DNA of 64,000 bases from Halorussus marinus (GTDB lineage Archaea; Halobacteriota; Halobacteria; Halobacteriales; Haladaptataceae): positions 186,001-250,000 of the forward strand of contig NZ_SBIV01000001.1 of NCBI RefSeq assembly GCF_004765795.1. Direction: 5' to 3'. The notes under the pieces were generated by a model, which saw only the letters and a list, made by a program, of their open reading frames with translations, was not told where the DNA came from and made no database searches. This document shows positions 1 to 64,000 of this stretch, piece after piece (position 1 is the stretch's first letter; every line of letters begins with the position of its first letter). A program made the position numbers and the translations under genes.

Positions 1-473
1 CCGAGATGAGCGACGTGGGCGCGGACATCGCCAAGGACCACAAGAAGCTGTTCAAGCAGTACAAGACCGAGGTCCGCGAGGAGATCGACAACCCGATGCT
101 CCGTCGGCTCGCGCCGGCGGGGACCGTCCTGCCCGACGTCCACCTCGAATACCACCGCGACGGCCGGACGTTCGGTCGACAGCTCGGCACCTACCCCCTG
201 CTCGTGGGCATCCCGGGCGAGCGCGAACTCGGCCGGACGATCGACGTGGCGGTCGTCGACCACGGCTACCGGTCGGTGACGGGCGTGCCGTATCCGCTCG
301 ATCTCAACAGCGCGACGATGGACGAACTCACCGCGATCCCCGGACTCGGCACTCAGCGGGCGGGCAACGTCATCGTGAACCGGCCGTACGAGTCGCCGAC
401 CGAGCTCTCGGCGGACGTGAGCGTGAATCTCGACTCGTTCGCGACCGCGGAGAACCCGGAAGGCGCGGACTGA
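1..473 (+). CDS. Radical SAM/helix-hairpin-helix protein, C-terminal end (partial)
   Basis: The frame is open from the first bases (codons in phase from position 3), so this is the 3' end of a longer gene starting outside the window. The visible 156 residues end in a helix-hairpin-helix, LNSATMDELTAIPGLG, followed by an arginine- and asparagine-rich turn. Together with the preceding beta-rich stretch, this matches the C-terminus of archaeal radical SAM enzymes with a C-terminal HhH motif (COG1031 type), whose reaction is unknown. The SAM/Fe-S core is not in view, so the family call is an inference from the tail alone. The 3' end abuts the convergent DUF106 gene directly. Confidence 0.6.
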   Translation, partial: EMSDVGADIAKDHKKLFKQYKTEVREEIDNPMLRRLAPAGTVLPDVHLEYHRDGRTFGRQLGTYPLLVGIPGERELGRTIDVAVVDHGYRSVTGVPYPLDLNSATMDELTAIPGLGTQRAGNVIVNRPYESPTELSADVSVNLDSFATAENPEGAD

Positions 474-1091
474 CTACCCGACTCGCGCGACGATCTTTCT
501 GGCGACGATCCCGGTCGAGACCGAACAGCCGACGTACCACGCGAGCCACACCTGGAGCGGGCCGACGATCGTCGCGGTCCACGCGACGTGTCCCACGACG
601 GGGAGCGCGAGCGCGGCGGGCGCGACGGCGGCGCTCGGCGCCAGAAACACCCACCGCAGGTAGAGGAACGCCGGCACCGAGACGAGCATGCTCCAGACCA
701 TCGGCCGGAACTGGGTCTTCATCTGGGCCAGCCAGTCGCCCATCAACTCTTGCTGTTCGGCGCGCAGTTCCTCGACGGCGTCGTCGTCACCGCGGTCCCG
801 GGCGTTCTCGACGCGGTCGCGGATCTCGGTCATCCGATCGCGAAGCTCCGCCATCCGCTCTTGGTTCCGGAGCTTCGCGTTGAGTAGCGCCGACGACAGC
901 CCCGCGGTGCCCGCCAGCAGGAAGACGAGCACCGAGAAGGGGACGAACGACGCCGCCGGCGCGAGCGCCGCCTGCATCCCGGCGCCGACGGCGGTCCCGA
1001 TCGGATCCACGAAGTACCCCGACAGCATGACGAGCGCGCCGACCCCGGCGAGCTTGTCGCGTGCGGTCCACCCCGCCGATTCGGTTGCCAT
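474..1091 (-). CDS. DUF106/EMC3-TMCO1-like membrane protein (Oxa1 superfamily)
   Basis: 205 residues starting MATESAGW; an in-frame upstream extension to 1181 is possible but has no homologous look. There are about four hydrophobic segments: near residues 13-30, 42-62, 121-145 and 160-195. Between the second and third lies a charged coiled coil (LRNQERMAELRDRMTEIRDR) facing the cytoplasm. This arrangement is that of archaeal DUF106 proteins, relatives of EMC3, TMCO1 and Oxa1/YidC that help insert membrane proteins. The role as an insertase is known from the superfamily and inferred here. It is convergent with the radical SAM gene with no gap. Confidence 0.85.
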   Translation of the reverse strand: MATESAGWTARDKLAGVGALVMLSGYFVDPIGTAVGAGMQAALAPAASFVPFSVLVFLLAGTAGLSSALLNAKLRNQERMAELRDRMTEIRDRVENARDRGDDDAVEELRAEQQELMGDWLAQMKTQFRPMVWSMLVSVPAFLYLRWVFLAPSAAVAPAALALPVVGHVAWTATIVGPLQVWLAWYVGCSVSTGIVARKIVARVG

Positions 1092-1307
1092 ACCAACAGG
1101 TTCCGGGCGAAGCGTTATCAATGCTTTCCCGCCACGGGGCGTCGGCCCGTCGGGACCAGATCGGCCGCGACGGCGTCCCACGCGTCGTTTCGGTGTCGGC
1201 GACGAGTCCGACCGGGCCGACCGCGAGCGAAGGTCGGCGGTGGCTCTCCGACGGGCGTCCCAAAGAGAACCCCGGGACGCGCTCGCGGCTCCGATCGCGA
1301 GCGAGCC

Positions 1308-1724
1308 CTAGAACTCTTCTTCGATGATCTCGCCGACCGCGAAGTTCGACTTGACTTCGGTGATCTCGACTTTCACGCGCTCGCCGATCTCGGCGTCGGG
1401 GACGATGATGACGTACCCGCGCTCGACGCGGGCGATGCCGTCGCCCTGCTTGCCGATGTCTTCGACCTCGACGTAGCGAATTTCGCCCTCCTCGACGGGG
1501 GGTTGCGGTTCCGACGACGTGGAAGTGCCGGAGCTTTCGCTCTTCGAACTCGACTCGGCGCTCGACGACTCGGAGTCGTCCGCGATGAGTGCGACCCGAT
1601 AGGTCTCGCCCGGCTCGACCGAGCCGGTTTCGATCTCGCGACGCGGCACCTCTACGACGTACTTGTCGTCCTCGATAGTGACATCAGCACTGAACAGACA
1701 CAGGAGTTTGTCAGAGATCTCCAA
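1308..1724 (-). CDS. TRAM domain-containing protein, TTG start
   Basis: About 138 residues. The C-terminal 65 residues form a TRAM domain (VEDIGKQGDGIARVERGYVI ... GERVKVEITEVKSNFAVGEI), a small beta-barrel that binds RNA. Single-TRAM proteins in archaea are proposed RNA chaperones. An N-terminal segment (about residues 1-50) is joined to it by a serine-rich linker. The start chosen is TTG at 1724 because a GGAGG sits 9 bases before it and homologous-looking sequence begins at LEISDKLLCLF. The upstream ATG at 1763 would add an unconvincing tail. A surface-charged, abundant RNA-binding role is inference. Confidence 0.8.
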   Translation of the reverse strand: MEISDKLLCLFSADVTIEDDKYVVEVPRREIETGSVEPGETYRVALIADDSESSSAESSSKSESSGTSTSSEPQPPVEEGEIRYVEVEDIGKQGDGIARVERGYVIIVPDAEIGERVKVEITEVKSNFAVGEIIEEEF

Positions 1725-1931
1725 GGTTATATGCCTCCGTTCGGACGCAAGGGAGTAGGCCATAAAGAACTTTACCACCGACCTTTCAAATCCCCGAGAG
1801 TATCTGGCCGAACGAGCGCCGCCGGGCGGCCCAGCCGCGGCCAGCGAGCGCCTGTCGGCAGTTCCGCGACCCGGCGAGACTCGCGGCCGGACTGTCAGAT
1901 GCCGGAGTTGAACGGCGATCGGCGATCGCTC

Positions 1932-2657
1932 TCAGCCGTCGTAGGTCGAGCCGTCCGGTCGTTTGGCGCCCTCCGAGTCGTGGACGACCACGCCCCCGTC
2001 GGGGTCGATCGGCTCGTAGGCGTCCCGGACGCCGATCGCCTCCCGTAGCTCCCGGACCGCTCGGGCCTTGAGCGCCGCCGCGAGCTCCTCGGCGTCCTCG
2101 CGGGAGATCTCCCGGCCCAGCCCCTCACACTCGTGGGCCCGTACCGCTCCGGCCTCGTCGTCCCCGGTCGCGTCCGTCCGGTCGCCCAGCGCGACGCTGT
2201 CGACCGGTTCGCCCATCGGTTGGCTCGTCCCCCCGAGCGCGACCGAGAAGGGGTAGGTCTCGCAGATGAGCGGGCGGTCGGCGTGGACCGAACACGCCCC
2301 GGTGCCGTCCTCGCTCTCCTCGTAGAACGTGCAGTCGCCGCAGGCGTCGGTCTGGAGCGCCCACTCGAACGTCTCGCCCGCGCCGTCCTCGACGCCGTAC
2401 GGCATGGGACGGGCGACGTCTCGCCACTCGCGGGGAGCGTCCGGGAGATCGTTCGAGCCGTCGGGGTCCCGACTCGGGGCGTCCTGAAGCGCCCGCACCT
2501 CGTCGGGGAAGACGGTCGCGGTGTGGGGATCGTCGGCCTCGGACTTACAGCACGCGCCACACCGCGTACACTCGAACCCGATCGTCTCGATGGCGTCGGC
2601 CAGTTCGGCGACCTCGAGCCCGCGGGCGCGTTCGAGTTCGGCTTCGAGACTCTCCAC
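1932..2657 (-). CDS. YkgJ family cysteine cluster protein
   Basis: 241 residues. The N-terminal CTRCGACCKS and later cysteines (CGDCTFY, CSVHADRPLIC) form the cysteine pattern of the YkgJ/CxxCxxCC family (zinc or iron-sulfur binding, function unknown). The ending is acidic and poorly ordered. It lies 34 bases after the start side of the MBL gene in the same direction, so the two may be co-transcribed with the HTH gene upstream. The overlapping longer frame on the same strand (1895-2842) is a shadow. Confidence 0.85.
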   Translation of the reverse strand: MESLEAELERARGLEVAELADAIETIGFECTRCGACCKSEADDPHTATVFPDEVRALQDAPSRDPDGSNDLPDAPREWRDVARPMPYGVEDGAGETFEWALQTDACGDCTFYEESEDGTGACSVHADRPLICETYPFSVALGGTSQPMGEPVDSVALGDRTDATGDDEAGAVRAHECEGLGREISREDAEELAAALKARAVRELREAIGVRDAYEPIDPDGGVVVHDSEGAKRPDGSTYDG

Positions 2658-2691
2658 GCCTCACACTTGGGCCCCGCGACCAAAAGCCGTG

Positions 2692-3456
2692 CTATCGCGG
2701 CGCCGCCCGCCGCCCGTCCCAGCGGACCGCTCGCTCGACGGCGAGCTTTTCGAGGTGGGCCGCGACGGTCCGGCGGGCGGCCTCCCGGACGTCCGAGACG
2801 TCTTTCTCGTAGGCGGCGTCGGTGACCGCATCGAGCGTGCACGCGCCGCCTCTGACCGCGGCCAGCACCTTCGACTCGCGGTCGAGCCGGTGGGCGAGCA
2901 GTCGCTCGATCCTCGCCCGCGGGTCGTCGATCGCGGGACCGTGGCCCGGGTGGAGTCGGCCGGGGTCCCGGGCGTAGAGTCGGCGGAGCGACGCGAGGTA
3001 CGCCCGGAGGTCGCCCTCGTCGGCGCCGACCAGCACGCTCCCCTCGGCGACGACGAGGTCGCCGGCGAGGACGGCCTCGCCCGCGACGAGCGCGACGTGG
3101 TCGGGCGCGTGGCCCGGCGTCTCCATCACCGTCGCGGGGCCGACCCCGGTCCCCTCACGGAACGTCCGGTCGGGCGCGACGCCCGTCGCACGCTCGAAGC
3201 GCGACTCGCGGCCCGCCCGCGCCCAGACGGTCGCCTCGCAGGCGTCGGCGTAGTGGGCGACCCCGTCGACGTGGTCGGGATGGGCGTGGGTGACGAGGAC
3301 GTGGTCGACCTCCCGCGCGTCGACCGCGCGGTCGAGGGCGTCGGTCCTGCCGGCGGGGTCGACCAGCACCGCCGGCTCGCGGCCGACGAGGTAGGCGTTG
3401 GTGACACCGTATGGCGACAGCGTCTCGGTCGGAACCGGAACGCGCTCGACGTTCAC
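2692..3456 (-). CDS. MBL-fold metallo-hydrolase
   Basis: A metallo-beta-lactamase fold hydrolase of about 254 residues. The di-metal signature is THAHPDHVDG (HxHxDH), with further metal histidines in GHAPDHVAL and HPGHGP. The last 60 residues look like a winged-helix or LACTB2-type tail. Two GTG starts are possible, 3477 and 3456; 3456 gives MNVERVPVP, which fits the usual family beginning. Substrate is not predictable; LACTB2-like members cut RNA and others hydrolyse thioesters. It follows the small HTH gene by under 40 bases and is likely in its operon. Confidence 0.85.
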   Translation of the reverse strand: MNVERVPVPTETLSPYGVTNAYLVGREPAVLVDPAGRTDALDRAVDAREVDHVLVTHAHPDHVDGVAHYADACEATVWARAGRESRFERATGVAPDRTFREGTGVGPATVMETPGHAPDHVALVAGEAVLAGDLVVAEGSVLVGADEGDLRAYLASLRRLYARDPGRLHPGHGPAIDDPRARIERLLAHRLDRESKVLAAVRGGACTLDAVTDAAYEKDVSDVREAARRTVAAHLEKLAVERAVRWDGRRAAPR

Positions 3457-3494
3457 GTCCCGAGCGAGGGGCCGCACAGAGAAAAGCGTGGGCG

Positions 3495-3764
3495 TTACCG
3501 ATCGAGGAAGTACACCTGCTTGCGCGCGTCCTGGAAGCTGTACCGCGAGTCGACGAGACTCTCTTCTTCGAGCCGATTCAGCGCGTACCGGACCGTCCGG
3601 TCGGGCAACAGCGATTCCTCGGCGAGCTGGCCCTGCGAGAGCGGCGAGTCCGTTTCGAGGACCTTCGCTACCAGTTTCGCGCTCGGGGGGAGGTCGCGGA
3701 GGCGCTCGCGGTACTCGTCTGCGGACTGTTCTGCGACCGGGGGCTCGTCCGTGGTCGTGCTCAT
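3495..3764 (-). CDS. Winged-helix (MarR-like) regulator
   Basis: 89 residues. After about 25 polar residues comes a compact winged helix: PPSAKLVAKVLETDSPLSQG, then ESLLPDRTVRYALNRLEEES as helices 2-3, ending in a wing with YSFQDARKQVYFL. This is the size and pattern of haloarchaeal MarR/TrmB-like regulators. It is first in a leftward group with the MBL and YkgJ genes. The 150-base region before it carries an inverted repeat (3814-3837), so self-regulation is plausible but unproven. Confidence 0.8.
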   Translation of the reverse strand: MSTTTDEPPVAEQSADEYRERLRDLPPSAKLVAKVLETDSPLSQGQLAEESLLPDRTVRYALNRLEEESLVDSRYSFQDARKQVYFLDR

Positions 3765-3813
3765 ACAGACACGACTCCGTGAACCCCTAGTAAATGTTGT
3801 CTATATGGCCGAC

Positions 3814-3837
3814 TGTATTGTTTAAACACCTAATACA
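3814..3837. promoter_or_regulatory. Inverted repeat upstream of the HTH regulator
   Basis: TGTATT and AATACA form 6-base arms 12 bases apart, with a GTTTAAAC palindrome between them. The site is 50-73 bases before the leftward regulator start and about 80 before the rightward F420/PPOX gene, in an AT-rich pocket. It is a candidate operator; which protein binds is not known. Confidence 0.4.
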
Positions 3838-3915
3838 CGAATCGGCGTCCGCGACGTTCGTTCCGGCGCTATCGGCGCCACCAAAAACTACGTGGCCGGA
3901 ACCCCGAGAGCCGAT

Positions 3916-4317
3916 ATGGAGGAAATCCCCGACGCGTTCTCGGACCTGTTCGAGCGCGAGACGTTCGCGAGCTTCGCCACGCTGATGCCGGACGGGACGC
4001 CGCAGGTGACGCCGGTCTGGATCGACGAGGACGACGGCCACCTGCTCGTCAACACCGCGCGCGGCCGCCGGAAAGAGCGCAACGTCGAGCGCGACCCCGA
4101 GGTGGGCGTCTGCGTGCTGGACCCCGACGACCCGTATCGGTACGTCTCGGTCCGTGGCGAAGTCGTCGCGGTGACCGAGGACGGCGCAGGCGACCACATC
4201 GACGCCCTCGCCCGACGGTACATGGACGTCGAAGAGTACCCCCACCACGGCGAGGAGTCGGGGCCGCGAGTGATCGTCCGGATTCGCCCCGACCGCGTCG
4301 TCACGAGCGGGGAGTAA
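3916..4317 (+). CDS. PPOX-class F420-dependent oxidoreductase
   Basis: 133 residues. The split-barrel flavin/F420 fold is visible: FASFATLMPDGTPQVTPVW, then GHLLVNTARGRRKERNVERD and RYVSVRGEVVAV. These match TIGR03618-like F420-dependent members of the pyridoxamine oxidase family, which reduce unknown small molecules with F420H2. The ATG at 3916 is preferred over the GTG at 3892, which lacks family sequence. A weak TATA-like stretch (ccaaaaacta) lies about 26-35 bases upstream. An F420-NADP oxidoreductase (npdG) elsewhere in the window supports F420 use. Confidence 0.85.
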   Translation: MEEIPDAFSDLFERETFASFATLMPDGTPQVTPVWIDEDDGHLLVNTARGRRKERNVERDPEVGVCVLDPDDPYRYVSVRGEVVAVTEDGAGDHIDALARRYMDVEEYPHHGEESGPRVIVRIRPDRVVTSGE

Positions 4318-4451
4318 TCGCCGACGGCCGCCGCGAGCGCCCCGTTCGGGACGTCTCCGATCGGGCCCCGGTGTCGGCGTCGGGAGTGGTCGGCGTCGAG
4401 ACGTATCCCTACCGTTTTAGTCCCCCGGTGGACTACGGGAAGACGAGAAGC

Positions 4452-5159
4452 GTGAAAGGAGAGGAGTGGTACCAGGCCGACGAGGTCGCCGAGGAGTACG
4501 AGGAGAAGCGATTCTCTCGGGGTGGGCGACTCATCGACCGCCGTGAGAAGCAGGCCGTTCTGGACGCGATCGGGCCGGTCGACGACCAGAACGTCCTCGA
4601 GATCGCGTGCGGCACCGGACGATTTACCGTCATGCTCGCCGAGCGGGGCGCCGACATCGTCGGACTCGATATCTCGGCGGCGATGCTCCAGCAGGGCCGC
4701 CAGAAGGCCCGCGACGCCGGTGTCGCCGACCACCTCGAGTTCATGCGCGGGGACGCCGCGCGCCTCCCGTTCCCCGACGACCACTTCGATACGGTGTTCG
4801 CGATGCGGTTTTTCCACCTCGCGGACACCCCCGCCGCCTTCCTCTCGGAGATGTGCCGGGTCGCCGCCGACAGGGTGGTCTTCGACACGTTCAACGGGAC
4901 GAGCACCCGAAGCATCTACAACTGGTTGCTCCCGATGGGGTCGCGGCTCTACGCCCGCTCGGAGGTCGAGAAGCTCCTCGAGGGCGCGAACCTCGAACTG
5001 GTGAACGCCGAGCACGACTGGATCCTCCCCTACGGATTCTACCGGAAGATTCCGGGGTCGATCGCCGACCCCATCCGCGACGCCGACACGACGATCGGCG
5101 ACCTCCCGTTCGCGGACCGGTTCGCGTCGGTCTCCTACTGGACCGCTCGGGTTCGGTGA
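4452..5159 (+). CDS. Class I SAM-dependent methyltransferase
   Basis: 235 residues from a GTG at 4452 (VKGEEWYQADEVAEEYEEKR); the longer frame from 4371 has no family-like sequence. SAM-binding motif I is VLEIACGTGRFT, motif II is VGLDIS, and AARLPFPDDHFDTVFAMR follows. This is the Methyltransf_11 layout. The C-terminal third, which should set the substrate, gives no clue. It could act on a small molecule, quinone or lipid. No operon partner is obvious; the glycosyltransferase downstream has its own TATA box. Confidence 0.8.
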   Translation: MKGEEWYQADEVAEEYEEKRFSRGGRLIDRREKQAVLDAIGPVDDQNVLEIACGTGRFTVMLAERGADIVGLDISAAMLQQGRQKARDAGVADHLEFMRGDAARLPFPDDHFDTVFAMRFFHLADTPAAFLSEMCRVAADRVVFDTFNGTSTRSIYNWLLPMGSRLYARSEVEKLLEGANLELVNAEHDWILPYGFYRKIPGSIADPIRDADTTIGDLPFADRFASVSYWTARVR

Positions 5160-5247
5160 CCCGCGATCCCGCGGTCCCGCGGTCGGTGTGCCATTCTCTG
5201 GCCGGACGCGGTTCGGTCGGGACGACCCCGCGACGAAGGCCGAACCG

Positions 5248-5256
5248 TTTTTAAAC
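5248..5256 (+). promoter_or_regulatory. TATA box for GT2 glycosyltransferase
   Basis: TTTTTAAAC lies 23-31 bases before the ATG at 5279, the spacing expected for a leaderless haloarchaeal transcript. Confidence 0.6.
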
Positions 5257-5278
5257 TTCCGTCGGGACGTTGCGTGGT

Positions 5279-6229
5279 ATGAAGCTATCCGTGGTGGTTC
5301 CGACGCTCAACGGGCGCGAGCGCCTCGCGGTGTGCCTCGACGCGCTGGCGCTCCACGCCCCCGACGCCGAGGTCATCGTCGCCAACGGGCCCTCGGCCGA
5401 CGGAACCACCGGGATGGTCCGGGAGCGCGAGGACGTCGACGTGCTCGTGGAGGTCGCAGACAGGAAGCTGAACGTCGCTCGGAACGCGGGCATCGCGGAG
5501 GCGACCGGCGACGCGATCGCGGTGATCGGGCAGGACACGATCGTCGAGGCGACGTGGGCCGACGCGGTCCGGGAGGCGCTGGCCGACGCGGCGGTCGTCA
5601 CCGGCCCGGTCCACCGCGCGGTGCGGGCGGGGATGACGACCGAGTCCGTCGAGCGCCGCACGATCCGGGGCCGGGAGGTCACCTACTTCGACGGGGGCAA
5701 CGTCGCGTTCACCCGGGAGGCGATCGAGGCCGTCGACGGGTTCGACGAGTATCTGGCGACCGGCGGCGCCCGCGACTGCGCCCACCGGCTGGCGGGCGCC
5801 GACTACGAGGTCGTCTGGTCGCCGACCGCCTGCGTGACCCGCGAGGACGAGGAAGACGACCGAGACGACCGCGACTGGGGCTGGAAGTACCGCGCGCTCG
5901 CCTACCGCCTGGTCAAGAACTACGGCCCCCGTCCCGGAATCTTCGGGCGGACCGGCCGCGACGCGGCCGCCGACGCGATCGAGAGCGCCGCCGACGTGGT
6001 CCGGGGCGACGGTGCGCCGTCGACGTGGTTCGGCAACGGCAAGCGCGTGCTCGTCAACGCGGCCATCGGCTCGAAGGACGGGTTCGTCGCCCGACTCCGG
6101 GACCGCACCGAGACCCACAACCCCTACGGGTTCTCCTCGCGGGCCGATCGGGCGGTCGAGCGCTACGACTGGCGCGAGTCGGATCGATCGGACGCCTCGA
6201 CGGTCGCGTCCGACGCGTCCGGGCGGTGA
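5279..6229 (+). CDS. Family 2 glycosyltransferase
   Basis: 316 residues. The GT-A fold is clear: MKLSVVVPTLNGRERL, DAEVIVANGPSADGT, then LNVARNAGIAEATGDAIAVI and the acceptor region GGNVAFTREAIEAVDGFDE. The usual DxD is represented by GQDT. There are no membrane segments, so it is a soluble enzyme making a glycan or glycolipid of unknown kind. A highly charged stretch (REDEEDDRDDRD) sits near residue 200. The ATG at 5279 is favoured by the TATA box; the TTG three codons earlier is not. Confidence 0.85.
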   Translation: MKLSVVVPTLNGRERLAVCLDALALHAPDAEVIVANGPSADGTTGMVREREDVDVLVEVADRKLNVARNAGIAEATGDAIAVIGQDTIVEATWADAVREALADAAVVTGPVHRAVRAGMTTESVERRTIRGREVTYFDGGNVAFTREAIEAVDGFDEYLATGGARDCAHRLAGADYEVVWSPTACVTREDEEDDRDDRDWGWKYRALAYRLVKNYGPRPGIFGRTGRDAAADAIESAADVVRGDGAPSTWFGNGKRVLVNAAIGSKDGFVARLRDRTETHNPYGFSSRADRAVERYDWRESDRSDASTVASDASGR

Positions 6230-6384
6230 CGCGGTCGGGACCGACCCGACCGCGCAGTCGGCCTTTTGAGTGACGGTTCGGGCGGTCGAGACGCTCTCGG
6301 ACGGCCTCGAACGCCGGTATTCGGCCCACACCCCGGCGGCGTTTCGGGGTCTCTCGAAGCGACTGCGCGGGGTGAAACGGTCGA

Positions 6385-6439
6385 AACGAACCGAAGATTT
6401 AAGTGACGAAACGAATGGGAACGAACCGCGAAGTTAAGT
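6385..6439 (+). promoter_or_regulatory. Duplicated promoter module
   Basis: Two imperfect 20-base copies, AACGAACCGAAGATTTAAGT (6385-6404) and AACGAACCGCGAAGTTAAGT (6420-6439), are repeated at a 35-base period. Each ends in a TATA-like element. The second is 26-32 bases before the ATG at 6465, giving a leaderless start; the first would start about 35 bases earlier. Confidence 0.45.
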
Positions 6440-6464
6440 CCGCACTCGGGGAAAATACGATCGA

Positions 6465-6833
6465 ATGGCGCTCGCAAATATAGATGCACACGAGCGAATC
6501 GACCGGTCCTATCGGCTTCTCGCCGACGTCCGCCGGCGACGCGTCCTCTACGCGCTGGAGGCGAACGACGAGATCACCGTCGACCGCCTCGCGGAGCGAC
6601 TCGCCCGGTCGGGGGTCGCCGAGAGCACCGAACGGGCGGCCGCGTCGCTCGTCCACACTCACCTCCCGAAACTCGCCGACGCCGGCGTGATCGAGTACGA
6701 ACGCGAGGCGGGCCTCGTCGCGGCCGACGACGGCGTCGCCGTGCTCGAACCGTTTCTGGACCGACCCCGCGAGATCGAACCCGACGTAGAACAGTGGTCG
6801 GTCGCCGACCACGCCTCCAGAGAAGTCTCGTAG
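6465..6833 (+). CDS. DUF7344-type winged-helix protein
   Basis: 122 residues. It starts with a conserved IDRSYRLLADVRRRRVLYAL helix followed by a winged-helix core (DEITVDRLAERLAR, HTHLPKLADAGVIEYE). This is the haloarchaeal HTH family that also has two membrane-anchored members at 43.6 and 46.4 kb; this one lacks membrane segments. It is likely a small DNA-binding regulator. The stop codon touches that of the convergent amidohydrolase with no gap. Confidence 0.75.
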   Translation: MALANIDAHERIDRSYRLLADVRRRRVLYALEANDEITVDRLAERLARSGVAESTERAAASLVHTHLPKLADAGVIEYEREAGLVAADDGVAVLEPFLDRPREIEPDVEQWSVADHASREVS

Positions 6834-7658
6834 TCACTCGCTCTCGGGCGAGAGGCCGTCGATGACTCGCGAGGGGTTCTTGTCGAACACTTTCCGCATC
6901 GCGTCTTCGGGCACGTCGAGGGTGAGTATCTCCATCACCGCCACGTTGGGGTGGGCCGACGGCGCACCGCTCCCGAACAGGACCCGATCGGGGTGTTCCA
7001 TCACCGCCCGCTCCAGCAGGTCCCGGTAGCGGACGTAGCTGGTGTCGAGATACCACTCGTCGTGGTGTTCGAGCATGTCGATGGCCTCGGTCATGAGTTC
7101 GCGGTTCAGCGGGTGGCCGCCGAAGTGTGCGAGCACGAGCGGGAACGACCGCGAGAGGAGCGTGTCCGCGACCGCACCGGGCGTGAACCCCTCGCCGGCG
7201 TGGACGAGGACCGGAAGGTCGACCGCCTCGAGCCGGTCGAGGGTCTCCTCGTCCGGGAGGCCGTCGGCGACGGGGTCGAGCTTGAACCCGTGAAACCTGT
7301 CGTCGTAGGCGTACTGCTCGACGTCCTCCGGCGAGGTGTGGTGTTCTTTTCGGCGCGCGGTCAGGTTTCGAAGCCGCGAGGAGGCCGTCTCACCGGGGTC
7401 TCGCGGTCCGTTGATCCGGGCGAAGGTGAGAAACGGTCGCTCGACGCTCCGGCGAGCCACCGCGTTGTTCGCGCTCACGTACCCGCCGTCGGGGCGCTCG
7501 CCCGGGAACACGACCGACCGCACCACGCCGGCCTGGTGCATCTCTCGTTCGAGTCGGTCGGGGCTGATGGCCCGTCCGAGCGTCTGCACGCCGCCCGCGT
7601 CCGCGTTCAGGCGGGCGTGAACGTCCACCACCCGAAACCGGTGCTCCAGCTCCAGCAT
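6834..7658 (-). CDS. Amidohydrolase-family (TIM-barrel) protein
   Basis: 274 residues. The start FRVVDVHARLN is a modified form of the DxHxH metal site (here D-V-H-A-R, with the second histidine missing). LPVLVHAGEGF, LVLAHFGGHP and VLFGSGAPSAHPNV supply the later histidines and the usual DxP-like position (S-G-A-P). It resembles amidohydrolase_2 (decarboxylase-like) proteins. The missing first-strand histidine and the altered last motif suggest an unusual metal site or loss of catalysis. Substrate is unknown. Confidence 0.7.
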   Translation of the reverse strand: MLELEHRFRVVDVHARLNADAGGVQTLGRAISPDRLEREMHQAGVVRSVVFPGERPDGGYVSANNAVARRSVERPFLTFARINGPRDPGETASSRLRNLTARRKEHHTSPEDVEQYAYDDRFHGFKLDPVADGLPDEETLDRLEAVDLPVLVHAGEGFTPGAVADTLLSRSFPLVLAHFGGHPLNRELMTEAIDMLEHHDEWYLDTSYVRYRDLLERAVMEHPDRVLFGSGAPSAHPNVAVMEILTLDVPEDAMRKVFDKNPSRVIDGLSPESE

Positions 7659-7808
7659 CGAGTGAGAGTTGGGAGCTACGCTATTTTTCAGTGTCGGTTG
7701 CGCCCGATACGGAGAGAACGGATCGGCGATCCGGACCCGGCGGGGGCCTCGTAGCCGAGGACGGAAAAATCGAGTCGTCGCCGTCCCGGGTGTCGCCCGG
7801 ATCGGCGG

Positions 7809-10036
<2,228 letters not shown>

Positions 10037-10326
10037 TTGTAGGTTTCACTCGTTCCAAAAAGAGAACCGCGACTACAAAAAAGTAGGTGATTTCGGGTAG
10101 TCTCGGTTGCCTTAAGGAAAAATTTCTTTTGGATATCTGAAATGCGGGGCGACCGGCGGCGGTCCTCGGCCTCGGGGACGGCGACCGAAACGGGCCCTCC
10201 GAGCGATCGTGTCGGCGTGTCACACACTGGTCCGTCGGATTATCGGTCACAGTGTACCCGCCGGTCCGACAGCGGCGTCGCTGGTGGCGCTTGATCCGCT
10301 CGCCGAAGAAGACCGCCGGTCGGGCG
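10037..10326. other. Intergenic region upstream of katG
   Basis: 290 bases with no convincing gene. On the minus strand it holds AT-rich runs (poly-T tracts near 10055-10080 and 10115-10130) that probably contain the katG promoter. A short CTAC-N6-GTAG inverted repeat lies near 10072-10085. No clear operator could be named. Confidence 0.4.
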
Positions 10327-10635
10327 CTACGCCACGCGCTCGAACCGGTGGAGGACGACCTCGCTGTCGTCGTCCCACTCGAAGTTGTCGTGGGCGCGAT
10401 CGAGTATCTCGCGGTACTGATCCAGATCCCGCATTCCCTCGGCGCGGGCGTCCTCGTCGGTCAGGTCGCCGAGCCGGCGCTCGCGGACCGCGACGACTTC
10501 GAACGCCTCGCCGTCGATTTCGAACCGATCGCCCTCGTCGGCGTACTGGTCACCCCGGTGGATCTGGGTCACCTCGCCGTCCAGCGCGCCCTGTCGCATC
10601 CGCTCGTTCGGCAGGATCGTGTCCGGATCTACCAT
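10327..10635 (-). CDS. ASCH domain protein
   Basis: 102 residues from the ATG at 10635. The beta-barrel shows LDGEVTQIHRGDQYADEGDR, FEVVAVRERRLGDLTDEDAR and a final strand, the pattern of ASCH domains (PUA-like fold). These are thought to bind RNA or modified nucleosides. A longer start at 10662 adds nothing family-like. It lies 42 bases downstream of the leftward DUF5518 gene and may be read with it. Confidence 0.75.
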   Translation of the reverse strand: MVDPDTILPNERMRQGALDGEVTQIHRGDQYADEGDRFEIDGEAFEVVAVRERRLGDLTDEDARAEGMRDLDQYREILDRAHDNFEWDDDSEVVLHRFERVA

Positions 10636-10677
10636 ACCGGGTTCGAGGGACGCCACCGGCAAAGCTGTTGGGTCGGA

Positions 10678-11043
10678 CTACTTCGTCGCGATCCAGCCGC
10701 CGACTGCGCCGGCGAGCGCGCTCTCGACGCCCATCACGACCGCGACGAACAGCGCGAACAGGAAGACGCTCCCGCCGAGTATCGGCCCGAGCGGGCCGAG
10801 CCCCACCGCGCCGACCGCGCTGACGAGCGCGCCGAGGATCACCGCGAGGACGATTCCGCCGATCGAGCCGGCGAGCAGGCCGTGCCACGCGCCCCTCGCC
10901 CAGCCGCCGCCCGCGAGCACGCCCGCGACGAGGCCGCCGAACAGTCCCGCCGCGAGCTGGCCGACGCCCGGGAACAGCGCGCCGATCCCGCCGACTACCA
11001 GTTCGACGAGGAAACCGACCGCGACCGCGTACCAGTTTGTCAT
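10678..11043 (-). CDS. DUF5518 membrane protein
   Basis: 121 residues, glycine- and alanine-rich, with about four membrane segments (residues 5-25, 28-45, 52-80 and 85-115). Glycine-zipper-like repeats such as GLFGGLVAGVLAGGGW are present. This fits the haloarchaeal DUF5518 family; its function is unknown. It ends 15 bases from the ASCH gene frame and starts 43 bases after npdG, so the three may form a leftward operon headed by npdG. Confidence 0.75.
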   Translation of the reverse strand: MTNWYAVAVGFLVELVVGGIGALFPGVGQLAAGLFGGLVAGVLAGGGWARGAWHGLLAGSIGGIVLAVILGALVSAVGAVGLGPLGPILGGSVFLFALFVAVVMGVESALAGAVGGWIATK

Positions 11044-11086
11044 CTCGACCGTCGGTAGGTCCCGAAGCGAGATAAGGCTACTTGGG

Positions 11087-11755
11087 CTACTCGAAGGTCA
11101 CGCCCACGTCGTGCATCCCCTCGTTCTCCATCGCGATGTTGATCAGAAGCGGCGTCAGGCTCTCGACCTCGGCGGCGTTGGCCGCCGGCCCGGCCGACAG
11201 CGCTCGGAGTCCTTCGATCTGGTCGGCGAGGGTCCCGACCGTCTCGACGGCGTCCTCGTCGTCGCCCACCACGAGCGTGTCCAGATCGAGTTCGACGTCG
11301 AGGTTCGCGAGCCGGTCGGCCGAGAGATTGTGGAACGCCCCCACCACGGGCACGCCTTCGGGCGCGGTCTCGGCGACCAGTTCGGTGACCGAGCCGACTC
11401 CGGGCGGCTTGTAGTGAAAGCCCGACTCGTCGCGGTCCATCCCGACCGCGGGGCTCACCAGCGCGTCGGCGTCCCCGATCCGGTCGGCGACCGCCTCGAC
11501 CGTGTCCCGGACGTGATAGGCCGGCACCGCAAGCACCACCACGTCGGCGCGGTCGGCCGCCATCTCGTTGGCGAACCCCTTCACCTCGCGGTCGACGCCG
11601 CGGCTGTCGAGTTCCGTCACGTACTCGTCGGCCTTCTGGCGGGCCCGACCCGCGTCCCGAGACCCGATCAGGATCTCGTGGTCGGTGTCCTGAGCCCACC
11701 GCAACGCGAGGGCCTGTCCGATGTCGCCGGTCCCGCCGAGGAGTGCGATTCGCAT
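11087..11755 (-). CDS. npdG: NADPH-dependent F420 reductase
   Basis: 222 residues. The Rossmann motif GGTGDIGQALALRW is at the N-terminus, followed by ILIGSRDAGRARQKA, which reads the NADP phosphate (Ser-Arg). VVVLAVPAYHV and the F420-binding GAFHNLSADRL follow. The enzyme moves hydride between F420 and NADP in the cytoplasm. A TATA-like ACTTAATC is 27-34 bases upstream on the minus strand, giving a leaderless mRNA. The gene supplies F420H2 for enzymes such as the PPOX protein at 3.9 kb; that link is inference. Confidence 0.93.
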   Translation of the reverse strand: MRIALLGGTGDIGQALALRWAQDTDHEILIGSRDAGRARQKADEYVTELDSRGVDREVKGFANEMAADRADVVVLAVPAYHVRDTVEAVADRIGDADALVSPAVGMDRDESGFHYKPPGVGSVTELVAETAPEGVPVVGAFHNLSADRLANLDVELDLDTLVVGDDEDAVETVGTLADQIEGLRALSAGPAANAAEVESLTPLLINIAMENEGMHDVGVTFE

Positions 11756-11884
11756 ACCGGCTGTTCGGGCCGGGGACGGATTAAGTATTCCTCACCGCGG
11801 CGAGCGTTCCGACGCCCGCTCGGTCGGTCCGCGGGGACGGATACCACCTGTGTTCTCCGGGAACGACTCGTCGGCGGGCGATCG

Positions 11885-12793
11885 CTATTCGAACAGGTCG
11901 GGCAGGTCGTTGACCGAATCGACGACCGCCTCGGCGCCCGCCTCCTCGTACTTCCGGCGGCCCGCCTCGCCGGTGAGGCCGCCGGTCAGCACGCCCACGC
12001 CGTAGTAGTCCCGGTCGGGGTCGGCCTCGGCGGCGTTGCGCGCCGTCTTCACGTCGTCGAGGGTGTCGCCGACGAACACGACCGTCTCGACGCCGCCGGA
12101 CTCTCCCCGGTCGCTCGAAGCGCTCGCGGCGTCGGCCTCGAAGCGCTCGGCCAGCGTCACGAGGGCGTGCGGGTGGGGTTTGCCCCGCTCCCAGTCGTCC
12201 ATGGTGAACCGTCGGTCGTCGGGCACGTCGAGGTTCGCCCGGCGCTGGGCGATGTCGGCCTCGTCGGCGGGTCGGCCCGTGACGATCCCGAGCGGGTAGT
12301 CGGCCAGCGCGTCGAGGGTCGCCCGTTCGAGGATCACCGGCTCGTCGTGGATGAATCCCGGCGCGTCGATGTCGGGCTCCTCGCCCTCGATGTCGGCGTA
12401 CAGCTCAGCGCCGAGGTAGAGCTGTTGGAACACCGCCCGGAGCGCGTCGGTGTCCCAGTCGGCGCGAGCGCGCTCGCGGGCCGCCGACGGGAGGGCGTCG
12501 TCGACGACCGCCTCGGCGGCCGCGAGTCCGCCGCCGCGCGCTTCGATCCGGTCGGTGTACGCCTCGACGTCCATCGCCAGCCCCTCCCGGCCCGCGAGGA
12601 CGTAGAGGGCCGCGGCGTAGGTGAGTTCCCAGTCGTTGTTGAACCCGCCCGCGTCCTTGAACGCCTGCACGTCGGCCTTCTCGACGGTGTCGCCGTGGAC
12701 GCGCTCGATCGACTCCACGATCGCTCGCCGGTAGGAGTCGGCCACGTCTACGACCACGCCGTCGATGTCCAGTACGACCGCGTCTACCTGCAT
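11885..12793 (-). CDS. HAD-superfamily phosphatase (TIGR01548 type)
   Basis: 302 residues from the ATG at 12793. HAD motif I is [12 protein letters not shown], motif II is GIVTGRP (Thr), motif III is the lysine in GKPHPHAL, and motif IV is [10 protein letters not shown]. The large cap (about residues 20-160) matches the haloarchaeal subfamily TIGR01548, whose substrate is not established. A Ser/Gly-rich insert ([12 protein letters not shown]) sits before motif IV. There is no obvious operon partner. Confidence 0.85.
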
Positions 12794-12853
12794 GCGTGGC
12801 GGTTGTGAGCCGTCGGTCAAGGTTCTTCCGACGCCGGACGGCGGTCGCGGCGC

Positions 12854-13642
12854 TCACTCGCCGGACTCGCGGGCGCCTTTCACCTGCGCGACGTGGCTAA
12901 ACGTGACCAGTCCGAGCCCGCCGACGAGGTTCCCCGCCGTGACGACCGCGGTCGTCGCCGCCAGCGCCCCGAGTCCCACCTCCGCGCCCAGAAAGACGCC
13001 GAACAGGACGTGGAGCACGGTCACGATGACGTGGTCGAAGGGGCCGAGGGTCAACAGCACCCCGACGACGTACGCGAGCGCCATCCGACTCCCGACGGTG
13101 TCGACCGCCGAGAGCAGAAACGAGAGCAGGGCGACGAGCATCCCGCCGGTGAGCGCCTTCACGAACTCGGCGGCGGCCGTCCGGTGGACGATCTCGGCGC
13201 CCGTCGTTCGCAGGACCGCCGGCGCGCCCGACGGGAGCGCGCCCTCGACCGAGAGGAGATAGACGAACGGCGCGCCGCCGACGAGGTTGAACACGAAGGT
13301 GAGCGTCCACAGTCGGACGAGCGGGCCGGCCTGCCACGAGTCGGCCCGGTCGGCCACGTACGCGGTCGGGTCGAAGAAGTTCTCGCTGAACAGCTCGGTC
13401 CGGCCGACGACCAGAAACACGACGCCGACGCCGAACGCCAGCGCCCCCGCGACCTTCGCGGCCTCGCCGATCGCGGGCTCGACCGCGGCCTCGACGATCC
13501 CGAGCGCGACCATCCCGAACACGACGGTGAACCCCGCGATGAAGCTCGTCGAGATCAGTTCGAGCGCCGACTGGTCGAGTCGGCGCTCGCCCTCTTCGAC
13601 CGCCCGGTCGAAAATCTCCGACGGGTCTGGTGGGACGGACAC
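12854..13642 (-). CDS. Formate/nitrite transporter (FNT) family channel
   Basis: 262 residues from a GTG at 13642 (VSVPPDPSEIFDRAVEEGER), chosen because family sequence begins there and a T-rich box lies about 27 bases upstream; the ATG at 13696 is an alternative. Six hydrophobic helices are visible with FNT features: TSFIAGFTVVFGMVALG, TELFSENFF, and NLVGG in the fifth region and near the C-terminus (AGNLVGGLGL). FNT proteins are pentameric channels for formate, nitrite, lactate or hydrosulfide. The substrate here is not resolved. Confidence 0.9.
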   Translation of the reverse strand: MSVPPDPSEIFDRAVEEGERRLDQSALELISTSFIAGFTVVFGMVALGIVEAAVEPAIGEAAKVAGALAFGVGVVFLVVGRTELFSENFFDPTAYVADRADSWQAGPLVRLWTLTFVFNLVGGAPFVYLLSVEGALPSGAPAVLRTTGAEIVHRTAAAEFVKALTGGMLVALLSFLLSAVDTVGSRMALAYVVGVLLTLGPFDHVIVTVLHVLFGVFLGAEVGLGALAATTAVVTAGNLVGGLGLVTFSHVAQVKGARESGE

Positions 13643-13708
13643 GACAGTACGGGCGTCGGACGGGCTGAAAAGCGTTGTAGCCGGGAGCGCCGCCACCGGC
13701 GTCGGCGA

Positions 13709-14809
13709 CTACCCGAAGTAGTCGGCCAGCCGGTCGGCGGCCTCCTCGACGCGCGGGCTCACCAGCGCGAACCGGAGCCAGTCGGCCCGCGACTCGCCGA
13801 ACGCCTCGCCGGGCATCCCGGCGACGCCGGCGCCGTCGATGAGCGCCTCGACGTTCTCGATCGTGCCGGGGAACTCGGGGAACCGCGCCATCACGTAGAA
13901 CGCGCCGTCGGGACTGGAGTAGTCGGCGCCGGCCGCGTCGAGCGCGTCGGTGAACGTCTCGACGCGCTCTTCGAGGAGCTTGCGGTTGGCCTCGTAGTAG
14001 GCCGGGTCGGTGTTCCGGAGCGCCGCCAGGACCGCGTACTGGCCCGGCCGTGTCGTGGCGACGTTGGTCAGCATGTGACGGGTCTTGGCAACGTCGACGA
14101 GCGACTCGGGGAAGACGGCGTATCCGACCCGAAAGCCCGTGATGGCGAACGTCTTCGAGTAGGAGTTGGTGACCACGCGGTGGTCCGAATCGAACGCCAG
14201 CGCCGAGGTGAACTCCCCGGAGAAGTCGAAGTGGTCGTACACCTCGTCGCTGATCAGCAACGCGTCGTTGGCCTCGGCGATCGCCACCAGTTCGGCCATC
14301 GTGTCCTCGTCGTACACCGCGCCGGTCGGGTTGTTCGGCGTGTTGACGACGATGGCGGCCGTCTCCTCGCTGGCGGCCTCGCGCACGGCCGCGGGGTTGA
14401 GGGTGCCGTCCTCGGCGACCGGAACGTACCGGGCGCTCGCGCCCAGCATCGTCGTCTTGCCGGGGTAGTAGGGGTAGACGGGGTCGGTGAGCAGGAACTC
14501 CGAGCCCCGCTCGCGCTCCAGGGCGCGGGCCATCGCGAGGTAGTTGGCCTCGCCGCCGCCGTTGGTCACGACGATCTGGGACTGGTCGACGTTCCGGCGC
14601 TGGGCGATCTCCTCTCGAAGCTCGAACAGCCCCTCGCTCGGCGGGTACTGGAAGTCGGCGCCTCCGAGGTCGGCGTACTCGCGGAGGCCCTCGCTTATCG
14701 CGTCGGGCGACCCCCAGTCGGGGTTGCCGCTCACCATGTCCACGACGTCGCGATCGGCCTCGGCCGCGTACTGCATCACGCGGAAGAACAGCGGCGTGTC
14801 GTACTCCAT
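13709..14809 (-). CDS. PLP-dependent class I/II aminotransferase
   Basis: 366 residues from the ATG at 14809, with GGAG 5 bases before it; the longer frame to 15196 is antisense to the NTF2-like gene and is not used. Fold type I features: VSGNPDWGSP, TNGGGEANY, VNTPNNPTGAVYD, LISDEVYDHF and the PLP lysine in TNSYSKTFAITGFRVGY. The substrate-binding arginine is in RFALVS. This is an aspartate-aminotransferase-like enzyme; the amino donor is unknown. It could supply the aminotransferase step missing from the dap operon, but nothing in the sequence shows it. Confidence 0.88.
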   Translation of the reverse strand: MEYDTPLFFRVMQYAAEADRDVVDMVSGNPDWGSPDAISEGLREYADLGGADFQYPPSEGLFELREEIAQRRNVDQSQIVVTNGGGEANYLAMARALERERGSEFLLTDPVYPYYPGKTTMLGASARYVPVAEDGTLNPAAVREAASEETAAIVVNTPNNPTGAVYDEDTMAELVAIAEANDALLISDEVYDHFDFSGEFTSALAFDSDHRVVTNSYSKTFAITGFRVGYAVFPESLVDVAKTRHMLTNVATTRPGQYAVLAALRNTDPAYYEANRKLLEERVETFTDALDAAGADYSSPDGAFYVMARFPEFPGTIENVEALIDGAGVAGMPGEAFGESRADWLRFALVSPRVEEAADRLADYFG

Positions 14810-14902
14810 ACAGGCTCCTCGGACGCCGAGCAAGTCTTTCTTTCGCTCGGTCCGGCTTGCCACTTCCGTAAGCGACTCCCCGCCGCCGTCCGATCTCCCG
14901 GT

Positions 14903-15259
14903 ATGGCAACTGCCGACCCGCAAGTCGTTCGGGACTACTACGACCACGTAGACGAGGAAGACTACGAGGCGGTGTTCGCGCTGTTCGCCGACGACGTGAC
15001 CTACGAGCGGCCCGGTCAGGCGTCGCTCGACGGGATCGAGGCGTTCCGGGAGTTCTACCTCGAAGACCGGCCCCTCGACGACGGGAGCCACGAGGTCCAC
15101 GACCTCGCGGTCGACGGCGACACGGTCGCCGTCCGGGGCAGTTTCACCGGCGAACAGGACGGCGAGGCGGTGTCGTTCGGGTTCGCGGACTTCCACCGGT
15201 TCGACGGGGAGGGCCGGATCGCCGAGCGGTGGACCTACACCGACCGTGACGCGGTTTGA
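14903..15259 (+). CDS. NTF2-like (SnoaL-type) protein
   Basis: 118 residues starting MATADPQVVRDYYDHVDEED. The single NTF2-like domain shows FALFADDVTYERPGQASLDG, FREFYLEDR and the final strands FADFHRFDGEGRIAERWTY. Such proteins are small hydrolases, isomerases or binding domains; no catalytic set can be assigned. It is divergent from the aminotransferase, and the stop codon is followed at once by an array of hairpins containing element copy E. Confidence 0.8.
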   Translation: MATADPQVVRDYYDHVDEEDYEAVFALFADDVTYERPGQASLDGIEAFREFYLEDRPLDDGSHEVHDLAVDGDTVAVRGSFTGEQDGEAVSFGFADFHRFDGEGRIAERWTYTDRDAV

Positions 15260-15264
15260 ACCGC

Positions 15265-15386
15265 GACGTTTTTGACGGGGTTCGAGCGCGCGAAGCGAGC
15301 GAGGACCCCGCCAAAACGTCGACGAAAAAGCCGACGGCGAGGCCGCAGGCCGAGCCGTCGGGGAACCGCCTCGCTACGCTCGGCGG
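15265..15386. repeat. Hairpin array with dispersed-element core (copy E)
   Basis: Three inverted repeats in a row: 15265-15281 with 15305-15320 (GACGTTTTTGACGGGGT against ACCCCGCCAAAACGTC, two differences), 15330-15338 with 15354-15361 (GCCGACGGC/GCCGTCGG), and 15366-15370 with 15382-15386 (CCGCC/GGCGG). The stretch 15309-15329 (cgccaaaacgtcgacgaaaaa) matches the core of the element seen at 19.3, 20.7, 51.55 and 62.65 kb. It sits between two rightward genes and may end transcription of the first. Confidence 0.55.
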
Positions 15387-15439
15387 AGACGGCCGGCCCG
15401 ATCCAGCCGCCGGCGCCGGCGACTGCCCCTTCGCGGGGA

Positions 15440-15447
15440 CTTACGTA
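15440..15447 (+). promoter_or_regulatory. TATA-like box for the HypE-like gene
   Basis: ACTTACGTA-type sequence about 22-29 bases before the ATG at 15469, fitting a leaderless transcript. Confidence 0.45.
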
Positions 15448-15468
15448 CCCGGCCCTCTCAGCACGACT

Positions 15469-16428
15469 ATGGTCGGCAAACTCGACCCCGACGACCTGGC
15501 GGCCTTCGTCCTCTCGCGGACGGGCGCGCCCGACGACGACGTGGAGATGGGCCCGGCGTACGGCGAGGACGCCGCCGCGATCCGGTTCGGCGACCGACTG
15601 CTGGTCGCCAGCTCCGACCCCCTCTCGCTGGCCCGCGAGCGCCTCGGAACGCTGGCGGTCAACGTCGCGTGCAACGACGTGGCCGCCTGCGGCGCGGACC
15701 CCCGGTGGCTCACGAACGTCGTCTTCCTCCCCGACGACGACCCCGAGACTCTCGACGTGCTCACCGACCAGATCGACGCCGAAGCCCGGGAGCTCGGCGT
15801 CTCGATCGTCGGCGGCCACTCGGAGTACGTCCCCGCGCTCGACCGGCCGATGGTGTCGATGACCGCGCTCGGGGCCGCCGACGCGTACGTCCCGACCGGC
15901 GGCGTCGACCCGGGCGATCGCGTCCTGCTGACCAAGGGCGCGGGGATCGAGGGGACCGCGATCCTCGCGACCGACTTCCGCGAGGCGACCGGCGCCGACG
16001 CGGCGACGCTCCGGCGGGCCGAGGGCTTCTTCGAGGAGATCAGCGTCGTCCCCGAGGCCGCCGCCCTCCGGGGGACCGCCACCGCGATGCACGACCCGAC
16101 CGAAGGCGGCCTGCTCGCCGGGGCCGTCGAGATGGCGACCGCCTCGGGCGTCCGGATCGACGTCGACCGCGACGCGGTGCCGGTCCGCGAGGAGACCGCC
16201 GCGCTCTGCGCGACGATGGACGTCGATCCCCTCCGGATTTTCGGCTCCGGGGCGCTGTTGGCCGCGGTCCCCGAGGAAGCGGTTGACGACGCGCTCGCGG
16301 CGCTCGACGACGCGGGCGTCGCGGCCAGCGAGATCGGCGTCGCGCGCGAAACTGACGCTCCGGGCGTCGACCTCGACGGCGAACGCGTCGGGAGCGTCCG
16401 CGACGACCTCTACGACCTCTGGGAGTAG
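15469..16428 (+). CDS. HypE-like/AIR synthase-related protein
   Basis: 319 residues from the ATG at 15469. The PurM-like fold is visible: MGPAYGEDAAAIRFGDRLLV, the metal/ATP region VACNDVAACGADPRWL, GGHSEYVPALDRPM and the C-terminal-domain marker MHDPTEGGLLAGAVEMA. The closest group is the archaeal HypE-like family (COG1973/COG0309). The protein ends LYDLWE without the Pro-Arg-Ile-Cys tail of true HypE, so it probably does not carry the thiocyanate used in hydrogenase maturation. Its role is unknown; it likely binds ATP. Confidence 0.82.
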   Translation: MVGKLDPDDLAAFVLSRTGAPDDDVEMGPAYGEDAAAIRFGDRLLVASSDPLSLARERLGTLAVNVACNDVAACGADPRWLTNVVFLPDDDPETLDVLTDQIDAEARELGVSIVGGHSEYVPALDRPMVSMTALGAADAYVPTGGVDPGDRVLLTKGAGIEGTAILATDFREATGADAATLRRAEGFFEEISVVPEAAALRGTATAMHDPTEGGLLAGAVEMATASGVRIDVDRDAVPVREETAALCATMDVDPLRIFGSGALLAAVPEEAVDDALAALDDAGVAASEIGVARETDAPGVDLDGERVGSVRDDLYDLWE

Positions 16429-16457
16429 CCGAACGGCGAACGTTTACTCGTAATAGA

Positions 16458-16469
16458 ATAAATCTTTTA
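16458..16469 (+). promoter_or_regulatory. TATA region for gdh
   Basis: ATAAATCTTTTA lies 25-36 bases before the gdh ATG at 16494, within an AT-rich pocket from 16443. It supports a leaderless or nearly leaderless mRNA. Confidence 0.55.
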
Positions 16470-16493
16470 CCGGCCGGGTTCCAACTGCTATCC

Positions 16494-17564
16494 ATGCACG
16501 CTGTCGTCATCCGCCGCGGCGAAAGCGCCCCCGCGGTCGTCGAGAAGCCCCGTCCGAGCCCCTCGGCGGGCGAGGCGCTCGTCCGGACCCTGCGGGTGGG
16601 CGTCGACGGGACCGACCACGAGGTCATCGAGGGCCGCCACGGCGGGGTCCCCGAGGGCGAGGACCACCTCGTCCTCGGCCACGAGGCGGTCGGCGTCGTC
16701 GCCGAGCCGAACGACACCGACTTCGAGGAGGGCGATGTCGTCGTCCCGACGGTCCGACGGCCCCCGCCCGAGGGGTCGAACGAGTACTTCGAGCGCGGCG
16801 AGCCCGACATGGCCCCGCCCGAGGCCTGCGTCGAGCGCGGCATCGACGGCGCTCACGGCTTCATGGCCGAGTACTTCGCGAGCCCGGCCGAGTACCTCGT
16901 CCCGATGCCCGACTCGTACGCCGAGTGGGGCTTTCTGATCGAGCCCATCAGCATCTCCGAGAAGGCGATCGCACACGCCGCGGCCTCGCGGTCGGCGTTC
17001 GACTGGACCCCCGAGTCGGGACTGGTGCTCGGCAACGGGAGCCTCGGACTGCTCACCCTCGCCATGCTCGACCAGCGCGGGTACGACCGCATCTACTGTC
17101 TCGGCCGGCGCGACCGCCCCGACCCGACGATCGACGTCATCGAAGCGCTCGGCGGGACGTACGTCGACTCCCGGGAGACGCCGGTCTCGGAGATCTCGGC
17201 GGCCCACGAGCCGATGGACTTCGTCTACGAGGCGACGGGGTACGCGAAACACGCCTTCGAGTGCGTCCAAGCGCTCGCGTCCGGCGGGGTCGCGGCCCTG
17301 CTCGGGGTCCCCGAGCCGTGGCGCTTCGAGGTCGACGGCGGGCGCCTCCACAAGGAGCTTGTGATGCACAACAAGGCGGTCGTCGGGAGCGTCAACTCCA
17401 ACCGCGAGCAGTTCGCCGCCGCGGTCGAAACGCTCGCGGAGTTGCCCGAGTGGTTCCTCGAAGACCTCGTTACCGGCGTCTACGACCTCGACGAGTACGA
17501 GACCGCGTTCGAGGACCACGACGAAACGACAATAAAGACCGCCGTCCAATTCGATCAGATATGA
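16494..17564 (+). CDS. gdh: Glucose 1-dehydrogenase
   Basis: 356 residues, the family length. It oxidises glucose to gluconolactone with NAD(P), the first step of the semi-phosphorylative Entner-Doudoroff route. The catalytic zinc ligands of the Haloferax enzyme are all in place: Asp38 (GVDGTDHE), His63 (LGHEAVG) and Glu150 (LIEPIS). The Rossmann loop is LGNGSLGLLTLAM, followed by GRRDRPDPT, which suits NADP. The stop codon overlaps the gfcR start (ATGA), so the two are translated together. Confidence 0.93.
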   Translation: MHAVVIRRGESAPAVVEKPRPSPSAGEALVRTLRVGVDGTDHEVIEGRHGGVPEGEDHLVLGHEAVGVVAEPNDTDFEEGDVVVPTVRRPPPEGSNEYFERGEPDMAPPEACVERGIDGAHGFMAEYFASPAEYLVPMPDSYAEWGFLIEPISISEKAIAHAAASRSAFDWTPESGLVLGNGSLGLLTLAMLDQRGYDRIYCLGRRDRPDPTIDVIEALGGTYVDSRETPVSEISAAHEPMDFVYEATGYAKHAFECVQALASGGVAALLGVPEPWRFEVDGGRLHKELVMHNKAVVGSVNSNREQFAAAVETLAELPEWFLEDLVTGVYDLDEYETAFEDHDETTIKTAVQFDQI

Positions 17565-18211
17565 AGAACATCGACGACCTCATCGAGAGCGCGGCGGAGC
17601 TGGCCCAGCAGGGGCTGTCGAAGGGCGAGATCGCCGACGAGCTCAACGTCTCGCGAGAGACCGCGAGCTGGCTGGTCGAGCGAAGCGGGGGCGCGGACGG
17701 CGCCCGATCGGTGTCCGAGCCCGGCCCCGCCGCGGGCGGCGGCCCGCACGACATCCACGTCGACTGGTCGGCGCTGGGTCGGGACAGCGCCCGGCTCCAC
17801 CACGCCGCGGCCGCGATGGCCGATCTGCTCGCCAAGCAGGGCGAGGAGATCGATCTCACCATCGGCGTCGAGAAGGCGGGCGCGCCGCTCGCCACGTCGG
17901 TCGCGCGCGAACTCGACACGGACCTCGGGACCTACGCGCCCCGCAAACACCAGTGGGAGGAGGGCGACATAGACGACCTCGGGGGCACCTTCTCCCGGAA
18001 CTTCGCCCAGATCCGCGATCGGGAGTGTTACGTGGTCGACGACACCATCACCAGCGGCACGACGATGACCGAGACCGTCGAGGCGATCCGCCAGGAGGGC
18101 GGCGAGCCGGTGGCGTGCTGTGTCCTCGTCGACAAGCAGGGCGTCGACGAGATCGAGGGCGTGCCGGTCCACTCGCTCATCAACGTCGTCCGGGTGGGCA
18201 ACGACGACTGA
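17561..18211 (+). CDS. gfcR: GfcR, phosphoribosyltransferase-like regulator of sugar metabolism
   Basis: 216 residues. The N-terminus is a helix-turn-helix (GLSKGEIADELNVSRETASW). After a flexible Gly/Pro linker (about residues 48-62) comes a type I phosphoribosyltransferase domain with PRPP loop YVVDDTITSGTTMTE. These proteins were once called orotate phosphoribosyltransferase-like; in haloarchaea GfcR activates glycolytic genes and is thought to sense a sugar intermediate. Its placement directly after gdh fits. An AT-rich aataaag 20-30 bases before the ATG, inside gdh, could give it a second promoter. Confidence 0.9.
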   Translation: MKNIDDLIESAAELAQQGLSKGEIADELNVSRETASWLVERSGGADGARSVSEPGPAAGGGPHDIHVDWSALGRDSARLHHAAAAMADLLAKQGEEIDLTIGVEKAGAPLATSVARELDTDLGTYAPRKHQWEEGDIDDLGGTFSRNFAQIRDRECYVVDDTITSGTTMTETVEAIRQEGGEPVACCVLVDKQGVDEIEGVPVHSLINVVRVGNDD

Positions 18212-18251
18212 CGTCGCAACTTCTTTCCACGCCGGGCACCTATCGGAGCGC

Positions 18252-18593
18252 ATGACGTTCCAACCCGAGAGCGACCTGACCGACGAAGAGGTCCGCGAGC
18301 GCGTCGACTCGGCGATCGCCGACAACGACGTGGTGCTGTTCATGAAGGGCAACGAGCTGATGCCCCAGTGTGGCTACTCCCAGAAGGCCCTGGAGCTCAT
18401 CTCGGCCCACCGCGACGACTACGAGACCGTCGACGTGCTCGAGGCGCTCGACGCCTATCGGGCGGCCCTCGAAGACCACAGTGGGTGGGAGACGATCCCC
18501 CAGACGTTCGTCGACGGGGAGTTCGTCGGCGGGAGCGACGTGCTGGCCGAACTCGACGAGCGCGGCGAACTCGCGGCGGAGCTGTCGGCGTAA
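18252..18593 (+). CDS. Monothiol glutaredoxin (CGYS type)
   Basis: 113 residues. The active site is MPQCGYSQKALELI, the monothiol C-G-[FY]-S form, preceded by VVLFMKGNE and followed by WETIPQTFVDGEFVGGSDVL with the cis-proline and the glutathione-binding GG. This is the Grx4/Grx5-like class linked to Fe-S cluster transfer; haloarchaea use other thiols instead of glutathione, so the partner is unclear. The gene has its own start 40 bases after gfcR and could be in the same transcript. Confidence 0.88.
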   Translation: MTFQPESDLTDEEVRERVDSAIADNDVVLFMKGNELMPQCGYSQKALELISAHRDDYETVDVLEALDAYRAALEDHSGWETIPQTFVDGEFVGGSDVLAELDERGELAAELSA

Positions 18594-18701
18594 GTGTTTT
18601 TACGTGATCCAGAAACGGGACCAAAAGAGTAGCTCATATATGTTCGGACCACCTACATACCCGCGTACCGCGTTGTCAGCCGGGAACCTTCAGTACTACA
18701 A

Positions 18702-19283
18702 ATGACGGGGCAAGTATATCGACTTCACTCGACGCTCGAACTGCCGCTAGAAACCGTATACGACTACTTCGAGGAGGACCCGGACCTCCCGCCCGAGATC
18801 GCGAGCGTCGACATCACGCGGCGCAAGAACACGCTGATCATCAGCGCCGTCGCGGACGACGAGACCATCAGCAAGTACACGCCGACCGCACAGCTCAAGG
18901 CCAGCATCTCCGAGACCCGCGTCTACACCGAGGAAGAACAGGAGCTTCGAAACGGGCCCCGATGGAACGACGACCTCGACGAAGACGAGGAAGATCAGGA
19001 ACCGCTCGGCGAACTCATCGAGGTCGCGGCGTTCAAGGGCGACCGCGAGACCGTCCTCCAGAACACCGCGGTCCAGTACCCGATGTTCCTCGTGCTCTGT
19101 GACCTCGCGCGCCAGGCCGAGAAGGGCACCCTCACCGCGATCACCGAGGTCGACGGCGAACTTCAGGCGACCCGGATCGTCGACGGCGAGGACCGTCCGG
19201 CCTCCATCGAGGTCGTCGAAGGCCCCAACGCGAACTCCTCGGGCGACAGCGGCGTCAACTGGCGGGACAACGAGTTCATCTAA
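18702..19283 (+). CDS. Conserved haloarchaeal hypothetical protein (DUF7110-like)
   Basis: 193 residues, acidic, soluble, with no membrane segment. It starts MTGQVYRLHSTLELPLETVY and has a central acidic linker (DDLDEDEEDQEP) between two domains: residues 1-75 with alternating strands, and 100-165 with FLVLCDLARQAEKGTLTAI. The tail is polar (NSSGDSGVNWRDNEFI). I think it belongs to a haloarchaea-only family (possibly DUF7110), but the function is unknown. Copy A of the dispersed element starts 16 bases after the stop. Confidence 0.65.
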   Translation: MTGQVYRLHSTLELPLETVYDYFEEDPDLPPEIASVDITRRKNTLIISAVADDETISKYTPTAQLKASISETRVYTEEEQELRNGPRWNDDLDEDEEDQEPLGELIEVAAFKGDRETVLQNTAVQYPMFLVLCDLARQAEKGTLTAITEVDGELQATRIVDGEDRPASIEVVEGPNANSSGDSGVNWRDNEFI

Positions 19284-19299
19284 GACGACCTTTTATTGG

Positions 19300-19344
19300 G
19301 GGCGGCGCATGAACGCGCCGCCCTTGCAAAAGCTCGATCAAAAA
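19300..19344 (+). repeat. Dispersed intergenic element, copy A
   Basis: Perfect 9-base hairpin GGGCGGCGC/GCGCCGCCC (19300-19308, 19315-19323) with a 6-base loop, followed at once by the core TTGCAAAAGCTCGATCAAAAA (19324-19344). Further short GC inverted repeats continue to about 19385. It lies just downstream of the rightward gene at 18702. Confidence 0.65.
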
Positions 19345-19410
19345 CCGGCGCTTCTCTCGCCGTTCGCTCGCGGTAGAGCGGCTTCCGACAACTGCACCGC
19401 TCAGTACTAC

Positions 19411-19519
19411 GACCGCATTTGCAGTATCGCGACCGCACCATCAGCGCCGCGACTGCACCAACAGCGCCGCGACCGCACCATCAGCGCCGCGACCACACCA
19501 TCAGCGCCGCGACCGCACG
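19411..19519. repeat. 20-base tandem repeat (five units)
   Basis: Unit gaccgcaccatcagcgccgc. Four close copies run 19431-19510 (one to three changes each), a degenerate copy precedes them (19411-19430) and a partial copy ends the array. There are no spacers, so this is a minisatellite and not a CRISPR. No start-to-stop frame through it looks coding. Confidence 0.8.
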
Positions 19520-19665
19520 CGACTACCGCCGCGTTCTCGGGTGCGAACGGCGCCGAAAGCGTGTTCCGACATCCCAACAGAGAGACCCTGAGATGCGAGT
19601 ACACGGGGCCTGACGGGGTGGAGGCTCGGCCTGTCGTCGCGGAGAGCCGAAAAGCACTTTAGGCG

Positions 19666-19685
19666 CGTAATTAGATGTAATTACG
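19666..19685. promoter_or_regulatory. Palindromic operator before the PAPS-reductase-family gene
   Basis: Perfect inverted repeat CGTAATTA-GATG-TAATTACG ending 4 bases before the ATG at 19690. A TATA-like cttta (19657-19661) lies about 30 bases before the ATG. A dimeric regulator bound here would cover the transcription start. Confidence 0.55.
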
Positions 19686-19689
19686 AACG

Positions 19690-20661
19690 ATGCCCGAAGA
19701 CTTCCCCGACTACGTCGACGTAGACTACACCGACGGCGAAGGCGAGAACCCCGAGGACTACGCCTCGATGGAGCACAAGATCGAGAAGGCGATCGAAGTC
19801 ACCCGCCAGGGGCTCGAACAGTACGAGAACCCCGCGGTGATGTGGACCGGCGGGAAAGACTCGACGCTGACGCTGTACTTCATCAAGGAAGTCGCCGAGA
19901 AGTACGGCTACGACACCCCGACCGCGGTGTTCATCGACCACTACCAGCACTTCGACGAGATCCACGACTTCGTCGAGAAGTGGGGCGACCGGTGGGACCT
20001 CGACGTCGTCTACGCCCGCAACGAGGACGTCGGCGAGTACGTCGAGGCCAACGACCTGACGCCGGGCGACGACATCCCGATCGACGCGCTCAACGAGCAC
20101 AACCAACACCACGTCCGGGAGATCCTCGAGTACGAGGAAGACACCTTCCCGTTCCTGCTCGACACCTACGTGGGCAACCACCTGCTGAAGACCGTCGCGC
20201 TCAACGATGCCATCGAGGCCGAGGACATCGACGGCATCATCTCGGGCGTCCGGTGGGACGAACAGGAGGCCCGCGCCGACGAGACGTTCTTCAGCCCGCG
20301 CCACGACCCCGACATCTACCCGCCCCACGACCGCGTCCAGCCGATCCTCCAGTTCGACGAGCGGGCGGTCTGGGACACCTTCTGGCACTACGTCGTGCCG
20401 GACACCGTCGAGGAGTTCCCCGACGAAGGCTACGTCCCGCAGACCGACGACGACCTCCCCAACGGACTCACTCAGGACGACATCCCGGTCAGTCCGAAGT
20501 ACTTCGCCGGCTTCCGGTCGCTGGGGAGCGAAGTCAGCACCGAGAAATCCGACGAGGAGCCCGCGTGGCTTCAGGACCTCGAAGACACGACCGAGCGGGC
20601 GGGCCGCGCCCAGGACAAAGAAGACCTGATGGAGCGCCTGCGCGATCTGGGCTACATGTAG
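19690..20661 (+). CDS. PAPS reductase/ATP sulfurylase small-subunit family protein
   Basis: 323 residues. The ATP pyrophosphatase loop is VMWTGGKDSTLTLYFI, followed by TAVFIDHYQHFDEIHDFV, which places it in COG0175. A usual Cys for APS/PAPS reduction is not seen near the C-terminus, and cysteines appear absent, so it is unlikely to be a thiol-using reductase. It may instead act as a CysD-like adenylating enzyme or a tRNA/cofactor sulfur enzyme. An acidic N-terminus and C-terminal helices are added to the core. The operator-like palindrome suggests tight regulation. Confidence 0.78.
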   Translation: MPEDFPDYVDVDYTDGEGENPEDYASMEHKIEKAIEVTRQGLEQYENPAVMWTGGKDSTLTLYFIKEVAEKYGYDTPTAVFIDHYQHFDEIHDFVEKWGDRWDLDVVYARNEDVGEYVEANDLTPGDDIPIDALNEHNQHHVREILEYEEDTFPFLLDTYVGNHLLKTVALNDAIEAEDIDGIISGVRWDEQEARADETFFSPRHDPDIYPPHDRVQPILQFDERAVWDTFWHYVVPDTVEEFPDEGYVPQTDDDLPNGLTQDDIPVSPKYFAGFRSLGSEVSTEKSDEEPAWLQDLEDTTERAGRAQDKEDLMERLRDLGYM

Positions 20662-20678
20662 AACCTTTTGCAGTGGTC

Positions 20679-20815
20679 GGCGCACAAACGCGCCTCCCTT
20701 GCAAAACGTTCATGAAAAACGCGTCGTCGCCCCCTCAATCACGCGCCAAGGCGCGTGATTTTGAGGGCTCCTCGGTCCGCTCGCTCGGGCTACGCCCTCG
20801 CTCGCGGCGGTTGTG
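20679..20815 (+). repeat. Dispersed intergenic element, copy B
   Basis: Short hairpin GGCGC-acaaac-GCGCC (20679-20694), core TTGCAAAACGTTCATGAAAAA (20699-20719), then a long hairpin 20732-20767 (10 paired bases near the loop plus 6 more after a 2-base bulge, loop AA), then repeated cgctcgg/cgctcgc words to 20815. It starts 17 bases after the PAPS-reductase-family stop codon and could end that transcript. Confidence 0.65.
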
Positions 20816-20957
20816 AGACCGCGTCGAACGTCCAGAGCGGCTCCGATTTCTTCGTCCCGATACACGACGCCCTCCTTCTCGAAATTCGCTCCCGAGGGAC
20901 CGGCCGAATCCGGCCAGCGTCGGGCGCGGCCACAGAAGCTGAGCTCGGGTCCGCTCG

Positions 20958-21149
20958 TCAGTGGGTCGCCCGGTACTCGCCGTGCTTGACCCCGACGAAC
21001 AGCGCCACGAGGCCGAACGCCAGCATCGAGGGGGTCACCATCATCAACACGGTGCTCGTCGCCATGAATCCCATCCCGATGAGCGCCGCGGTCCCGACGG
21101 CGACGATCGCGAGCAGTACCCCGACGGTCGCGCCAAGCGTGAACTCCAT
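20958..21149 (-). CDS. Small two-helix membrane protein
   Basis: 63 residues from the ATG at 21149 (MEFTLGATVG). Two membrane helices (about residues 4-25 and 30-53) are followed by the charged end VKHGEYRATH. Small proteins with this HGEYRA ending are, as far as I recall, common in haloarchaea (possibly DUF7333); the function is unknown. The frame continues upstream to 21176 but homology-like sequence begins at the chosen ATG. It follows the larger membrane protein gene by about 38 bases and is probably in its operon. Confidence 0.65.
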   Translation of the reverse strand: MEFTLGATVGVLLAIVAVGTAALIGMGFMATSTVLMMVTPSMLAFGLVALFVGVKHGEYRATH

Positions 21150-21186
21150 ACCCGGACGTGGGGACGACACCGCCAAAAACGTTGCT

Positions 21187-21927
21187 CTACGCCGACTTCG
21201 GCCGGACCACGTCGGCCAGAGTCACCAGCAGGCCGACCAGCCACCCGACCGGCACCGAGATGCCGAACCACATCGCGACGTAGTTGGCGCCTTCGAGCGT
21301 GAACTGCTCGCGCAGGAGGGTGTTGAGCCCCCAGAGGTCGAGCGGGTTGTCGAGGATCCAGATCGCCAGCGTGTAGCTGTTGTCGAGCACGACCGACGAG
21401 AGAGTCGGCGAGTACAGCGCCGCCACCACCGGCGGCAGGAACAGCGCGCTCATCGCGAACGGGTATGCGAGCAGGACGGTGCTCGCCCGGCCGCCTCGGG
21501 TGCCGGTGAGGTACGCCAGCGCGGCCGCGACGGTCGCGATCCCGCCGGCGGCCCCGACCGCCAGAAAGCCGGTCGTCGAGAACCGGAGTCGGGCCAGCGC
21601 GGTCAGCCCGCCCCAGACCAGGATCGAGACCAGAATCACGCCGAGCGCGCCGAGCCGGGTCGCGGTGCCGTCGATCCGCCGGGTGTAGTACCGGACGGCG
21701 AACCCGACGAGAGCGAGGGGGTAGAGCGCCGCGACCACCGGCGCGCCGAGCGCGCTCCACGCCCGATACGCGATCTTGCCCGAGGTCGACGAGGGCTCCC
21801 ACTTGCCGAGGACGCCGGTCTCGGTCCCTCGCTGGCGCGGGAAGAAAAGCGCCATCCAGCTCTCGTGCAGTCGCTTCAGGTCGTACCGTATCGCCCCCGC
21901 GAAGCCCGTGGTGGTTCCGCCGTGCAT
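21187..21927 (-). CDS. Multi-pass membrane protein, unknown function
   Basis: About 246 residues with seven or eight hydrophobic helices and a cytoplasmic-looking start MHGGTTTGFAGAIRYDLKRL. A charged loop (LFFPRQRGTETGVLGKWEP) precedes the first helix. No transporter or enzyme motif was recognised. ATG 21936 (three codons earlier) is an equal alternative; a CATAT-containing AT-rich patch about 20-30 bases upstream fits either as a leaderless start. The longer frame to 22242 runs into unrelated sequence. The amino-end resembles a conserved haloarchaeal family whose name I cannot give with confidence. Confidence 0.7.
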   Translation of the reverse strand: MHGGTTTGFAGAIRYDLKRLHESWMALFFPRQRGTETGVLGKWEPSSTSGKIAYRAWSALGAPVVAALYPLALVGFAVRYYTRRIDGTATRLGALGVILVSILVWGGLTALARLRFSTTGFLAVGAAGGIATVAAALAYLTGTRGGRASTVLLAYPFAMSALFLPPVVAALYSPTLSSVVLDNSYTLAIWILDNPLDLWGLNTLLREQFTLEGANYVAMWFGISVPVGWLVGLLVTLADVVRPKSA

Positions 21928-21936
21928 CTCCACCAT

Positions 21937-22343
21937 TTCATACGAGATGGCCGATATGAAGTTTCGGGATTGGAGGCGGCGCGGGCGGGTCGTGAACGCC
22001 GCGGCGGACGGTCGACGGTGCCGATGCGCGGGAGCCACACCGGCCGGCGAACCACGAGGTCGGACGCGAACGCCGACGGTTCCAGTAGTCGCGGGGCGCA
22101 GTCGACGAGGTCTCGCTGTTTGCTGAGCCTGCGCGGGCGGGTCGCTAACAGAACCCCACGTCCCTGTCGAAATTATCTTCTTCAGATGCGTTCTCGTCCG
22201 AAACAGCTGGTCGCTGAAACGTACGAACTTATCCGAGTTCACCGATAAGACGTGCCGATAGACTACGATCCTGCATCGACCGCAACCGGATCAGAATATG
22301 TCACTGCTCAATATTTTAACGGTCCCGGAAATACGGAACAACA
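21937..22343. other. Intergenic region at the left edge of an AT-richer island
   Basis: No credible gene. GC-rich sequence gives way to AT-richer sequence near 22150. A perfect 14-base direct repeat GCGCGGGCGGGTCG occurs at 21979-21992 and 22131-22144. Near the right end, ATATTTTA (22311-22318) is a TATA box for the gene at 22344. No tRNA or integrase-like sequence was seen. Confidence 0.5.
22311..22319 (+). promoter_or_regulatory. TATA box for the island gene
   Basis: ATATTTTAA lies 25-33 bases before the ATG at 22344, giving a leaderless start. Confidence 0.55.
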
Positions 22344-23201
22344 ATGGAGTTTACAGAGGGGTTCGATGCTACAGAACCGACACATAGACTCGTCACTCGG
22401 AATCTATCCGGTGTTACGGACTGGGACGATCTCGGCAGTGTGACAGTCGAGAACCGGGCGATTAGCGTTCTGATGGACTACGGAACCGTCGTCCATCTGG
22501 GGCTTGATCCAAACCACGCTCAATTTGAGACGGTACAACGGGAGCTCATGCAGGTCCCCGACTCGAAACGTATCTTTGTCGGTTCGGGGCACGAATTTCG
22601 AGCGTCGCTTCCCGAGGACCGACCGTTGATCGAGTCATTACTCGAAATCCCGGACGGTGATACTGATGGGTGGACGGACCGTCTGTTCTCCGTCGTCGAA
22701 CTTGCAGTTCTGACCAACCACTCGTGGCTGTATCGCTCAGTGCCCCACGAGGCCCATATCCGAGAAATCAACGCGGGGGGCCAGGAGGAAGTGATTGAGA
22801 AACTGAACGAGACACTTGCTCAGGTGCAAGGTTCGGCTGTTGTTCCGTTCGGTGGGGTCGCCTCTTGGACTGCTGGCGGTACCACGTACGATCTGAAATG
22901 GGACTCGCTCTATTGCTCCGATACCGAGAAGAGCGCGTCGTACGATTTAGAACGATTGAAGCAGGTGATTGGACTGTTTTCTGCGGGTGTCCTCCGTCTC
23001 GATTGGAAGCCGGTATCCGAGGGGTCGTTACTCGGTCGAATGGTTTGGCGAGTCGTAGATTCAGAGAGCGCTACTCCACCAGCACGAGTCGAGATACCTA
23101 CTGGTGAAGCCGGAGAACGGATACTGGATGCGTTCCGTCAGCTCCGTGCGGAACTCGGATATGAATACGCTGTCGAGACGGCTTCGGATCAGCATCCCTG
23201 A
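22344..23201 (+). CDS. Unrecognised protein in an AT-richer island
   Basis: 285 residues, soluble, acidic, with no family I can name. Visible features: an N-terminal beta-rich half (VTVENRAISVLMDYGTVVHL), a central LNETLAQVQGSAVVPFGGVA, and a C-terminal tryptophan-containing region (LDWKPVSEG, MVWRVVDSE) ending in an amphipathic helix. Codon third positions are clearly less GC-biased than in neighbours (hand-counted 60-base lines give 45-55% GC against about 65% just upstream), which points to recent acquisition. It has its own TATA box. It is convergent with a small membrane protein gene. Confidence 0.6.
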   Translation: MEFTEGFDATEPTHRLVTRNLSGVTDWDDLGSVTVENRAISVLMDYGTVVHLGLDPNHAQFETVQRELMQVPDSKRIFVGSGHEFRASLPEDRPLIESLLEIPDGDTDGWTDRLFSVVELAVLTNHSWLYRSVPHEAHIREINAGGQEEVIEKLNETLAQVQGSAVVPFGGVASWTAGGTTYDLKWDSLYCSDTEKSASYDLERLKQVIGLFSAGVLRLDWKPVSEGSLLGRMVWRVVDSESATPPARVEIPTGEAGERILDAFRQLRAELGYEYAVETASDQHP

Positions 23202-23293
23202 TCAGCGTAGAGTCGCTAATTGGTTCGTCTGTACCGACCGATCGAGGATACAAACCGATCACCTACTAAGCGGTCCAACAGAGCCAGACGCAC

Positions 23294-23692
23294 CTATTCG
23301 AGATACGAATGGTGATACGAAGCCCCGTAGACGATAACGAACAGGACGAACCCGAGACCCCCGAAGAAGATCCGGCCCGAGACGTTTGTTGGCGTGATCA
23401 GGTGTCGCAGACGCACGTCGAAAAGGAGGCCGGCGACGACGGATAACACGACGGACGCGACGAGGAGGCCTTTCCAGACTCGCCACGCCAGATCCCACAA
23501 TCGGGAAAGAGAGTACGACCGGCGGGTGTAGAGCAGACCGACGAGCACGCTATACCCGAGAGCGATCGCAAGCCACCACCGCGGCCTCAGTACTGCGATG
23601 GCGCCGAGAAAGTACCAGAACAGTGGAACGGACACGACGAAAAAAGCCGCGAGCGAAGAGAGGAATCGATAGTTCTGGCGGTCGTCTGTCAT
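23294..23692 (-). CDS. Small four-helix membrane protein
   Basis: 132 residues. Hydrophobic helices lie near residues 9-30, 36-58, 73-93 and 108-125, with basic loops between (TRRSYSLSRLWDLAWRVWK). No domain recognised. It shares the lower-GC composition of the unknown gene at 22344, faces it, and lies in the same island, so the two may have arrived together. There is no operon partner. Confidence 0.55.
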   Translation of the reverse strand: MTDDRQNYRFLSSLAAFFVVSVPLFWYFLGAIAVLRPRWWLAIALGYSVLVGLLYTRRSYSLSRLWDLAWRVWKGLLVASVVLSVVAGLLFDVRLRHLITPTNVSGRIFFGGLGFVLFVIVYGASYHHSYLE

Positions 23693-23888
23693 TTCACTAC
23701 ACCATCCTCGGTGGAATCACGTCAGTTTGTCGTACGATCTACGAGCAGGCGAGATTCGGACAGAAAGGGCGGCGACTGCGCTACCCCCGGCGATGAATTC
23801 CCAAAACGTCCACAAACGGCGTTGATTTACTGAATCCGCGGAAACGCAACGCGGCGTGCGAAAGCCGTCACCGGTCCGACCCTCCGGC

Positions 23889-24719
23889 TCAGTTCCAGGG
23901 GCCGAAGTCGGGGTCGACCTGTCGCTCACGGGTGTCGATCGACTCGATCTTTGCGACGTCTTCGTCGTCGAGGTCGAGGTCGCGGGCGCCCCAGTTGTCG
24001 AGGATGTGCTCCTCGCTGGTCGCCTTCGGGATCGCGGCGACGCCGTCGCGCTGGAGGAGCCACGCGAGGCTGACCTGCGCGGGCGAGGCGTCGTGCTTCT
24101 CGGCGACGTCCTGAATCTCGGGCACGTCGAACACTTCGCCGCGGGCCAGCGGCGAGTACGCCACGAGGTTGATGTCGTGTTCGCGGCCGTACTCGACCAG
24201 TTCGTCCTGCGGGAGCAGGGGGTGCATCTCGACCTGATTCGCGAATACGGGCGCGTCGAGGATCTCGCGGGCCTCGTCGAGGTGGCGCGGCTCGAAGTTC
24301 GAGACCCCGACGTTCTCGATCAGTCCCTCCTCGTAGAGCTGATCGAACGCCGAGAGGGTGCCCTCGGGGTCGTACTCGTTGGCGGGCCAGTGGACGTACA
24401 GCAGGTCGACGTAGTCGACCCCGAGCTTGTCGAGGCTCTCCTCGGCCGTCGAGAGCACGTCGTCGTGGGCGAGGTTGCTCGTCCAGATTTTGGTGGCGAG
24501 GAACACGTCCTCGCGGTCGACGTCGGCGGCGGCGATCCCCTCGCCGACCGACTCCTCGTTGTCGTAGGCCTGCGCCGTGTCGATGTGTCGGTACCCCGCT
24601 TCGAGCGCGGTCCGGACGCTCTCTGCACACTGGTCGCCCTCGGTGTTCTGCCACGTTCCGAGACCGAGTCGCGGCATCTCGTCTAACATCTCGTCGTCGG
24701 TGAGTTCAGTCGAAGCCAT
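23889..24719 (-). CDS. Aldo/keto reductase
   Basis: 276 residues from the ATG at 24719. The NADP-dependent TIM barrel shows PRLGLGTWQNTEGD, the catalytic Asp/Tyr in HIDTAQAYDNEESVGEG, the lysine in VFLATKIW, the histidine in LYVHWPANEYD, and LIENVGVSNFEPRHLDE. IPKATSEEHILDN binds the cofactor phosphate. It reduces aldehydes or ketones in the cytoplasm; the substrate is unknown. It is divergent from the Bat-type regulator 153 bases away, which may control it. Confidence 0.9.
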   Translation of the reverse strand: MASTELTDDEMLDEMPRLGLGTWQNTEGDQCAESVRTALEAGYRHIDTAQAYDNEESVGEGIAAADVDREDVFLATKIWTSNLAHDDVLSTAEESLDKLGVDYVDLLYVHWPANEYDPEGTLSAFDQLYEEGLIENVGVSNFEPRHLDEAREILDAPVFANQVEMHPLLPQDELVEYGREHDINLVAYSPLARGEVFDVPEIQDVAEKHDASPAQVSLAWLLQRDGVAAIPKATSEEHILDNWGARDLDLDDEDVAKIESIDTRERQVDPDFGPWN

Positions 24720-24823
24720 AGCGTCCCGGTCTTGGATCAGCCGGGGGAAAGTGGTTTCGACAACGGAAATCCGCGCCGTGAGCCGTCGGCGCCCGCTCGC
24801 AGTACCTGCCGGAACCGAAGGAA

Positions 24824-24834
24824 ATATTTTTAAC
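24824..24834 (+). promoter_or_regulatory. TATA box for the Bat-type regulator
   Basis: ATATTTTTAAC is 39-49 bases before the ATG at 24873 but only 12-22 before the ATG at 24846, so it decides in favour of the later start. Confidence 0.5.
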
Positions 24835-24872
24835 CCGGCTACCGTATGTGGCTCAATAGCAAGGTCAGAGCG

Positions 24873-25574
24873 ATGATAGACACCACGCTGGACATCGAGC
24901 AGTACGACTGTCCCTTCATCGCCACCACCGACGAGCACGGCGTCGGCTTCTCGGCCATCCAGTGGGACTTCGACCGGGTCGAAGACCGACTCGAGACTCG
25001 GATGGTCGTCGAGGCCGACGACCGCGAGGCGCTCACGGTCGGACTCTCGGCGCTCCGGGACCGGGAGAACGTCCGCGAGTACGGGCTGTTGACCCGCCGG
25101 GGGAACGTCGCGCACATCCGCACCGTCATCGGCGAGACCGACGCGATGGCCGCGATCAGGGACAACGGCGGCTACATCACGGGGCCGTTCTACATCGAGG
25201 ACGGTAGCGAGATCTGGCACGTCGGCTTCGACGACGTCGAGGCCGCCGACACCACCCTCTCGGAGCTCGAACGCGACAACGAGTTCGACGTGCTCGACCG
25301 CGAGAACACCGAGCTCCCCGAGATGCAGGACTTCGTCCAGAACGCGGGCGCGGCGATGACGCTCATCGAGGGGTGTCGGGACCTCTCGGACGTCGAGCGC
25401 CAGACCCTCGAGACCGCGGTCTCGGACGGCTACTTCGAGAGCCCCCGCGGGGCGACGCTGGGCCACCTCGCCGACGAGTTCGACGTCTCGAAGCCCGCGG
25501 TCTCGAAGAACCTCCGGCGGGGCCAACAGAAGATGATCCAGCGAGTCATCGAGGCGATGGACGAACTGGAGTGA
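24873..25574 (+). CDS. Bat-type helix-turn-helix regulator
   Basis: 233 residues from ATG 24873 (MIDTTLDIEQYDCPF); the earlier ATG at 24846 is too close to the TATA box. Residues 1-150 form an acidic sensing region with VGFSAIQWDFDR. The C-terminal HTH_10 domain (LETAVSDGYFESPRGATLGH, then FDVSKPAVSKNLRRGQQKM) is the bacterio-opsin activator type found across haloarchaea. It probably responds to a small molecule. The aldo/keto reductase to the left and the SDR to the right (stop 2 bases away, convergent) are candidate targets. Confidence 0.85.
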   Translation: MIDTTLDIEQYDCPFIATTDEHGVGFSAIQWDFDRVEDRLETRMVVEADDREALTVGLSALRDRENVREYGLLTRRGNVAHIRTVIGETDAMAAIRDNGGYITGPFYIEDGSEIWHVGFDDVEAADTTLSELERDNEFDVLDRENTELPEMQDFVQNAGAAMTLIEGCRDLSDVERQTLETAVSDGYFESPRGATLGHLADEFDVSKPAVSKNLRRGQQKMIQRVIEAMDELE

Positions 25575-25576
25575 GC

Positions 25577-26425
25577 CTACTCGTAGGTCAGCGTCATCCC
25601 GCCGTCGAAGCGCAGGTCCCCGCCGTTGAGGTGACTCGCGTGCCGGGAGAAGCCGAACGCGAACAGGTTCGCGACCTCCGCGGGCGCCATCATCTCGTCG
25701 GTCCGCGACTGGCCGAGCATCACGTCCTCGACGACCTCCCGAACCGAGACGCCCCGCTGGTCGGCGGTCTCCGGTATCTGGTCGGTCACGAGCGGCGTCT
25801 TGACGTAGCCCGTACTGACCGAGAACGACCGCACGTCGCCGTCGCCCTCGGCCGCGATCGACTGGGTGAGCCCCCGAAGTCCGAACTTCGCGACGTTGTA
25901 CGCGACCTTGTCGGCGGTCGTGTAGTGGCCGTGGACCGACGCCATGTTGCCGACACAGCCGAACCCGCGCTCGCGCATCCGGGGCAGGCAGTGCTTGGCG
26001 AGTTCGACCGGCGCGCGCACCATCACGTCCTGCATCGCGTCGTAGACGTCCATCGGAAACTCCTCGATGGGATCGACGTGTTGCATCCCGGCGACGTTCG
26101 CGAGGAAGGCGACGGTTCCGTGGTCGGCGGCCGCCTCGACGATCTCGGGAACGTCTTCCCGGAGGTCGCCCGCGACCGTCTCGACCCGGCCCTCGACGCC
26201 GAGTTCCGCGGCCGTCTCGACGGTTCCGTCGAGCCCGGCCTCGTCGATGTCCGTGGCCACGACGGTGAGCCCGTTCGCGGCCATCGCGAGCGCGGTCGCC
26301 CGCCCGATGCCGGAGGCCGCGCCCGTCACCAGACAGACGTTCTCCGGGGTGAATCGGTCGTCCTCGAGCACGAGAAAGTCCTCGAGCGAGAGTTCCGGCA
26401 CGTCGATGTGGTCGGCGTCGGACAT
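25577..26425 (-). CDS. Short-chain dehydrogenase (3-hydroxybutyrate dehydrogenase-like)
   Basis: 282 residues. After a 28-residue N-terminal extension comes the nucleotide site CLVTGAASGIGRAT, then VVATDID, where the aspartate favours NAD, FLANVAGMQHVDPI, and the active site GNMASVHGHYTTADKVAYNV with catalytic Ser, Tyr and Lys. The order of motifs resembles D-3-hydroxybutyrate dehydrogenases. The extension (ELSLEDFLVLEDDRFTPEN) is unusual. It is divergent from the ABC transporter operon, with a palindrome in the shared control region. Confidence 0.85.
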   Translation of the reverse strand: MSDADHIDVPELSLEDFLVLEDDRFTPENVCLVTGAASGIGRATALAMAANGLTVVATDIDEAGLDGTVETAAELGVEGRVETVAGDLREDVPEIVEAAADHGTVAFLANVAGMQHVDPIEEFPMDVYDAMQDVMVRAPVELAKHCLPRMRERGFGCVGNMASVHGHYTTADKVAYNVAKFGLRGLTQSIAAEGDGDVRSFSVSTGYVKTPLVTDQIPETADQRGVSVREVVEDVMLGQSRTDEMMAPAEVANLFAFGFSRHASHLNGGDLRFDGGMTLTYE

Positions 26426-26453
26426 ACCTCCCTACGCGAACCGAATCAGTGAA

Positions 26454-26466
26454 TAACCGCGGGTTA
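26454..26466. promoter_or_regulatory. Palindrome between the SDR and the ABC operon
   Basis: TAACC-GCG-GGTTA, 29-41 bases before the SDR start and about 80 before the ABC operon start. It overlaps the AT-rich region where the SDR TATA box should be. Candidate operator. Confidence 0.35.
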
Positions 26467-26543
26467 ATTGATGAATGCGAGACAGTGCTTCACATGTTAA
26501 CCCCGCAAACTTTGCCGGATAGAACGCCTCTGTTCGACTCGTC

Positions 26544-27971
26544 ATGGTGGACGACAGCGTTTCACGGCGGCGATGGCTCACTGCACTCGGCGGGGCCGGT
26601 GTGGCCGGACTCGCCGGCTGTACGGGCGGCGAGGGCGAACAGGAGACGACGACCGACGGGACGACTACGGAAGGCGACTCAGGCATGACGGAAACGACGG
26701 CGACGACGACCGAACAGGCGACCGCGTCGGGCGCGGTCAAGATCGGGGTGCTCCAGCCGACCTCCAGCGACCTCCAGTACTACGGGAAACAGGCGCTGTG
26801 GGGATTCTACTCCGGGCTGGCGTACAAGGGCGACACCGACCCGATCGACAGCGCGAGCACGGGGACCTACACCACGTCGGTCGGCGACGTCGACTACGAA
26901 CTCGTGGTACGGGACACCCAGTTCGCGGCCGATCGGGCCCAGTCGCTCGCGACCGATCTCGTCCAGAGCGAGGACGTAGACATGCTGTTCGGCTGTGCGT
27001 CGTCGGGGGCGGCCAACCGCGTCATCAACACGGTCGCGAAGCAGGCCCAGGTGCCGTACATGGTCGGGCCCGCGGCGTCGGCCGACGTGACCGCGAGCGG
27101 CGAGACCTGCGGCGACCTCGTCTTCCGCGCGAGCGAGAACACCGCGATGGACGCCCGGTCGGGCGGCAAGTACGTCGCCGAGGAGACCGACGTGAGCTCG
27201 GTGTACCTGTTCGGCGCCGACTACTCGTTCGGCCGGGCGGTCGTGAACAACTACGAGCAGGTCCTCCGCGAGGAGGGCGTCGAGATCCTCGACAAGAAGT
27301 TCGTCCCGCAGGGGTACTCCGAGTGGGAGGGACTGCTCGACAACGCCCAGGACGCCGGGGCGGAGGGCATCGTCGGCGGGTTCACCGTCGCGACGCTCCC
27401 GAAACTGTTCACCGCGTTTCTCAACGGCGACTACGACTACCGGGTGTTCGGCGGCCTCGCGACCCGGATCACCAATCAGGTCGTGGGCCAGACCCTCCAG
27501 AAGGCGCTCGGGGACCTGACCGCCGAGAAGATCGCCGACGCCAAACTCGGCCCGTTCACGACGCGGTACCACTGGAACCAGTACGAGAACGACATCAACG
27601 CCGAGTTCGTCGAGACCTACACCGACACCTACGGCGTGGTGCCGGACCTGTTCACGTCGGGGTGTTTCACCGCGGCGTCGGCCATCTCGCAGGCGGTCAC
27701 CGAGAGCGGCTCGACCGAGGGCGCCGACATCGCTCAGGCCCTGCGCGGGATGACCGTCCGAGACACCCCGAAGGGCGAGGGCGGCTACACGTTCCAGGAG
27801 TACAACAATCAGGCCCGGTCGGCGATGACCGTGGCCGATCTCGTGCCGACGAGCGACGAGTGGGCCGACAACTGGGACGCGGCCGTGATGCCGAGCGAGC
27901 CCCTCTCGACTATCGGGAAGGACAAGACCACGATCCCCGCCGAGGGGAACCAAATGGGCTGTTCGCTGTAG
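26544..27971 (+). CDS. ABC transporter substrate-binding lipoprotein (Peripla_BP_6 type)
   Basis: 475 residues. The start has twin arginines ([16 protein letters not shown]) and a lipobox LAGC, so it should be exported by Tat and anchored by lipid at Cys28. A Thr/Glu-rich linker (residues 30-60) leads to a two-lobed binding domain beginning [17 protein letters not shown], with [20 protein letters not shown]. The family binds branched-chain amino acids, urea, amides or aromatic acids. It is the first gene of a six-gene operon with two ATPases, two permeases and a condensing enzyme. Confidence 0.92.
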
Positions 27972-27973
27972 GC

Positions 27974-28789
27974 ATGCTGCGGACTGCCGGACTGACGAAG
28001 GAGTTCGGCGGCCTCACGGCCGTCGACGACGTCGATTTCGAACTCGAAGACGGCGAACTCTGCTCGCTCATCGGGCCGAACGGCGCGGGCAAGACGACGT
28101 TCTTCGACCTGCTGACGGGCGTACTGACCCCCACGCGGGGAACCATCGAGATCCGAGCCGACGAGGGGTGGCGCGACGTGACCGACGCGACGCCCTACGA
28201 GGCCGCGAACCTCGGACTCCACCGGTCGTACCAGATCACCAACGTCTTCCCGACGAGCACGGTGCTGGAGAACGTCCGGATCGCGGCTCAGGCCGCCAGC
28301 GCCGACGGCGCGAAGCTCTGGCGCAACGCCGGGGCGTTCGACGCCCACATCGAGGAGGCCCGCGCCATCCTCGACCGGGTCGGGCTCGCCGACGAGGCCG
28401 AGGCGACCGCCGACAGCCTGAGCCACGGCGCGAAACGCCAGCTCGAAGTCGCCATCGCGCTCGCGGGCGACCCCGACGTGCTCTTGCTCGATGAACCGAA
28501 CGCCGGCGTCTCCTCCGAGAGCGTCGACCGCATCATCGAGCTCATCGAGGACGTCGCGACCGACCACGCGGTCCTGCTGGTCGAGCACAACATGGACATC
28601 GTGATGAACGTCTCGGACCGCATCGTGGTCCTGAATCAGGGCGCGGTCATCGCCGACGGTCCTCCGGAAGACGTGCGGGGCGATCCCGCGGTCCAAGAGG
28701 CGTACCTCGGCGGCTACGAGGCCGGGAGTCTGCGCCGCGAGGCCGAAAGCGAAACCGCCGGGACCGACCCGGAGGAGGGGACGGCGTGA
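27974..28789 (+). CDS. LivG-type ABC transporter ATP-binding protein
   Basis: 271 residues. Walker A is [12 protein letters not shown], the Q-loop is [10 protein letters not shown], the signature is [16 protein letters not shown], Walker B is [14 protein letters not shown] and the switch is [11 protein letters not shown]. The long insert after the Q-loop and the EAYLGGYE end are LivG traits. The ATG is 2 bases after the stop of the binding-protein gene. It pairs with the LivF-type subunit to drive import. Confidence 0.92.
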
Positions 28790-28829
28790 GCGCAGACGGA
28801 CCCACCGACTGCTCGAAGGAGCTGATCGA

Positions 28830-29528
28830 ATGACACTGCTCGAAGTCGAAGACGCCCACACCTACTACGGCGAGAGCCACATCCTCGAAGGCGTCTCGCT
28901 CGAAGTCGAGGAGGGCGAGGTCGTCGCGCTCGTCGGCCGGAACGGGGTGGGCAAGACCACGACGCTCCGAACCGTCCTCCAGCTCACCCCGCCCCGGCGC
29001 GGGACCGTCCGGCTCCGCGGCGAGGACGTGACCGGCCGGGAGACCCACGAGATCGCCGACCGCGGCGTCGGCTGGATCCCCGAGGAGCGACGCATCTTCG
29101 CACAGCTGTCGGTCGAGGAGAACGTCCGGGTCGCGGTCCCCGACGGGCGGGCGGTCGGCGCGGCGCTCGACCGCGCGTTCGAGACGTTCCCCGACCTCCG
29201 GGACCACCGGAGCCGGGACGCCGGCACCCTCTCGGGGGGCCAACAGCAGATGCTCGCGCTGGCCCGCGGGCTGGTCGGAGACAACGACCTGCTTCTGGTC
29301 GACGAGCCAAGCGAGGGGCTCGCGCCGCTGATCGTCGAGCGCGTCGCCGAGGCGCTGGCCGACGCGGCCGAGGACACCACCCTCCTGCTGGTCGAGCAGA
29401 ACCTCCCGCTGGCGCTCGATCTGGCCGACCGCTTTTACGTGATCGACAACGGCTCGGTCGTCGACGAGGGGGACGCCGCCGAGACGTCCGCCGACGACGA
29501 GCGGCTCAGGAGGTATCTCTCGGCATGA
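28830..29528 (+). CDS. LivF-type ABC transporter ATP-binding protein
   Basis: 232 residues. It opens with EDAHTYYGESHILEGVSLEV, the LivF hallmark, and has Walker A VGRNGVGKTTTLR, the signature DAGTLSGGQQQMLALARGL, Walker B DLLLVDEPSEGLAP and VEQNLPLALDL as the switch region, where Gln-Asn replaces the usual histidine. GGAG lies about 9 bases before the ATG. The start is 40 bases after LivG, and the stop overlaps the LivH ATG. Confidence 0.92.
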   Translation: MTLLEVEDAHTYYGESHILEGVSLEVEEGEVVALVGRNGVGKTTTLRTVLQLTPPRRGTVRLRGEDVTGRETHEIADRGVGWIPEERRIFAQLSVEENVRVAVPDGRAVGAALDRAFETFPDLRDHRSRDAGTLSGGQQQMLALARGLVGDNDLLLVDEPSEGLAPLIVERVAEALADAAEDTTLLLVEQNLPLALDLADRFYVIDNGSVVDEGDAAETSADDERLRRYLSA

Positions 29529-30580
29529 CGGGGGTCGCCGTCGGCGCGGTCGGGCTCGACTCGGCGCTCGCCGACCCCGTCGTGCTCGCGGGCTTCGTCG
29601 ACGCGCTCGCGGAGTTCCTCCGGCCGCGCAACCTCGCGTCGGTGTTCGTCGACGGCCTCGCGAAGGCCGCGCTGTACGTGATGATCGCCGGCGGGCTCAC
29701 TCTCATCTTCGGCCTGATGGGCGTCCTGAACTTCGCCCACGGCTCGATGACGATGATCGGGGCGTATCTGGGCGGCCTGCTGATGGTGTTGGCGGTCGGG
29801 CAGGCCACCGGCGACGCGGCGCGGCTCGCGCTGTTTTTCGTCGCGCTCGCGGTCACGTTCGCGGCCCTCGCCGGGCTCGGGGGCGCGATCGAGATCGGGC
29901 TTGTCAGGCGGCTCTACGACCGGCCGCCGGTGTACCAGATCCTCCTGACCTTTGGGGTCACGCTCGTGCTCGACGAACTCGTCCGCATCGTGGTGCTGTT
30001 CTACGGGATGCAGCCCACCAGCGACTGGCAGGCCGCGCTCGCGACCAAGCCCGGCGTCCTCGACTCGTCGGTCGATCTCGGACTCGTCTCGGTGCCGGGC
30101 CTCGACCTGTTCGAGATCGCGATCGGCGCGCTCACGGTCGCGGGACTGTGGGCGTTCCTCACGAAGACCCGGTACGGGCTGATGATCCGGGCCGGTAGCG
30201 AGGACGCCGAGATGACCGAGGCGCTCGGGATCGACGTCCGCCGGGTGTTCACGGTGGTGTTCGCGCTCGGCGCGGGCGTCGCCGGCGTCGCCGGCACCCT
30301 GCTGATGTGGGACGGCTCGTGGGCCGCCAGCGTCCCGCTCGCGGCCGACACGCTCCTGCCGGCGTTCGTCGTGGTCATCATCGGTGGGCTCGGCACCTTC
30401 CGGGGCACCGTGGTCGCCGCCCTCATCGTCGGGATGGCCGACGCCGTCACGACGTGGTGGTTCGTCAACGAGATCGAGTTCTCGGGACTGCCCGAGATCA
30501 CCATCTTCCTCATCCTCGTGGTGATGTTGATCCTCCGGCCCCAGGGGCTGTTCGGCGTCGAGGAGGTGGGCGGCCATTAG
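29525..30580 (+). CDS. LivH-type ABC transporter permease
   Basis: 351 residues with about eight membrane helices. The conserved segment FGLMGVLNFAHGSMTMIGAY marks LivH permeases, and GSEDAEMTEALGIDVRRVF is the cytoplasmic coupling loop that meets the ATPase. A 45-residue N-terminal region before the first conserved helix is longer than usual. The ATG overlaps the LivF stop (ATGA). The 3' end carries the Shine-Dalgarno for LivM. Confidence 0.92.
   Translation: MTGVAVGAVGLDSALADPVVLAGFVDALAEFLRPRNLASVFVDGLAKAALYVMIAGGLTLIFGLMGVLNFAHGSMTMIGAYLGGLLMVLAVGQATGDAARLALFFVALAVTFAALAGLGGAIEIGLVRRLYDRPPVYQILLTFGVTLVLDELVRIVVLFYGMQPTSDWQAALATKPGVLDSSVDLGLVSVPGLDLFEIAIGALTVAGLWAFLTKTRYGLMIRAGSEDAEMTEALGIDVRRVFTVVFALGAGVAGVAGTLLMWDGSWAASVPLAADTLLPAFVVVIIGGLGTFRGTVVAALIVGMADAVTTWWFVNEIEFSGLPEITIFLILVVMLILRPQGLFGVEEVGGH
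30562..30568 (+). promoter_or_regulatory. Shine-Dalgarno that sets an ATT start for livM
   Basis: GGAGGTG, fully complementary to the 16S anti-Shine-Dalgarno, is 7 bases before ATT at 30576. No ATG, GTG or TTG occurs in that frame until 30675, inside the first membrane helix. Confidence 0.5.
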
Positions 30581-31868
30581 CGCCGAAACCGCGGACGCCC
30601 CGCCCGAGACCGACTCGGAGACGGCGGCGTCGTGGCCCGTCCGGTACCTCCGCGAGCACCTCGCGCACCTCGCGGTGATCGCCGTCTTCGCGGCGTATCC
30701 GGGGCTCTACTCGGTGCTGGTGAACTCCCCGGTCGGCGCGGAGATGGAGACGGTCCTGCCGCAGGTCGAGACCATGGTCGCGGTGCTTTACTTCGGCCTG
30801 TTCGCGATGTCGTTCGACTTCATCAGCGGCTACACGGGGTATCTCTCGTTCGGGCACGCCGCCTTCTACGGCACCGGGGCGTACTTCGTCGTGCTCGCGG
30901 CCAACGGCAAGATACCCCTGCTCGGGCCGGACACGTCGTTTGTCGCCTTGCTCGTGATCGGCGGGCTGATCGCGGTCGGGCTCGCGGTCCTCATCGGCGC
31001 GGTGTCGTTCCGGCTCACCGGCGTCTACTTCGCGATGATCACGCTCGGGTTCTCGCAGGTGCTGTACGTGCTGGTCCGCGACTGGGGGTATCTGGCGTCG
31101 AACCCCCGGGACGGCCCCGCGGTGCTCGGACGCACCGAGCCGTTCTCGATCGGCGTGCCGGGCGTCGACTCGCTGGACCTCGCGATCGGCCAACTCGCCG
31201 GCGAGAGCGTCGAGGGGCTGTTGGGCGTGCTCGAGTTCACCGCGACCGAGGTGTCGTACTACATGATCGGGCTCGTCGTGCTGGCGTCGTACTTCGCGAT
31301 GCAACGAATCATCCACTCGCCGTTCGGCAAGGTGCTGATCGCGATCCGGGAAAACGAGGAGCGCGCCGAGGCCATCGGCTACAACACCTTCTGGTACAAG
31401 CTCGGTGCGTTCGCGGTCAGCGCCTTCTTCGCCGCGGTGGCGGGCGGCCTGCTCGCGGGGTTCCGGCGGTCGGTCTCGCCCGACGGCACCTTCTACTTCC
31501 TGGTGACCGGCGACGCGCTGTTGGCCTCCATCATCGGCGGGTTCGGCACGCTCGCCGGCCCGCTGTACGGCTGGCTGTTCGACGAGGGGGTCACCGAGTT
31601 CCTCTCGAAGCGCGGGGAGGGCGGCGGCCTGCTCCCTTACCTCCGGGACAACCTCGGGGAGGGACTGCTCTCGACCGAGGTGTTCGACGGCCTCACGGTC
31701 GGGGAGGCGATCAACACCTTCCTCAACGGCCACGCCGAACTGTACATCGGCGTGCTGTTCGTGCTGTTCGTCCTCTTCGTGCCGAGCGGACTCCTCGGCA
31801 CCGTCCGCGACCGGGTCGGCGGTCCGGTCGGCGAAGCGATCGCCAGCCGGCTACGGGGTGAGCGATGA
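30576..31868 (+). CDS. LivM-type ABC transporter permease, probable ATT start
   Basis: 430 residues if begun at ATT 30576 (ISAETADAPPETDSE...). The next usual start, GTG 30675, would cut off the basic cytoplasmic end and begin in the middle of the first helix. The strong Shine-Dalgarno and overlap with the LivH TAG support ATT. About ten helices are visible with LivM motifs SGYTGYLSFGHAAFYG and IRENEERAEAIGYNTF. A long insert (residues 300-390) carries a polar loop. The stop overlaps the FabH-like gene (ATGA). Confidence 0.85.
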   Translation: MSAETADAPPETDSETAASWPVRYLREHLAHLAVIAVFAAYPGLYSVLVNSPVGAEMETVLPQVETMVAVLYFGLFAMSFDFISGYTGYLSFGHAAFYGTGAYFVVLAANGKIPLLGPDTSFVALLVIGGLIAVGLAVLIGAVSFRLTGVYFAMITLGFSQVLYVLVRDWGYLASNPRDGPAVLGRTEPFSIGVPGVDSLDLAIGQLAGESVEGLLGVLEFTATEVSYYMIGLVVLASYFAMQRIIHSPFGKVLIAIRENEERAEAIGYNTFWYKLGAFAVSAFFAAVAGGLLAGFRRSVSPDGTFYFLVTGDALLASIIGGFGTLAGPLYGWLFDEGVTEFLSKRGEGGGLLPYLRDNLGEGLLSTEVFDGLTVGEAINTFLNGHAELYIGVLFVLFVLFVPSGLLGTVRDRVGGPVGEAIASRLRGER

Positions 31869-32896
31869 CCGACCCCGCGCCGACGGTCGGGCTCACCGGC
31901 TACGGTACCTACGTCCCGGACGGCGTCGTCACCGGCGAGGAGATCGCCGCCGAGAGCGGCGTCCCCGAGGACGTGGTGGTCGAGAAGATGGGCGTCCGCG
32001 AGAAGCGGGTCTGTCCGCCCGACGCCGACCACGCGACCGACATGTGCGTCTCGGCCGCCGAGGCGGCGCTCGCGGACGCCGGCCTCGCGCCCGCGGACGT
32101 CGATGTGGTGCTGTATCACGGGAGCGAGTACAAGGACTTCTACGTCTGGAGCGCCGCCGCCGACGTCGCCGAGCGACTCGGCGCCGACGAGGCGTTCGCG
32201 GTCGAGAGCTACGCGCTGTGTGCGGGCGCGCCGCTCGCGCTCCGACAGGCGAGGGCCCAACTGCGCGCCGACGCCCCCGAGACGGCGTTACTCGTGGCCG
32301 CGAGCCGCGAGGAGGACCTCGTCGACTACGCCAACGAGGACGCCTCGTTCATGTTCAACTTCGGGAGCGGGGCGTGCGCGATGGTGCTGGAGTCCGAGCC
32401 GGGCGAGCGCGCTCGCGCTACGCTCGGGGAGAGCGCCGCGATCACGGACGGCAGTTTCTCCGAGGACGTGGTAATGCCCGCGGGCGGCTCGCGGAACCCG
32501 CCGAGCACGGCGACGGTCGAGCAGGGACTGCACACGCTCGACGTGCCCGATCCCGACGGGATGAAAGAGCGCCTCGGGGCGGTGAGCCTCCCGAACTTCC
32601 TTCGGGTGGCCGACGACGCCCTCTCGCGGTCGGGCTACGACCGCTCGGACCTGGACTTCGTGGCGCTCACCCACATGAAGCGGTCGTTCCACGAGTTGCT
32701 GGTCGAGGAACTCGACGCGGCTGACTACTACCTCGACGAGTACGGCCACGTCCAGAGCGTCGATCAGGTGCTCGCGCTCGACGCGGCGCTCGACCGCGGC
32801 CTCGTCGAATCCGGGGACCTCGTCTGCTTTCTCGCGGCCGGGACCGGCTATACGTGGGCCGCGACGATTCTGGAGTGGCGCGGCGACGGTGCGTGA
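31865..32896 (+). CDS. FabH/KAS III-like condensing enzyme with altered active site
   Basis: 343 residues with the thiolase-fold ketoacyl synthase III layout: Cys119 in YALCAGAPLAL, His270 in VALTHMKRSFHE, and the C-terminal CFLAAGTGYTWAATI. At the place of the catalytic Asn in FabH (YGN-TSAAS), this protein has YGHVQSVDQ, so His295 replaces Asn. It is last in the ABC operon with a 4-base overlap and so is made with the transporter. It may join an acyl-CoA to the imported compound or its product. It is unlikely to serve fatty acid synthesis, which haloarchaea lack. Confidence 0.82.
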   Translation: MTDPAPTVGLTGYGTYVPDGVVTGEEIAAESGVPEDVVVEKMGVREKRVCPPDADHATDMCVSAAEAALADAGLAPADVDVVLYHGSEYKDFYVWSAAADVAERLGADEAFAVESYALCAGAPLALRQARAQLRADAPETALLVAASREEDLVDYANEDASFMFNFGSGACAMVLESEPGERARATLGESAAITDGSFSEDVVMPAGGSRNPPSTATVEQGLHTLDVPDPDGMKERLGAVSLPNFLRVADDALSRSGYDRSDLDFVALTHMKRSFHELLVEELDAADYYLDEYGHVQSVDQVLALDAALDRGLVESGDLVCFLAAGTGYTWAATILEWRGDGA

Positions 32897-32952
32897 TCGC
32901 GTCGATCGCCGCGACCGCTCGAAGCTCGTGATCGCGTCGATCGCCGCGACCG
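32893..32952. repeat. 25-base direct repeat pair
   Basis: gtgatcgcgtcgatcgccgc plus gaccg occurs at 32893-32917 and 32928-32952, identical, 10 bases apart. The first copy includes the stop codon of the condensing enzyme. Confidence 0.75.
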
Positions 32953-33003
32953 CCGGGCGACCGCTTCCGAAACTGCTTTTCGACCGGCACGCACCCTACC
33001 GGT

Positions 33004-34251
33004 GTGAACGAGGAGAAGTTTCAGTTCTACGCGCTGTATCTCACGCGGTTCGCCAGCGGCTTCGGGTTCATCACGCTGGTGACCCTGCTCCCGACGTACG
33101 TGAACCTCTTCGACGCCTCGAACCTCGTCGTCGGGCTGTTCACGACGGCGTTCACGCTCGCCCAGACCGCGGCTGTCGTCCCGCTGGCGTGGGCGGGCGA
33201 CCGCGGGGACAAGCGGCTGGTGCTGGCGGGCTGTCTCGGGCTCGCGGCCGTGACATACGTCGCGTTCGCGCTCGTCGGGTCGAGCCTCCAGTTCGTGGCC
33301 GCCCGGGCGCTTCAGGGCGTCGCGGTCACCGGCACCGGGCTGATGTCGCTCGCGCTGATCGGCGAACTCGCGCCCGCCGACGCCCGGGCGACCCACATCG
33401 GACGGGCAAACGCCGCCCGGTTCGGCGCGAGCATCCTCGGCAGTCTCGGGGCGGGGAGCCTCCACGGGCTGTACGGCTTCGAGGCGGTGTACGCCGTCCT
33501 CGTCGGCCTGCTCTTGCCCGCGCTGGTCGGGGTCTGGTGGTTCGTCGACAGCGACGGGACGACGATCGCCGGCAACCCCTTCGCCGGCCTCGCGTTCAAC
33601 CGACGACTGCTCACTCTCACGAGCTTTCGTGCCCAGTACGCGGTCGCGGTCACGCTGGTCCGGACGTGGGTCCCCCTCTACGCCGGGCTGGAGGTCGCCC
33701 GCGGCGGGCTCGGGTACACGGAGACGGCGCTCGCGGTGAGCCTGCTCATCACCGCCGAGAAGGCCACCAACATGCTGTGTCAGCCCTACACGGGCCGGCT
33801 CTCCGATCGGGCGGGCCGGTCGCTGTTCGTGTTCGTCGGCGGCGGCCTCTACGGGCTGGTCGCGCTCGCGGTGCCGTTCACCCCCGCGATCGGCTCGTTC
33901 GTCGGCGCGCCCGAGACGTTCCCGGTCGTCGGAACGCTGTCGGCGGCGTTCCTGCCGCTTTTGACCTGTAACGCCCTGCTCGGTGTGGCCGACAGCCTCC
34001 GCGAGCCCGCGAGCATGGCGCTGTTCGCCGACGAGGGCACCGAGGACGGCTCGGTCGCCTCCAGCTTCGGCATCCGGGAGCTGGTCTGGCGGCCCGGGAG
34101 CGTGCTCGCGCCGATGCTCGGCGGCGCGCTCATGGGCGTCGGGATGCAGTGGGTGTTCTTCGTCGGCGCGGGGGCGGCCTTTAGCGGGATCCTCACGTTC
34201 TTCGGCATCCTCGCGCGCGACCACGGCGCTCGGGCGCTCACGCAGTGGTAA
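33004..34251 (+). CDS. MFS transporter
   Basis: 415 residues from a GTG. Twelve hydrophobic helices are visible with the MFS loop 2-3 motif PLAWAGDRGDKRLVLAG and the middle-loop analogue QPYTGRLSDRAGRSLFVF. The N-terminus NEEKFQFYALYLTRFASGFG is cytoplasmic. The substrate is unknown; the fold family covers drugs, sugars and acids. A T-rich box lies about 30 bases upstream. No partner gene is close. Confidence 0.88.
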   Translation: MNEEKFQFYALYLTRFASGFGFITLVTLLPTYVNLFDASNLVVGLFTTAFTLAQTAAVVPLAWAGDRGDKRLVLAGCLGLAAVTYVAFALVGSSLQFVAARALQGVAVTGTGLMSLALIGELAPADARATHIGRANAARFGASILGSLGAGSLHGLYGFEAVYAVLVGLLLPALVGVWWFVDSDGTTIAGNPFAGLAFNRRLLTLTSFRAQYAVAVTLVRTWVPLYAGLEVARGGLGYTETALAVSLLITAEKATNMLCQPYTGRLSDRAGRSLFVFVGGGLYGLVALAVPFTPAIGSFVGAPETFPVVGTLSAAFLPLLTCNALLGVADSLREPASMALFADEGTEDGSVASSFGIRELVWRPGSVLAPMLGGALMGVGMQWVFFVGAGAAFSGILTFFGILARDHGARALTQW

Positions 34252-34347
34252 AGGCCGACCAAACAGTATTATTGGCCTTATGTGGCATTAATACGTCCTT
34301 AGTCATTCAGGGGTAGGCTCTTGTACGGCGTCCCGAATAGCACGCCC

Positions 34348-37300
34348 ATGACCCACGAGCACTCTACGCACACAGACGACCGCCGAGGCCTCGGTTCGCC
34401 CGACGACGCGCGCGCGAACTGCGGGGTCGGCGTCGTCGCGGACCTCCGCGGACGCGACCCGGGCGACGGCGACCACGAGGTCCTCGCCGACGGCCTCGCG
34501 CTCCTCGAACGCCTCGAACACCGCGGAACCACCGGCGCCGAGGAGAACACCGGCGACGGCGCCGGCGTGATGCTGGAGACGCCCCACGACTTCTTCGCCG
34601 AGGTGGTCCCGGACCTCCCCGCCCGCGGCGAGTACGCCGTCGGTTCGCTGTTCTTACCGACCGACGACGCGGCTCGGCGCGATCTTCGGGAGCGCATCGA
34701 GTCGGTGCTCGCCGACGACGGCCTCGACGTGTTCCACTGGCGGGCGGTTCCGACCGACGGCGCCGACCTCGGGGCAACCGCGCTCGACGCCGAGCCCGCG
34801 ATCTGGCAGTGTTTCGTCCGGCCCGAGGTCGATCTCTCGGCCGACGCGTTCGACCGGCGACTCTACGTCGCCCGCAGGGCCCTGGAGAAGGCCGTCGAGA
34901 CGCCCGAGGACCTCTACGTCTGCTCGCTCGACCGCGAGACGGTCGTCTACAAGGGACTGCTGAAAGGCGACCAGTTGGCGGGCTACTTCCCGGACCTGAC
35001 CGACGACCGCGTCGGGACGCGGTTCGTACTGGTCCACGCCAGATTCTCGACCAACACGCTCGGGGCGTGGCACCTCGCCCATCCGTACCGGAACGTCGTC
35101 CACAACGGGGAGTTCAACACGATCCGGGGGAACGTCAACTGGATGCGGGCCCGCGAGACCGACCTCGACACCGACCGGTTCGACCCCGACCGCGTGACGC
35201 CCGTCGTCACCGACCCCGAGGGAAGCGACACGTCGATGGTCGACGACACCCTCGAACTCCTGTTGCAGGCGGGCCGAGACCTCCCGCACGCGCTCAGACT
35301 GCTGGTCCCCGAGGCGTGGCGCAAGGACGACCGGATGGCCGACGACCGCCGGGCGTTCTACGACTACCACGCCTCGCTGGTCGAGCCGTGGGACGGCCCC
35401 GCGCTCGTGGCCGGGGCCGACGGCGGCCGGATCGGCGCGGTGCTCGACCGCAACGGGCTCCGGCCCTGCCGGTACGACGTGACCGCCGACGACCGGCTCG
35501 TGATGGCGAGCGAGGCCGGCGCGCTCGACCTGCCCGAGTCCGAGATCGTCGAGCGCGGCCGGCTCGAACCCGGCCAGCTGTTTCTGGCCGACGTGACCGC
35601 GGGCCGGATCGTCCCCGACGAGGAGGTGTTCGACGACCTCACCGAGCAACCGTACGGCGAGTGGGTCGACCGCGAGCAAGTCGAACTCGACGCGCCCGCC
35701 GATCCGACGCCCCGCGCCGGAGGGTCGGCGGGCGACGATCCGGCGGCGGCCGACGTCTCGCTCCGGGCCGCGCAGGCGGCCTTCGGCTACACGCGCGACG
35801 AGCTCGATCAGTTGCTCGAACCGATGGCGACCACCGGGAAAGACCCCGTCGGGTCGATGGGCGACGACACGTCGCTGTCGGTGCTCTCGGCGTTCGATCG
35901 CCCGCTGTTCTCGTACTTCAAACAGCTGTTCGCGCAGGTGTCGAACCCGCCGATCGACTACCTCCGGGAGGACTGTGTCACCAGCCTCGAAACCCGGCTC
36001 GGCCGCCAGCGAAACCTCCTCGGGGAGACGCCGGCCCACGCCCGCCAGCTCCGGCTCGACTCGCCGGTGTTGACCGACGCCGAGACGGCCGGCCTGCGCG
36101 AGTGTGACCTCCCGAGCGAGACCGTCGACATCACCTACGCGCCCGACGTCGACCTCGAAGCCGCGGTCGAGCGCGTCCGGACCGACGCCCGCGAGGCGAT
36201 CGAGTCGGGCGCCGAACTCGTGGTGCTGTCGGACCGCCGGGTCGGCGAGGACCGACTCGCGGTGCCGAGCCTCCTCGCGACGGGGGCAGTCCACCACCAC
36301 CTCGTCCGGAACGGCCTGCGCAACCACGCCGGCCTCGTCGTGGAGTCGGGCGACCCCCGGACGGTCCACCACCTCGCCTGCCTCGTCGGCTACGGCGCTG
36401 GCGCGGTCAACCCCTACCTCGCCTACCGGTCGATCGGCGACGTGGTGGCCGGCCCCGAGGGGGCCGACGAGGCCGACGCGGTCGACGCCTACGTCGGGGC
36501 CTTAGAGGACGGCCTCCAGAAGACGATGGCGAAGATGGGCATCTCGACGGTCGAGAGCTACCGCGGCGCCCAGATATTCGAGGCGGTCGGGCTCGATTCG
36601 GGCTTCGTCGCCGAGTACTTCGAAGGGACCGAGAACCGGACCGAGGGGATCGGGGTCCCGGAGATCGAGGCCGACCTCCGCGAGCGCCACGAGGTCGCGT
36701 TCGGCGACGATCCCGACGTCGAGCGCCAGGGCGAGTTCGAGCACCGCTCGGGCGGGCGCCACCACCAGTGGAACCCCGAGACGGTCGGGACCCTCCAGCG
36801 GGCGGTCCGAGAGGGCGACTACGACACCTACCGGGAGTTCGCGGCCCAGACCAACGACCGGAGCGAGCGACTCCAGACGCTCCGGGGACTGCTCGAGTTC
36901 GACGCGTCGGATCGGGAGTCGATCCCGATCGAGGACGTCGAACCGGTCGAAGACATCGTCGAGCGCTTTTCGACCGCCGCGATGAGCCTCGGGTCGCTCT
37001 CGCCGGAGGCCCACGAGAACAACGCCGTCGCGATGAACCGGCTCGGCGGAAAGGCAAACACCGGCGAGGGCGGCGAGCCCCCCGAGCGGTTCGGCACCGA
37101 GCGAGAGTGTTCGGTCAAGCAGGTCGCGTCGGGCCGGTTCGGCGTGACCAGCGCGTACCTGGAGAGCGCCGACGAGCTCCAGATCAAGATGGCTCAGGGC
37201 TCGAAGCCCGGCGAAGGCGGTCACCTGCCGGGCGGCAAGGTCGACGAGACGATCGCCGGCGTCCGGTACGCCACGCCCGGCGTCGGGCTCATCTCGCCGC

Positions 37301-38895
37301 CGCCCCAGCACGACATCTACTCGATCGAGGACCTGAAACAGCTCGTCCACGACCTGAAGGTCGCGAACGAGGACGCCGACATCAACGTCAAGCTGGTCTC
37401 TGAGGCCGGTATCGGCACCATCGCGGCCGGCGTCGCGAAGGCCAACGCCGACGTGGTCCACATCTCGGGCCACTCGGGCGGCACCGGCGCGAGCCCCCGC
37501 ACCTCGATCAAGCACGCCGGCCTGCCGTGGGAACTCGGGCTCGCGGAGGCGAACCAACTGCTCCGGGAGACCGGCCTGCGCTCGCGCATCCGGGTGAGCG
37601 TCGACGGCGGGCTCAAGACCGGCCGGGACGTGGCGGTCGCGGCGCTTCTGGGCGCCGAGGAGTACGTCTTCGGCACCGCGAGCCTCGTCACGTCGGGGTG
37701 CGTGATGGCCCGCCAGTGCCACGAGAACACCTGTCCGGTCGGGGTGGCGACCCAGCGCGAGGACCTCCGGGCGCGGTTCCCCGGCGAGCCCGACCACGTC
37801 ATCAACTACATGACGTTCATCGCCCGGGAGCTCAGGGCGGTCATGGCCGACCTCGGCTTCGAGACCGTCGAGGAGATGGTCGGCCGGGTCGACTGTCTCG
37901 ACCAGCGGACGGTCGACCACCCGAAGGCCCGCGGCCTCGACCTCTCGGCGGTGCTCGCCGAGCCGGCCGACCCCGGGCCGACCGACCCTCGACGCACCAA
38001 GACCCGCCCGCAGACCCACGAAATCGACGACCACCTCGACCGGGACCTGCTCGCGGCCGCCGGGAACGCGATCGAGCGGGGCGACCCGGTCGAGGTCGAG
38101 GCCTCGATCACCAACGAGGACCGAGCGGTCGGCGCGATGCTGTCGGGTCGGGTCTCCGAGCGCCACGGCGAGGGCGGGCTCCCGGACGGCACGATCGCGT
38201 GCTCGCTCCGGGGGACCGCCGGCCAGAGCTTCGGCGCGTTCCTCCAGTCCGGGGTCGATCTCAGCCTCGTCGGCGCGGCCAACGACTACCTCGGCAAGGG
38301 GCTGTCGGGCGGTCGGATCGCGGTCACCACGCCCGCCGACGCCGGCTACGACCCCGCCGAGAACGTCGTCGTCGGCAACGTCGCTCTCTACGGCGCGACC
38401 GGCGGCGAGGTGTACGTCAACGGCGTCGCCGGCGAGCGGTTCGGCGTGCGCAACTCCGGCGCGAAGGCGGTCGTCGAGGGCGTCGGCGACCACGGCTGTG
38501 AGTACATGACCGGCGGCGTCGTCGCGGTGCTCGGCGAGACCGGCAAGAACTTCGCGGCGGGGATGAGCGGCGGGGTCGCCTACGTGTACGACGACGACGG
38601 CGCGTTCGCCGAGAGGGCCAACACGGGGATGGTCTCGCTCGACGAGTCGCTGTCGGCCCGCGACGAGGCGGTGTTGGGCCGCCTCCTCGAAAACCACGTC
38701 GCCTACACGGACAGCGATCGGGCGGCGGCGGTGCTCGCCGACTGGGACCGGGCGGTCTCGCGGTTCGTGAAAGTGATGCCCGAAGCCTACGAGCGGGCCG
38801 TCTCCGAGGAGGGCCGCGAGGACGTTCGGAACGCGCTCCCGCCCCGAGCCGACGACCGGGAGGGCGCGAGCCTCGTCGCCGGCGGGGCGGACTGA
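34348..38895 (+). CDS. gltB: Glutamate synthase, large subunit
   Basis: 1515 residues, the full length of bacterial-type GltB. It makes two glutamates from glutamine and 2-oxoglutarate. The nucleophile is Cys25 in ARANCGVGVV, so a 24-residue propeptide must be removed. The synthase domain has SGHSGGTGASPRTSIKHAGL (FMN) and Fe-S cysteines in CVMARQCHENTCPVGV. The C-terminal beta-helix runs VVGNVALYGATGGEVYV onward. No small subunit is adjacent, so reduced ferredoxin or a distant partner is likely. The ATG at 34348 is chosen; TAATAC about 55 bases upstream may be the TATA box. Confidence 0.95.
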   Translation: MTHEHSTHTDDRRGLGSPDDARANCGVGVVADLRGRDPGDGDHEVLADGLALLERLEHRGTTGAEENTGDGAGVMLETPHDFFAEVVPDLPARGEYAVGSLFLPTDDAARRDLRERIESVLADDGLDVFHWRAVPTDGADLGATALDAEPAIWQCFVRPEVDLSADAFDRRLYVARRALEKAVETPEDLYVCSLDRETVVYKGLLKGDQLAGYFPDLTDDRVGTRFVLVHARFSTNTLGAWHLAHPYRNVVHNGEFNTIRGNVNWMRARETDLDTDRFDPDRVTPVVTDPEGSDTSMVDDTLELLLQAGRDLPHALRLLVPEAWRKDDRMADDRRAFYDYHASLVEPWDGPALVAGADGGRIGAVLDRNGLRPCRYDVTADDRLVMASEAGALDLPESEIVERGRLEPGQLFLADVTAGRIVPDEEVFDDLTEQPYGEWVDREQVELDAPADPTPRAGGSAGDDPAAADVSLRAAQAAFGYTRDELDQLLEPMATTGKDPVGSMGDDTSLSVLSAFDRPLFSYFKQLFAQVSNPPIDYLREDCVTSLETRLGRQRNLLGETPAHARQLRLDSPVLTDAETAGLRECDLPSETVDITYAPDVDLEAAVERVRTDAREAIESGAELVVLSDRRVGEDRLAVPSLLATGAVHHHLVRNGLRNHAGLVVESGDPRTVHHLACLVGYGAGAVNPYLAYRSIGDVVAGPEGADEADAVDAYVGALEDGLQKTMAKMGISTVESYRGAQIFEAVGLDSGFVAEYFEGTENRTEGIGVPEIEADLRERHEVAFGDDPDVERQGEFEHRSGGRHHQWNPETVGTLQRAVREGDYDTYREFAAQTNDRSERLQTLRGLLEFDASDRESIPIEDVEPVEDIVERFSTAAMSLGSLSPEAHENNAVAMNRLGGKANTGEGGEPPERFGTERECSVKQVASGRFGVTSAYLESADELQIKMAQGSKPGEGGHLPGGKVDETIAGVRYATPGVGLISPPPQHDIYSIEDLKQLVHDLKVANEDADINVKLVSEAGIGTIAAGVAKANADVVHISGHSGGTGASPRTSIKHAGLPWELGLAEANQLLRETGLRSRIRVSVDGGLKTGRDVAVAALLGAEEYVFGTASLVTSGCVMARQCHENTCPVGVATQREDLRARFPGEPDHVINYMTFIARELRAVMADLGFETVEEMVGRVDCLDQRTVDHPKARGLDLSAVLAEPADPGPTDPRRTKTRPQTHEIDDHLDRDLLAAAGNAIERGDPVEVEASITNEDRAVGAMLSGRVSERHGEGGLPDGTIACSLRGTAGQSFGAFLQSGVDLSLVGAANDYLGKGLSGGRIAVTTPADAGYDPAENVVVGNVALYGATGGEVYVNGVAGERFGVRNSGAKAVVEGVGDHGCEYMTGGVVAVLGETGKNFAAGMSGGVAYVYDDDGAFAERANTGMVSLDESLSARDEAVLGRLLENHVAYTDSDRAAAVLADWDRAVSRFVKVMPEAYERAVSEEGREDVRNALPPRADDREGASLVAGGAD

Positions 38896-38974
38896 GAGTC
38901 GCCGCAAGCGGCCCGTCCGGACGACCGCCCGGGAAACTGCACCGCGCCGTTCGAAGTCGGCGAGAAAGAGCGAC

Positions 38975-39739
38975 CTACAGGTAGGCGGCGTCCCACCGCG
39001 CGGGCTTTTTCTGGTTGCCACAGTCGTTGCACTTCAGCCGCTCCATCGAGTCCATCGCGTTGTCGAAACTCTCGCAGTTCGAGCAGAACCACCCGAACAG
39101 GTCCTGGGCGTCCTCGTCGCTGTACGCCGCGTAGAAGGGAGCCTTCGACCCCCGGTCGCTCTCGGCCCAGTTGACGTAGAGGGTCCGCCCGTCGTACTCC
39201 CGGGACTCGAACTTGGCCCGGCCCTCGTGGCCGTAGACGTTCTCGACGTAGGTCTCGCCGCCGATCTCGGTCTCGCGGCTGTTCACCGTCTCGAAGCCGT
39301 TTGCCTCGTAGAACGAACACCCCTGCTCGTTGTCCGCGAGGACGGCCGCGGAGATCTGCTCGGCGCCCCGCTCGGAGAGGGCGGCCTGCGTCTGTTTCAA
39401 CAGAGTGGTCCCGACGCCCTTGTCGCGGTTACCGGGGTCGACGTGGAGCCAGAGGATGGTCGCGGTCCCGTCCTCGGGCAACACGAGGCTCTGGGAGAAG
39501 CCGACCACCTCGTCGCCGGCGACCGCGAGGAGGTAACACATCCCCTCCTCGTCGAGTTCGGCCCCCAGCGCGTCGTCGTCGTACCACCGTTCGACCGCCT
39601 GTTCGACCGTCTCCTCGCCGAGTACGTCGTCGTAGGAGGCGTGAAGCGACTGCAACGCGACCTCGCGGATGCCCGCGACGTCGCTCGACTCCGCCTCGCG
39701 GATCTCGATGCCGTCCGAGTCGGCCTCTCTCTGTCCCAT
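38975..39739 (-). CDS. GNAT N-acetyltransferase fused to a zinc ribbon
   Basis: 254 residues. The N-terminal GNAT domain (about 10-165) has the acetyl-CoA loop WLHVDPGNRDKGVGTTLLKQ and ADNEQGCSFYEANGFE. The C-terminal 85 residues contain YVNWAESDRGSKAPFYAAYS and a four-cysteine ribbon (CSNC ... CNDC), possibly the haloarchaeal DUF5816 region. The ribbon may bind RNA or protein and present the target. The acetylated target is unknown. It is convergent with gltB. Confidence 0.83.
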   Translation of the reverse strand: MGQREADSDGIEIREAESSDVAGIREVALQSLHASYDDVLGEETVEQAVERWYDDDALGAELDEEGMCYLLAVAGDEVVGFSQSLVLPEDGTATILWLHVDPGNRDKGVGTTLLKQTQAALSERGAEQISAAVLADNEQGCSFYEANGFETVNSRETEIGGETYVENVYGHEGRAKFESREYDGRTLYVNWAESDRGSKAPFYAAYSDEDAQDLFGWFCSNCESFDNAMDSMERLKCNDCGNQKKPARWDAAYL

Positions 39740-39934
39740 ACCACCAACGTACGACGGTGTTCACAATAAGTGTTGTACCCGTCCGAAACAAACGCATAAT
39801 CGTTCGCGGACGCGACTCCGATCGGCGAAAAACTGCACGAACGTCATCGGCGCTCCCGGTCGTCCGGGGCGTCCGCGACGACGGCCGTTCGACGCGTCCG
39901 GTAGGATTTTTGGGCGGGCGGGTCATCGTGGCGT

Positions 39935-40924
39935 ATGGACACCGCACTCGTCATCGGCGGCACGCGGTTCGTCGGCCGCCATCTGGTCGAGCAACTGCGC
40001 GAGCACGACTACGACGTGACCATCTTCAACCGCGGAAACCACGACAACCCCTTCGCCGACGCGGCCGACGTCGACCGCGTCGAGGGCGACCGGACCAACG
40101 ACTCCGCGCTCGAACTCGCGGCCGAGCGGGTCGACCCCGACGCCGTCTTCGACTGCGTCGCCTACAAGCCCCGCGAGGTCCGGGCCGCGACCGAGATATT
40201 CGCCGACGTCGACGCTTACGTCTACGTCTCCAGCGGCGACGCCTACGCCAGCGAGGAGCTCCCCAAGCGCGAGGGCGAGACGGCGCTCCGGCCCTGCACG
40301 GCCGAGCAGGCGACCGACGACTCGGGCGACACCTACGGCAACCGGAAGGCCGAGGGCGACCGCGCGATCGCGGCCGCCGCCGACCGCGGGGTGAACGCTT
40401 ACAGCGTCCGGCCCTGCATCGTCTACGGCCCCTACGACTACACCGAGCGCCTCGACTACTGGATCGATCGGGTGGCGAACTACGACCGCGTGGTGGTGCC
40501 CGGCGACGGCGACAACGTCTGGCATCGTGCGTACGCCCCGGACGTGGCGAGCGCGCTCCGGATCGTCGCCGAGGAGGGGACGCCCGGCGAGGCGTACAAC
40601 GTCGGCGATCGGCGCGCCGTGACGATCGACGAGATGGTCGAACTGATCGCCGACGCGCTCTCCACCGACGTGGAGGTCGTCCACGCCGGCGACCGCGAAC
40701 TGGCGGCCGCCGATCTCTCGGCCGAGGACTTCGTGCTCTATCGGGAGTACCCCCACCTCCTCGACACCGCCAAGCTCGCCGATCTCGGGTGGGAGTCGAC
40801 GCCGCTCGACGAGGCGATGGCTCGAACGGTCGAAGAACACCTCGACAGCGACCGCGACGGCGCCGAGTGGGATCCGGGCCGGGAGGCCGAACGGCGAGTC
40901 CTCGGCGTGCTCGATACGCTCTGA
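39935..40924 (+). CDS. NAD-dependent epimerase/dehydratase family protein
   Basis: 329 residues. Rossmann start ALVIGGTRFVGRHLVEQL, then VTIFNRGNHDN. The Tyr-x3-Lys site is YGNRKAEGDRAI with VSSGDAYA upstream (Ser region). DGDNVWHRAYAPDVASAL and GEAYNVGDRRAVTIDEMVEL resemble the extended SDRs related to plant CSP41 and isoflavone reductase-like proteins. It acts on a nucleotide sugar or RNA-like target; unknown. A T-rich box precedes the ATG by about 28 bases. Confidence 0.85.
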   Translation: MDTALVIGGTRFVGRHLVEQLREHDYDVTIFNRGNHDNPFADAADVDRVEGDRTNDSALELAAERVDPDAVFDCVAYKPREVRAATEIFADVDAYVYVSSGDAYASEELPKREGETALRPCTAEQATDDSGDTYGNRKAEGDRAIAAAADRGVNAYSVRPCIVYGPYDYTERLDYWIDRVANYDRVVVPGDGDNVWHRAYAPDVASALRIVAEEGTPGEAYNVGDRRAVTIDEMVELIADALSTDVEVVHAGDRELAAADLSAEDFVLYREYPHLLDTAKLADLGWESTPLDEAMARTVEEHLDSDRDGAEWDPGREAERRVLGVLDTL

Positions 40925-41070
40925 GCGATCGAGAAGACGTTAACCCCGCCGTTCGACCGTTCGAAGGCCCGTACTACCCGTTTCAGGTGGCTGATAACAA
41001 TCACCCCCGAGAGCGACTGGTAGCTCATGGCACGCACGCGTCGCAACCGAGCCGGGTCCGGGGGTCGGCG

Positions 41071-41742
41071 ATGATCCGCCACGCGCTCCGGGCGACGGTC
41101 CGGGCGTTCGGCGTCGTCGCCACGACCGCCGTCGAGGTCACCGCGCTGTCGGTGTGGCTCGGGCTCGTCGCCGACGCGTCCCCGCTGTCGATTCCGGCGG
41201 CCGTCGGCGTCGCCGCGCTCGGCGCCGGCCTGCTCGTGGCGGGGCTGGGCGCCCACGTCACCGTCAAGGGGTGGCGCCGCGAGGTACCGGCCCCGCCCGT
41301 GGTGGCGCTCGCGCTCGCCGAGACGGCCCTGTGGGTCGGGTGGTTCGGCGCCGTCCGGCGAGTCGGCGACCCCGTCGGGGTCGCGTTGGTCGGGGTCGCG
41401 CTCGCGGTCGGACTTGCGCCGCGTCACGCGATCGCGGACAACCTCCTCCGGAGTCGCCGGCCGCTCTCGACGCTGGTCGGGCGGGTGCCGGCGGGCCTCG
41501 CGCTGGTCGAGGCCGCGGGCGCGACCGTCTGGGTGCTCGTCGTCACCGGGTGGGTCGTCGTCCCGGAGTGGGTCGTCACCGTCCCGACGGCGGGGTTCTC
41601 GGCCGGCGCCGTCGTGGGCGGGGGCGTGCTCGCCGGCGCGCTGTTCGTCCGGCACGCGCTCGCGGTGCGGTACGCGCTCCGGGCGAACCGCGACGTCGGG
41701 ACCGCGGGCTGGCAGTCGTCGTGGGGGACGCCGCCGGAGTGA
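41071..41742 (+). CDS. Multi-pass membrane protein
   Basis: 223 residues from the ATG at 41071; the frame is open far upstream but that part is antisense to or outside real genes. Six hydrophobic segments span residues 8-28, 32-55, 65-85, 93-112, 135-155 and 163-185, with few charges. The tail is arginine-rich then polar (YALRANRDVGTAGWQSSWG). There is no recognised domain. The next gene, egsA, makes membrane lipid backbone, but a functional link is only suggested by position. Confidence 0.6.
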   Translation: MIRHALRATVRAFGVVATTAVEVTALSVWLGLVADASPLSIPAAVGVAALGAGLLVAGLGAHVTVKGWRREVPAPPVVALALAETALWVGWFGAVRRVGDPVGVALVGVALAVGLAPRHAIADNLLRSRRPLSTLVGRVPAGLALVEAAGATVWVLVVTGWVVVPEWVVTVPTAGFSAGAVVGGGVLAGALFVRHALAVRYALRANRDVGTAGWQSSWGTPPE

Positions 41743-41835
41743 CTCGATCGGCGAGCCGACCGCGCCTCCGCGGGCGCCGGACCGACCCCGCCGGAGAGGG
41801 CAAACTGTTTCACCCGCCGCGAGAGAACCGTAGGT

Positions 41836-42885
41836 ATGTTCGACAAGTCGACGTGGATTCGGCTCCCGCGCAACGTGGTAGTCGGCCACGGCGTGCTCGA
41901 CCAGACGGTCGAGGCGGTCTCGGAGCTCCACCTCCGGGGCCGGCCGCTGGTCGTCACCAGCCCGACGCCCCGCCGGGTCGCGGCCGACCGGGTCGCCGAG
42001 GAGTTCGCGGCGGCCGGCGACGACCCCGAGACCGTCGTGGTCGAGGACGCCAGCTTCGACGCGGTCCAGCGAGTGATCGAGGTCGCTCGCGAGGCCGACG
42101 TCGGCTACCTCGTCGGCGTCGGCGGCGGCAAGGCCATCGACATCGCCAAGATGGCGAGCCACGACCTCGAAACCGGCTTCGTCTCGGTGCCGACCGCCGC
42201 GAGCCACGACGGCATCGTCTCGGGCCGGGGTTCGGTTCCGGAGGGCGACACCCGCCACAGCGTCGCGGCCGCGCCGCCGCTGGCGGTCGTGGCCGACACC
42301 GAGATCCTGGCCGACGCGCCGTGGCGGCTCACCACCGCCGGCTGTGCCGACATCATCAGCAACTACACCGCGGTCAAAGACTGGCGACTCGCCAACCGGC
42401 TCCAGGGCGTCGAGTACTCTCATTACGCCGCCGCGCTCGCCGAGATGACCGCCGAGATGCTGGTGGGCAACGCCGACACCATCAAGGAGGGCTTAGAGGA
42501 GTCGGCGTGGGCCGTCGTGAAGGCGCTCGTCTCCTCGGGGGTCGCGATGTCGATCGCCGACTCCTCGCGGCCCGCCAGCGGCGCCGAGCACCTCTTTTCC
42601 CACCAGCTCGATCGCATGGTGCCCGACGCCGCGCTCCACGGCCATCAGGTCGGGGTCGGCACCATCGTCGCCGAGTACCTCCACGGCGGCGACTGGCGCG
42701 GGGTCCGCGAGGCGCTCGCGACCATCGGCGCGCCCACCACCGCCGCGGAGTTGGGCATCGACGACGCGACCGTGGTGGCGGCGCTCACCTCGGCCCACGA
42801 GATCCGGGACCGCTACACCATCCTCGGCAACGGGATGAGCGAGGCCGCCGCGGTCGAGGCCGCCGAGACCACGGGCGTCATCTAA
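41836..42885 (+). CDS. egsA: sn-Glycerol-1-phosphate dehydrogenase
   Basis: 349 residues. It reduces dihydroxyacetone phosphate to sn-glycerol-1-phosphate, the first step of archaeal ether lipid synthesis. Nucleotide binding is VGVGGGKAIDIAKMASHDL. Zinc ligands are the Asp in TTAGCADIISNYTAVKDW and the histidines in ASGAEHLFSHQLD and ALHGHQVGVGT. VPTAASHDGIVSGRGSV is the family signature. The 3' end overlaps the convergent DoxX gene by 4 bases. Confidence 0.95.
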   Translation: MFDKSTWIRLPRNVVVGHGVLDQTVEAVSELHLRGRPLVVTSPTPRRVAADRVAEEFAAAGDDPETVVVEDASFDAVQRVIEVAREADVGYLVGVGGGKAIDIAKMASHDLETGFVSVPTAASHDGIVSGRGSVPEGDTRHSVAAAPPLAVVADTEILADAPWRLTTAGCADIISNYTAVKDWRLANRLQGVEYSHYAAALAEMTAEMLVGNADTIKEGLEESAWAVVKALVSSGVAMSIADSSRPASGAEHLFSHQLDRMVPDAALHGHQVGVGTIVAEYLHGGDWRGVREALATIGAPTTAAELGIDDATVVAALTSAHEIRDRYTILGNGMSEAAAVEAAETTGVI

Positions 42886-43313
42886 CGCTCGTCGTCGGCG
42901 ATCCCGAGGAACGCCAGCGCGCCGCCAAGCAACGCGAGGTTCTTGACGAAGTGGGCCTGCTGTTGGTCGCGCTCTGCCTCGTCGTCGATCGTCCAGAAGT
43001 CGTGCATCAGCGGCGTGGTCGCCGCGAGGAACGTCGCGACCGCGCCGGCCGCCAGCCGCGGGAGCTTCCAGACCGCGAGCCCGGCGCCGCCGAACACCAG
43101 CGCGCCGCTGATCGCGGGCACCGCGGCCTCGGGCCGGGGCGCCCCCTCGCTGTCGGCGTACGCGATCATCCCGTCGAGGTCCCGGAAGTTGTCGAGCGCG
43201 GTGAGCGCGAGCGCCCCGCCGAACAGCAGGCGGGCCAGCCTGAACGCCGTCGATTTCGTCGGTCGTTCGGTCGCCGCGTCGTCGCTGTCTCGCTCGGTGG
43301 TTTTCAGTGACAT
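42882..43313 (-). CDS. DoxX family membrane protein
   Basis: 143 residues. After a 25-residue polar start come four helices (about 24-42, 63-82, 87-100 and 122-138). The DoxX features ARLLFGGALALTALDNFRDL and LAATTPLMHDFWTIDDEAER (His in helix 3-4 loop) are present. DoxX-like proteins are tied to quinol or thiosulfate oxidation in some archaea but often have no known role. The stop codon overlaps that of egsA on the other strand. Confidence 0.85.
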   Translation of the reverse strand: MSLKTTERDSDDAATERPTKSTAFRLARLLFGGALALTALDNFRDLDGMIAYADSEGAPRPEAAVPAISGALVFGGAGLAVWKLPRLAAGAVATFLAATTPLMHDFWTIDDEAERDQQQAHFVKNLALLGGALAFLGIADDER

Positions 43314-43630
43314 CGGCGACGATACGCCGGTGGTCGACTTACGTCTGTTCGCCGCCTTTCGGCGCCGACGGGGCCGGGTCGGGTCGGCGGTTCGGGGTGG
43401 CGGTCGCTTCCGGAGCGATCAGTCGGCCCGCCCTCGGTCGGTTAGCCGAAGCATATCTCCGAGCCACCGGCGTGGCGTTTCGGATCTCCGGACGTAGGTG
43501 CCGCCTACCTCCTCTCGCGAAGGCGATGATTTCGCGTCTCGGATAATTGTAAGATCGAGAACATATATTACGATTGCCACGAGTGCTACGTGTGCGACCG
43601 GCCCCGCCTCGCCCGCCCTCCGTGACCACG
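43314..43630. other. Intergenic region between DoxX and a wHTH gene
   Basis: 317 bases, divergent promoters, no gene seen. It contains a CGCGAA-N9-TTCGCG inverted repeat near 43515-43536 and an AT-rich ACATATATTA (43560-43569) that should be the TATA box of the gene at 43631, leaving a leader of about 40 bases. Confidence 0.45.
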
Positions 43631-44233
43631 ATGAACACGGAACTCCTCGAACGAACCCAGTCTCAGGACGCGACCGACGAAGACAGCGATCGCGACCGCG
43701 ACCGCGAGCTCTCCCGGGAGGTGGTCTTCGAGATGCTGAGCAACCAACGCCGCAGGTACGTCGTCGATTATCTCCTCGCACGCGAGGGCCTCGCGGAGTT
43801 GCGCGACCTCTCCCGGACGGTGGCGGCGCGGGAGAACGACAAGCGACCCGAGGCGGTGACCGCCGAGGAGCGCCGGCGGGCCTACAACGCGCTCCAGCAG
43901 GTCCACCTCCCGAAGATGGACGACGCCGGACTCGTCGAGTACGACGCCGACCGGAGCACGCTCGCCGCGACCGACGACCTCGAAGAGCTACAGGTGTATC
44001 TCGAAGTCGTTCCCGGCAACGAGATCCCGTGGAGCCAGTACTACGTTCTGCTGGGACTGCTCTGTGGATCCGTGACGGTCGCGGCGTGGGCCGGGACCCC
44101 GCCGTTCGGGAGCCTGCCCGGCCTCGCCATCGCGGCCGGGGCGTCGCTGCTGGTGACGGTGTCGGGAGTCGCCCACGTCTATCACAACCGCGAGATGCGC
44201 CTCGGCGGGGGCGATCGGCCCCCGAGCGCGTGA
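43631..44233 (+). CDS. Membrane-anchored DUF7344-type winged-helix protein
   Basis: 200 residues. Winged-helix domain at about 28-120: EVVFEMLSNQRRRYVVDYLL, then VTAEERRRAYNALQQVHLPK and DAGLVEYDADRSTL. Two membrane helices follow (about 140-158 and 163-183), ending in a short basic tail. It is paralogous to the gene at 46437, with the same order of parts and shared words (RRRYVV, HLPK, YDADRS). A membrane-tethered DNA-binding protein is inferred; the S9 peptidase lies between the two. Confidence 0.75.
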   Translation: MNTELLERTQSQDATDEDSDRDRDRELSREVVFEMLSNQRRRYVVDYLLAREGLAELRDLSRTVAARENDKRPEAVTAEERRRAYNALQQVHLPKMDDAGLVEYDADRSTLAATDDLEELQVYLEVVPGNEIPWSQYYVLLGLLCGSVTVAAWAGTPPFGSLPGLAIAAGASLLVTVSGVAHVYHNREMRLGGGDRPPSA

Positions 44234-44263
44234 CCGGCGCGACCGGGCGGTGTCGCTCGCCTC

Positions 44264-46081
44264 TCAGACGTGCTCGTCGAGGAACTCCGCGACGGTGGTG
44301 TAGGCCTCGATCCGGTTCTGGAGTTTCGTAAAGCCGTGGCCCTCGTCGTCGAAGATCAGCTTCTCGACCGGGACGCCCTGATCGGCGGCCTCGGCCGCGA
44401 TCTGTTCGGCCTCCTCGACCGGGACCCGGGGGTCGTTCGCGCCGTGGAGGACAAGCAGGGGCGCCTCGATGCGTTCGATGTTGTTGATCGGGCTGATCGA
44501 CTCCAGCAGGTCGCGGTCCTCGTCGAGCGAGCCGTACTCGGCCTCCCGGTGTTCGCGGCGCCAGTCGCCGGTGTTCTCGAGGAAGGTGACGAAGTTCGCG
44601 ATGCCGACGATGTCGACGCCCGCGGCCCACAGCTCCGGATACTCCGTGAGCGCCGCCAGCACCATGAAGCCGCCGTACGACCCGCCCATGGCGACGATCC
44701 GATCGGCGTCGATCTCCGGGCGGTCCCGGAGCCACTCGACGCCGGCCTCGACGTCCGCCACCGAGTCCATCCGCTTTTCGACGTCGTCGAGGTGGGTGTA
44801 GGTCGCGCCGTAGCCCGACGACCCCCGGACGTTGGGCTCGAAGTACGCGTACCCGCGGTTCAGGAAGTACTGCTTGACGGGGTGGAAGCTCGGGCGGCGC
44901 TGGCTCTCGGGGCCGCCGTGGATGTCGACGACGACCGGGATCTCGCCCGCCTCGGCGTCGCGGTCCGCACCGTCGGGCACCGAGAAGAACGCCGGGATCT
45001 CCCTGTCGTCGAACGTCTCGTAGCGCACGAGTCGGGGGTCGACGAACGACTCTTTCGGGAGTCCCGCCGCGGCGGCGTCGGTCCAGCGTTCGGTGTCGCC
45101 GGTCTCGACGTCGACGACGTGGACGTTCGCGTTCTCGGCGCTCCCCGTGACGGCGACCGCGAACCGGTCGGCGTCGCCGTCGAACGCCACGCCGTAGTGG
45201 ATTCCGCCGGGGAGGTCTGGCGCGGGGAACTCTCGGAACGACGTCTCGGCGGTGAGTTCGCCGACGGTCAGGTCGGTGTAGCCGTCGACGTTGCGGCCGT
45301 AGACGAACCGGCCGGTGTCGTCGTCGAGCCCGAACCGCTCGACGTTCCAGTCCCCGCCGTCCGCGACGAGGTCGAGGGCGCCGGTCTCGACGTCGAGGCG
45401 CGCGAGGTAGGTCGTGTCGGCGTCCCGGTCGGTCACCAGATAGAGCGCGTCCCCGTCGGGGCCCCACTCGACCTGCTGGTACCGGACGTCGCCGTCGTGG
45501 GGCGTGAGGTGATCGAGGTCGCCGGTGTCCAGATCGAGGACGTACACGTCGTAGTCGAAACTTGAGTGCATCTCGACCACCGCGAGCGCGTCGTCGTCGG
45601 GACTCCACCCCGCGACCGAGAGCCAGCCGTCGCCCTCGTGGACGCGCTCGGCGTCGTCGCCGACCTCGTCGCGGCCCTGAACGTAGATGTCGAACGCCGA
45701 CTCGTCGCGGCGGTTCGACGCGAACGCGAACTCCGAGCCGTCGGCGTTCCACCCGCCCCAGTAGTGGATCGCCTCGGGGGTGTCGGTCAGCGGCGTCACC
45801 GTCTCCCCGTCGCCGTCGAGCCGGAACAGCTGGGTGCGTTCGTCGCCGCCCTCGTCCATCCCGAAGACCAGTTCGTCGCGCTCGGGCGACCACGACGCGA
45901 AGCTGACCCGCTCGTCCTCGAAGGTGAGCTGGCGGGGCCACCCGGTCGGCTCGTCGAGTCCCCACACCTGCGGGACGCCCGTGGTGTCCATCAGCACAGA
46001 GAGGCGCTCGCCGTCGGGCCCGAAGGAGGGGCCCGATGCGGTCCGCACGTTGAGATACCGCTCGAAATCGTAGGTCGGCAT
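44264..46081 (-). CDS. S9 family prolyl oligopeptidase-type peptidase
   Basis: 605 residues from the ATG at 46081. An N-terminal beta-propeller (about 1-340) contains repeats such as WSPERDELVFGMDEGGDERT and LTDTPEAIHYWGGW. The alpha/beta-hydrolase domain carries the serine in MGGSYGGFMVLAA, aspartate in HGANDPRVPVEEA and histidine in DEGHGFTKL. It cleaves short peptides, as acylaminoacyl or oligopeptidase. No signal peptide is visible, so it is cytoplasmic. Two membrane-anchored wHTH genes flank it. Confidence 0.92.
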   Translation of the reverse strand: MPTYDFERYLNVRTASGPSFGPDGERLSVLMDTTGVPQVWGLDEPTGWPRQLTFEDERVSFASWSPERDELVFGMDEGGDERTQLFRLDGDGETVTPLTDTPEAIHYWGGWNADGSEFAFASNRRDESAFDIYVQGRDEVGDDAERVHEGDGWLSVAGWSPDDDALAVVEMHSSFDYDVYVLDLDTGDLDHLTPHDGDVRYQQVEWGPDGDALYLVTDRDADTTYLARLDVETGALDLVADGGDWNVERFGLDDDTGRFVYGRNVDGYTDLTVGELTAETSFREFPAPDLPGGIHYGVAFDGDADRFAVAVTGSAENANVHVVDVETGDTERWTDAAAAGLPKESFVDPRLVRYETFDDREIPAFFSVPDGADRDAEAGEIPVVVDIHGGPESQRRPSFHPVKQYFLNRGYAYFEPNVRGSSGYGATYTHLDDVEKRMDSVADVEAGVEWLRDRPEIDADRIVAMGGSYGGFMVLAALTEYPELWAAGVDIVGIANFVTFLENTGDWRREHREAEYGSLDEDRDLLESISPINNIERIEAPLLVLHGANDPRVPVEEAEQIAAEAADQGVPVEKLIFDDEGHGFTKLQNRIEAYTTVAEFLDEHV

Positions 46082-46436
46082 GAGACACCGTATCGAGCCG
46101 ACGGACAAAGCGCTTTGGACTCCGGCATCGGCGCGTCCGTCCGGGCGGTCCCCCCGAGTAGACTCGGCTTATACTCGCCGCGAACGGGTAACTACGGATG
46201 GAACTCGGGTAAGCCGAGATTCCGGCCCGTGACACCCTTACGCACGCTCCCGGCACGGGTCGACCCGGTCCGGCCTCGACCGACGCGACGCCGACCGGAA
46301 ACCGGTGGAGAACGCCGAGTTTCTACCGACGCGAGCCGACGCAATTTGATGTTACGTTTTTGAACAGTCTCGGGGAGTCCTAAACGGTCGAATCGGTTTA
46401 TGAGGTCTTCTAACTTCCGTTTCTGCCGAGATTCGT
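46082..46436. other. Intergenic region between the S9 peptidase and a wHTH gene
   Basis: 355 bases with divergent promoters. No coding region of its own was seen. AT-rich stretches at about 46345-46365 and TTTAT at 46397-46401 probably serve the rightward gene, with a short leader of about 10 bases. Confidence 0.45.
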
Positions 46437-47051
46437 ATGGACTCTGGAACTACGCGCCGCGCTCGAAGCGACGCTCGTCTGTCCGGCACGGACGCCGACG
46501 GGGCCTCTCCCTCCCGGGACGAGGTGTTCGACGCCGTCAAGAACCTCCGGCGGCGATACGTCGTCTACTACCTCCAGCGATACGGGAGCCCGGTCGAACT
46601 CGGCGAACTGGCCGAACAGGTCGCGGCGTGGGAGAACGACACCACCGTCGGCGACGTGTCGCCAAGCGAGCGCAAGTCGGTGTACAGCGCGCTCCACCAG
46701 ACCCACCTCCCGAAGCTTCAGGCGGCCGGCGTGGTCCACTACGACGCCGACCGGAGTCTCGTGACCACCCCCGACCACGCGGCCCGCCTCGACCTCCAGC
46801 TCGCGAGCGACCCGCACACGTCGGTGCCGTGGCACCGGGTCTATCTCTCGCTCGCGGTACTGAGCCTGCTGGTGTTGGCCTCCGTCTGGCAGGGGGTGGC
46901 GCCGTTCGCGATGGTGTCGGCCGTCGAGGTCGCGCTGTTCGTCACCGCCGGGTTCGGTGCGATCGCCATCGGCCACACCTACGACCTGCGGCGCTGGCGC
47001 CGACGCGCCGACGGCGCCGCGCCGGACTTCATCCTCGAACTCGACGACTGA
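46437..47051 (+). CDS. Membrane-anchored DUF7344-type winged-helix protein (paralogue)
   Basis: 204 residues: a polar start of about 28, a winged helix (RDEVFDAVKNLRRRYVVYYL, VSPSERKSVYSALHQTHLPK, VVHYDADRSLVTT), and two membrane helices near 130-150 and 157-178. The cytoplasmic tail is arginine-rich (YDLRRWRRRADG). It has the same build as the protein at 43631, so the two are paralogues bracketing the peptidase. The spacing to the GT4 gene is only 48 bases, but that gene has its own TATA box. Confidence 0.75.
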   Translation: MDSGTTRRARSDARLSGTDADGASPSRDEVFDAVKNLRRRYVVYYLQRYGSPVELGELAEQVAAWENDTTVGDVSPSERKSVYSALHQTHLPKLQAAGVVHYDADRSLVTTPDHAARLDLQLASDPHTSVPWHRVYLSLAVLSLLVLASVWQGVAPFAMVSAVEVALFVTAGFGAIAIGHTYDLRRWRRRADGAAPDFILELDD

Positions 47052-47068
47052 CTGTCCCGAAGGGTTGG

Positions 47069-47078
47069 GTTTTTAATC
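47069..47078 (+). promoter_or_regulatory. TATA box for the GT4 gene
   Basis: GTTTTTAATC is 22-31 bases before the ATG at 47100, giving a leaderless transcript. Confidence 0.6.
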
Positions 47079-47099
47079 GGGCGCTTCGTGGCGCTTCGT

Positions 47100-48239
47100 A
47101 TGCGCGTCGCGTTCGTCTCGGAGACGACGGCCCACCACCGGGAGACCGGGGCGACTCGGCGGACCCGACGCACCGCCGAGGCGCTGGTCGAGCGCGGCCA
47201 CGACGCGGTCGTCTGCTGTGCGAAGTGGTGGGACGGCGACCACGAGACCTTCGAACAGCGCGGCGTGACCTACCGCGCTGTCACCGACCGCCCCGCCCGC
47301 GACGCCCGACGATTCGCCGTCTCGCTCCCGGCCGCGCTCCGGGCGGCCGACCCCGACGTGATTCAGGTGTCGCCCGCCAGCCCCGGCCACGTCCTCGCGG
47401 CGAAGGCCGCGGGCGTCGCCGTCCGCGCGCCAGTGGTGGTCGACTGGTACGACTCGCCCGACCCCGGCGACAGCGAGGACCCGCTGTGGCGGCTCGCGGC
47501 CCGGCTCCCCGAACTCGTGTTGGCGCCGTCCGAGACGGTCCGGACGCGGATCCGCGAGTTGGGCGCCGACGGCGAGGCCGTCCGGGTGGTTCCGAACGCG
47601 ATCGACCTCGACGAGATCCGGGCGGCCGAGCCCCGCGAAGTCGCCGACGTGGTCTACTCCCGACGGCTCGACGAGGACGCCAACCTGGAGAGCCTCCTGC
47701 TCGCGCTCGCGGAGCTCCGGGACCGCGACTGGTCGGCGGTCGTGATCGGCGACGGGCCCGAACGGGACGTCTACGAGCGACAGGTCCGGGACCTCCGGAT
47801 CGAAGACCGGGTGTCGTTCGCGGGCGACCAGCCGCTCGAAAACCGGCTCGCGACGTTCAAGGGCGCCCACGTCTACGCACAGACCGCCCGCCGGGAGTCG
47901 TTCCCGACCGACCTGCTCCGGGCGCTGGCTTGCGGCTGTGCGGGCGTCGTCGAGTACCACGTCGATTCGAGCGCCCACGAGCTCGTCGAGCAGGAAGACC
48001 GGGCGTTCCGGACGACCAGCGAGCAAGAGCTCACCGACGCGCTGGTCGCGGCCGCCGAGATGGAGCCGATGACCTACAACGAGAACTTCACCGAGTTCGA
48101 CGAGAGCGCGGTCCTCGACAAGTACCTCGCCGCCTACGACGAGGCCGGCGAGCGGCTGAGCTGGGTCGAGCCGGCCGCGGTGGCCGGCGGCGTGCTGGTG
48201 GTCCTCGCGCTGGTCGCGCTCCTGATCGTCGCGCTGTGA
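47100..48239 (+). CDS. Family 4 glycosyltransferase with C-terminal membrane anchor
   Basis: 379 residues. Start MRVAFVSETTAHHRETGATR, with the GT-B fold: VQVSPASPGHVLAAKAAG, then VRVVPNAIDL and the donor-site segment ARRESFPTDLLRALACGCAG, where E-x7-type glutamate lies in RRESFP. The last 21 residues (from GGVLVVLALV) form a single hydrophobic anchor ending at the stop. It probably glycosylates a lipid or protein at the membrane. The ATG is fixed by the TATA box. Confidence 0.85.
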   Translation: MRVAFVSETTAHHRETGATRRTRRTAEALVERGHDAVVCCAKWWDGDHETFEQRGVTYRAVTDRPARDARRFAVSLPAALRAADPDVIQVSPASPGHVLAAKAAGVAVRAPVVVDWYDSPDPGDSEDPLWRLAARLPELVLAPSETVRTRIRELGADGEAVRVVPNAIDLDEIRAAEPREVADVVYSRRLDEDANLESLLLALAELRDRDWSAVVIGDGPERDVYERQVRDLRIEDRVSFAGDQPLENRLATFKGAHVYAQTARRESFPTDLLRALACGCAGVVEYHVDSSAHELVEQEDRAFRTTSEQELTDALVAAAEMEPMTYNENFTEFDESAVLDKYLAAYDEAGERLSWVEPAAVAGGVLVVLALVALLIVAL

Positions 48240-48255
48240 GCCGACTGTCGGCCCG

Positions 48256-48978
48256 TCAGCTTCGGATTCGCTCCCAGCCCCGAAACGTCAACAGGAGTCC
48301 CGCCAGTCGCGAGCCGAGCGTCACCGTCGAGTCGGTCCGTCGCTTCCAGTCGGCGTCGCTACAGAAATCGCCGCCCGACGCGACGCAGTGGGTTCTCTCG
48401 CCGCCGTACTCCTTGTGGCCCGTTCGGTGCACGAAGTAGTACCCGCCGTCGAACTGGAGTAACTGATTCGTCCGGGCCAACAGCCGATAGGTCACGATCC
48501 GTCCCGACTCGACGGCCCTCCGTTCGCGGGGCCGGAGATCGCTCGTCGCCACCATTCGAAGCGGATCGGAGTCGGTCACCGGTTCGAGCGCCAACTGCGC
48601 CTCGCCGGCGCGGTCGACGGTCGTCGGGCGGAAGAATCGGTCGCCGAGGGCGACGAGCCTGAACTCCGCGTGGAAGTCGACGCCCGCGCTGGCGCCTCCG
48701 GGGACGGGTCCGTTCCGCTGGACGGCGCCAAACACCCCGCACGTCCACCGATTCCAGTGGGCCTCGCAGGCGATTTCGTCGTCCACCGGGAGCGGTTCCT
48801 TTTCGGCGCCGTCGTCCACGCCGCGGAGTTCCAGCCCCGTTCCGCTCTCGTACTCGACCGAGACCGCGCTGTACTCGTACACCGCATCCGATCCGAGGTG
48901 GACGCCGGGGACCAGCGGATTGAGGAGGAGCGCGAGTCCGGCGGCGAGGACGGCCACCGACACCCATTCGGACTCCAT
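48256..48978 (-). CDS. Haloarchaeal hypothetical protein with N-terminal membrane helix
   Basis: 240 residues. One helix (residues 5-23, SVAVLAAGLALLLNPLVP) acts as signal anchor; the rest is mostly beta and faces outside, with paired cysteines (CEAHWNRWTC and CVASGGDFC) that could form disulfides. It ends with a weakly hydrophobic stretch and basic tail. I do not recognise the family. It starts 49 bases after the folC-folP stop in the same direction, so co-transcription is possible. Confidence 0.6.
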   Translation of the reverse strand: MESEWVSVAVLAAGLALLLNPLVPGVHLGSDAVYEYSAVSVEYESGTGLELRGVDDGAEKEPLPVDDEIACEAHWNRWTCGVFGAVQRNGPVPGGASAGVDFHAEFRLVALGDRFFRPTTVDRAGEAQLALEPVTDSDPLRMVATSDLRPRERRAVESGRIVTYRLLARTNQLLQFDGGYYFVHRTGHKEYGGERTHCVASGGDFCSDADWKRRTDSTVTLGSRLAGLLLTFRGWERIRS

Positions 48979-49027
48979 GCGTCTCCGTCAGGAGACCACG
49001 ACTACCCTCAAGAAAGTGTGGGACCGT

Positions 49028-51472
49028 TTACTCCTCGAACCGTTCGGGGTCGTCGGCCGCCGCGACCGCCCGCACCGCCGCGACGTTCTCCTCGACGTCG
49101 TGGACCCGGACGATGTCGGCGCCGCGCTCGGCCGCGATCGCGGTCCCGGCCACCGTCGCCGCGGTCTTGTCCTCGCCCGCGTCGACGAGGTCGAACATCG
49201 ACTTGTGCGAGTGGCCGATCAACACCGGACACTCCAAGGCGTGAAACTCGTCGGTCCGCCCGAGGAGTTCGAAACTCTCGGCGGCGGCCTTCCCGAAGCC
49301 CAGTCCGGGGTCGACGACGATCTGCTCGCGGTCGAGCCCCGCCTTCTCGGCGAGCAGGACGCGCTCTTCGAGTTCGTCGATCACGTCTTCGACCACGTCG
49401 TCGTAGTCGACGTCACGGCCGGGAACCACCGGCGCGTCGATGCTGTGCATCACGATCAGCGCCGCGTCGTGGTCCGCCGCAACGAACCGCATCTCGGGGT
49501 CTTCGAGCCCGGAGACGTCGTTCAGGATGTCGGCGCCGGCCTCGATCGCGGCCTCGGCGACCGCCGCCTTCCGGGTGTCGATCGAGATCGCGGCGTCGAG
49601 GTCGGCGATGCGCTCGATCACGGGCACCACGCGGTCGATCTCGGTCTCGACCGGGACCTCGTCGGCGCCCGGTCGAGTCGACTCTCCGCCCACGTCGACG
49701 ATGTCGACGCCCGCCGCGACCATCTCCTCGGCGCGGGCGACCGCGTCCTCGACCCGGTCGTACTCGCCGCCGTCGTGGAAGCTGTCGGGCGTGACGTTCA
49801 GGACGCCCATCACGGCGGTGCCGTCCGCCCACGGGTAGTCCGGATCGTCGGACTCGGTCTGGATGTCGAGCGCCGCCCGGAGGTCGTCGGCGAACACCGA
49901 CAGGCCGTACGGCTGGCCGTCGAGCTTCCCGGCGAGTCGCTTGAACTGCGCGAGCGTCCCCATCAACACGACGTCGACGTTCTGGTCGCTCTGTTCGTTG
50001 AGCCCCGAGATGGCACACTCCCCGCCGAGGCTCAGCATCTCCTCTTTGAGGTAGCGGGCCTGTCGCTCCTGCACCCGGGTCTTGAGCACGCGGTGGACCG
50101 CTTTCCCGCGCATCCGCCAGACGCCGGGGTCGGTGACGTGGGCGTCTTCGAGGGTCTCGCGGGCGTCGTCGATGTCCCGGACGTGCTTGGGGATCTCGGC
50201 GCGGGTCCACCGCGAGCGGGCCTCCGCGACCGCGAACAGCGAGCCGGCGACCAGCACCATGTCGTCGTCGCCGGCCGCCGACAGCGCGTTCTCCAGCGCG
50301 CCCTCGACCGCGCTCCGGGTCAGGACCTCGCCGGCGCCCGCCGCCTCGAACACCCGACCGACGACCGCCTCCTCTTCGGCCCGGTCGAGGTTGGGCCGGC
50401 ACGCGACCGCCCGGTCGGGCGTCGGGAGCGCCTCGGCCATCGCCCGGAGGTCCTTGTCGTGCATCGCGCCGAACACGAGGTGCAGATCGTCGTACTCGCC
50501 GTCGAACTCCGCGACGGTGTCGGCCAGCGCCTCGCAGGCCCCGGGGTTGTGCGCGCCGTCGAGCACCACGATCGGGTCCCGACCCATCACCTCGAACCGG
50601 CCGGGCCAGTCGGCCTTCCGGAGCCCGCGGGCCAGCTCGGTCTCGGTCACGTCTCCGACCTGTCTGGCGAGCGCGGCGGCGACGCCCGCGTTCCGGGCCT
50701 GATACTCGCCCAACAGCGGGATCGGGGTCTCGACCGACCAGTCCGGGCCGGCGAGCGCGACCTCCGCCTCGGTGTGGTTGGTCCGGCCCTCGTAGCTTGC
50801 CCGCACGTCGGCCTCGGCGTCGGGCCCGACCCGGACCACGTCGCCGGCCTGCATCCGGACCGCGTCGAAGGCCTCGCCGTCGGTGGCGGTCACCAGCGGC
50901 GCGTCGGCGGGCGCGACGTGGGCCTTGTCGTGGGCGATCTCCTCGATCGTCTCGCCGATGATGCCCGTGTGTTCGAGGGTGACGCTCGTGACCGCGCTCG
51001 CGACGGGGTCGACGACGCTGGTGGCGTCGTATTTCCCGCCGATCCCGACCTCCAGCACCGCGACGTCGACGTCCTCGCGTCCGAAGTGCCACAGCGCCAG
51101 CCCGGTCAGCACCTCGAAGAACGTCGGCGCGTCGCCGTCGGCCGCCCGGTCCTCGACGTACTCTCTGATCGACTCGACGTACGTCTCGACCGCCGCCTTC
51201 CGGACCTTTCGGCCGTTCACCTGGACGCGCTCGCGCACGTCGTCGAAGTGCGGGGAGGTGTACAACCCCACGTCGAGGCCCGCCTCCCGGAGGACGCGCT
51301 CGGTCATCCGGGCGGTCGAGCCCTTCCCGTTCGACCCCGCGACCTGCACGTAGTCGACGCCCTCGTGGGGGTCCCCGAGGTGCGAGAGGAGGTCGGCCGT
51401 CGACTCCGTCCCCGGCTTGGGACGGAAGCGACGCACGTCGAACAGGAAGTTCGCCGCCTCGTGGTAGTTCAT
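49028..51472 (-). CDS. folP: FolC-FolP fusion: dihydrofolate/folylpolyglutamate synthase plus dihydropteroate synthase
   Basis: 814 residues. Residues 1-420 are a Mur-ligase-like FolC with P-loop VQVAGSNGKGSTARM, LEVGIGGKYDATSVV and VLDGAHNPGACEAL. Residues 535-800 are FolP with MGVLNVTPDSFHDGG, VDVGGESTRPGA, ISIDTRK and VDPGLGFGK. An additional 110-residue linker domain joins them. It makes dihydropteroate and adds glutamate, steps of folate synthesis in the cytoplasm. The order FolC then FolP in one chain is a haloarchaeal trait. Confidence 0.93.
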   Translation of the reverse strand: MNYHEAANFLFDVRRFRPKPGTESTADLLSHLGDPHEGVDYVQVAGSNGKGSTARMTERVLREAGLDVGLYTSPHFDDVRERVQVNGRKVRKAAVETYVESIREYVEDRAADGDAPTFFEVLTGLALWHFGREDVDVAVLEVGIGGKYDATSVVDPVASAVTSVTLEHTGIIGETIEEIAHDKAHVAPADAPLVTATDGEAFDAVRMQAGDVVRVGPDAEADVRASYEGRTNHTEAEVALAGPDWSVETPIPLLGEYQARNAGVAAALARQVGDVTETELARGLRKADWPGRFEVMGRDPIVVLDGAHNPGACEALADTVAEFDGEYDDLHLVFGAMHDKDLRAMAEALPTPDRAVACRPNLDRAEEEAVVGRVFEAAGAGEVLTRSAVEGALENALSAAGDDDMVLVAGSLFAVAEARSRWTRAEIPKHVRDIDDARETLEDAHVTDPGVWRMRGKAVHRVLKTRVQERQARYLKEEMLSLGGECAISGLNEQSDQNVDVVLMGTLAQFKRLAGKLDGQPYGLSVFADDLRAALDIQTESDDPDYPWADGTAVMGVLNVTPDSFHDGGEYDRVEDAVARAEEMVAAGVDIVDVGGESTRPGADEVPVETEIDRVVPVIERIADLDAAISIDTRKAAVAEAAIEAGADILNDVSGLEDPEMRFVAADHDAALIVMHSIDAPVVPGRDVDYDDVVEDVIDELEERVLLAEKAGLDREQIVVDPGLGFGKAAAESFELLGRTDEFHALECPVLIGHSHKSMFDLVDAGEDKTAATVAGTAIAAERGADIVRVHDVEENVAAVRAVAAADDPERFEE

Positions 51473-51806
51473 ACCTGCGTGGACTCACGCCGTTCGCTTA
51501 GGCGTGTCGGAACTCGACCTACGACCGTTTCCAGCGGGCGGCCCGCGAGCGCGCCGCCCGTGCAAAACGTCGATGAAAACCACCGGGAGAGCGAAGCTCT
51601 CCGGAGCCTGCGTTCGCTCCGCTCACGCAGACGCGGCGCTCGCTCCGACGTTCGCTTCGCTCACTCCGGTCGTCGCTTGGTCCGCTCGCTCCTCGTGGTC
51701 CGAGACAGCGACGCTCTCTTCTCATCGCGAAGGGCGATGGCGTTCGACGACTTCGCTCGTCGCTCGCGGGACGACGACTCGATGCGAACCCGGAACGGCG
51801 CTCGGG
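51473..51806. other. Intergenic region holding element copy C
   Basis: 334 bases. Left part is the folC-folP promoter region; the middle is element copy C with its string of GC-rich inverted repeats; the right part (51700-51806) has no feature I can name. Confidence 0.5.
51536..51640 (+). repeat. Dispersed intergenic element, copy C
   Basis: Hairpin GGGCGGC-10 bases-GCCGCCC (51536-51559), then core TGCAAAACGTCGATGAAAA (51561-51579), then gagagcgaagctctc and tgcgttcgctccgctcacgca inverted repeats. Related words (cgttcgcttcgctcac, gtccgctcgctcctcg) continue to about 51700. It lies in the gap between the SHOCT and folC-folP genes. Confidence 0.65.
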
Positions 51807-52310
51807 CTACCGCTCGAACTCCCGTTCGAGTTCGCGGAGCTCGCGGTCGATTCGATCCTCGCTCGTCGTCTCGTCTTCCAGCAGTTCCCGGAGCCGGCGC
51901 TCGTATTCGAGTTCGGTGATCTCGCCGTCGACATACTCGCGTTTGAGCGCCTCGATCCGGTCCTCGGTGGTGGGCTCGAACCGGTCGGCGAGCCCGTACT
52001 CGCGGGCGTCCCCGGAGACGCGCTCGACCCCGCGGGCCACCCGGGCGAGTCGCTCGTCACGGGGGAGCGACGCCCGTCGGACGGCCGCGACCGAAGTCCC
52101 GATCAACAACAGGAACGAGAGCACGCCGACGAACCCGGCCGCGAGGAGGTACGGCGCGGCGGCGTCGAGCGCGACGAACACCAGCGGCGCGGTGCCGGTC
52201 GCTCCCGCGAGCGCCGAGGCGACCGCCAGCAGGCCGAACGCCGCGAGGCCGGCGATCGCGAACAGCGAGAGGGCGAAGGCCCCGAGGAGGAGCGAGACCC
52301 GTCGATCCAT
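51807..52310 (-). CDS. SHOCT domain membrane protein
   Basis: 167 residues from the ATG at 52310; ATG 52316 and GTG 52319 are also possible. Two membrane regions (8-40 and 50-75) precede a cytoplasmic part with the short SHOCT helix pair RIEALKREYVDGEITELEYE and a final charged coiled coil (TSEDRIDRELRELEREFER). SHOCT proteins may oligomerise or bind nucleic acid; the role is unknown. There is no clear partner gene. Confidence 0.78.
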   Translation of the reverse strand: MDRRVSLLLGAFALSLFAIAGLAAFGLLAVASALAGATGTAPLVFVALDAAAPYLLAAGFVGVLSFLLLIGTSVAAVRRASLPRDERLARVARGVERVSGDAREYGLADRFEPTTEDRIEALKREYVDGEITELEYERRLRELLEDETTSEDRIDRELRELEREFER

Positions 52311-52478
52311 AGCCATCACCGTCGTTTGGGGCGGCGCGTACTTGAGTCCGTTCGTGCGATCGCCGCCCGCCGCCCGGAAGCCGTCGAGACTCCGTCGGCC
52401 GCGAGTCGATCGATCCCGTTCGCGAGGCGTCGAGCGCCCCGACCGGGACCGTCGCGTGACCGGTCACAGCGGGGCGGT

Positions 52479-54122
52479 TCAGTCGTGTCTGAAACACCGC
52501 GTCCCGGTGAACACCATCGCCATGTCGCGTTCGTTCGCGGTCTCGATCACGTCGTCGTCGTTGACCGACCCGCCCGGCTGGATCACGGCCTCGATGCCCG
52601 CCTCGGCGGCGGCCTCGATGGCGTCCGGGAACGGGAAGAAGGCGTCGCTCGCCATCACCGCGCCCTCGGCGGACTTGCCCTCGGCGTCGCTGTCGGCCTT
52701 CATCTTCGCGATCTCGACGGCGTCGACGCGGCTGACCTGTCCCGCGCCCACGCCGACCGTCTCGGTGCCGTCGGCGAACACGATCGCGTTGGACTTGACG
52801 TGCTTGATGGTCTGCCACGCGAACAGCAGGCTCTCGTACTGGTCGTCGGTCGGCTCGCGGTCGGTGACGACGTCGAGGTCGTCCCGGGTCGGCGCCTGCA
52901 GGTCGCGCTCCTGGACGAGTCGACCCCCGACGAGGTCCTTCTCGGTGGTCGGCTCGGTGACGTCGCCCAGTTCGCCGTCGGTCCCGCCCGCGCCGCTCGC
53001 GGAGACGTCGAGCACTCGGAGGTTGTCCTTCTCGAAGAGCACCGCTCGGGCGTCGTCGTCGTACCCGGGCGCGACCACGACCTCCTTGAACGAGTCGACG
53101 ACCAGCTCGGCGGTGGCCCGATCGCAGGTGCGGTTCAGCGCGACGATGCCGCCGAACGCGCTCTTGGGGTCGGTCGCGAGCGCGCGGTCGTAGGCGTCGG
53201 CGAGCGTCTCGGCGGTGGCACACCCCGCGGGGTTGGTGTGTTTGATGACCGCGGCGGCCGGCCGGTCGAACTCCTTGACGAGGTTCAGGGCGGCGTCGGC
53301 GTCGTTGTAGTTGTTGTACCCCATTCCCTTGGCGCCCTCGTTGCGTTGGGGGGCGTCGACGACGCTGGCCTCCTCGCAGGTCGCGTCGGCGTACAGCGCG
53401 GCGTCCTGATGGGGATTCTCGCCGTATCGCAACTCGGCCGCGCGGTCGGCGGTTTCGACTCGCCGGGCGGGGAACTGCCCGCCGGCGTCGCCCTCGACTC
53501 GGACCTCGCCCGCCGCCTCGTCGACGGTCGCGCGGCCCTCGGCGAACCACTTCACGGCGCGCGGGTAGGCCTTGAACTCGCCCTCGGAGAGGACCCGGTC
53601 TTTGAGCGACTCGCGGTCGTCGCCGTCGTAGATCGGAACCGGCTCCTGGGTCACGATCGGACCGGCGTCGACCTCGGACTCGACGACGTCCCCCTCGTCG
53701 TCGGTCGCGTCGGTGACGACGTGGACGGTACACCCCGTCACGGAGACCCCGGCGTCGAGCGCGTCGCCCCACGCGTCGGTCCCGGGGAACGACGGGAGCA
53801 GCGAGGGGTGGACGTTCAGCGTCGTCGGCGCCGCATCGAGGAAGGTGTCCGAGAGGATGCGCATGTAGCCGTCGAGACAGATCAGGTCCGCGCCGTGGCC
53901 GTCGAGCGCGTCGAGGACGCGGCGCTCGTGGTCCCGGCGCGACTCGTCGTCGCGGGGTTCCACGACCTCGGTCGGGATGTCGCGCTCGTCGGCGTCGGCC
54001 AGCACGGGCGCGTCCGCGTCGGTGGTTACCACGACGCCGATCTCGGCCCCGCCGGGCGCGAGGTCGTCGAGTCGGAGGAGGTTGCGACCGCGATTCCCGG
54101 CCAGTCCCGCGATTCGTGTCAT
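52479..54122 (-). CDS. purH: PurN-PurH fusion: GAR and AICAR transformylase
   Basis: 547 residues from the ATG at 54122. Residues 1-190 are a PurN-type glycinamide ribonucleotide formyltransferase (NVHPSLLPSFPGTDAWGDAL, VDAGPIVTQEPVPI). Residues 205-547 are the AICAR transformylase half of PurH (YGENPHQDAALY, IKHTNPAGCA, SDAFFPFPDAIEAA, IQPGGSVNDDDV). The IMP cyclohydrolase half of bacterial PurH is absent, so a PurO-type enzyme elsewhere must close the ring. Divergent purB lies 168 bases away. Confidence 0.92.
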   Translation of the reverse strand: MTRIAGLAGNRGRNLLRLDDLAPGGAEIGVVVTTDADAPVLADADERDIPTEVVEPRDDESRRDHERRVLDALDGHGADLICLDGYMRILSDTFLDAAPTTLNVHPSLLPSFPGTDAWGDALDAGVSVTGCTVHVVTDATDDEGDVVESEVDAGPIVTQEPVPIYDGDDRESLKDRVLSEGEFKAYPRAVKWFAEGRATVDEAAGEVRVEGDAGGQFPARRVETADRAAELRYGENPHQDAALYADATCEEASVVDAPQRNEGAKGMGYNNYNDADAALNLVKEFDRPAAAVIKHTNPAGCATAETLADAYDRALATDPKSAFGGIVALNRTCDRATAELVVDSFKEVVVAPGYDDDARAVLFEKDNLRVLDVSASGAGGTDGELGDVTEPTTEKDLVGGRLVQERDLQAPTRDDLDVVTDREPTDDQYESLLFAWQTIKHVKSNAIVFADGTETVGVGAGQVSRVDAVEIAKMKADSDAEGKSAEGAVMASDAFFPFPDAIEAAAEAGIEAVIQPGGSVNDDDVIETANERDMAMVFTGTRCFRHD

Positions 54123-54256
54123 ACCCGAACGAGCGCCCGCCGCGGCAAAAGAATTTGCGGTTGCGAACCGACTAATACCCACCAACGTGTATATCAATGA
54201 CCCATTTGTCGCCTCCCATCCCGGCTACTGTGCACGAGCGTGCGTTCTGCGACCGA

Positions 54257-54266
54257 TACGCTTTTT
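54257..54266 (+). promoter_or_regulatory. TATA-like box for purB
   Basis: TACGCTTTTT is 25-34 bases before the purB ATG at 54291. The shared 168-base region also has an AT-rich stretch at 54150-54205 for purH. Confidence 0.45.
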
Positions 54267-54290
54267 GCCCGCGCACGGACACTCACTGTC

Positions 54291-55679
54291 ATGAACTCCC
54301 TGTACGCGGTTTCGCCGCTCGACGGCCGGTACGCCGGTCGAACCGAACCCCTCCGCGAGTACGCCAGCGAGGCCGCGCTGATGCGGGCCCGCGTCCGGGT
54401 CGAGGTCGAGTACCTCCTCGCGCTGGCGGACCTCGACGCGACCCCGCTCGAACTCGACGCCGCGGACCGATCGGACCTCCGGGCCCTCTACGAGGGGTTC
54501 GACGAGGCCGACGCCGGGCTGATCAAGCGGATCGAGACCGAGGGGTACGGCGACTACGCCGCGACCAACCACGACGTGAAGGCCGTCGAGTACTTTGTGC
54601 GCGAGCACCTCCCCGAGGGGTCCGAGGCCGCCTCGTGGATCCACTTCGGGCTCACGAGCGAGGACGTGAACAACCTCGCTCACCGCCTGCTCGTCCGGGG
54701 CGCGGTCGACGACGTGCTCGTGCCACAACTCCACGCGGTCCGGGACGCGCTCGCGGACTTCGCCCGCGAGCACCGCGACGTGCCGATGCTCGCCCGGACC
54801 CACGGCCAGCCCGCTACGCCGACGACGTTCGGCAAGGAGATGGCGGTGTTCGCCTCGCGGCTCGGGCGAGCGATCGGCCGCGTGAAGGCCGCCACCGAGG
54901 AGCTAGAGGGCAAGCTCGCGGGCGCGTCGGGCACCTACGCCGCCCACGTCGCCGCCTACCCCGACGTCGATTGGCCCGGCTTCGCCCGGGAGTTCGTCGC
55001 CGAACTGGGCTTCGAGCAGGCGCCGCTGACCACGCAGGTCAACCCCTGCGACGATCTGGCGGCGCTGTTCGACGCCCTTCGGGGCGCGAACAACGTCCTG
55101 CTCGACCTCGATCGGGACGCGTGGCGCTACGTCAGCGACCGCTACCTCGGCCAGGAGGCCGCCGCGGGCGAGACCGGCTCGTCGACGATGCCCCACAAGG
55201 TCAACCCGATCGACTTCGAGAACAGCGAAGGCAACCTCTCGAAGGCCAACTCGGATCTGGTCTTTCTGGGCGACTACGTGACCGAGTCGCGCCTCCAGCG
55301 GGACCTCTCGGACTCGACGGTCAAGCGGAACGTCGGCGCGGCGTTCGCCTACTGCCTGCTGGGGTATCTCAAGCTCCGGGACGGCCTCTCGAAGGTGGTC
55401 CCCAACGAGCAGGTGATGGCCGAGGAGCTCGAAGCCACCCCCGAGGTCATCGGCGAGGCCGTCCAGACCATCCTCCGGCGCGAGGGCCACGACGACGCCT
55501 ACGAGCGCGTCAAAGCGCTGACCCGCGGCCGGCGCGTGACGCTGGAGGACTTCCGCGAGCTGTTCGAGGAGTTAGCCGTCGACGAGGACACCCGCGAGGA
55601 ACTGCTCGCGCTGACGCCTGCCGGTTACACGGGCGTCGCGAGCGACATGGTCGACGCGCTCGACGCCGCCGACCGGTAG
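54291..55679 (+). CDS. purB: Adenylosuccinate lyase
   Basis: 462 residues. It cleaves SAICAR to AICAR and adenylosuccinate to AMP, releasing fumarate. Fumarase/aspartase-superfamily motifs are complete: SLYAVSPLDGRYAGRTEPL at the start, HFGLTSEDVNN, ARTHGQPATPTTFGKEM and the signature GSSTMPHKVNPIDFENSEGN. The ATG at 54291 fits the TATA box; the frame upstream to 54240 is not family-like. It is paired head to head with the purN-purH fusion, so the two purine genes can share control. Confidence 0.95.
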   Translation: MNSLYAVSPLDGRYAGRTEPLREYASEAALMRARVRVEVEYLLALADLDATPLELDAADRSDLRALYEGFDEADAGLIKRIETEGYGDYAATNHDVKAVEYFVREHLPEGSEAASWIHFGLTSEDVNNLAHRLLVRGAVDDVLVPQLHAVRDALADFAREHRDVPMLARTHGQPATPTTFGKEMAVFASRLGRAIGRVKAATEELEGKLAGASGTYAAHVAAYPDVDWPGFAREFVAELGFEQAPLTTQVNPCDDLAALFDALRGANNVLLDLDRDAWRYVSDRYLGQEAAAGETGSSTMPHKVNPIDFENSEGNLSKANSDLVFLGDYVTESRLQRDLSDSTVKRNVGAAFAYCLLGYLKLRDGLSKVVPNEQVMAEELEATPEVIGEAVQTILRREGHDDAYERVKALTRGRRVTLEDFRELFEELAVDEDTREELLALTPAGYTGVASDMVDALDAADR

Positions 55680-55680
55680 C

Positions 55681-55854
55681 TCACCCGAGCCAGCGGTCGA
55701 GCGCGAACAGCGACCCGATGAGCACGGAGACCCCGAGCAGGTACGGGCCGACCGTCGCCAGCGTCCCGGTGGTCGCGGCGCCGGCGACCGCCACCCCGAC
55801 GAGTAGCGCCGCGGCGCCGAACCCCTTCGAGAGCGTCGTCGAGTCGGCCGCCAT
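55681..55854 (-). CDS. Small two-helix membrane protein
   Basis: 57 residues, MAADSTTLSKGFGAAALLVG..., with two hydrophobic helices (11-28 and 34-52) and the end ALDRWLG. It lies 42 bases downstream of dapE in the same direction and is convergent with purB with one base between stops. The reading frame has strong C/G third positions. Function unknown. It was found by direct reading of the gap and is shorter than typical gene-calling limits. Confidence 0.6.
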   Translation of the reverse strand: MAADSTTLSKGFGAAALLVGVAVAGAATTGTLATVGPYLLGVSVLIGSLFALDRWLG

Positions 55855-55896
55855 GTCCGGATGGGAGTGTCGACGGCTAATAAGTCCCGCCGGTCC

Positions 55897-56982
55897 TCAG
55901 CCGACCAGCGACGAGAGCGCCGTCTCGACCGCCTCGGCCGCTCGCTCGACCTCGCTCGCGCGGACGTACTCGCGGGGCGCGTGGGCGACCGCGCCCTCGT
56001 CGTCGGCCAGCGCGCCCGGTCCGAACACCACGGTCGGCGCCCGGTCGGCGAAGTAGGCGGCCTCGGTCGCCGCGCCGAACGGCCGGACCGCCCCGCCGCT
56101 GGCCGCGGCGAGCGCGCGTACGATCTCGGCGTCGGCGGGCGTCTCGAACGCCTCCAGAAACGGCATCTTCCACTCCGGGAGCGACACGTCGACGCCCGCG
56201 CCGTCGGGCGCGCGCTCGCGGAGGTGTGCCTCCAGCGCCGCCCGGAACCCCTCGGGGGTCTCGGGCGGGACGCTCCGGCGGTCGACCACGACCGAACACG
56301 TCGCCGGGACCTGATTCGCGGCCGAGCCCCCCTCGACGGTCGTCGGCGTCAGCGTGGGCGCCCCGAGCAGTTCGGTGGGATCGGGCGTCCCCTCGCGGTC
56401 GCCGAAGTCGTCGAACGACGAGAGCAGGTCGCCGGCCACCCGCACGGCGTTGACCCCCGATTCGGGCTCGGCGGCGTGGGCGCTCGCGCCCGCGACCTCG
56501 ACGGTCGCCTGAAATCGGCCCTTCGCGGCGGTGCAGACGTCGAGTTCGGTCGGTTCGCCGACCACGAACGCGTCCGGGTCGGGATCGAACGAGAGCGCGC
56601 GGGCGCCCGCGGTCTCGGTCTCCTCGTCTGGCGTGACCGCGAGGGTCACCCGACCGCGCTCGGGGTCGGTCCGGAGGAAGGCCGCGAGCAGGGCGGCAAG
56701 CGGGCCCTTCGCGTCGCAGGCGCCCCGGCCCCGGATCACGTCGCCCGAGTCCCGGGCGTACTCGACGTGGGGCGGGACGGTGTCGATGTGGGTGTTGAGG
56801 ACGACGTGCGGGCCGGACTCGCCCGACTCGCGGACCGCGAGGGTGTTGCCCGCCTGGTCGACCCGGGGGACGACCCCGCCGGCTTCGAGGGTCTCGACCA
56901 GCAGGTCGCGCATCTCGGTCACGTCGTCGTGTGAGGGCGTCCGGACGGCGTCTTCGAGGAACGCGACGGGGTCGAAGCTCAC
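55897..56982 (-). CDS. dapE: M20 peptidase, probable succinyl-diaminopimelate desuccinylase
   Basis: 361 residues from a GTG at 56982. M20 zinc-site motifs: NTHIDTVPPHVEY, IRGRGACDAKGPLAALLAAF, TPDEETETAGA and VGEPTELDVC. The dimerisation domain is at about 165-275. It removes succinate from N-succinyl-LL-diaminopimelate. The identity as DapE rests on the operon; by sequence alone other M20 deacylases are possible. The GTG overlaps the dapF stop (GTGA). Confidence 0.88.
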   Translation of the reverse strand: MSFDPVAFLEDAVRTPSHDDVTEMRDLLVETLEAGGVVPRVDQAGNTLAVRESGESGPHVVLNTHIDTVPPHVEYARDSGDVIRGRGACDAKGPLAALLAAFLRTDPERGRVTLAVTPDEETETAGARALSFDPDPDAFVVGEPTELDVCTAAKGRFQATVEVAGASAHAAEPESGVNAVRVAGDLLSSFDDFGDREGTPDPTELLGAPTLTPTTVEGGSAANQVPATCSVVVDRRSVPPETPEGFRAALEAHLRERAPDGAGVDVSLPEWKMPFLEAFETPADAEIVRALAAASGGAVRPFGAATEAAYFADRAPTVVFGPGALADDEGAVAHAPREYVRASEVERAAEAVETALSSLVG

Positions 56983-57824
56983 GCCTCGCCCACCCGGCGC
57001 GGCTCCGGGGTCGTGGTGACCTCGCCGTCGAACTCCCGCTCGGTCGGGCCGGTGAGGGTCGCCCGGCCGTCCCGGAAGGTCACGTCGAGGCGGCCGCCCG
57101 GCGGGTGGACCGCGACCGAGGGGTCGGTCGTCCGGCCGAGGCGTCGGGCCGCCACCGCGATGGCGACCGCGCCCGTCCCGCACGAGCGGGTCTCGCCCTC
57201 GACGCCGCGCTCGAAGGTCCGTTGGTCGAACCCGCCGTCGGGCCGGGGCGCGGCGAGGTTGACGTTCGCGCCCTCCGGGAAGACGTCGGCGTGTCGGACC
57301 GCGGGCGCGACCGCGTCGAGGTCGACCGCGTCCACGTCGTCGACGAACGCCACGGCGTGGGGGACCCCGGTGTTGACCGCGGTGAGTTCGAGGCCTTCGA
57401 TCTCCTCGGCGACGAGCGGGTCGTCCCGGGCGGCCGGGACCGCCGCGGGGTCGAAGGTGGGCTCGCCCATCTCGATGGTGACCGCGCCGTCGCTGATCTC
57501 GGCCCGGCGAGTCCCGGCCTGCGTGTCGAGCATGATCCGGTCGGCACCGGTCCGCTCGGCCGCCCACTTGGCGGCACACCGCGCCCCGTTGCCACACATC
57601 GCGGCGGTCGAGCCGTCGGGCTGGACCAGCGTCATCACCGCCCGGGGCGGCGAGAACTGGGGTTCCAGCGCCAGAAAGAGGACGCCGTCGGCCCCGACGC
57701 CCTCCGTCGACGCGGGGTCACAGACCGCCCGCGCGAACGCCGCCCTGTCGGGGACGTACTCGTCTGCGTCTACAATTACGAAATCGTTGCCGGTGCCGTG
57801 GTACTTCTGGTACGCGATGCTCAT
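56979..57824 (-). CDS. dapF: Diaminopimelate epimerase
   Basis: 281 residues. It converts LL- to meso-diaminopimelate with two cysteines acting as acid and base: Cys in AAMCGNGARCAAKWA and in RSCGTGAVAIAVAAR. The start KYHGTGNDFVIVDADEY is the family N-terminus and NVNLAAPRPDGG follows in domain 2. It overlaps lysA upstream and dapE downstream by 4 bases each. Confidence 0.95.
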   Translation of the reverse strand: MSIAYQKYHGTGNDFVIVDADEYVPDRAAFARAVCDPASTEGVGADGVLFLALEPQFSPPRAVMTLVQPDGSTAAMCGNGARCAAKWAAERTGADRIMLDTQAGTRRAEISDGAVTIEMGEPTFDPAAVPAARDDPLVAEEIEGLELTAVNTGVPHAVAFVDDVDAVDLDAVAPAVRHADVFPEGANVNLAAPRPDGGFDQRTFERGVEGETRSCGTGAVAIAVAARRLGRTTDPSVAVHPPGGRLDVTFRDGRATLTGPTEREFDGEVTTTPEPRRVGEA

Positions 57825-59059
57825 CTGTTGGTCTCCATCCTCGTCACGTCCGCCATCGTTTCGCGTCGCCGCGCCACCCGGGCCGAGCCGCCGTCGAGGA
57901 CGACCGAGGCGGGGCGGGGACGGGAGTTGTACTGGCTCGCCATCTCGTAGCCGTAGGCGCCGGCGTTACCGATCGCGAGCAGGTCGCCGCGCTCGGGGGC
58001 CGCGAGGTCGTGGTCGCCGAAGGTGTCGGCGCTCTCACAGACCGGGCCGGCGACCGTGACCGCCCGGTCGGGGCGGTCGGCGCCCGCGGCCGAGAGGTTC
58101 CGTATCGCGTGGTGAGCGTCGTAGATCGCGGGCCGGGCGAGGGTCGTCATCCCCGCGCCGACGCCGACGACCGTCGCGGTCGGCGCCTCCTTGACCGTGT
58201 TGACCGCGGTGAGCAACACCCCGGCGTCGGCGACGAGATACCGGCCGGGCTCGACCGCGAGGGTCGCCTCGACCGCACCGAGCGCCTCGCGGGTCGCCGC
58301 CGCGACCGAGTCGAGGTCGAGCGGTTGCTCGTCGGGGCGGTAGGGCACGCCGAAGCCCCCGCCGACGTCCACGAACTCCAGTCCGCCGACCTCGCGGGCG
58401 AGGTCGCCCATCCGGGCCACCAGTTCGCGGTGGGCCGAGAGGTCCTCGCCCGAGATGCCGCTCCCGGCGTGGGCGTGGAGCCCCACGACGTCGAAATCCG
58501 CGCGCGCCGACGCGACGAGTTCGGGGACGTCGTCGTAGGGCACGCCGAACTTGGCGTCGGCGCCGGTCGCCACCTTCTCGTGGTGGCCCGCCCCGACGCC
58601 CGGGTTCACCCGAACGCAGAGCCGGCCGTCGTAGCCGCGCTCGGCGAGCCGTTCGACGGTGTCGGGCGCGCCCGCCGTGATCGTGACGCCCGGATTCTCG
58701 GCGGCGAGGTCGACCGCCCGGTCGAGGTCCGCGTCCGGGGGGTTCACCGCGGTGTACTGGACGCGCTCGCCCGGCACGCCGGCGTCGAGCGCGCGCCGGA
58801 GTTCGCCGGGCGAGGCGCACTCGACGCCCGCGCCCTCCTCGGCGAGCGCCCGGAGCGCCGGCCGGACGGTGTTGGCCTTCGCGGCGTAGTGGACCTCGGC
58901 GTCGGGGAACGCGGCCGCCATCCGGCGATAGTTCCGCCGGACGCGGTCCAGATCGAGCACGTAGAGCGGGGTCCCGTGCTCGTCGGCCAGTTCCGCGAGC
59001 CGGTCGGCCGACCAGTCGGCGAGCCGTCGTACCGGTGGATCGTCACGTTCCATGGTCAC
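57821..59059 (-). CDS. lysA: Diaminopimelate decarboxylase
   Basis: 412 residues. The PLP lysine is in VHYAAKANTVRPALRAL; the glycine-rich phosphate site is FVDVGGGFGVPYR and the active-site cysteine region is GPVCESADTFGDHDLAA. It makes lysine from meso-diaminopimelate. GTG at 59059 overlaps the dapD stop (GTGA), matching the 4-base overlaps at every other junction; ATG 59053 with a GGGAG 5 bases upstream is an alternative. Confidence 0.93.
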   Translation of the reverse strand: MTMERDDPPVRRLADWSADRLAELADEHGTPLYVLDLDRVRRNYRRMAAAFPDAEVHYAAKANTVRPALRALAEEGAGVECASPGELRRALDAGVPGERVQYTAVNPPDADLDRAVDLAAENPGVTITAGAPDTVERLAERGYDGRLCVRVNPGVGAGHHEKVATGADAKFGVPYDDVPELVASARADFDVVGLHAHAGSGISGEDLSAHRELVARMGDLAREVGGLEFVDVGGGFGVPYRPDEQPLDLDSVAAATREALGAVEATLAVEPGRYLVADAGVLLTAVNTVKEAPTATVVGVGAGMTTLARPAIYDAHHAIRNLSAAGADRPDRAVTVAGPVCESADTFGDHDLAAPERGDLLAIGNAGAYGYEMASQYNSRPRPASVVLDGGSARVARRRETMADVTRMETNR

Positions 59060-59889
59060 TCCCTGAGCGCCTCCTCGCGCTCGACGCCGTCGAGCGTGGT
59101 CTCCTGTACGTCCGTTGCGACGACCGCCGGCTTGAAAGCTCCGCCGTCGAACAGGTCGTGGTCCCCGACCGACGACTCCACGAACCGGGTGAACGCCCGG
59201 CGCTCGGGCGGGAGTCGGCCGTACAGAACCTCCTCCTCGACGAGGTCGTACACCGGGATTCGGGGGGTCAGTAAGGTGTTCTCCCCGACGACCGAGTCCT
59301 CGCCGACGACGAACCCGGAGGTGACCCGACAGCCCGCGCCGAGCGAGACGCCGTCCTCGATCACGACCGGCGCGCTCTCGACCGGTTCGAGCACGCCGCC
59401 GATCAGCGTGTTCGCGCCGAGTTTCACGTCCGCGCCGATCTGGGCGCAGGACCCGACCGTGTCACAGGAGTCGATCAGCGTACCGTCGCCGACGGACGCC
59501 CCGATGTTGACGAAACTCGGGCTCATCATGATGCAGTCGGCGCCCAGGTAGGCGCCCCGCCGGATCACGGTGCCGTCGGGGGTGTTGCGGGTCCCCCGGT
59601 CGGCGAGATCGTCGGTCGCCCGGAGGGGCAACACGTCGTGGTGGGTCACGCCGCCGTACTCGCGGCCCTCGGTCTCTCGGAGCCCGAAGTTCAGCAGGAT
59701 GCCACGCTTGACCCACTCGTTTGCCTCCCAGTCGCCGCCGCACTTCTCTGCGGCCCGGACCTCGCCGGTTTCGAGCGCGGTCAGAAACGCGTCGAGGGTC
59801 TCGCGCTCGCTCCGGCCCGCGCTCGCGGCCGAGAGGTCGCCCGCGTCGTAGCGCTCCCAGAGGTCGCCGATCTCGGCATCGAGGCTCAT
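59056..59889 (-). CDS. dapD: Tetrahydrodipicolinate N-succinyltransferase
   Basis: 277 residues from the ATG at 59889. An N-terminal helical domain is followed by a left-handed beta-helix made of hexapeptides (YLGADCIMMSPSFVNIGASV, GDGTLIDSCDTVGSCAQIGA, LIGGVLEPVESAPVVIEDGV). It uses succinyl-CoA, which fixes the route as the succinylase branch. The ATG overlaps the dapB stop by 4 bases. Confidence 0.93.
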   Translation of the reverse strand: MSLDAEIGDLWERYDAGDLSAASAGRSERETLDAFLTALETGEVRAAEKCGGDWEANEWVKRGILLNFGLRETEGREYGGVTHHDVLPLRATDDLADRGTRNTPDGTVIRRGAYLGADCIMMSPSFVNIGASVGDGTLIDSCDTVGSCAQIGADVKLGANTLIGGVLEPVESAPVVIEDGVSLGAGCRVTSGFVVGEDSVVGENTLLTPRIPVYDLVEEEVLYGRLPPERRAFTRFVESSVGDHDLFDGGAFKPAVVATDVQETTLDGVEREEALRE

Positions 59890-60668
59890 CGGTCCCCCTC
59901 CACGACCTCGGCGAAGTCGTACCGGCCGGGCTCGCGGCCCGCGACCCACGCCGCGGCGTCGAGCGCGCCCTCGGCGAACACGCCCCGGTCTCCAGCGCGG
60001 TGGGTCAGCCGAAGTTCCTCGCCGTCGCCCGCGAGCAGGACCTCGTGCTCGCCGTCGACCGACCCCGCACGCCGGGCGTGGACCCCGATCTCGCCGTCCT
60101 CGCGGGGGGCCTCGCCCTCCCGGCCGTGGACGCGCTCGGCGGGGGCGGCCGACTCGCGGGCGTCGTCGATGGCGTCCACGATCGCGTTCGCGGTCCCGCT
60201 CGGGGCGTCGCGCTTGGCGTTGTGGTGGGTCTCGGTCACTTCGGCGTCGTAGCCCGGCAGGCCGGCGACCGCCGCCTCGACCGCCGACAGTAGCGCCTGC
60301 ACGCCCCGCCCGAAGTTCGACGCTCGCAAGACCGGGGCACGATCGGCCGCGGCCCGGAGCGCTCGCTCGCCCTCGGCGTCGAAGCCGGTGGTTCCGACCA
60401 CGCTCGCGACGCCGGCGTCGGCGGCCGCATCGACGTACTCCAGACTGCTCGCGGGGACCGTGAAATCGACGAGCGCGTCGGGCGAGCGATCGGCGAGCAA
60501 CTCGCGGAGATCGTCGGCGGGGTCGAGCGCGGTCCCGGCGATCGGGCCGTCGCCGGGATCGCGGGAGACGGCGAACGCGACTGACACGTCCTCGCGGGCG
60601 CTCGCGGCGTCGAGCACCGCCCGGCCCATCCGGCCGGTCGCGCCCGTGACTGCGACATCGACACTCAT
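59886..60668 (-). CDS. dapB: 4-Hydroxy-tetrahydrodipicolinate reductase
   Basis: 260 residues. NAD(P) site VAVTGATGRMGRAVLDAA, then VVGTTGFDAEGE, SNFGRGVQALL and the signature ETHHNAKRDAPSGTANAIVD with the catalytic histidine and lysine. It reduces the product of DapA. The region REGEAPREDGEIGVHARRAG is the substrate loop. Both ends overlap neighbouring genes by 4 bases. Confidence 0.94.
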   Translation of the reverse strand: MSVDVAVTGATGRMGRAVLDAASAREDVSVAFAVSRDPGDGPIAGTALDPADDLRELLADRSPDALVDFTVPASSLEYVDAAADAGVASVVGTTGFDAEGERALRAAADRAPVLRASNFGRGVQALLSAVEAAVAGLPGYDAEVTETHHNAKRDAPSGTANAIVDAIDDARESAAPAERVHGREGEAPREDGEIGVHARRAGSVDGEHEVLLAGDGEELRLTHRAGDRGVFAEGALDAAAWVAGREPGRYDFAEVVEGDR

Positions 60669-61573
60669 GGGTGTACCTCACTCGGTTCGCCCTCTAATTC
60701 CCCGAGGATACCCGCAAGTTCTGCCCGATTACGATCCGAGAGGCGGGTCAACGGCGACCGCACCGCGGCCGGGCCGTACCCCCGAATCTCCATCGCCTCC
60801 TTCACCGGGATGGGGTTGGTCTCGGCGAACAGCGCGCGGAACAGCGGCGCGAGCGCCTCGTGGTGGTGGCGCGCCCGCTCGAACTCGTCGTCGCGGGCGG
60901 CCGCGACCATCGCCGAGACCCGTTCGGGCTCGACGTTGGCGGCGACGCTGATGGTCCCGGTCGCACCGAGCGACAGCGTCGGGAGCGTGAGGAAGTCGTC
61001 GCCAGACAGGACCGAGAACGCCCGATCTCGGGTGCGCTCGATCACCTCGCCGATCCGCCCGAGGTCGCCGCTCGCGGCCTTGTAGCCCGCGACGTTCTCG
61101 TGGTCGGCCAGCGACTCGACGGTCTCGATCGGGACGGGTCGGCCGGTCCGGGACGGGACGTTGTAGACGATCTGGGGGACGTCGAGCTCGTCGGCGATCG
61201 TTCGGTAGTGGCGCTCGATCCCCGCCGGCTCGGGCTTGTTGTAGTACGGCGAGATGAGCAACAGCGCGTCGGCGCCGGCGTCGACCGACCGCCGGGCGAG
61301 CTCGAGCGCCTCGCGGGTGGCGTTGCTCCCCGCACCCGCGACGACGGGCACGTCGACGGCGTCGGCGACCGTCGCCACCACCTCGACGTGCTCGTCGTGG
61401 GTGAGGGTCGCGCTCTCGCCGGTCGAGCCGACCGGGACGAAGCCGTCGACGCCGGCGGATTCGAGGCGTCGAGCGTCGGCTCGGAGCTGTTCGAAGTCGA
61501 TGCTGTCGTCGGGGCCGAAGGGCGTCGTCATCGCGGGGTACACCCCGCTGAACGGATCTGTGGGTCGTGTCAT
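60665..61573 (-). CDS. dapA: 4-Hydroxy-tetrahydrodipicolinate synthase
   Basis: 302 residues, first gene of the lysine operon. It condenses pyruvate with aspartate semialdehyde. Motifs: VYPAMTTPFGPDDSIDFEQL, GSTGESATLTHDEHVEVV, the tyrosine in VYNVPSRTGRPV, and the Schiff-base lysine in VAGYKAASGDLGR. An in-frame shadow starts further upstream on another frame and is not used. The 278-base region before it should hold the operon promoter; an AT-rich ACAAAAC on the minus strand near 61661-61667 is a candidate, giving a leader of about 60 bases. Confidence 0.95.
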   Translation of the reverse strand: MTRPTDPFSGVYPAMTTPFGPDDSIDFEQLRADARRLESAGVDGFVPVGSTGESATLTHDEHVEVVATVADAVDVPVVAGAGSNATREALELARRSVDAGADALLLISPYYNKPEPAGIERHYRTIADELDVPQIVYNVPSRTGRPVPIETVESLADHENVAGYKAASGDLGRIGEVIERTRDRAFSVLSGDDFLTLPTLSLGATGTISVAANVEPERVSAMVAAARDDEFERARHHHEALAPLFRALFAETNPIPVKEAMEIRGYGPAAVRSPLTRLSDRNRAELAGILGELEGEPSEVHP

Positions 61574-61805
61574 CGTGGTGAGTCGGGCCGGTGTGCGCGC
61601 GGTGCGAGAACGAGAGTGGCCCGGGACGGGTCGCCACGCCGCCGCGGACCTGCTAGTACCGGCGTTTTGTGCCTGTCAGCCCGACGAACTCGACCGCCCC
61701 ACCGGCGGCTGGCGAGCCGAACGTGCCAGCCGCGGCGGCGACGGATTCCATATCCGGCACGGCGGTCGCGCCGAACTTAACTCTTTTGACCCGCGAACCG
61801 ACGGC

Positions 61806-61838
61806 TCCGGAGAGTCGGGGTTTTATCAACTCTCCGGA
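61806..61838. promoter_or_regulatory. Palindrome bracketing the phosphoesterase TATA box
   Basis: Perfect 10-base arms TCCGGAGAGT (61806-61815) and ACTCTCCGGA (61829-61838) with 13 bases between. The middle contains GTTTTATC, the TATA box 25-32 bases before the ATG at 61852. A dimer bound to both arms would block or position the transcription machinery. Confidence 0.6.
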
Positions 61839-61851
61839 CCAACGAAACGTG

Positions 61852-62493
61852 ATGCTCGTTCTCGGAGACGCTCACGCCGACGACCCCGACAATCGGCGCG
61901 GGCTCTTTGCGGCCTACCGGGCGGCCGACGCGGACGTCGCCCTCCAGCTCGGCGACCTGCTCTACTACGACCTGCCGATTCCGACCTACTTCATCGCCGG
62001 CAACAACGAGGACTTCGACGTCATCGACGCGCTCCGGAACGGCCGGGTCGACAGCGAACGGGTCACCAACGCCACCCTGCTCGCGGGCTCGACCGCGGAC
62101 GTCGGGGGAGTGACGGTCGGCGGGCTCTCGGGCAACTACGCCCCGACCCAGTACGAACGCCCGCGGCCGAACCTCCTCGGCGAGCGCCGGCGCCACTTCG
62201 TGAGCGACGACGTCGAACAGGCAAAACAACTCGGCGACGTGGACGTGCTCTTGCTCCACGAGGCACCCCACGGCCTGCCGGTCACCGAAGACTACGAGGT
62301 CGGCTGTGACCACATCGACGAACTGGTCGACGAACTCGACCCCGACCTCTGTCTCGTCGGCCACCACCACGAGCACGCCGAGGGGACCCGCGGAGACACC
62401 CGCCTCGTCAGCCTCGCGCCCGCGTGGGAGAGCTACTACACCCTCGATCCCGACACGCTCGAACTGACCCGCCACGAGACCCCCTCGGCGTGA
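61852..62493 (+). CDS. Calcineurin-like metallophosphoesterase
   Basis: 213 residues from the ATG at 61852 (a GTG one codon earlier is possible). Metal-site motifs: MLVLGDAHADD (a D-x-H), LQLGDLLYYD (GDxxD-like), FIAGNNEDF (GNxE/D), LLLHEAPHGL and LVGHHHEHAEG (GHxH). These are the five blocks of the YfcE-like group, acting on phosphodiesters with two metal ions; substrate unknown. The last 30 or so codons are repeated just downstream. The TATA box lies inside a palindrome. Confidence 0.88.
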   Translation: MLVLGDAHADDPDNRRGLFAAYRAADADVALQLGDLLYYDLPIPTYFIAGNNEDFDVIDALRNGRVDSERVTNATLLAGSTADVGGVTVGGLSGNYAPTQYERPRPNLLGERRRHFVSDDVEQAKQLGDVDVLLLHEAPHGLPVTEDYEVGCDHIDELVDELDPDLCLVGHHHEHAEGTRGDTRLVSLAPAWESYYTLDPDTLELTRHETPSA

Positions 62494-62504
62494 TCGGCCG
62501 CGAC

Positions 62505-62602
62505 GGGCGACTCGCGGGGACACTCGCTTCGTCAGCCTCGCGCCAGCGTGGGAGAGCTACTACACCCTCGATCCCGACACGCTCGAACTGACTCGGTACG
62601 AT
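62505..62602 (+). pseudogene. Duplicated 3' end of the phosphoesterase gene
   Basis: Bases 62505-62602 repeat 62381-62478 at an offset of 124 with scattered changes. The second copy reads GDTRFVSLAPAWESYYTLDP, then DTLELTRYDTAS, against RLVSLAPAWESYYTLDPDTL in the intact gene. The offset is not a multiple of three, so the copy is out of frame with the gene and has no start. It runs straight into element copy D. Confidence 0.75.
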
Positions 62603-62636
62603 ACTGCGAGCGAAGCGACCGAGAGAGTGAGGCAGG

Positions 62637-62681
62637 TTTTTGATCGAGCCGTTGCAAGGGCGGCGCTCTCGTGGGCCGCCC
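62637..62681 (-). repeat. Dispersed intergenic element, copy D (reverse)
   Basis: Read on the minus strand: hairpin GGGCGGC-10 bases-GCCGCCC (62681-62658), then TTGCAACGGCTCGATCAAAAA (62657-62637). The flanking gcgagcgaagcgaccgag (62607-62624) belongs to the variable part seen in other copies. It lies between the duplicated phosphoesterase fragment and the NYN gene promoter. Confidence 0.65.
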
Positions 62682-62701
62682 CACCCCGGTCGAGGGCTTA
62701 C

Positions 62702-62712
62702 CCTTTTTATTA
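62702..62712 (+). promoter_or_regulatory. TATA box for the NYN-domain gene
   Basis: CCTTTTTATTA is 22-32 bases before the ATG at 62734, fitting a leaderless transcript. Confidence 0.6.
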
Positions 62713-62733
62713 CGGGGCGTTCCAACTGTGTCT

Positions 62734-63231
62734 ATGACCGAGATCCATCCGAATCAACGGGTCGCCGTCCTCGCGGACGCACAGAACCTCTATCACACGG
62801 CCCAGAGCGTCTACAGTCGGAATATCGACTACTCCGCGCTGCTCGAAAAGTCCGTGCAGGGCCGCGAGCTCACCCGGGCGATCGCCTACGTGATTCAGGC
62901 CGACAGTCCGGACGAAGAGCGGTTCTTCGAGGCGCTCGAGGACATCGGGTTCGAGACCAAGATCAAGGAGCTCAAGACGTTCGGCGACGGGTCGAAGAAG
63001 GCCGACTGGGACGTGGGGATGAGCCTCGACGCGGTGACGCTGGCCAACCACGTCGATTCGGTGATCCTCTGTACGGGCGACGGCGACTTCTCGCGGCTCT
63101 GCTCGCACCTCCGCCACGAGGGCGTCCGGACCGAAGTCACCAGCTTCGCCGAGTCGACGTCCGAAGAACTGCTTTCGGCCGCCGACGCATTCATCGACAT
63201 GTCCGAGCGGCCCGAGACGTTCCTGCTCTAA
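62734..63231 (+). CDS. NYN domain protein (LabA/DUF88 type), putative RNase
   Basis: 165 residues. The PIN-like NYN fold has its acidic residues in VAVLADAQNLYHTAQSV, KKADWDVGMSLDAVTL and VILCTGDGDFSRLCSHL, the last being the family hallmark. Such proteins are predicted metal-dependent RNases; a few act in RNA turnover. The TATA box fixes the ATG at 62734. The stop overlaps that of the convergent small membrane gene by 4 bases. Confidence 0.85.
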   Translation: MTEIHPNQRVAVLADAQNLYHTAQSVYSRNIDYSALLEKSVQGRELTRAIAYVIQADSPDEERFFEALEDIGFETKIKELKTFGDGSKKADWDVGMSLDAVTLANHVDSVILCTGDGDFSRLCSHLRHEGVRTEVTSFAESTSEELLSAADAFIDMSERPETFLL

Positions 63232-63398
63232 ACCGGGCGGCCGTCCTCGTCGGCGGTGCCCGAGAGGAGCGCGCCGCCCGCCATCAGGAGGACGGCGACC
63301 GACGAGAGCAGGTACGTCGTGGTGGTCTGTGTGGTCGAGATCGCGAAGACGATCGCGCCGGCCGCGAGGACGAGCGCCAGGCCGAGGTTCGCTTTCAT
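63228..63398 (-). CDS. Small two-helix membrane protein
   Basis: 56 residues from the ATG at 63398 (MKANLGLALVLAAGAIVF). Two hydrophobic helices (3-20 and 27-46) with a threonine-rich turn (STTQTTTTY) and an acidic tail. No family recognised. The frame continues upstream to 63422, but the nearby start fits better. It overlaps the NYN gene by 4 bases at the 3' end. Confidence 0.6.
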   Translation of the reverse strand: MKANLGLALVLAAGAIVFAISTTQTTTTYLLSSVAVLLMAGGALLSGTADEDGRPV

Positions 63399-63569
63399 TG
63401 TAGCCGCGAGTAATCGCTCCACGATTATAAATCTCGCCGTAACCGCCGGGAGAGAGCGTGATTAATCATTATATTGGTCTGGCATGTCTCGGTGTGTGAT
63501 AGCAAACAACACACAATCGGGTCGGCCGAGAGCCAAGGCTTTTCGCGGCCCGCCCCGAACTCGCGGCCA

Positions 63570-64000
63570 ATGAGTTCGACCGAGGATCTCCCCTCGCTCC
63601 GGACGACCGCGGACTACCAGTTCGGGGCGGGCGCAGGCGCCGCGCTGTTTCCCGCCGAGGCCGACCTCGAAGTGCGACGCTCCTCGTCGGGGCGGCCCCA
63701 GCAGGTCGTCGCGACCGACGGCCGGATCGTCACCTACGGCACCGACGGCCGATTCACGCTGGGTCTCGCCGGCGGCCGACGGCTCCTCGACGCCCTTGAG
63801 GCGCCCGCGGGTCGGGTCGTCGTCGGCGACGAGAGCGAACCGTTCGTCCGCGAGGGCAAGAACGTCTTCGCGAAGTTCGTCTCGGCGGTCGACCCCGACG
63901 TCCGGCCCGGCGACGAGGTCGCGATCGTCCACGAGGCCGACGGCGACCTCCTCGGCGTGGGCCGGGCGGAGCTGTCGGCCGACGCGATGGCCGACTTCGA
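63570..64000 (+). CDS. PUA domain protein (partial, runs off the window)
   Basis: The frame opens at ATG 63570 (MSSTEDLPSLRTTADYQFGA) and stays open to the last base, so the end is missing. Visible residues include a pre-PUA region GAGAALFPAEADLEVRRSSS, GRPQQVVATDGRIVTYGTDG, and the PUA core EGKNVFAKFVSAVDPDVRPG with GDEVAIVHEADGDLLGVGRA. PUA domains bind structured RNA, often tRNA. The standalone form may act with the archaeosine transglycosylase; that gene is not in view. A T-rich ggctttt is about 26-32 bases upstream. Confidence 0.8.
   Translation, partial: MSSTEDLPSLRTTADYQFGAGAGAALFPAEADLEVRRSSSGRPQQVVATDGRIVTYGTDGRFTLGLAGGRRLLDALEAPAGRVVVGDESEPFVREGKNVFAKFVSAVDPDVRPGDEVAIVHEADGDLLGVGRAELSADAMADF

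Follow-up and report, generated by a model that had tools for sequence, protein, structure and literature searches.

Binding proteins of the COG0683 family often take aromatic, fatty or dicarboxylic acids rather than amino acids, and a precedent is found in R. palustris, in which a HAAT-type cluster of COG0683 substrate-binding proteins (SBPs) and ABC genes lies beside the beta-oxidation operon pimFABCDE, which acts on fatty and dicarboxylic acids, and matches the acyl-CoA ligase of that operon in preference (PMC3223731). A second relevant system is the Shy-Sal steroid side-chain aldolase, in which a hydratase is followed by a thiolase-fold enzyme that cleaves a C-C bond (PMC12329534). The current work concerns a locus in a window of 64,000 nucleotides from Halorussus marinus. 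The haloarchaeal module to which it belongs resembles the R. palustris cluster in that the genes of a COG0683 SBP and an ABC transporter neighbour an acyl-CoA ligase gene. However, pim was described as encoding all beta-oxidation enzymes (PMC3223731), whereas in the haloarchaeal module a KASIII-like enzyme (KS) would take the C-C step, accompanied by an alpha/beta hydrolase and by a regulator of the Bat or TetR type.

The nine genes named in the original prediction were all recovered by Pfam and profile searches with the identities given there (Table 1). The operon had been described as joined by 4-base or near overlaps. True 4-base overlaps exist between the second ATPase and first permease genes and between the second permease and KS genes; the LivG gene, however, begins 2 nt after the SBP stop codon with no such overlap, and the two ATPase genes are 40 nt apart.

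Table 1. Genes and features of the Halorussus marinus locus (positions in the window)
Feature	Coordinates	Strand	Basis and remarks
Aldo/keto reductase (AKR)	23889..24719	-	Pfam; start probably at 24719; neighbour, not a conserved part
Bat-type regulator, HVO_2525_N domain and HTH_10	24846..25574	+	Pfam; usual neighbour just 5' of the SBP gene
SDR, 3-hydroxybutyrate-dehydrogenase type	25577..26425	-	Profile score and nearest solved chain; optional module member
SBP, HAAT type, Peripla_BP_6	26544..27971	+	Pfam, predicted structure
LivG-type ATPase	27974..28789	+	Start corrected to ATG 27974
LivF-type ATPase	28830..29528	+	Profile match
LivH-type permease, BPD_transp_2	29525..30580	+	Pfam; 3' end ...GGC CAT TAG
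LivM-type permease, BPD_transp_2	30576..31868	+	Pfam; candidate start ATT 30576 overlaps the stop of LivH (ATTAG)
Proposed AUU start codon of LivM	30576..30578	+	Junction comparison across haloarchaea
KASIII-fold enzyme (KS), NF005308 family; E88, C119, H270, H295	31865..32896	+	Profile, alignment, predicted structure
MFS transporter	33004..34251	+	Pfam; neighbour, not a conserved part

Most of the 41 named loci from haloarchaea keep the order SBP-LivG-LivF-LivH-LivM-KS, as a rule with a Bat-type regulator ahead of it (32 of 41). Among 391 Halobacteria genomes surveyed, 96 carry KS; the SBP is present in 94 of these and an AMP-forming acyl-CoA ligase likewise in 94, although the co-occurrence (Fisher) values are drawn from related genomes and are not independent evidence. 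Rather than standing beside the transporter in one genome only, KS lies within 9 kb of the SBP gene, on the same strand, in 89 of the 96. The gene order greatly exceeds what chance would give, and the operon is real and not peculiar to the Halorussus marinus genome; a chance neighbourhood is excluded by the kept order and the co-occurrence. The uptake-plus-metabolism module first proposed is thus supported. AKR occurs in 3 of the 41 loci, all from Halorussus or a close relative, and MFS in 1, which rules out both as module parts. The ligase and the alpha/beta hydrolase had been overlooked.

Recognisable versions of the module were also found outside Halobacteria. In Chloroflexota and Bipolaricaulota the same enzymes accompany a Liv-type importer, and in Thermoproteota they accompany an MFS transporter and an acyl-CoA dehydrogenase. 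Among 136 SBP-bearing genomes, 42 are without KS, which implies that KS is dispensable for the role of the importer. A 641-aa gene beside the KS-less clusters of Haloarcula type was considered as a substitute for KS and was rejected, its sequence reading by eye as a PAS sensor kinase.

The importer is a complete HAAT-type (Liv/Urt-like) ABC set, consisting of a Peripla_BP_6 SBP, two BPD_transp_2 permeases and two ATPases. When its subunits were compared with urea-transporter and LivF/G/H/M models, every score fell below the cut-off. The predicted structure of the SBP (pLDDT 94) is nearest in fold to acid-binding SBPs of R. palustris, including hydroxybenzoate and vanillate binders, at 15-23% identity, but leucine and urea binders share this fold. 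For the nearest solved SBP, RPA4397, a literature search found no ligand.

KS is a member of the NF005308/PRK06840 family (414.6 bits against a cut-off of 315), which also occurs in Thermus, Chloroflexota and Bipolaricaulota. The family name, 3-oxoacyl-ACP synthase, is an annotation only; no paper turned up when the full text of the literature was searched for the model name, which does not prove that none exists. The AF2 model (pLDDT 94.3) has a KASIII fold, with FabH, BioZ and PqsD as the nearest folds (Z about 38-39) and the catalytic Cys and His in common with them; KS differs from these enzymes by an identity of about 20-25%, by His in place of Asn and by an extra Glu at the position found in HMG-CoA synthases (HMGS). 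The Cys-His-Asn triad of FabH is therefore incomplete: C119 and H270 are kept, but every member has His (H295) at the Asn position. The scores against the FabH models TIGR00747 (113 against 292 bits) and PRK09352 (127 against 249 bits) are below the cut-offs. In alignment alone, E88, C119 and H270 match the Glu, Cys and His of HMG-CoA synthases, the Glu motif reading GSEYKD in KS and GSESHP in HMG-CoA synthase, whereas FabH has no Glu there. KS nevertheless scores far below the cut-offs of the HMG-CoA synthase models TIGR00748 (43 against 353 bits) and TIGR01835 (25.5 against 360 bits), and falls in a separate clade; this clade and another HMGS-type gene in the same genome (G000:C4:59850) rule out that KS serves the cell as its HMG-CoA synthase. 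Some bacterial relatives have lost E88 and/or C119, and certain relatives, bacterial as well as archaeal, carry Met, Thr or Asp at the E88 position. The losses in bacteria suggest that the family may not have one common reaction.

The constant partners of the operon are the AMP-forming ligase and the alpha/beta hydrolase, which adjoin it in most genomes. In Halorussus marinus they are on another contig (ligase at G000:C2:117473-119071), in which the two orthologues (64% and 66% identity) are adjacent to each other and beside a divergent MaoC hydratase gene. The ligase is similar to medium/long-chain and feruloyl-CoA synthetases rather than acetoacetyl-CoA synthetase, and feruloyl-CoA and fatty-acyl-CoA synthetases are its nearest solved structures with equal scores. 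The haloarchaeal hydrolase is nearer to 3-oxoadipate enol-lactonase and esterases than to PHA depolymerase. An SDR is near KS in 14 of the 41 haloarchaeal loci, and MaoC likewise in 14. The SDR of the window scores 217 bits against TIGR01963 (3-hydroxybutyrate dehydrogenase), under the cut-off of 307, and its nearest solved chain is the 3-hydroxybutyrate dehydrogenase 6zzq; its Chloroflexota counterpart exceeds this cut-off, and the hydrolase next to that counterpart is nearest to the intracellular PHA depolymerase model, with a score under the cut-off. The original prediction assigned the coupling of the imported acid to CoA to the condensing enzyme. This part was not upheld: besides the company of the ligase with KS, several SBP-bearing genomes without KS still have the ligase and hydrolase directly attached, and thus a dedicated ligase is the likelier coupling enzyme.

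With moderate confidence, the module is regarded as serving the catabolic uptake and activation of a carboxylic acid, of an ester or lactone derived from it, or of both. The HAAT-type importer would bring the acid into the cell, the alpha/beta hydrolase (unlinked here, on G000:C2) would release it from an ester or lactone, and the AMP-forming ligase, also unlinked here, would trap it as a CoA thioester. Steps similar to beta-oxidation may follow, with hydration by MaoC and, in some genomes, an acyl-CoA dehydrogenase and/or SDR, after which the KASIII-like enzyme would perform the C-C bond step instead of a classical thiolase; chain-shortening, by Claisen (thiolase-like) or retro-aldol cleavage, is favoured over biosynthetic condensation. 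The analysis establishes gene content, order, co-occurrence, fold and residue alignment; the catabolic direction, the sequence of the steps, what KS catalyses and the choice of an acid over an amino acid as substrate are inferred. The catabolic reading is preferred because the SBP-to-KS order is conserved behind Bat, with KS so regularly accompanied by SBP and ligase; because ligase and hydrolase adjoin the operon in most loci and are paired beside MaoC in Halorussus marinus; because the same enzymes sit with a Liv-type importer in Chloroflexota and Bipolaricaulota and with an MFS transporter in Thermoproteota; because the Chloroflexota SDR passes the 3-hydroxybutyrate dehydrogenase model beside a PHA-depolymerase-like hydrolase; and because precedents exist in the pim-linked COG0683 binders (PMC3223731) and in thiolase-fold aldolases acting after a hydratase (PMC12329534). 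Counting against it are the SBP genomes without KS, the restriction of SDR and MaoC to a minority of haloarchaeal loci, and the loss of E88 or C119 in some bacterial relatives.

Several other explanations should be weighed. KS may be an HMG-CoA-synthase-like aldol/retro-aldol enzyme, converting the 3-hydroxyacyl-CoA hydrated by MaoC to acetyl-CoA and an aldehyde or ketone with no need for a dehydrogenase; this variant is judged unlikely, though more probable than the other alternatives. The alignment of E88-C119-H270 with HMG-CoA synthase, the missing SDR in most haloarchaeal loci and the coupling of hydratase to retro-aldolase in Shy-Sal (PMC12329534) agree with it, but Sal, which has a DUF35 partner, is from a different thiolase-fold family, KS lacks the Asn present in both HMGS and FabH, and E88 is not constant among relatives. 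Import of 3-hydroxyalkanoates (PHA monomers or oligomers) is rather unlikely: the hydrolase would split the ester, the SDR would oxidise the free 3-hydroxy acid, the ligase would activate the 3-oxo acid and KS would thiolyse it. All four enzymes would obtain a role, and both the affinity of the window SDR and the Chloroflexota cluster fit; however, only a minority of haloarchaeal loci have the SDR, the ligase does not resemble acetoacetyl-CoA synthetase, and the haloarchaeal hydrolase is nearer to enol-lactonase and esterases.

That the imported acid is aromatic or a phenylpropanoid, for instance a cinnamate, is held to be similarly improbable. Its side chain would be shortened by ligase, MaoC, SDR and KS, with the hydrolase as an esterase of phenolic esters, and the folds nearest to the SBP and the feruloyl-CoA synthetases nearest to the ligase point in this direction; the low identity of the SBP, the common fold of leucine and urea binders and the equal scores of fatty-acyl synthetases weaken these points, and the module is not repeatedly flanked by ring-cleavage genes. 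A biosynthetic or signalling role, in which KS as a FabH-like condensing enzyme makes a beta-keto product from imported acyl groups, is possible at a low probability: the KASIII fold, with its FabH, BioZ and PqsD neighbours and retained Cys and His, would suit it, but all members have His where FabH has Asn, no recurring ACP or malonyl enzymes were seen in the loci, and the importer and ligase point to uptake. It is very improbable that the operon simply imports branched-chain amino acids and that the KS gene downstream is there by accident. RefSeq names both permeases as branched-chain amino acid permeases, but the association of KS with SBP and ligase, the recurrence of the same enzymes beside Liv-type importers in distant phyla and the range of acids taken by COG0683 binders (PMC3223731) speak against such a function.

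The junction of the two permease genes carries a separate finding. No ATG, GTG or TTG precedes the conserved N-terminus of LivM, and the first canonical in-frame codon, GTG 30675, is inside its conserved N-terminal hydrophobic segment. At 52 of 56 haloarchaeal LivH/LivM junctions an in-frame ATT overlaps the LivH stop, and the other four have ATG (3) or TTG (1) at the same place. Judged from these sequences, LivM most likely starts at the ATT, and the AUU start appears to be conserved and common to most of these haloarchaea. A +1 frameshift joining LivH and LivM is less likely, by the reasoning that four loci have ATG or TTG in this position and that tRNA-His would not re-pair with AUU. Bacterial infC, a translation-factor gene, also starts with AUU; LivM differs in being a permease gene that overlaps the preceding gene across Halobacteria. 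A search found no literature on ATT starts in haloarchaea, which does not prove its absence. It is fairly probable that the AUU start of LivM, overlapping the LivH stop, is kept across Halobacteria and probably ties LivM synthesis to LivH termination, and that the KASIII-like partner would also act on C-C bonds with a new specificity, in a pathway common to archaea and bacteria.

If true, this would be a rare instance of a transport gene whose non-canonical start codon has been conserved throughout an archaeal class, and the automatic annotation of LivM, which shortens the permease in at least two RefSeq records, would be corrected. With a reporter placed at the LivH/LivM junction, start-codon use and the coupling of translation could be tested simply in haloarchaea. 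Moreover, the uncharacterised cross-domain family NF005308 gains a genomic setting of importer, CoA ligase, alpha/beta hydrolase and often MaoC hydratase, so that growth screens and binding assays can be used to test for its substrate. The Glu, Cys, His and second His on a KASIII scaffold may mark unrecognised C-C bond chemistry in this family.

The gene module in the window is real and widespread among genomes. In a scan of contigs, relatives of the KASIII-like protein (KS) were found at 46 loci, and 41 of these were taken as the haloarchaeal set. The 41 contain the importer genes for the binding protein SBP (35 loci), LivG (36), LivF (37), LivH (36) and LivM (36), together with those of the Bat-type regulator (32), SDR (14), aldo/keto reductase (3) and MFS (1). 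KS was found in 96 of 391 sampled Halobacteria genomes; SBP, counted at E <= 1e-120, was also present in 94 of the 96 and lay at most 9 kb from KS on the same strand in 89, and SBP occurred without KS in 42 genomes. The Fisher values for co-occurrence (~1e-54 to 1e-62) ignore common descent and measure association only. Because KS and SBP recur together in the haloarchaeal loci and in nearly all KS-bearing genomes, the refuting condition set with the original prediction, an adjacency of KS and transporter restricted to this genome, is excluded. All genes named in the original prediction are present, and two starts were corrected (see table).

Features of the module and of associated genes in the same genome
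Feature	Position	Strand	Remark
Aldo/keto reductase	23889-24719	-	
Bat-type regulator	24846-25574	+	
SDR	25577-26425	-	
Peripla_BP_6 binding protein (SBP)	26544-27971	+	
LivG-type ATPase (first ATPase)	27974-28789	+	start corrected to ATG 27974
LivF-type ATPase	28830-29528	+	
BPD_transp_2 permease (LivH)	29525-30580	+	
BPD_transp_2 permease (LivM, second permease)	30576-31868	+	without canonical start codon
ATTAG junction	30576-30580		junctions compared: loci L032-L074 and L146-L165
KASIII-like protein (KS)	31865-32896	+	NCBIfam NF005308/PRK06840, 414.6 bits (cut-off 315, passed)
Acyl-CoA ligase	contig C2 117473-119071		hydrolase adjacent
Divergent MaoC-type hydratase	locus L144:10852-11358		beside ligase/hydrolase pair

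The AlphaFold2 model of KS (mean pLDDT 94.3) has the KASIII fold, with FabH, BioZ and PqsD at Z ~38-39 and 18-26% identity. C119 and H270 align with the Cys and His of FabH, and the Asn of FabH is replaced by H295 in every family member examined. In the alignment, E88 (motif GSEYKD) falls on the Glu of HMG-CoA synthases (GSESHP), which is catalytic in that family. KS is thus not a FabH, judged by its triad with H295 for Asn, and not an HMGS, judged by score (43 vs 353 bits) and by the tree. Another HMGS-type gene is present in the genome.

Beyond haloarchaea, NF005308 proteins above cut-off occur in a Chloroflexota sample (22 of 251 genomes), in a sample around a Vulcanisaeta genome (2 of 250; 5 at a looser E-value), in one genome of Bipolaricaulota and in Thermus, the control. 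These proteins form one clade, separate from FabH-like and HMGS sequences, in which the haloarchaeal members are nested among bacterial ones. Their neighbourhoods contain a ligase, hydrolase, Liv-type importer and binding protein, often with an SDR or TetR regulator; those in Thermoproteota contain an MFS transporter and acyl-CoA dehydrogenase. The SDR of one Chloroflexota cluster passes TIGR01963 (3-hydroxybutyrate dehydrogenase; 348.6 vs 307), and the closest NCBIfam model of its hydrolase, below cut-off, is intracellular PHA depolymerase. E88 and/or C119 are lost in some bacterial relatives. In the Chloroflexota sample (L105, L107, L109, L112-L114, L116), Met or Thr replaces E88 in some, C119 is replaced in L113 and L116, and H270 and H295 are kept; these probably represent functional subfamilies. 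A second KASIII-like protein with Tyr at the Asn position (L071:10360-11502; L120) is encoded in Liv-type importer clusters of Bipolaricaulota and Thermoproteota that also carry genes for a ligase and for an SDR or hydrolase.

An AMP-binding acyl-CoA ligase adjoins the operon in 28 of the 41 haloarchaeal loci, an alpha/beta hydrolase in 24, and MaoC lies near KS in 14; the ligase accompanies KS in 94 of 96 KS-bearing genomes. In the window's genome, ligase and hydrolase lie on contig C2, apart from the operon, and the module is therefore split. Haloarcula-type clusters without KS still carry both after the permeases; the order Bat-SBP-LivGFHM-hydrolase-ligase is kept in L146-L151, followed 3' of the ligase by a gene whose sequence looks like that of a PAS-type sensor kinase. 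In Halovenus (L051, L058, L061), KS lies directly 3' of the hydrolase gene with importer and ligase not nearby, which suggests a tight hydrolase-KS link. In one cluster (L157:11100-18000), a ligase-like gene separates two Liv-type importers. The window's genome has, in G000:C2:484000-500000 (L145, ~5563-9220), another pair of genes resembling the hydrolase (45% identity) and the ligase (36%), possibly a paralogous acid pathway; glutamine-amidotransferase-like and acyl-CoA dehydrogenase genes follow this pair.

The most surprising single feature of the module is the proposed conserved AUU start. Upstream of the conserved N-terminal segment of LivM, in-frame ATG, GTG and TTG are absent, and the earliest canonical codon, GTG 30675, lies within that segment. 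Of 56 haloarchaeal LivH-LivM junctions, 52 have an ATT in the LivM frame that overlaps the LivH stop as ATTAG, and in 21 of these 52 the open frame has no canonical start at all. In the other four, ATG (L056, L065, L152) or TTG (L163) stands in the position of this ATT; aligned, GGATGAGCGCCGAGA and CCATTAGCGCCGAGA read M-S-A-E and I-S-A-E. The conserved junction implies a putative AUU start codon of LivM across Halobacteria; the main alternative is a +1 frameshift there. The linker 3' of ATT varies in length and sequence, is acidic, keeps frame and has GC3 0.86. TAG ends 52 of 56 LivH genes, against 17% of other genes, and within these operons only 8% of His codons are CAT. Since an in-frame GTG occurs two codons upstream of ATT in about a dozen loci and downstream in several, the case for AUU is strongest at loci with neither. 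In two RefSeq records checked, LivM starts 148 and 253 nt past the LivH stop, in frame with ATT; automatic annotation truncates the protein. Among the papers searched, no report of a conserved ATT/AUU start of this kind was found.

In Rhodopseudomonas palustris, the ligands of COG0683 'branched-chain amino acid' binding proteins were mostly aromatic, fatty or dicarboxylic acids; the preference of a cluster adjoining the pim beta-oxidation operon matched that of the pim acyl-CoA ligase (PMC3223731). The closest folds to the SBP model are R. palustris acid binders; leucine and urea binders have the same fold, which therefore does not fix the substrate. In the Shy-Sal system, a hydratase acts together with a thiolase-fold retro-aldolase (PMC12329534). 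In the best-supported reading, the importer would take up a carboxylic acid or its ester, the ester would be hydrolysed, the ligase would activate the acid with CoA, and a beta-oxidation-like sequence would follow with KS performing the closing C-C step. Family assignment and association underlie the uptake and activation steps; we infer the pathway direction and KS reaction. The predicted uptake-and-metabolism role holds in outline, but CoA coupling, attributed there to the condensing enzyme, is better assigned to the ligase encoded elsewhere in the genome. The module is a previously uncharacterised variation on the known HAAT-importer-plus-CoA-ligase arrangement, with an unassigned KASIII-fold enzyme as an added part.
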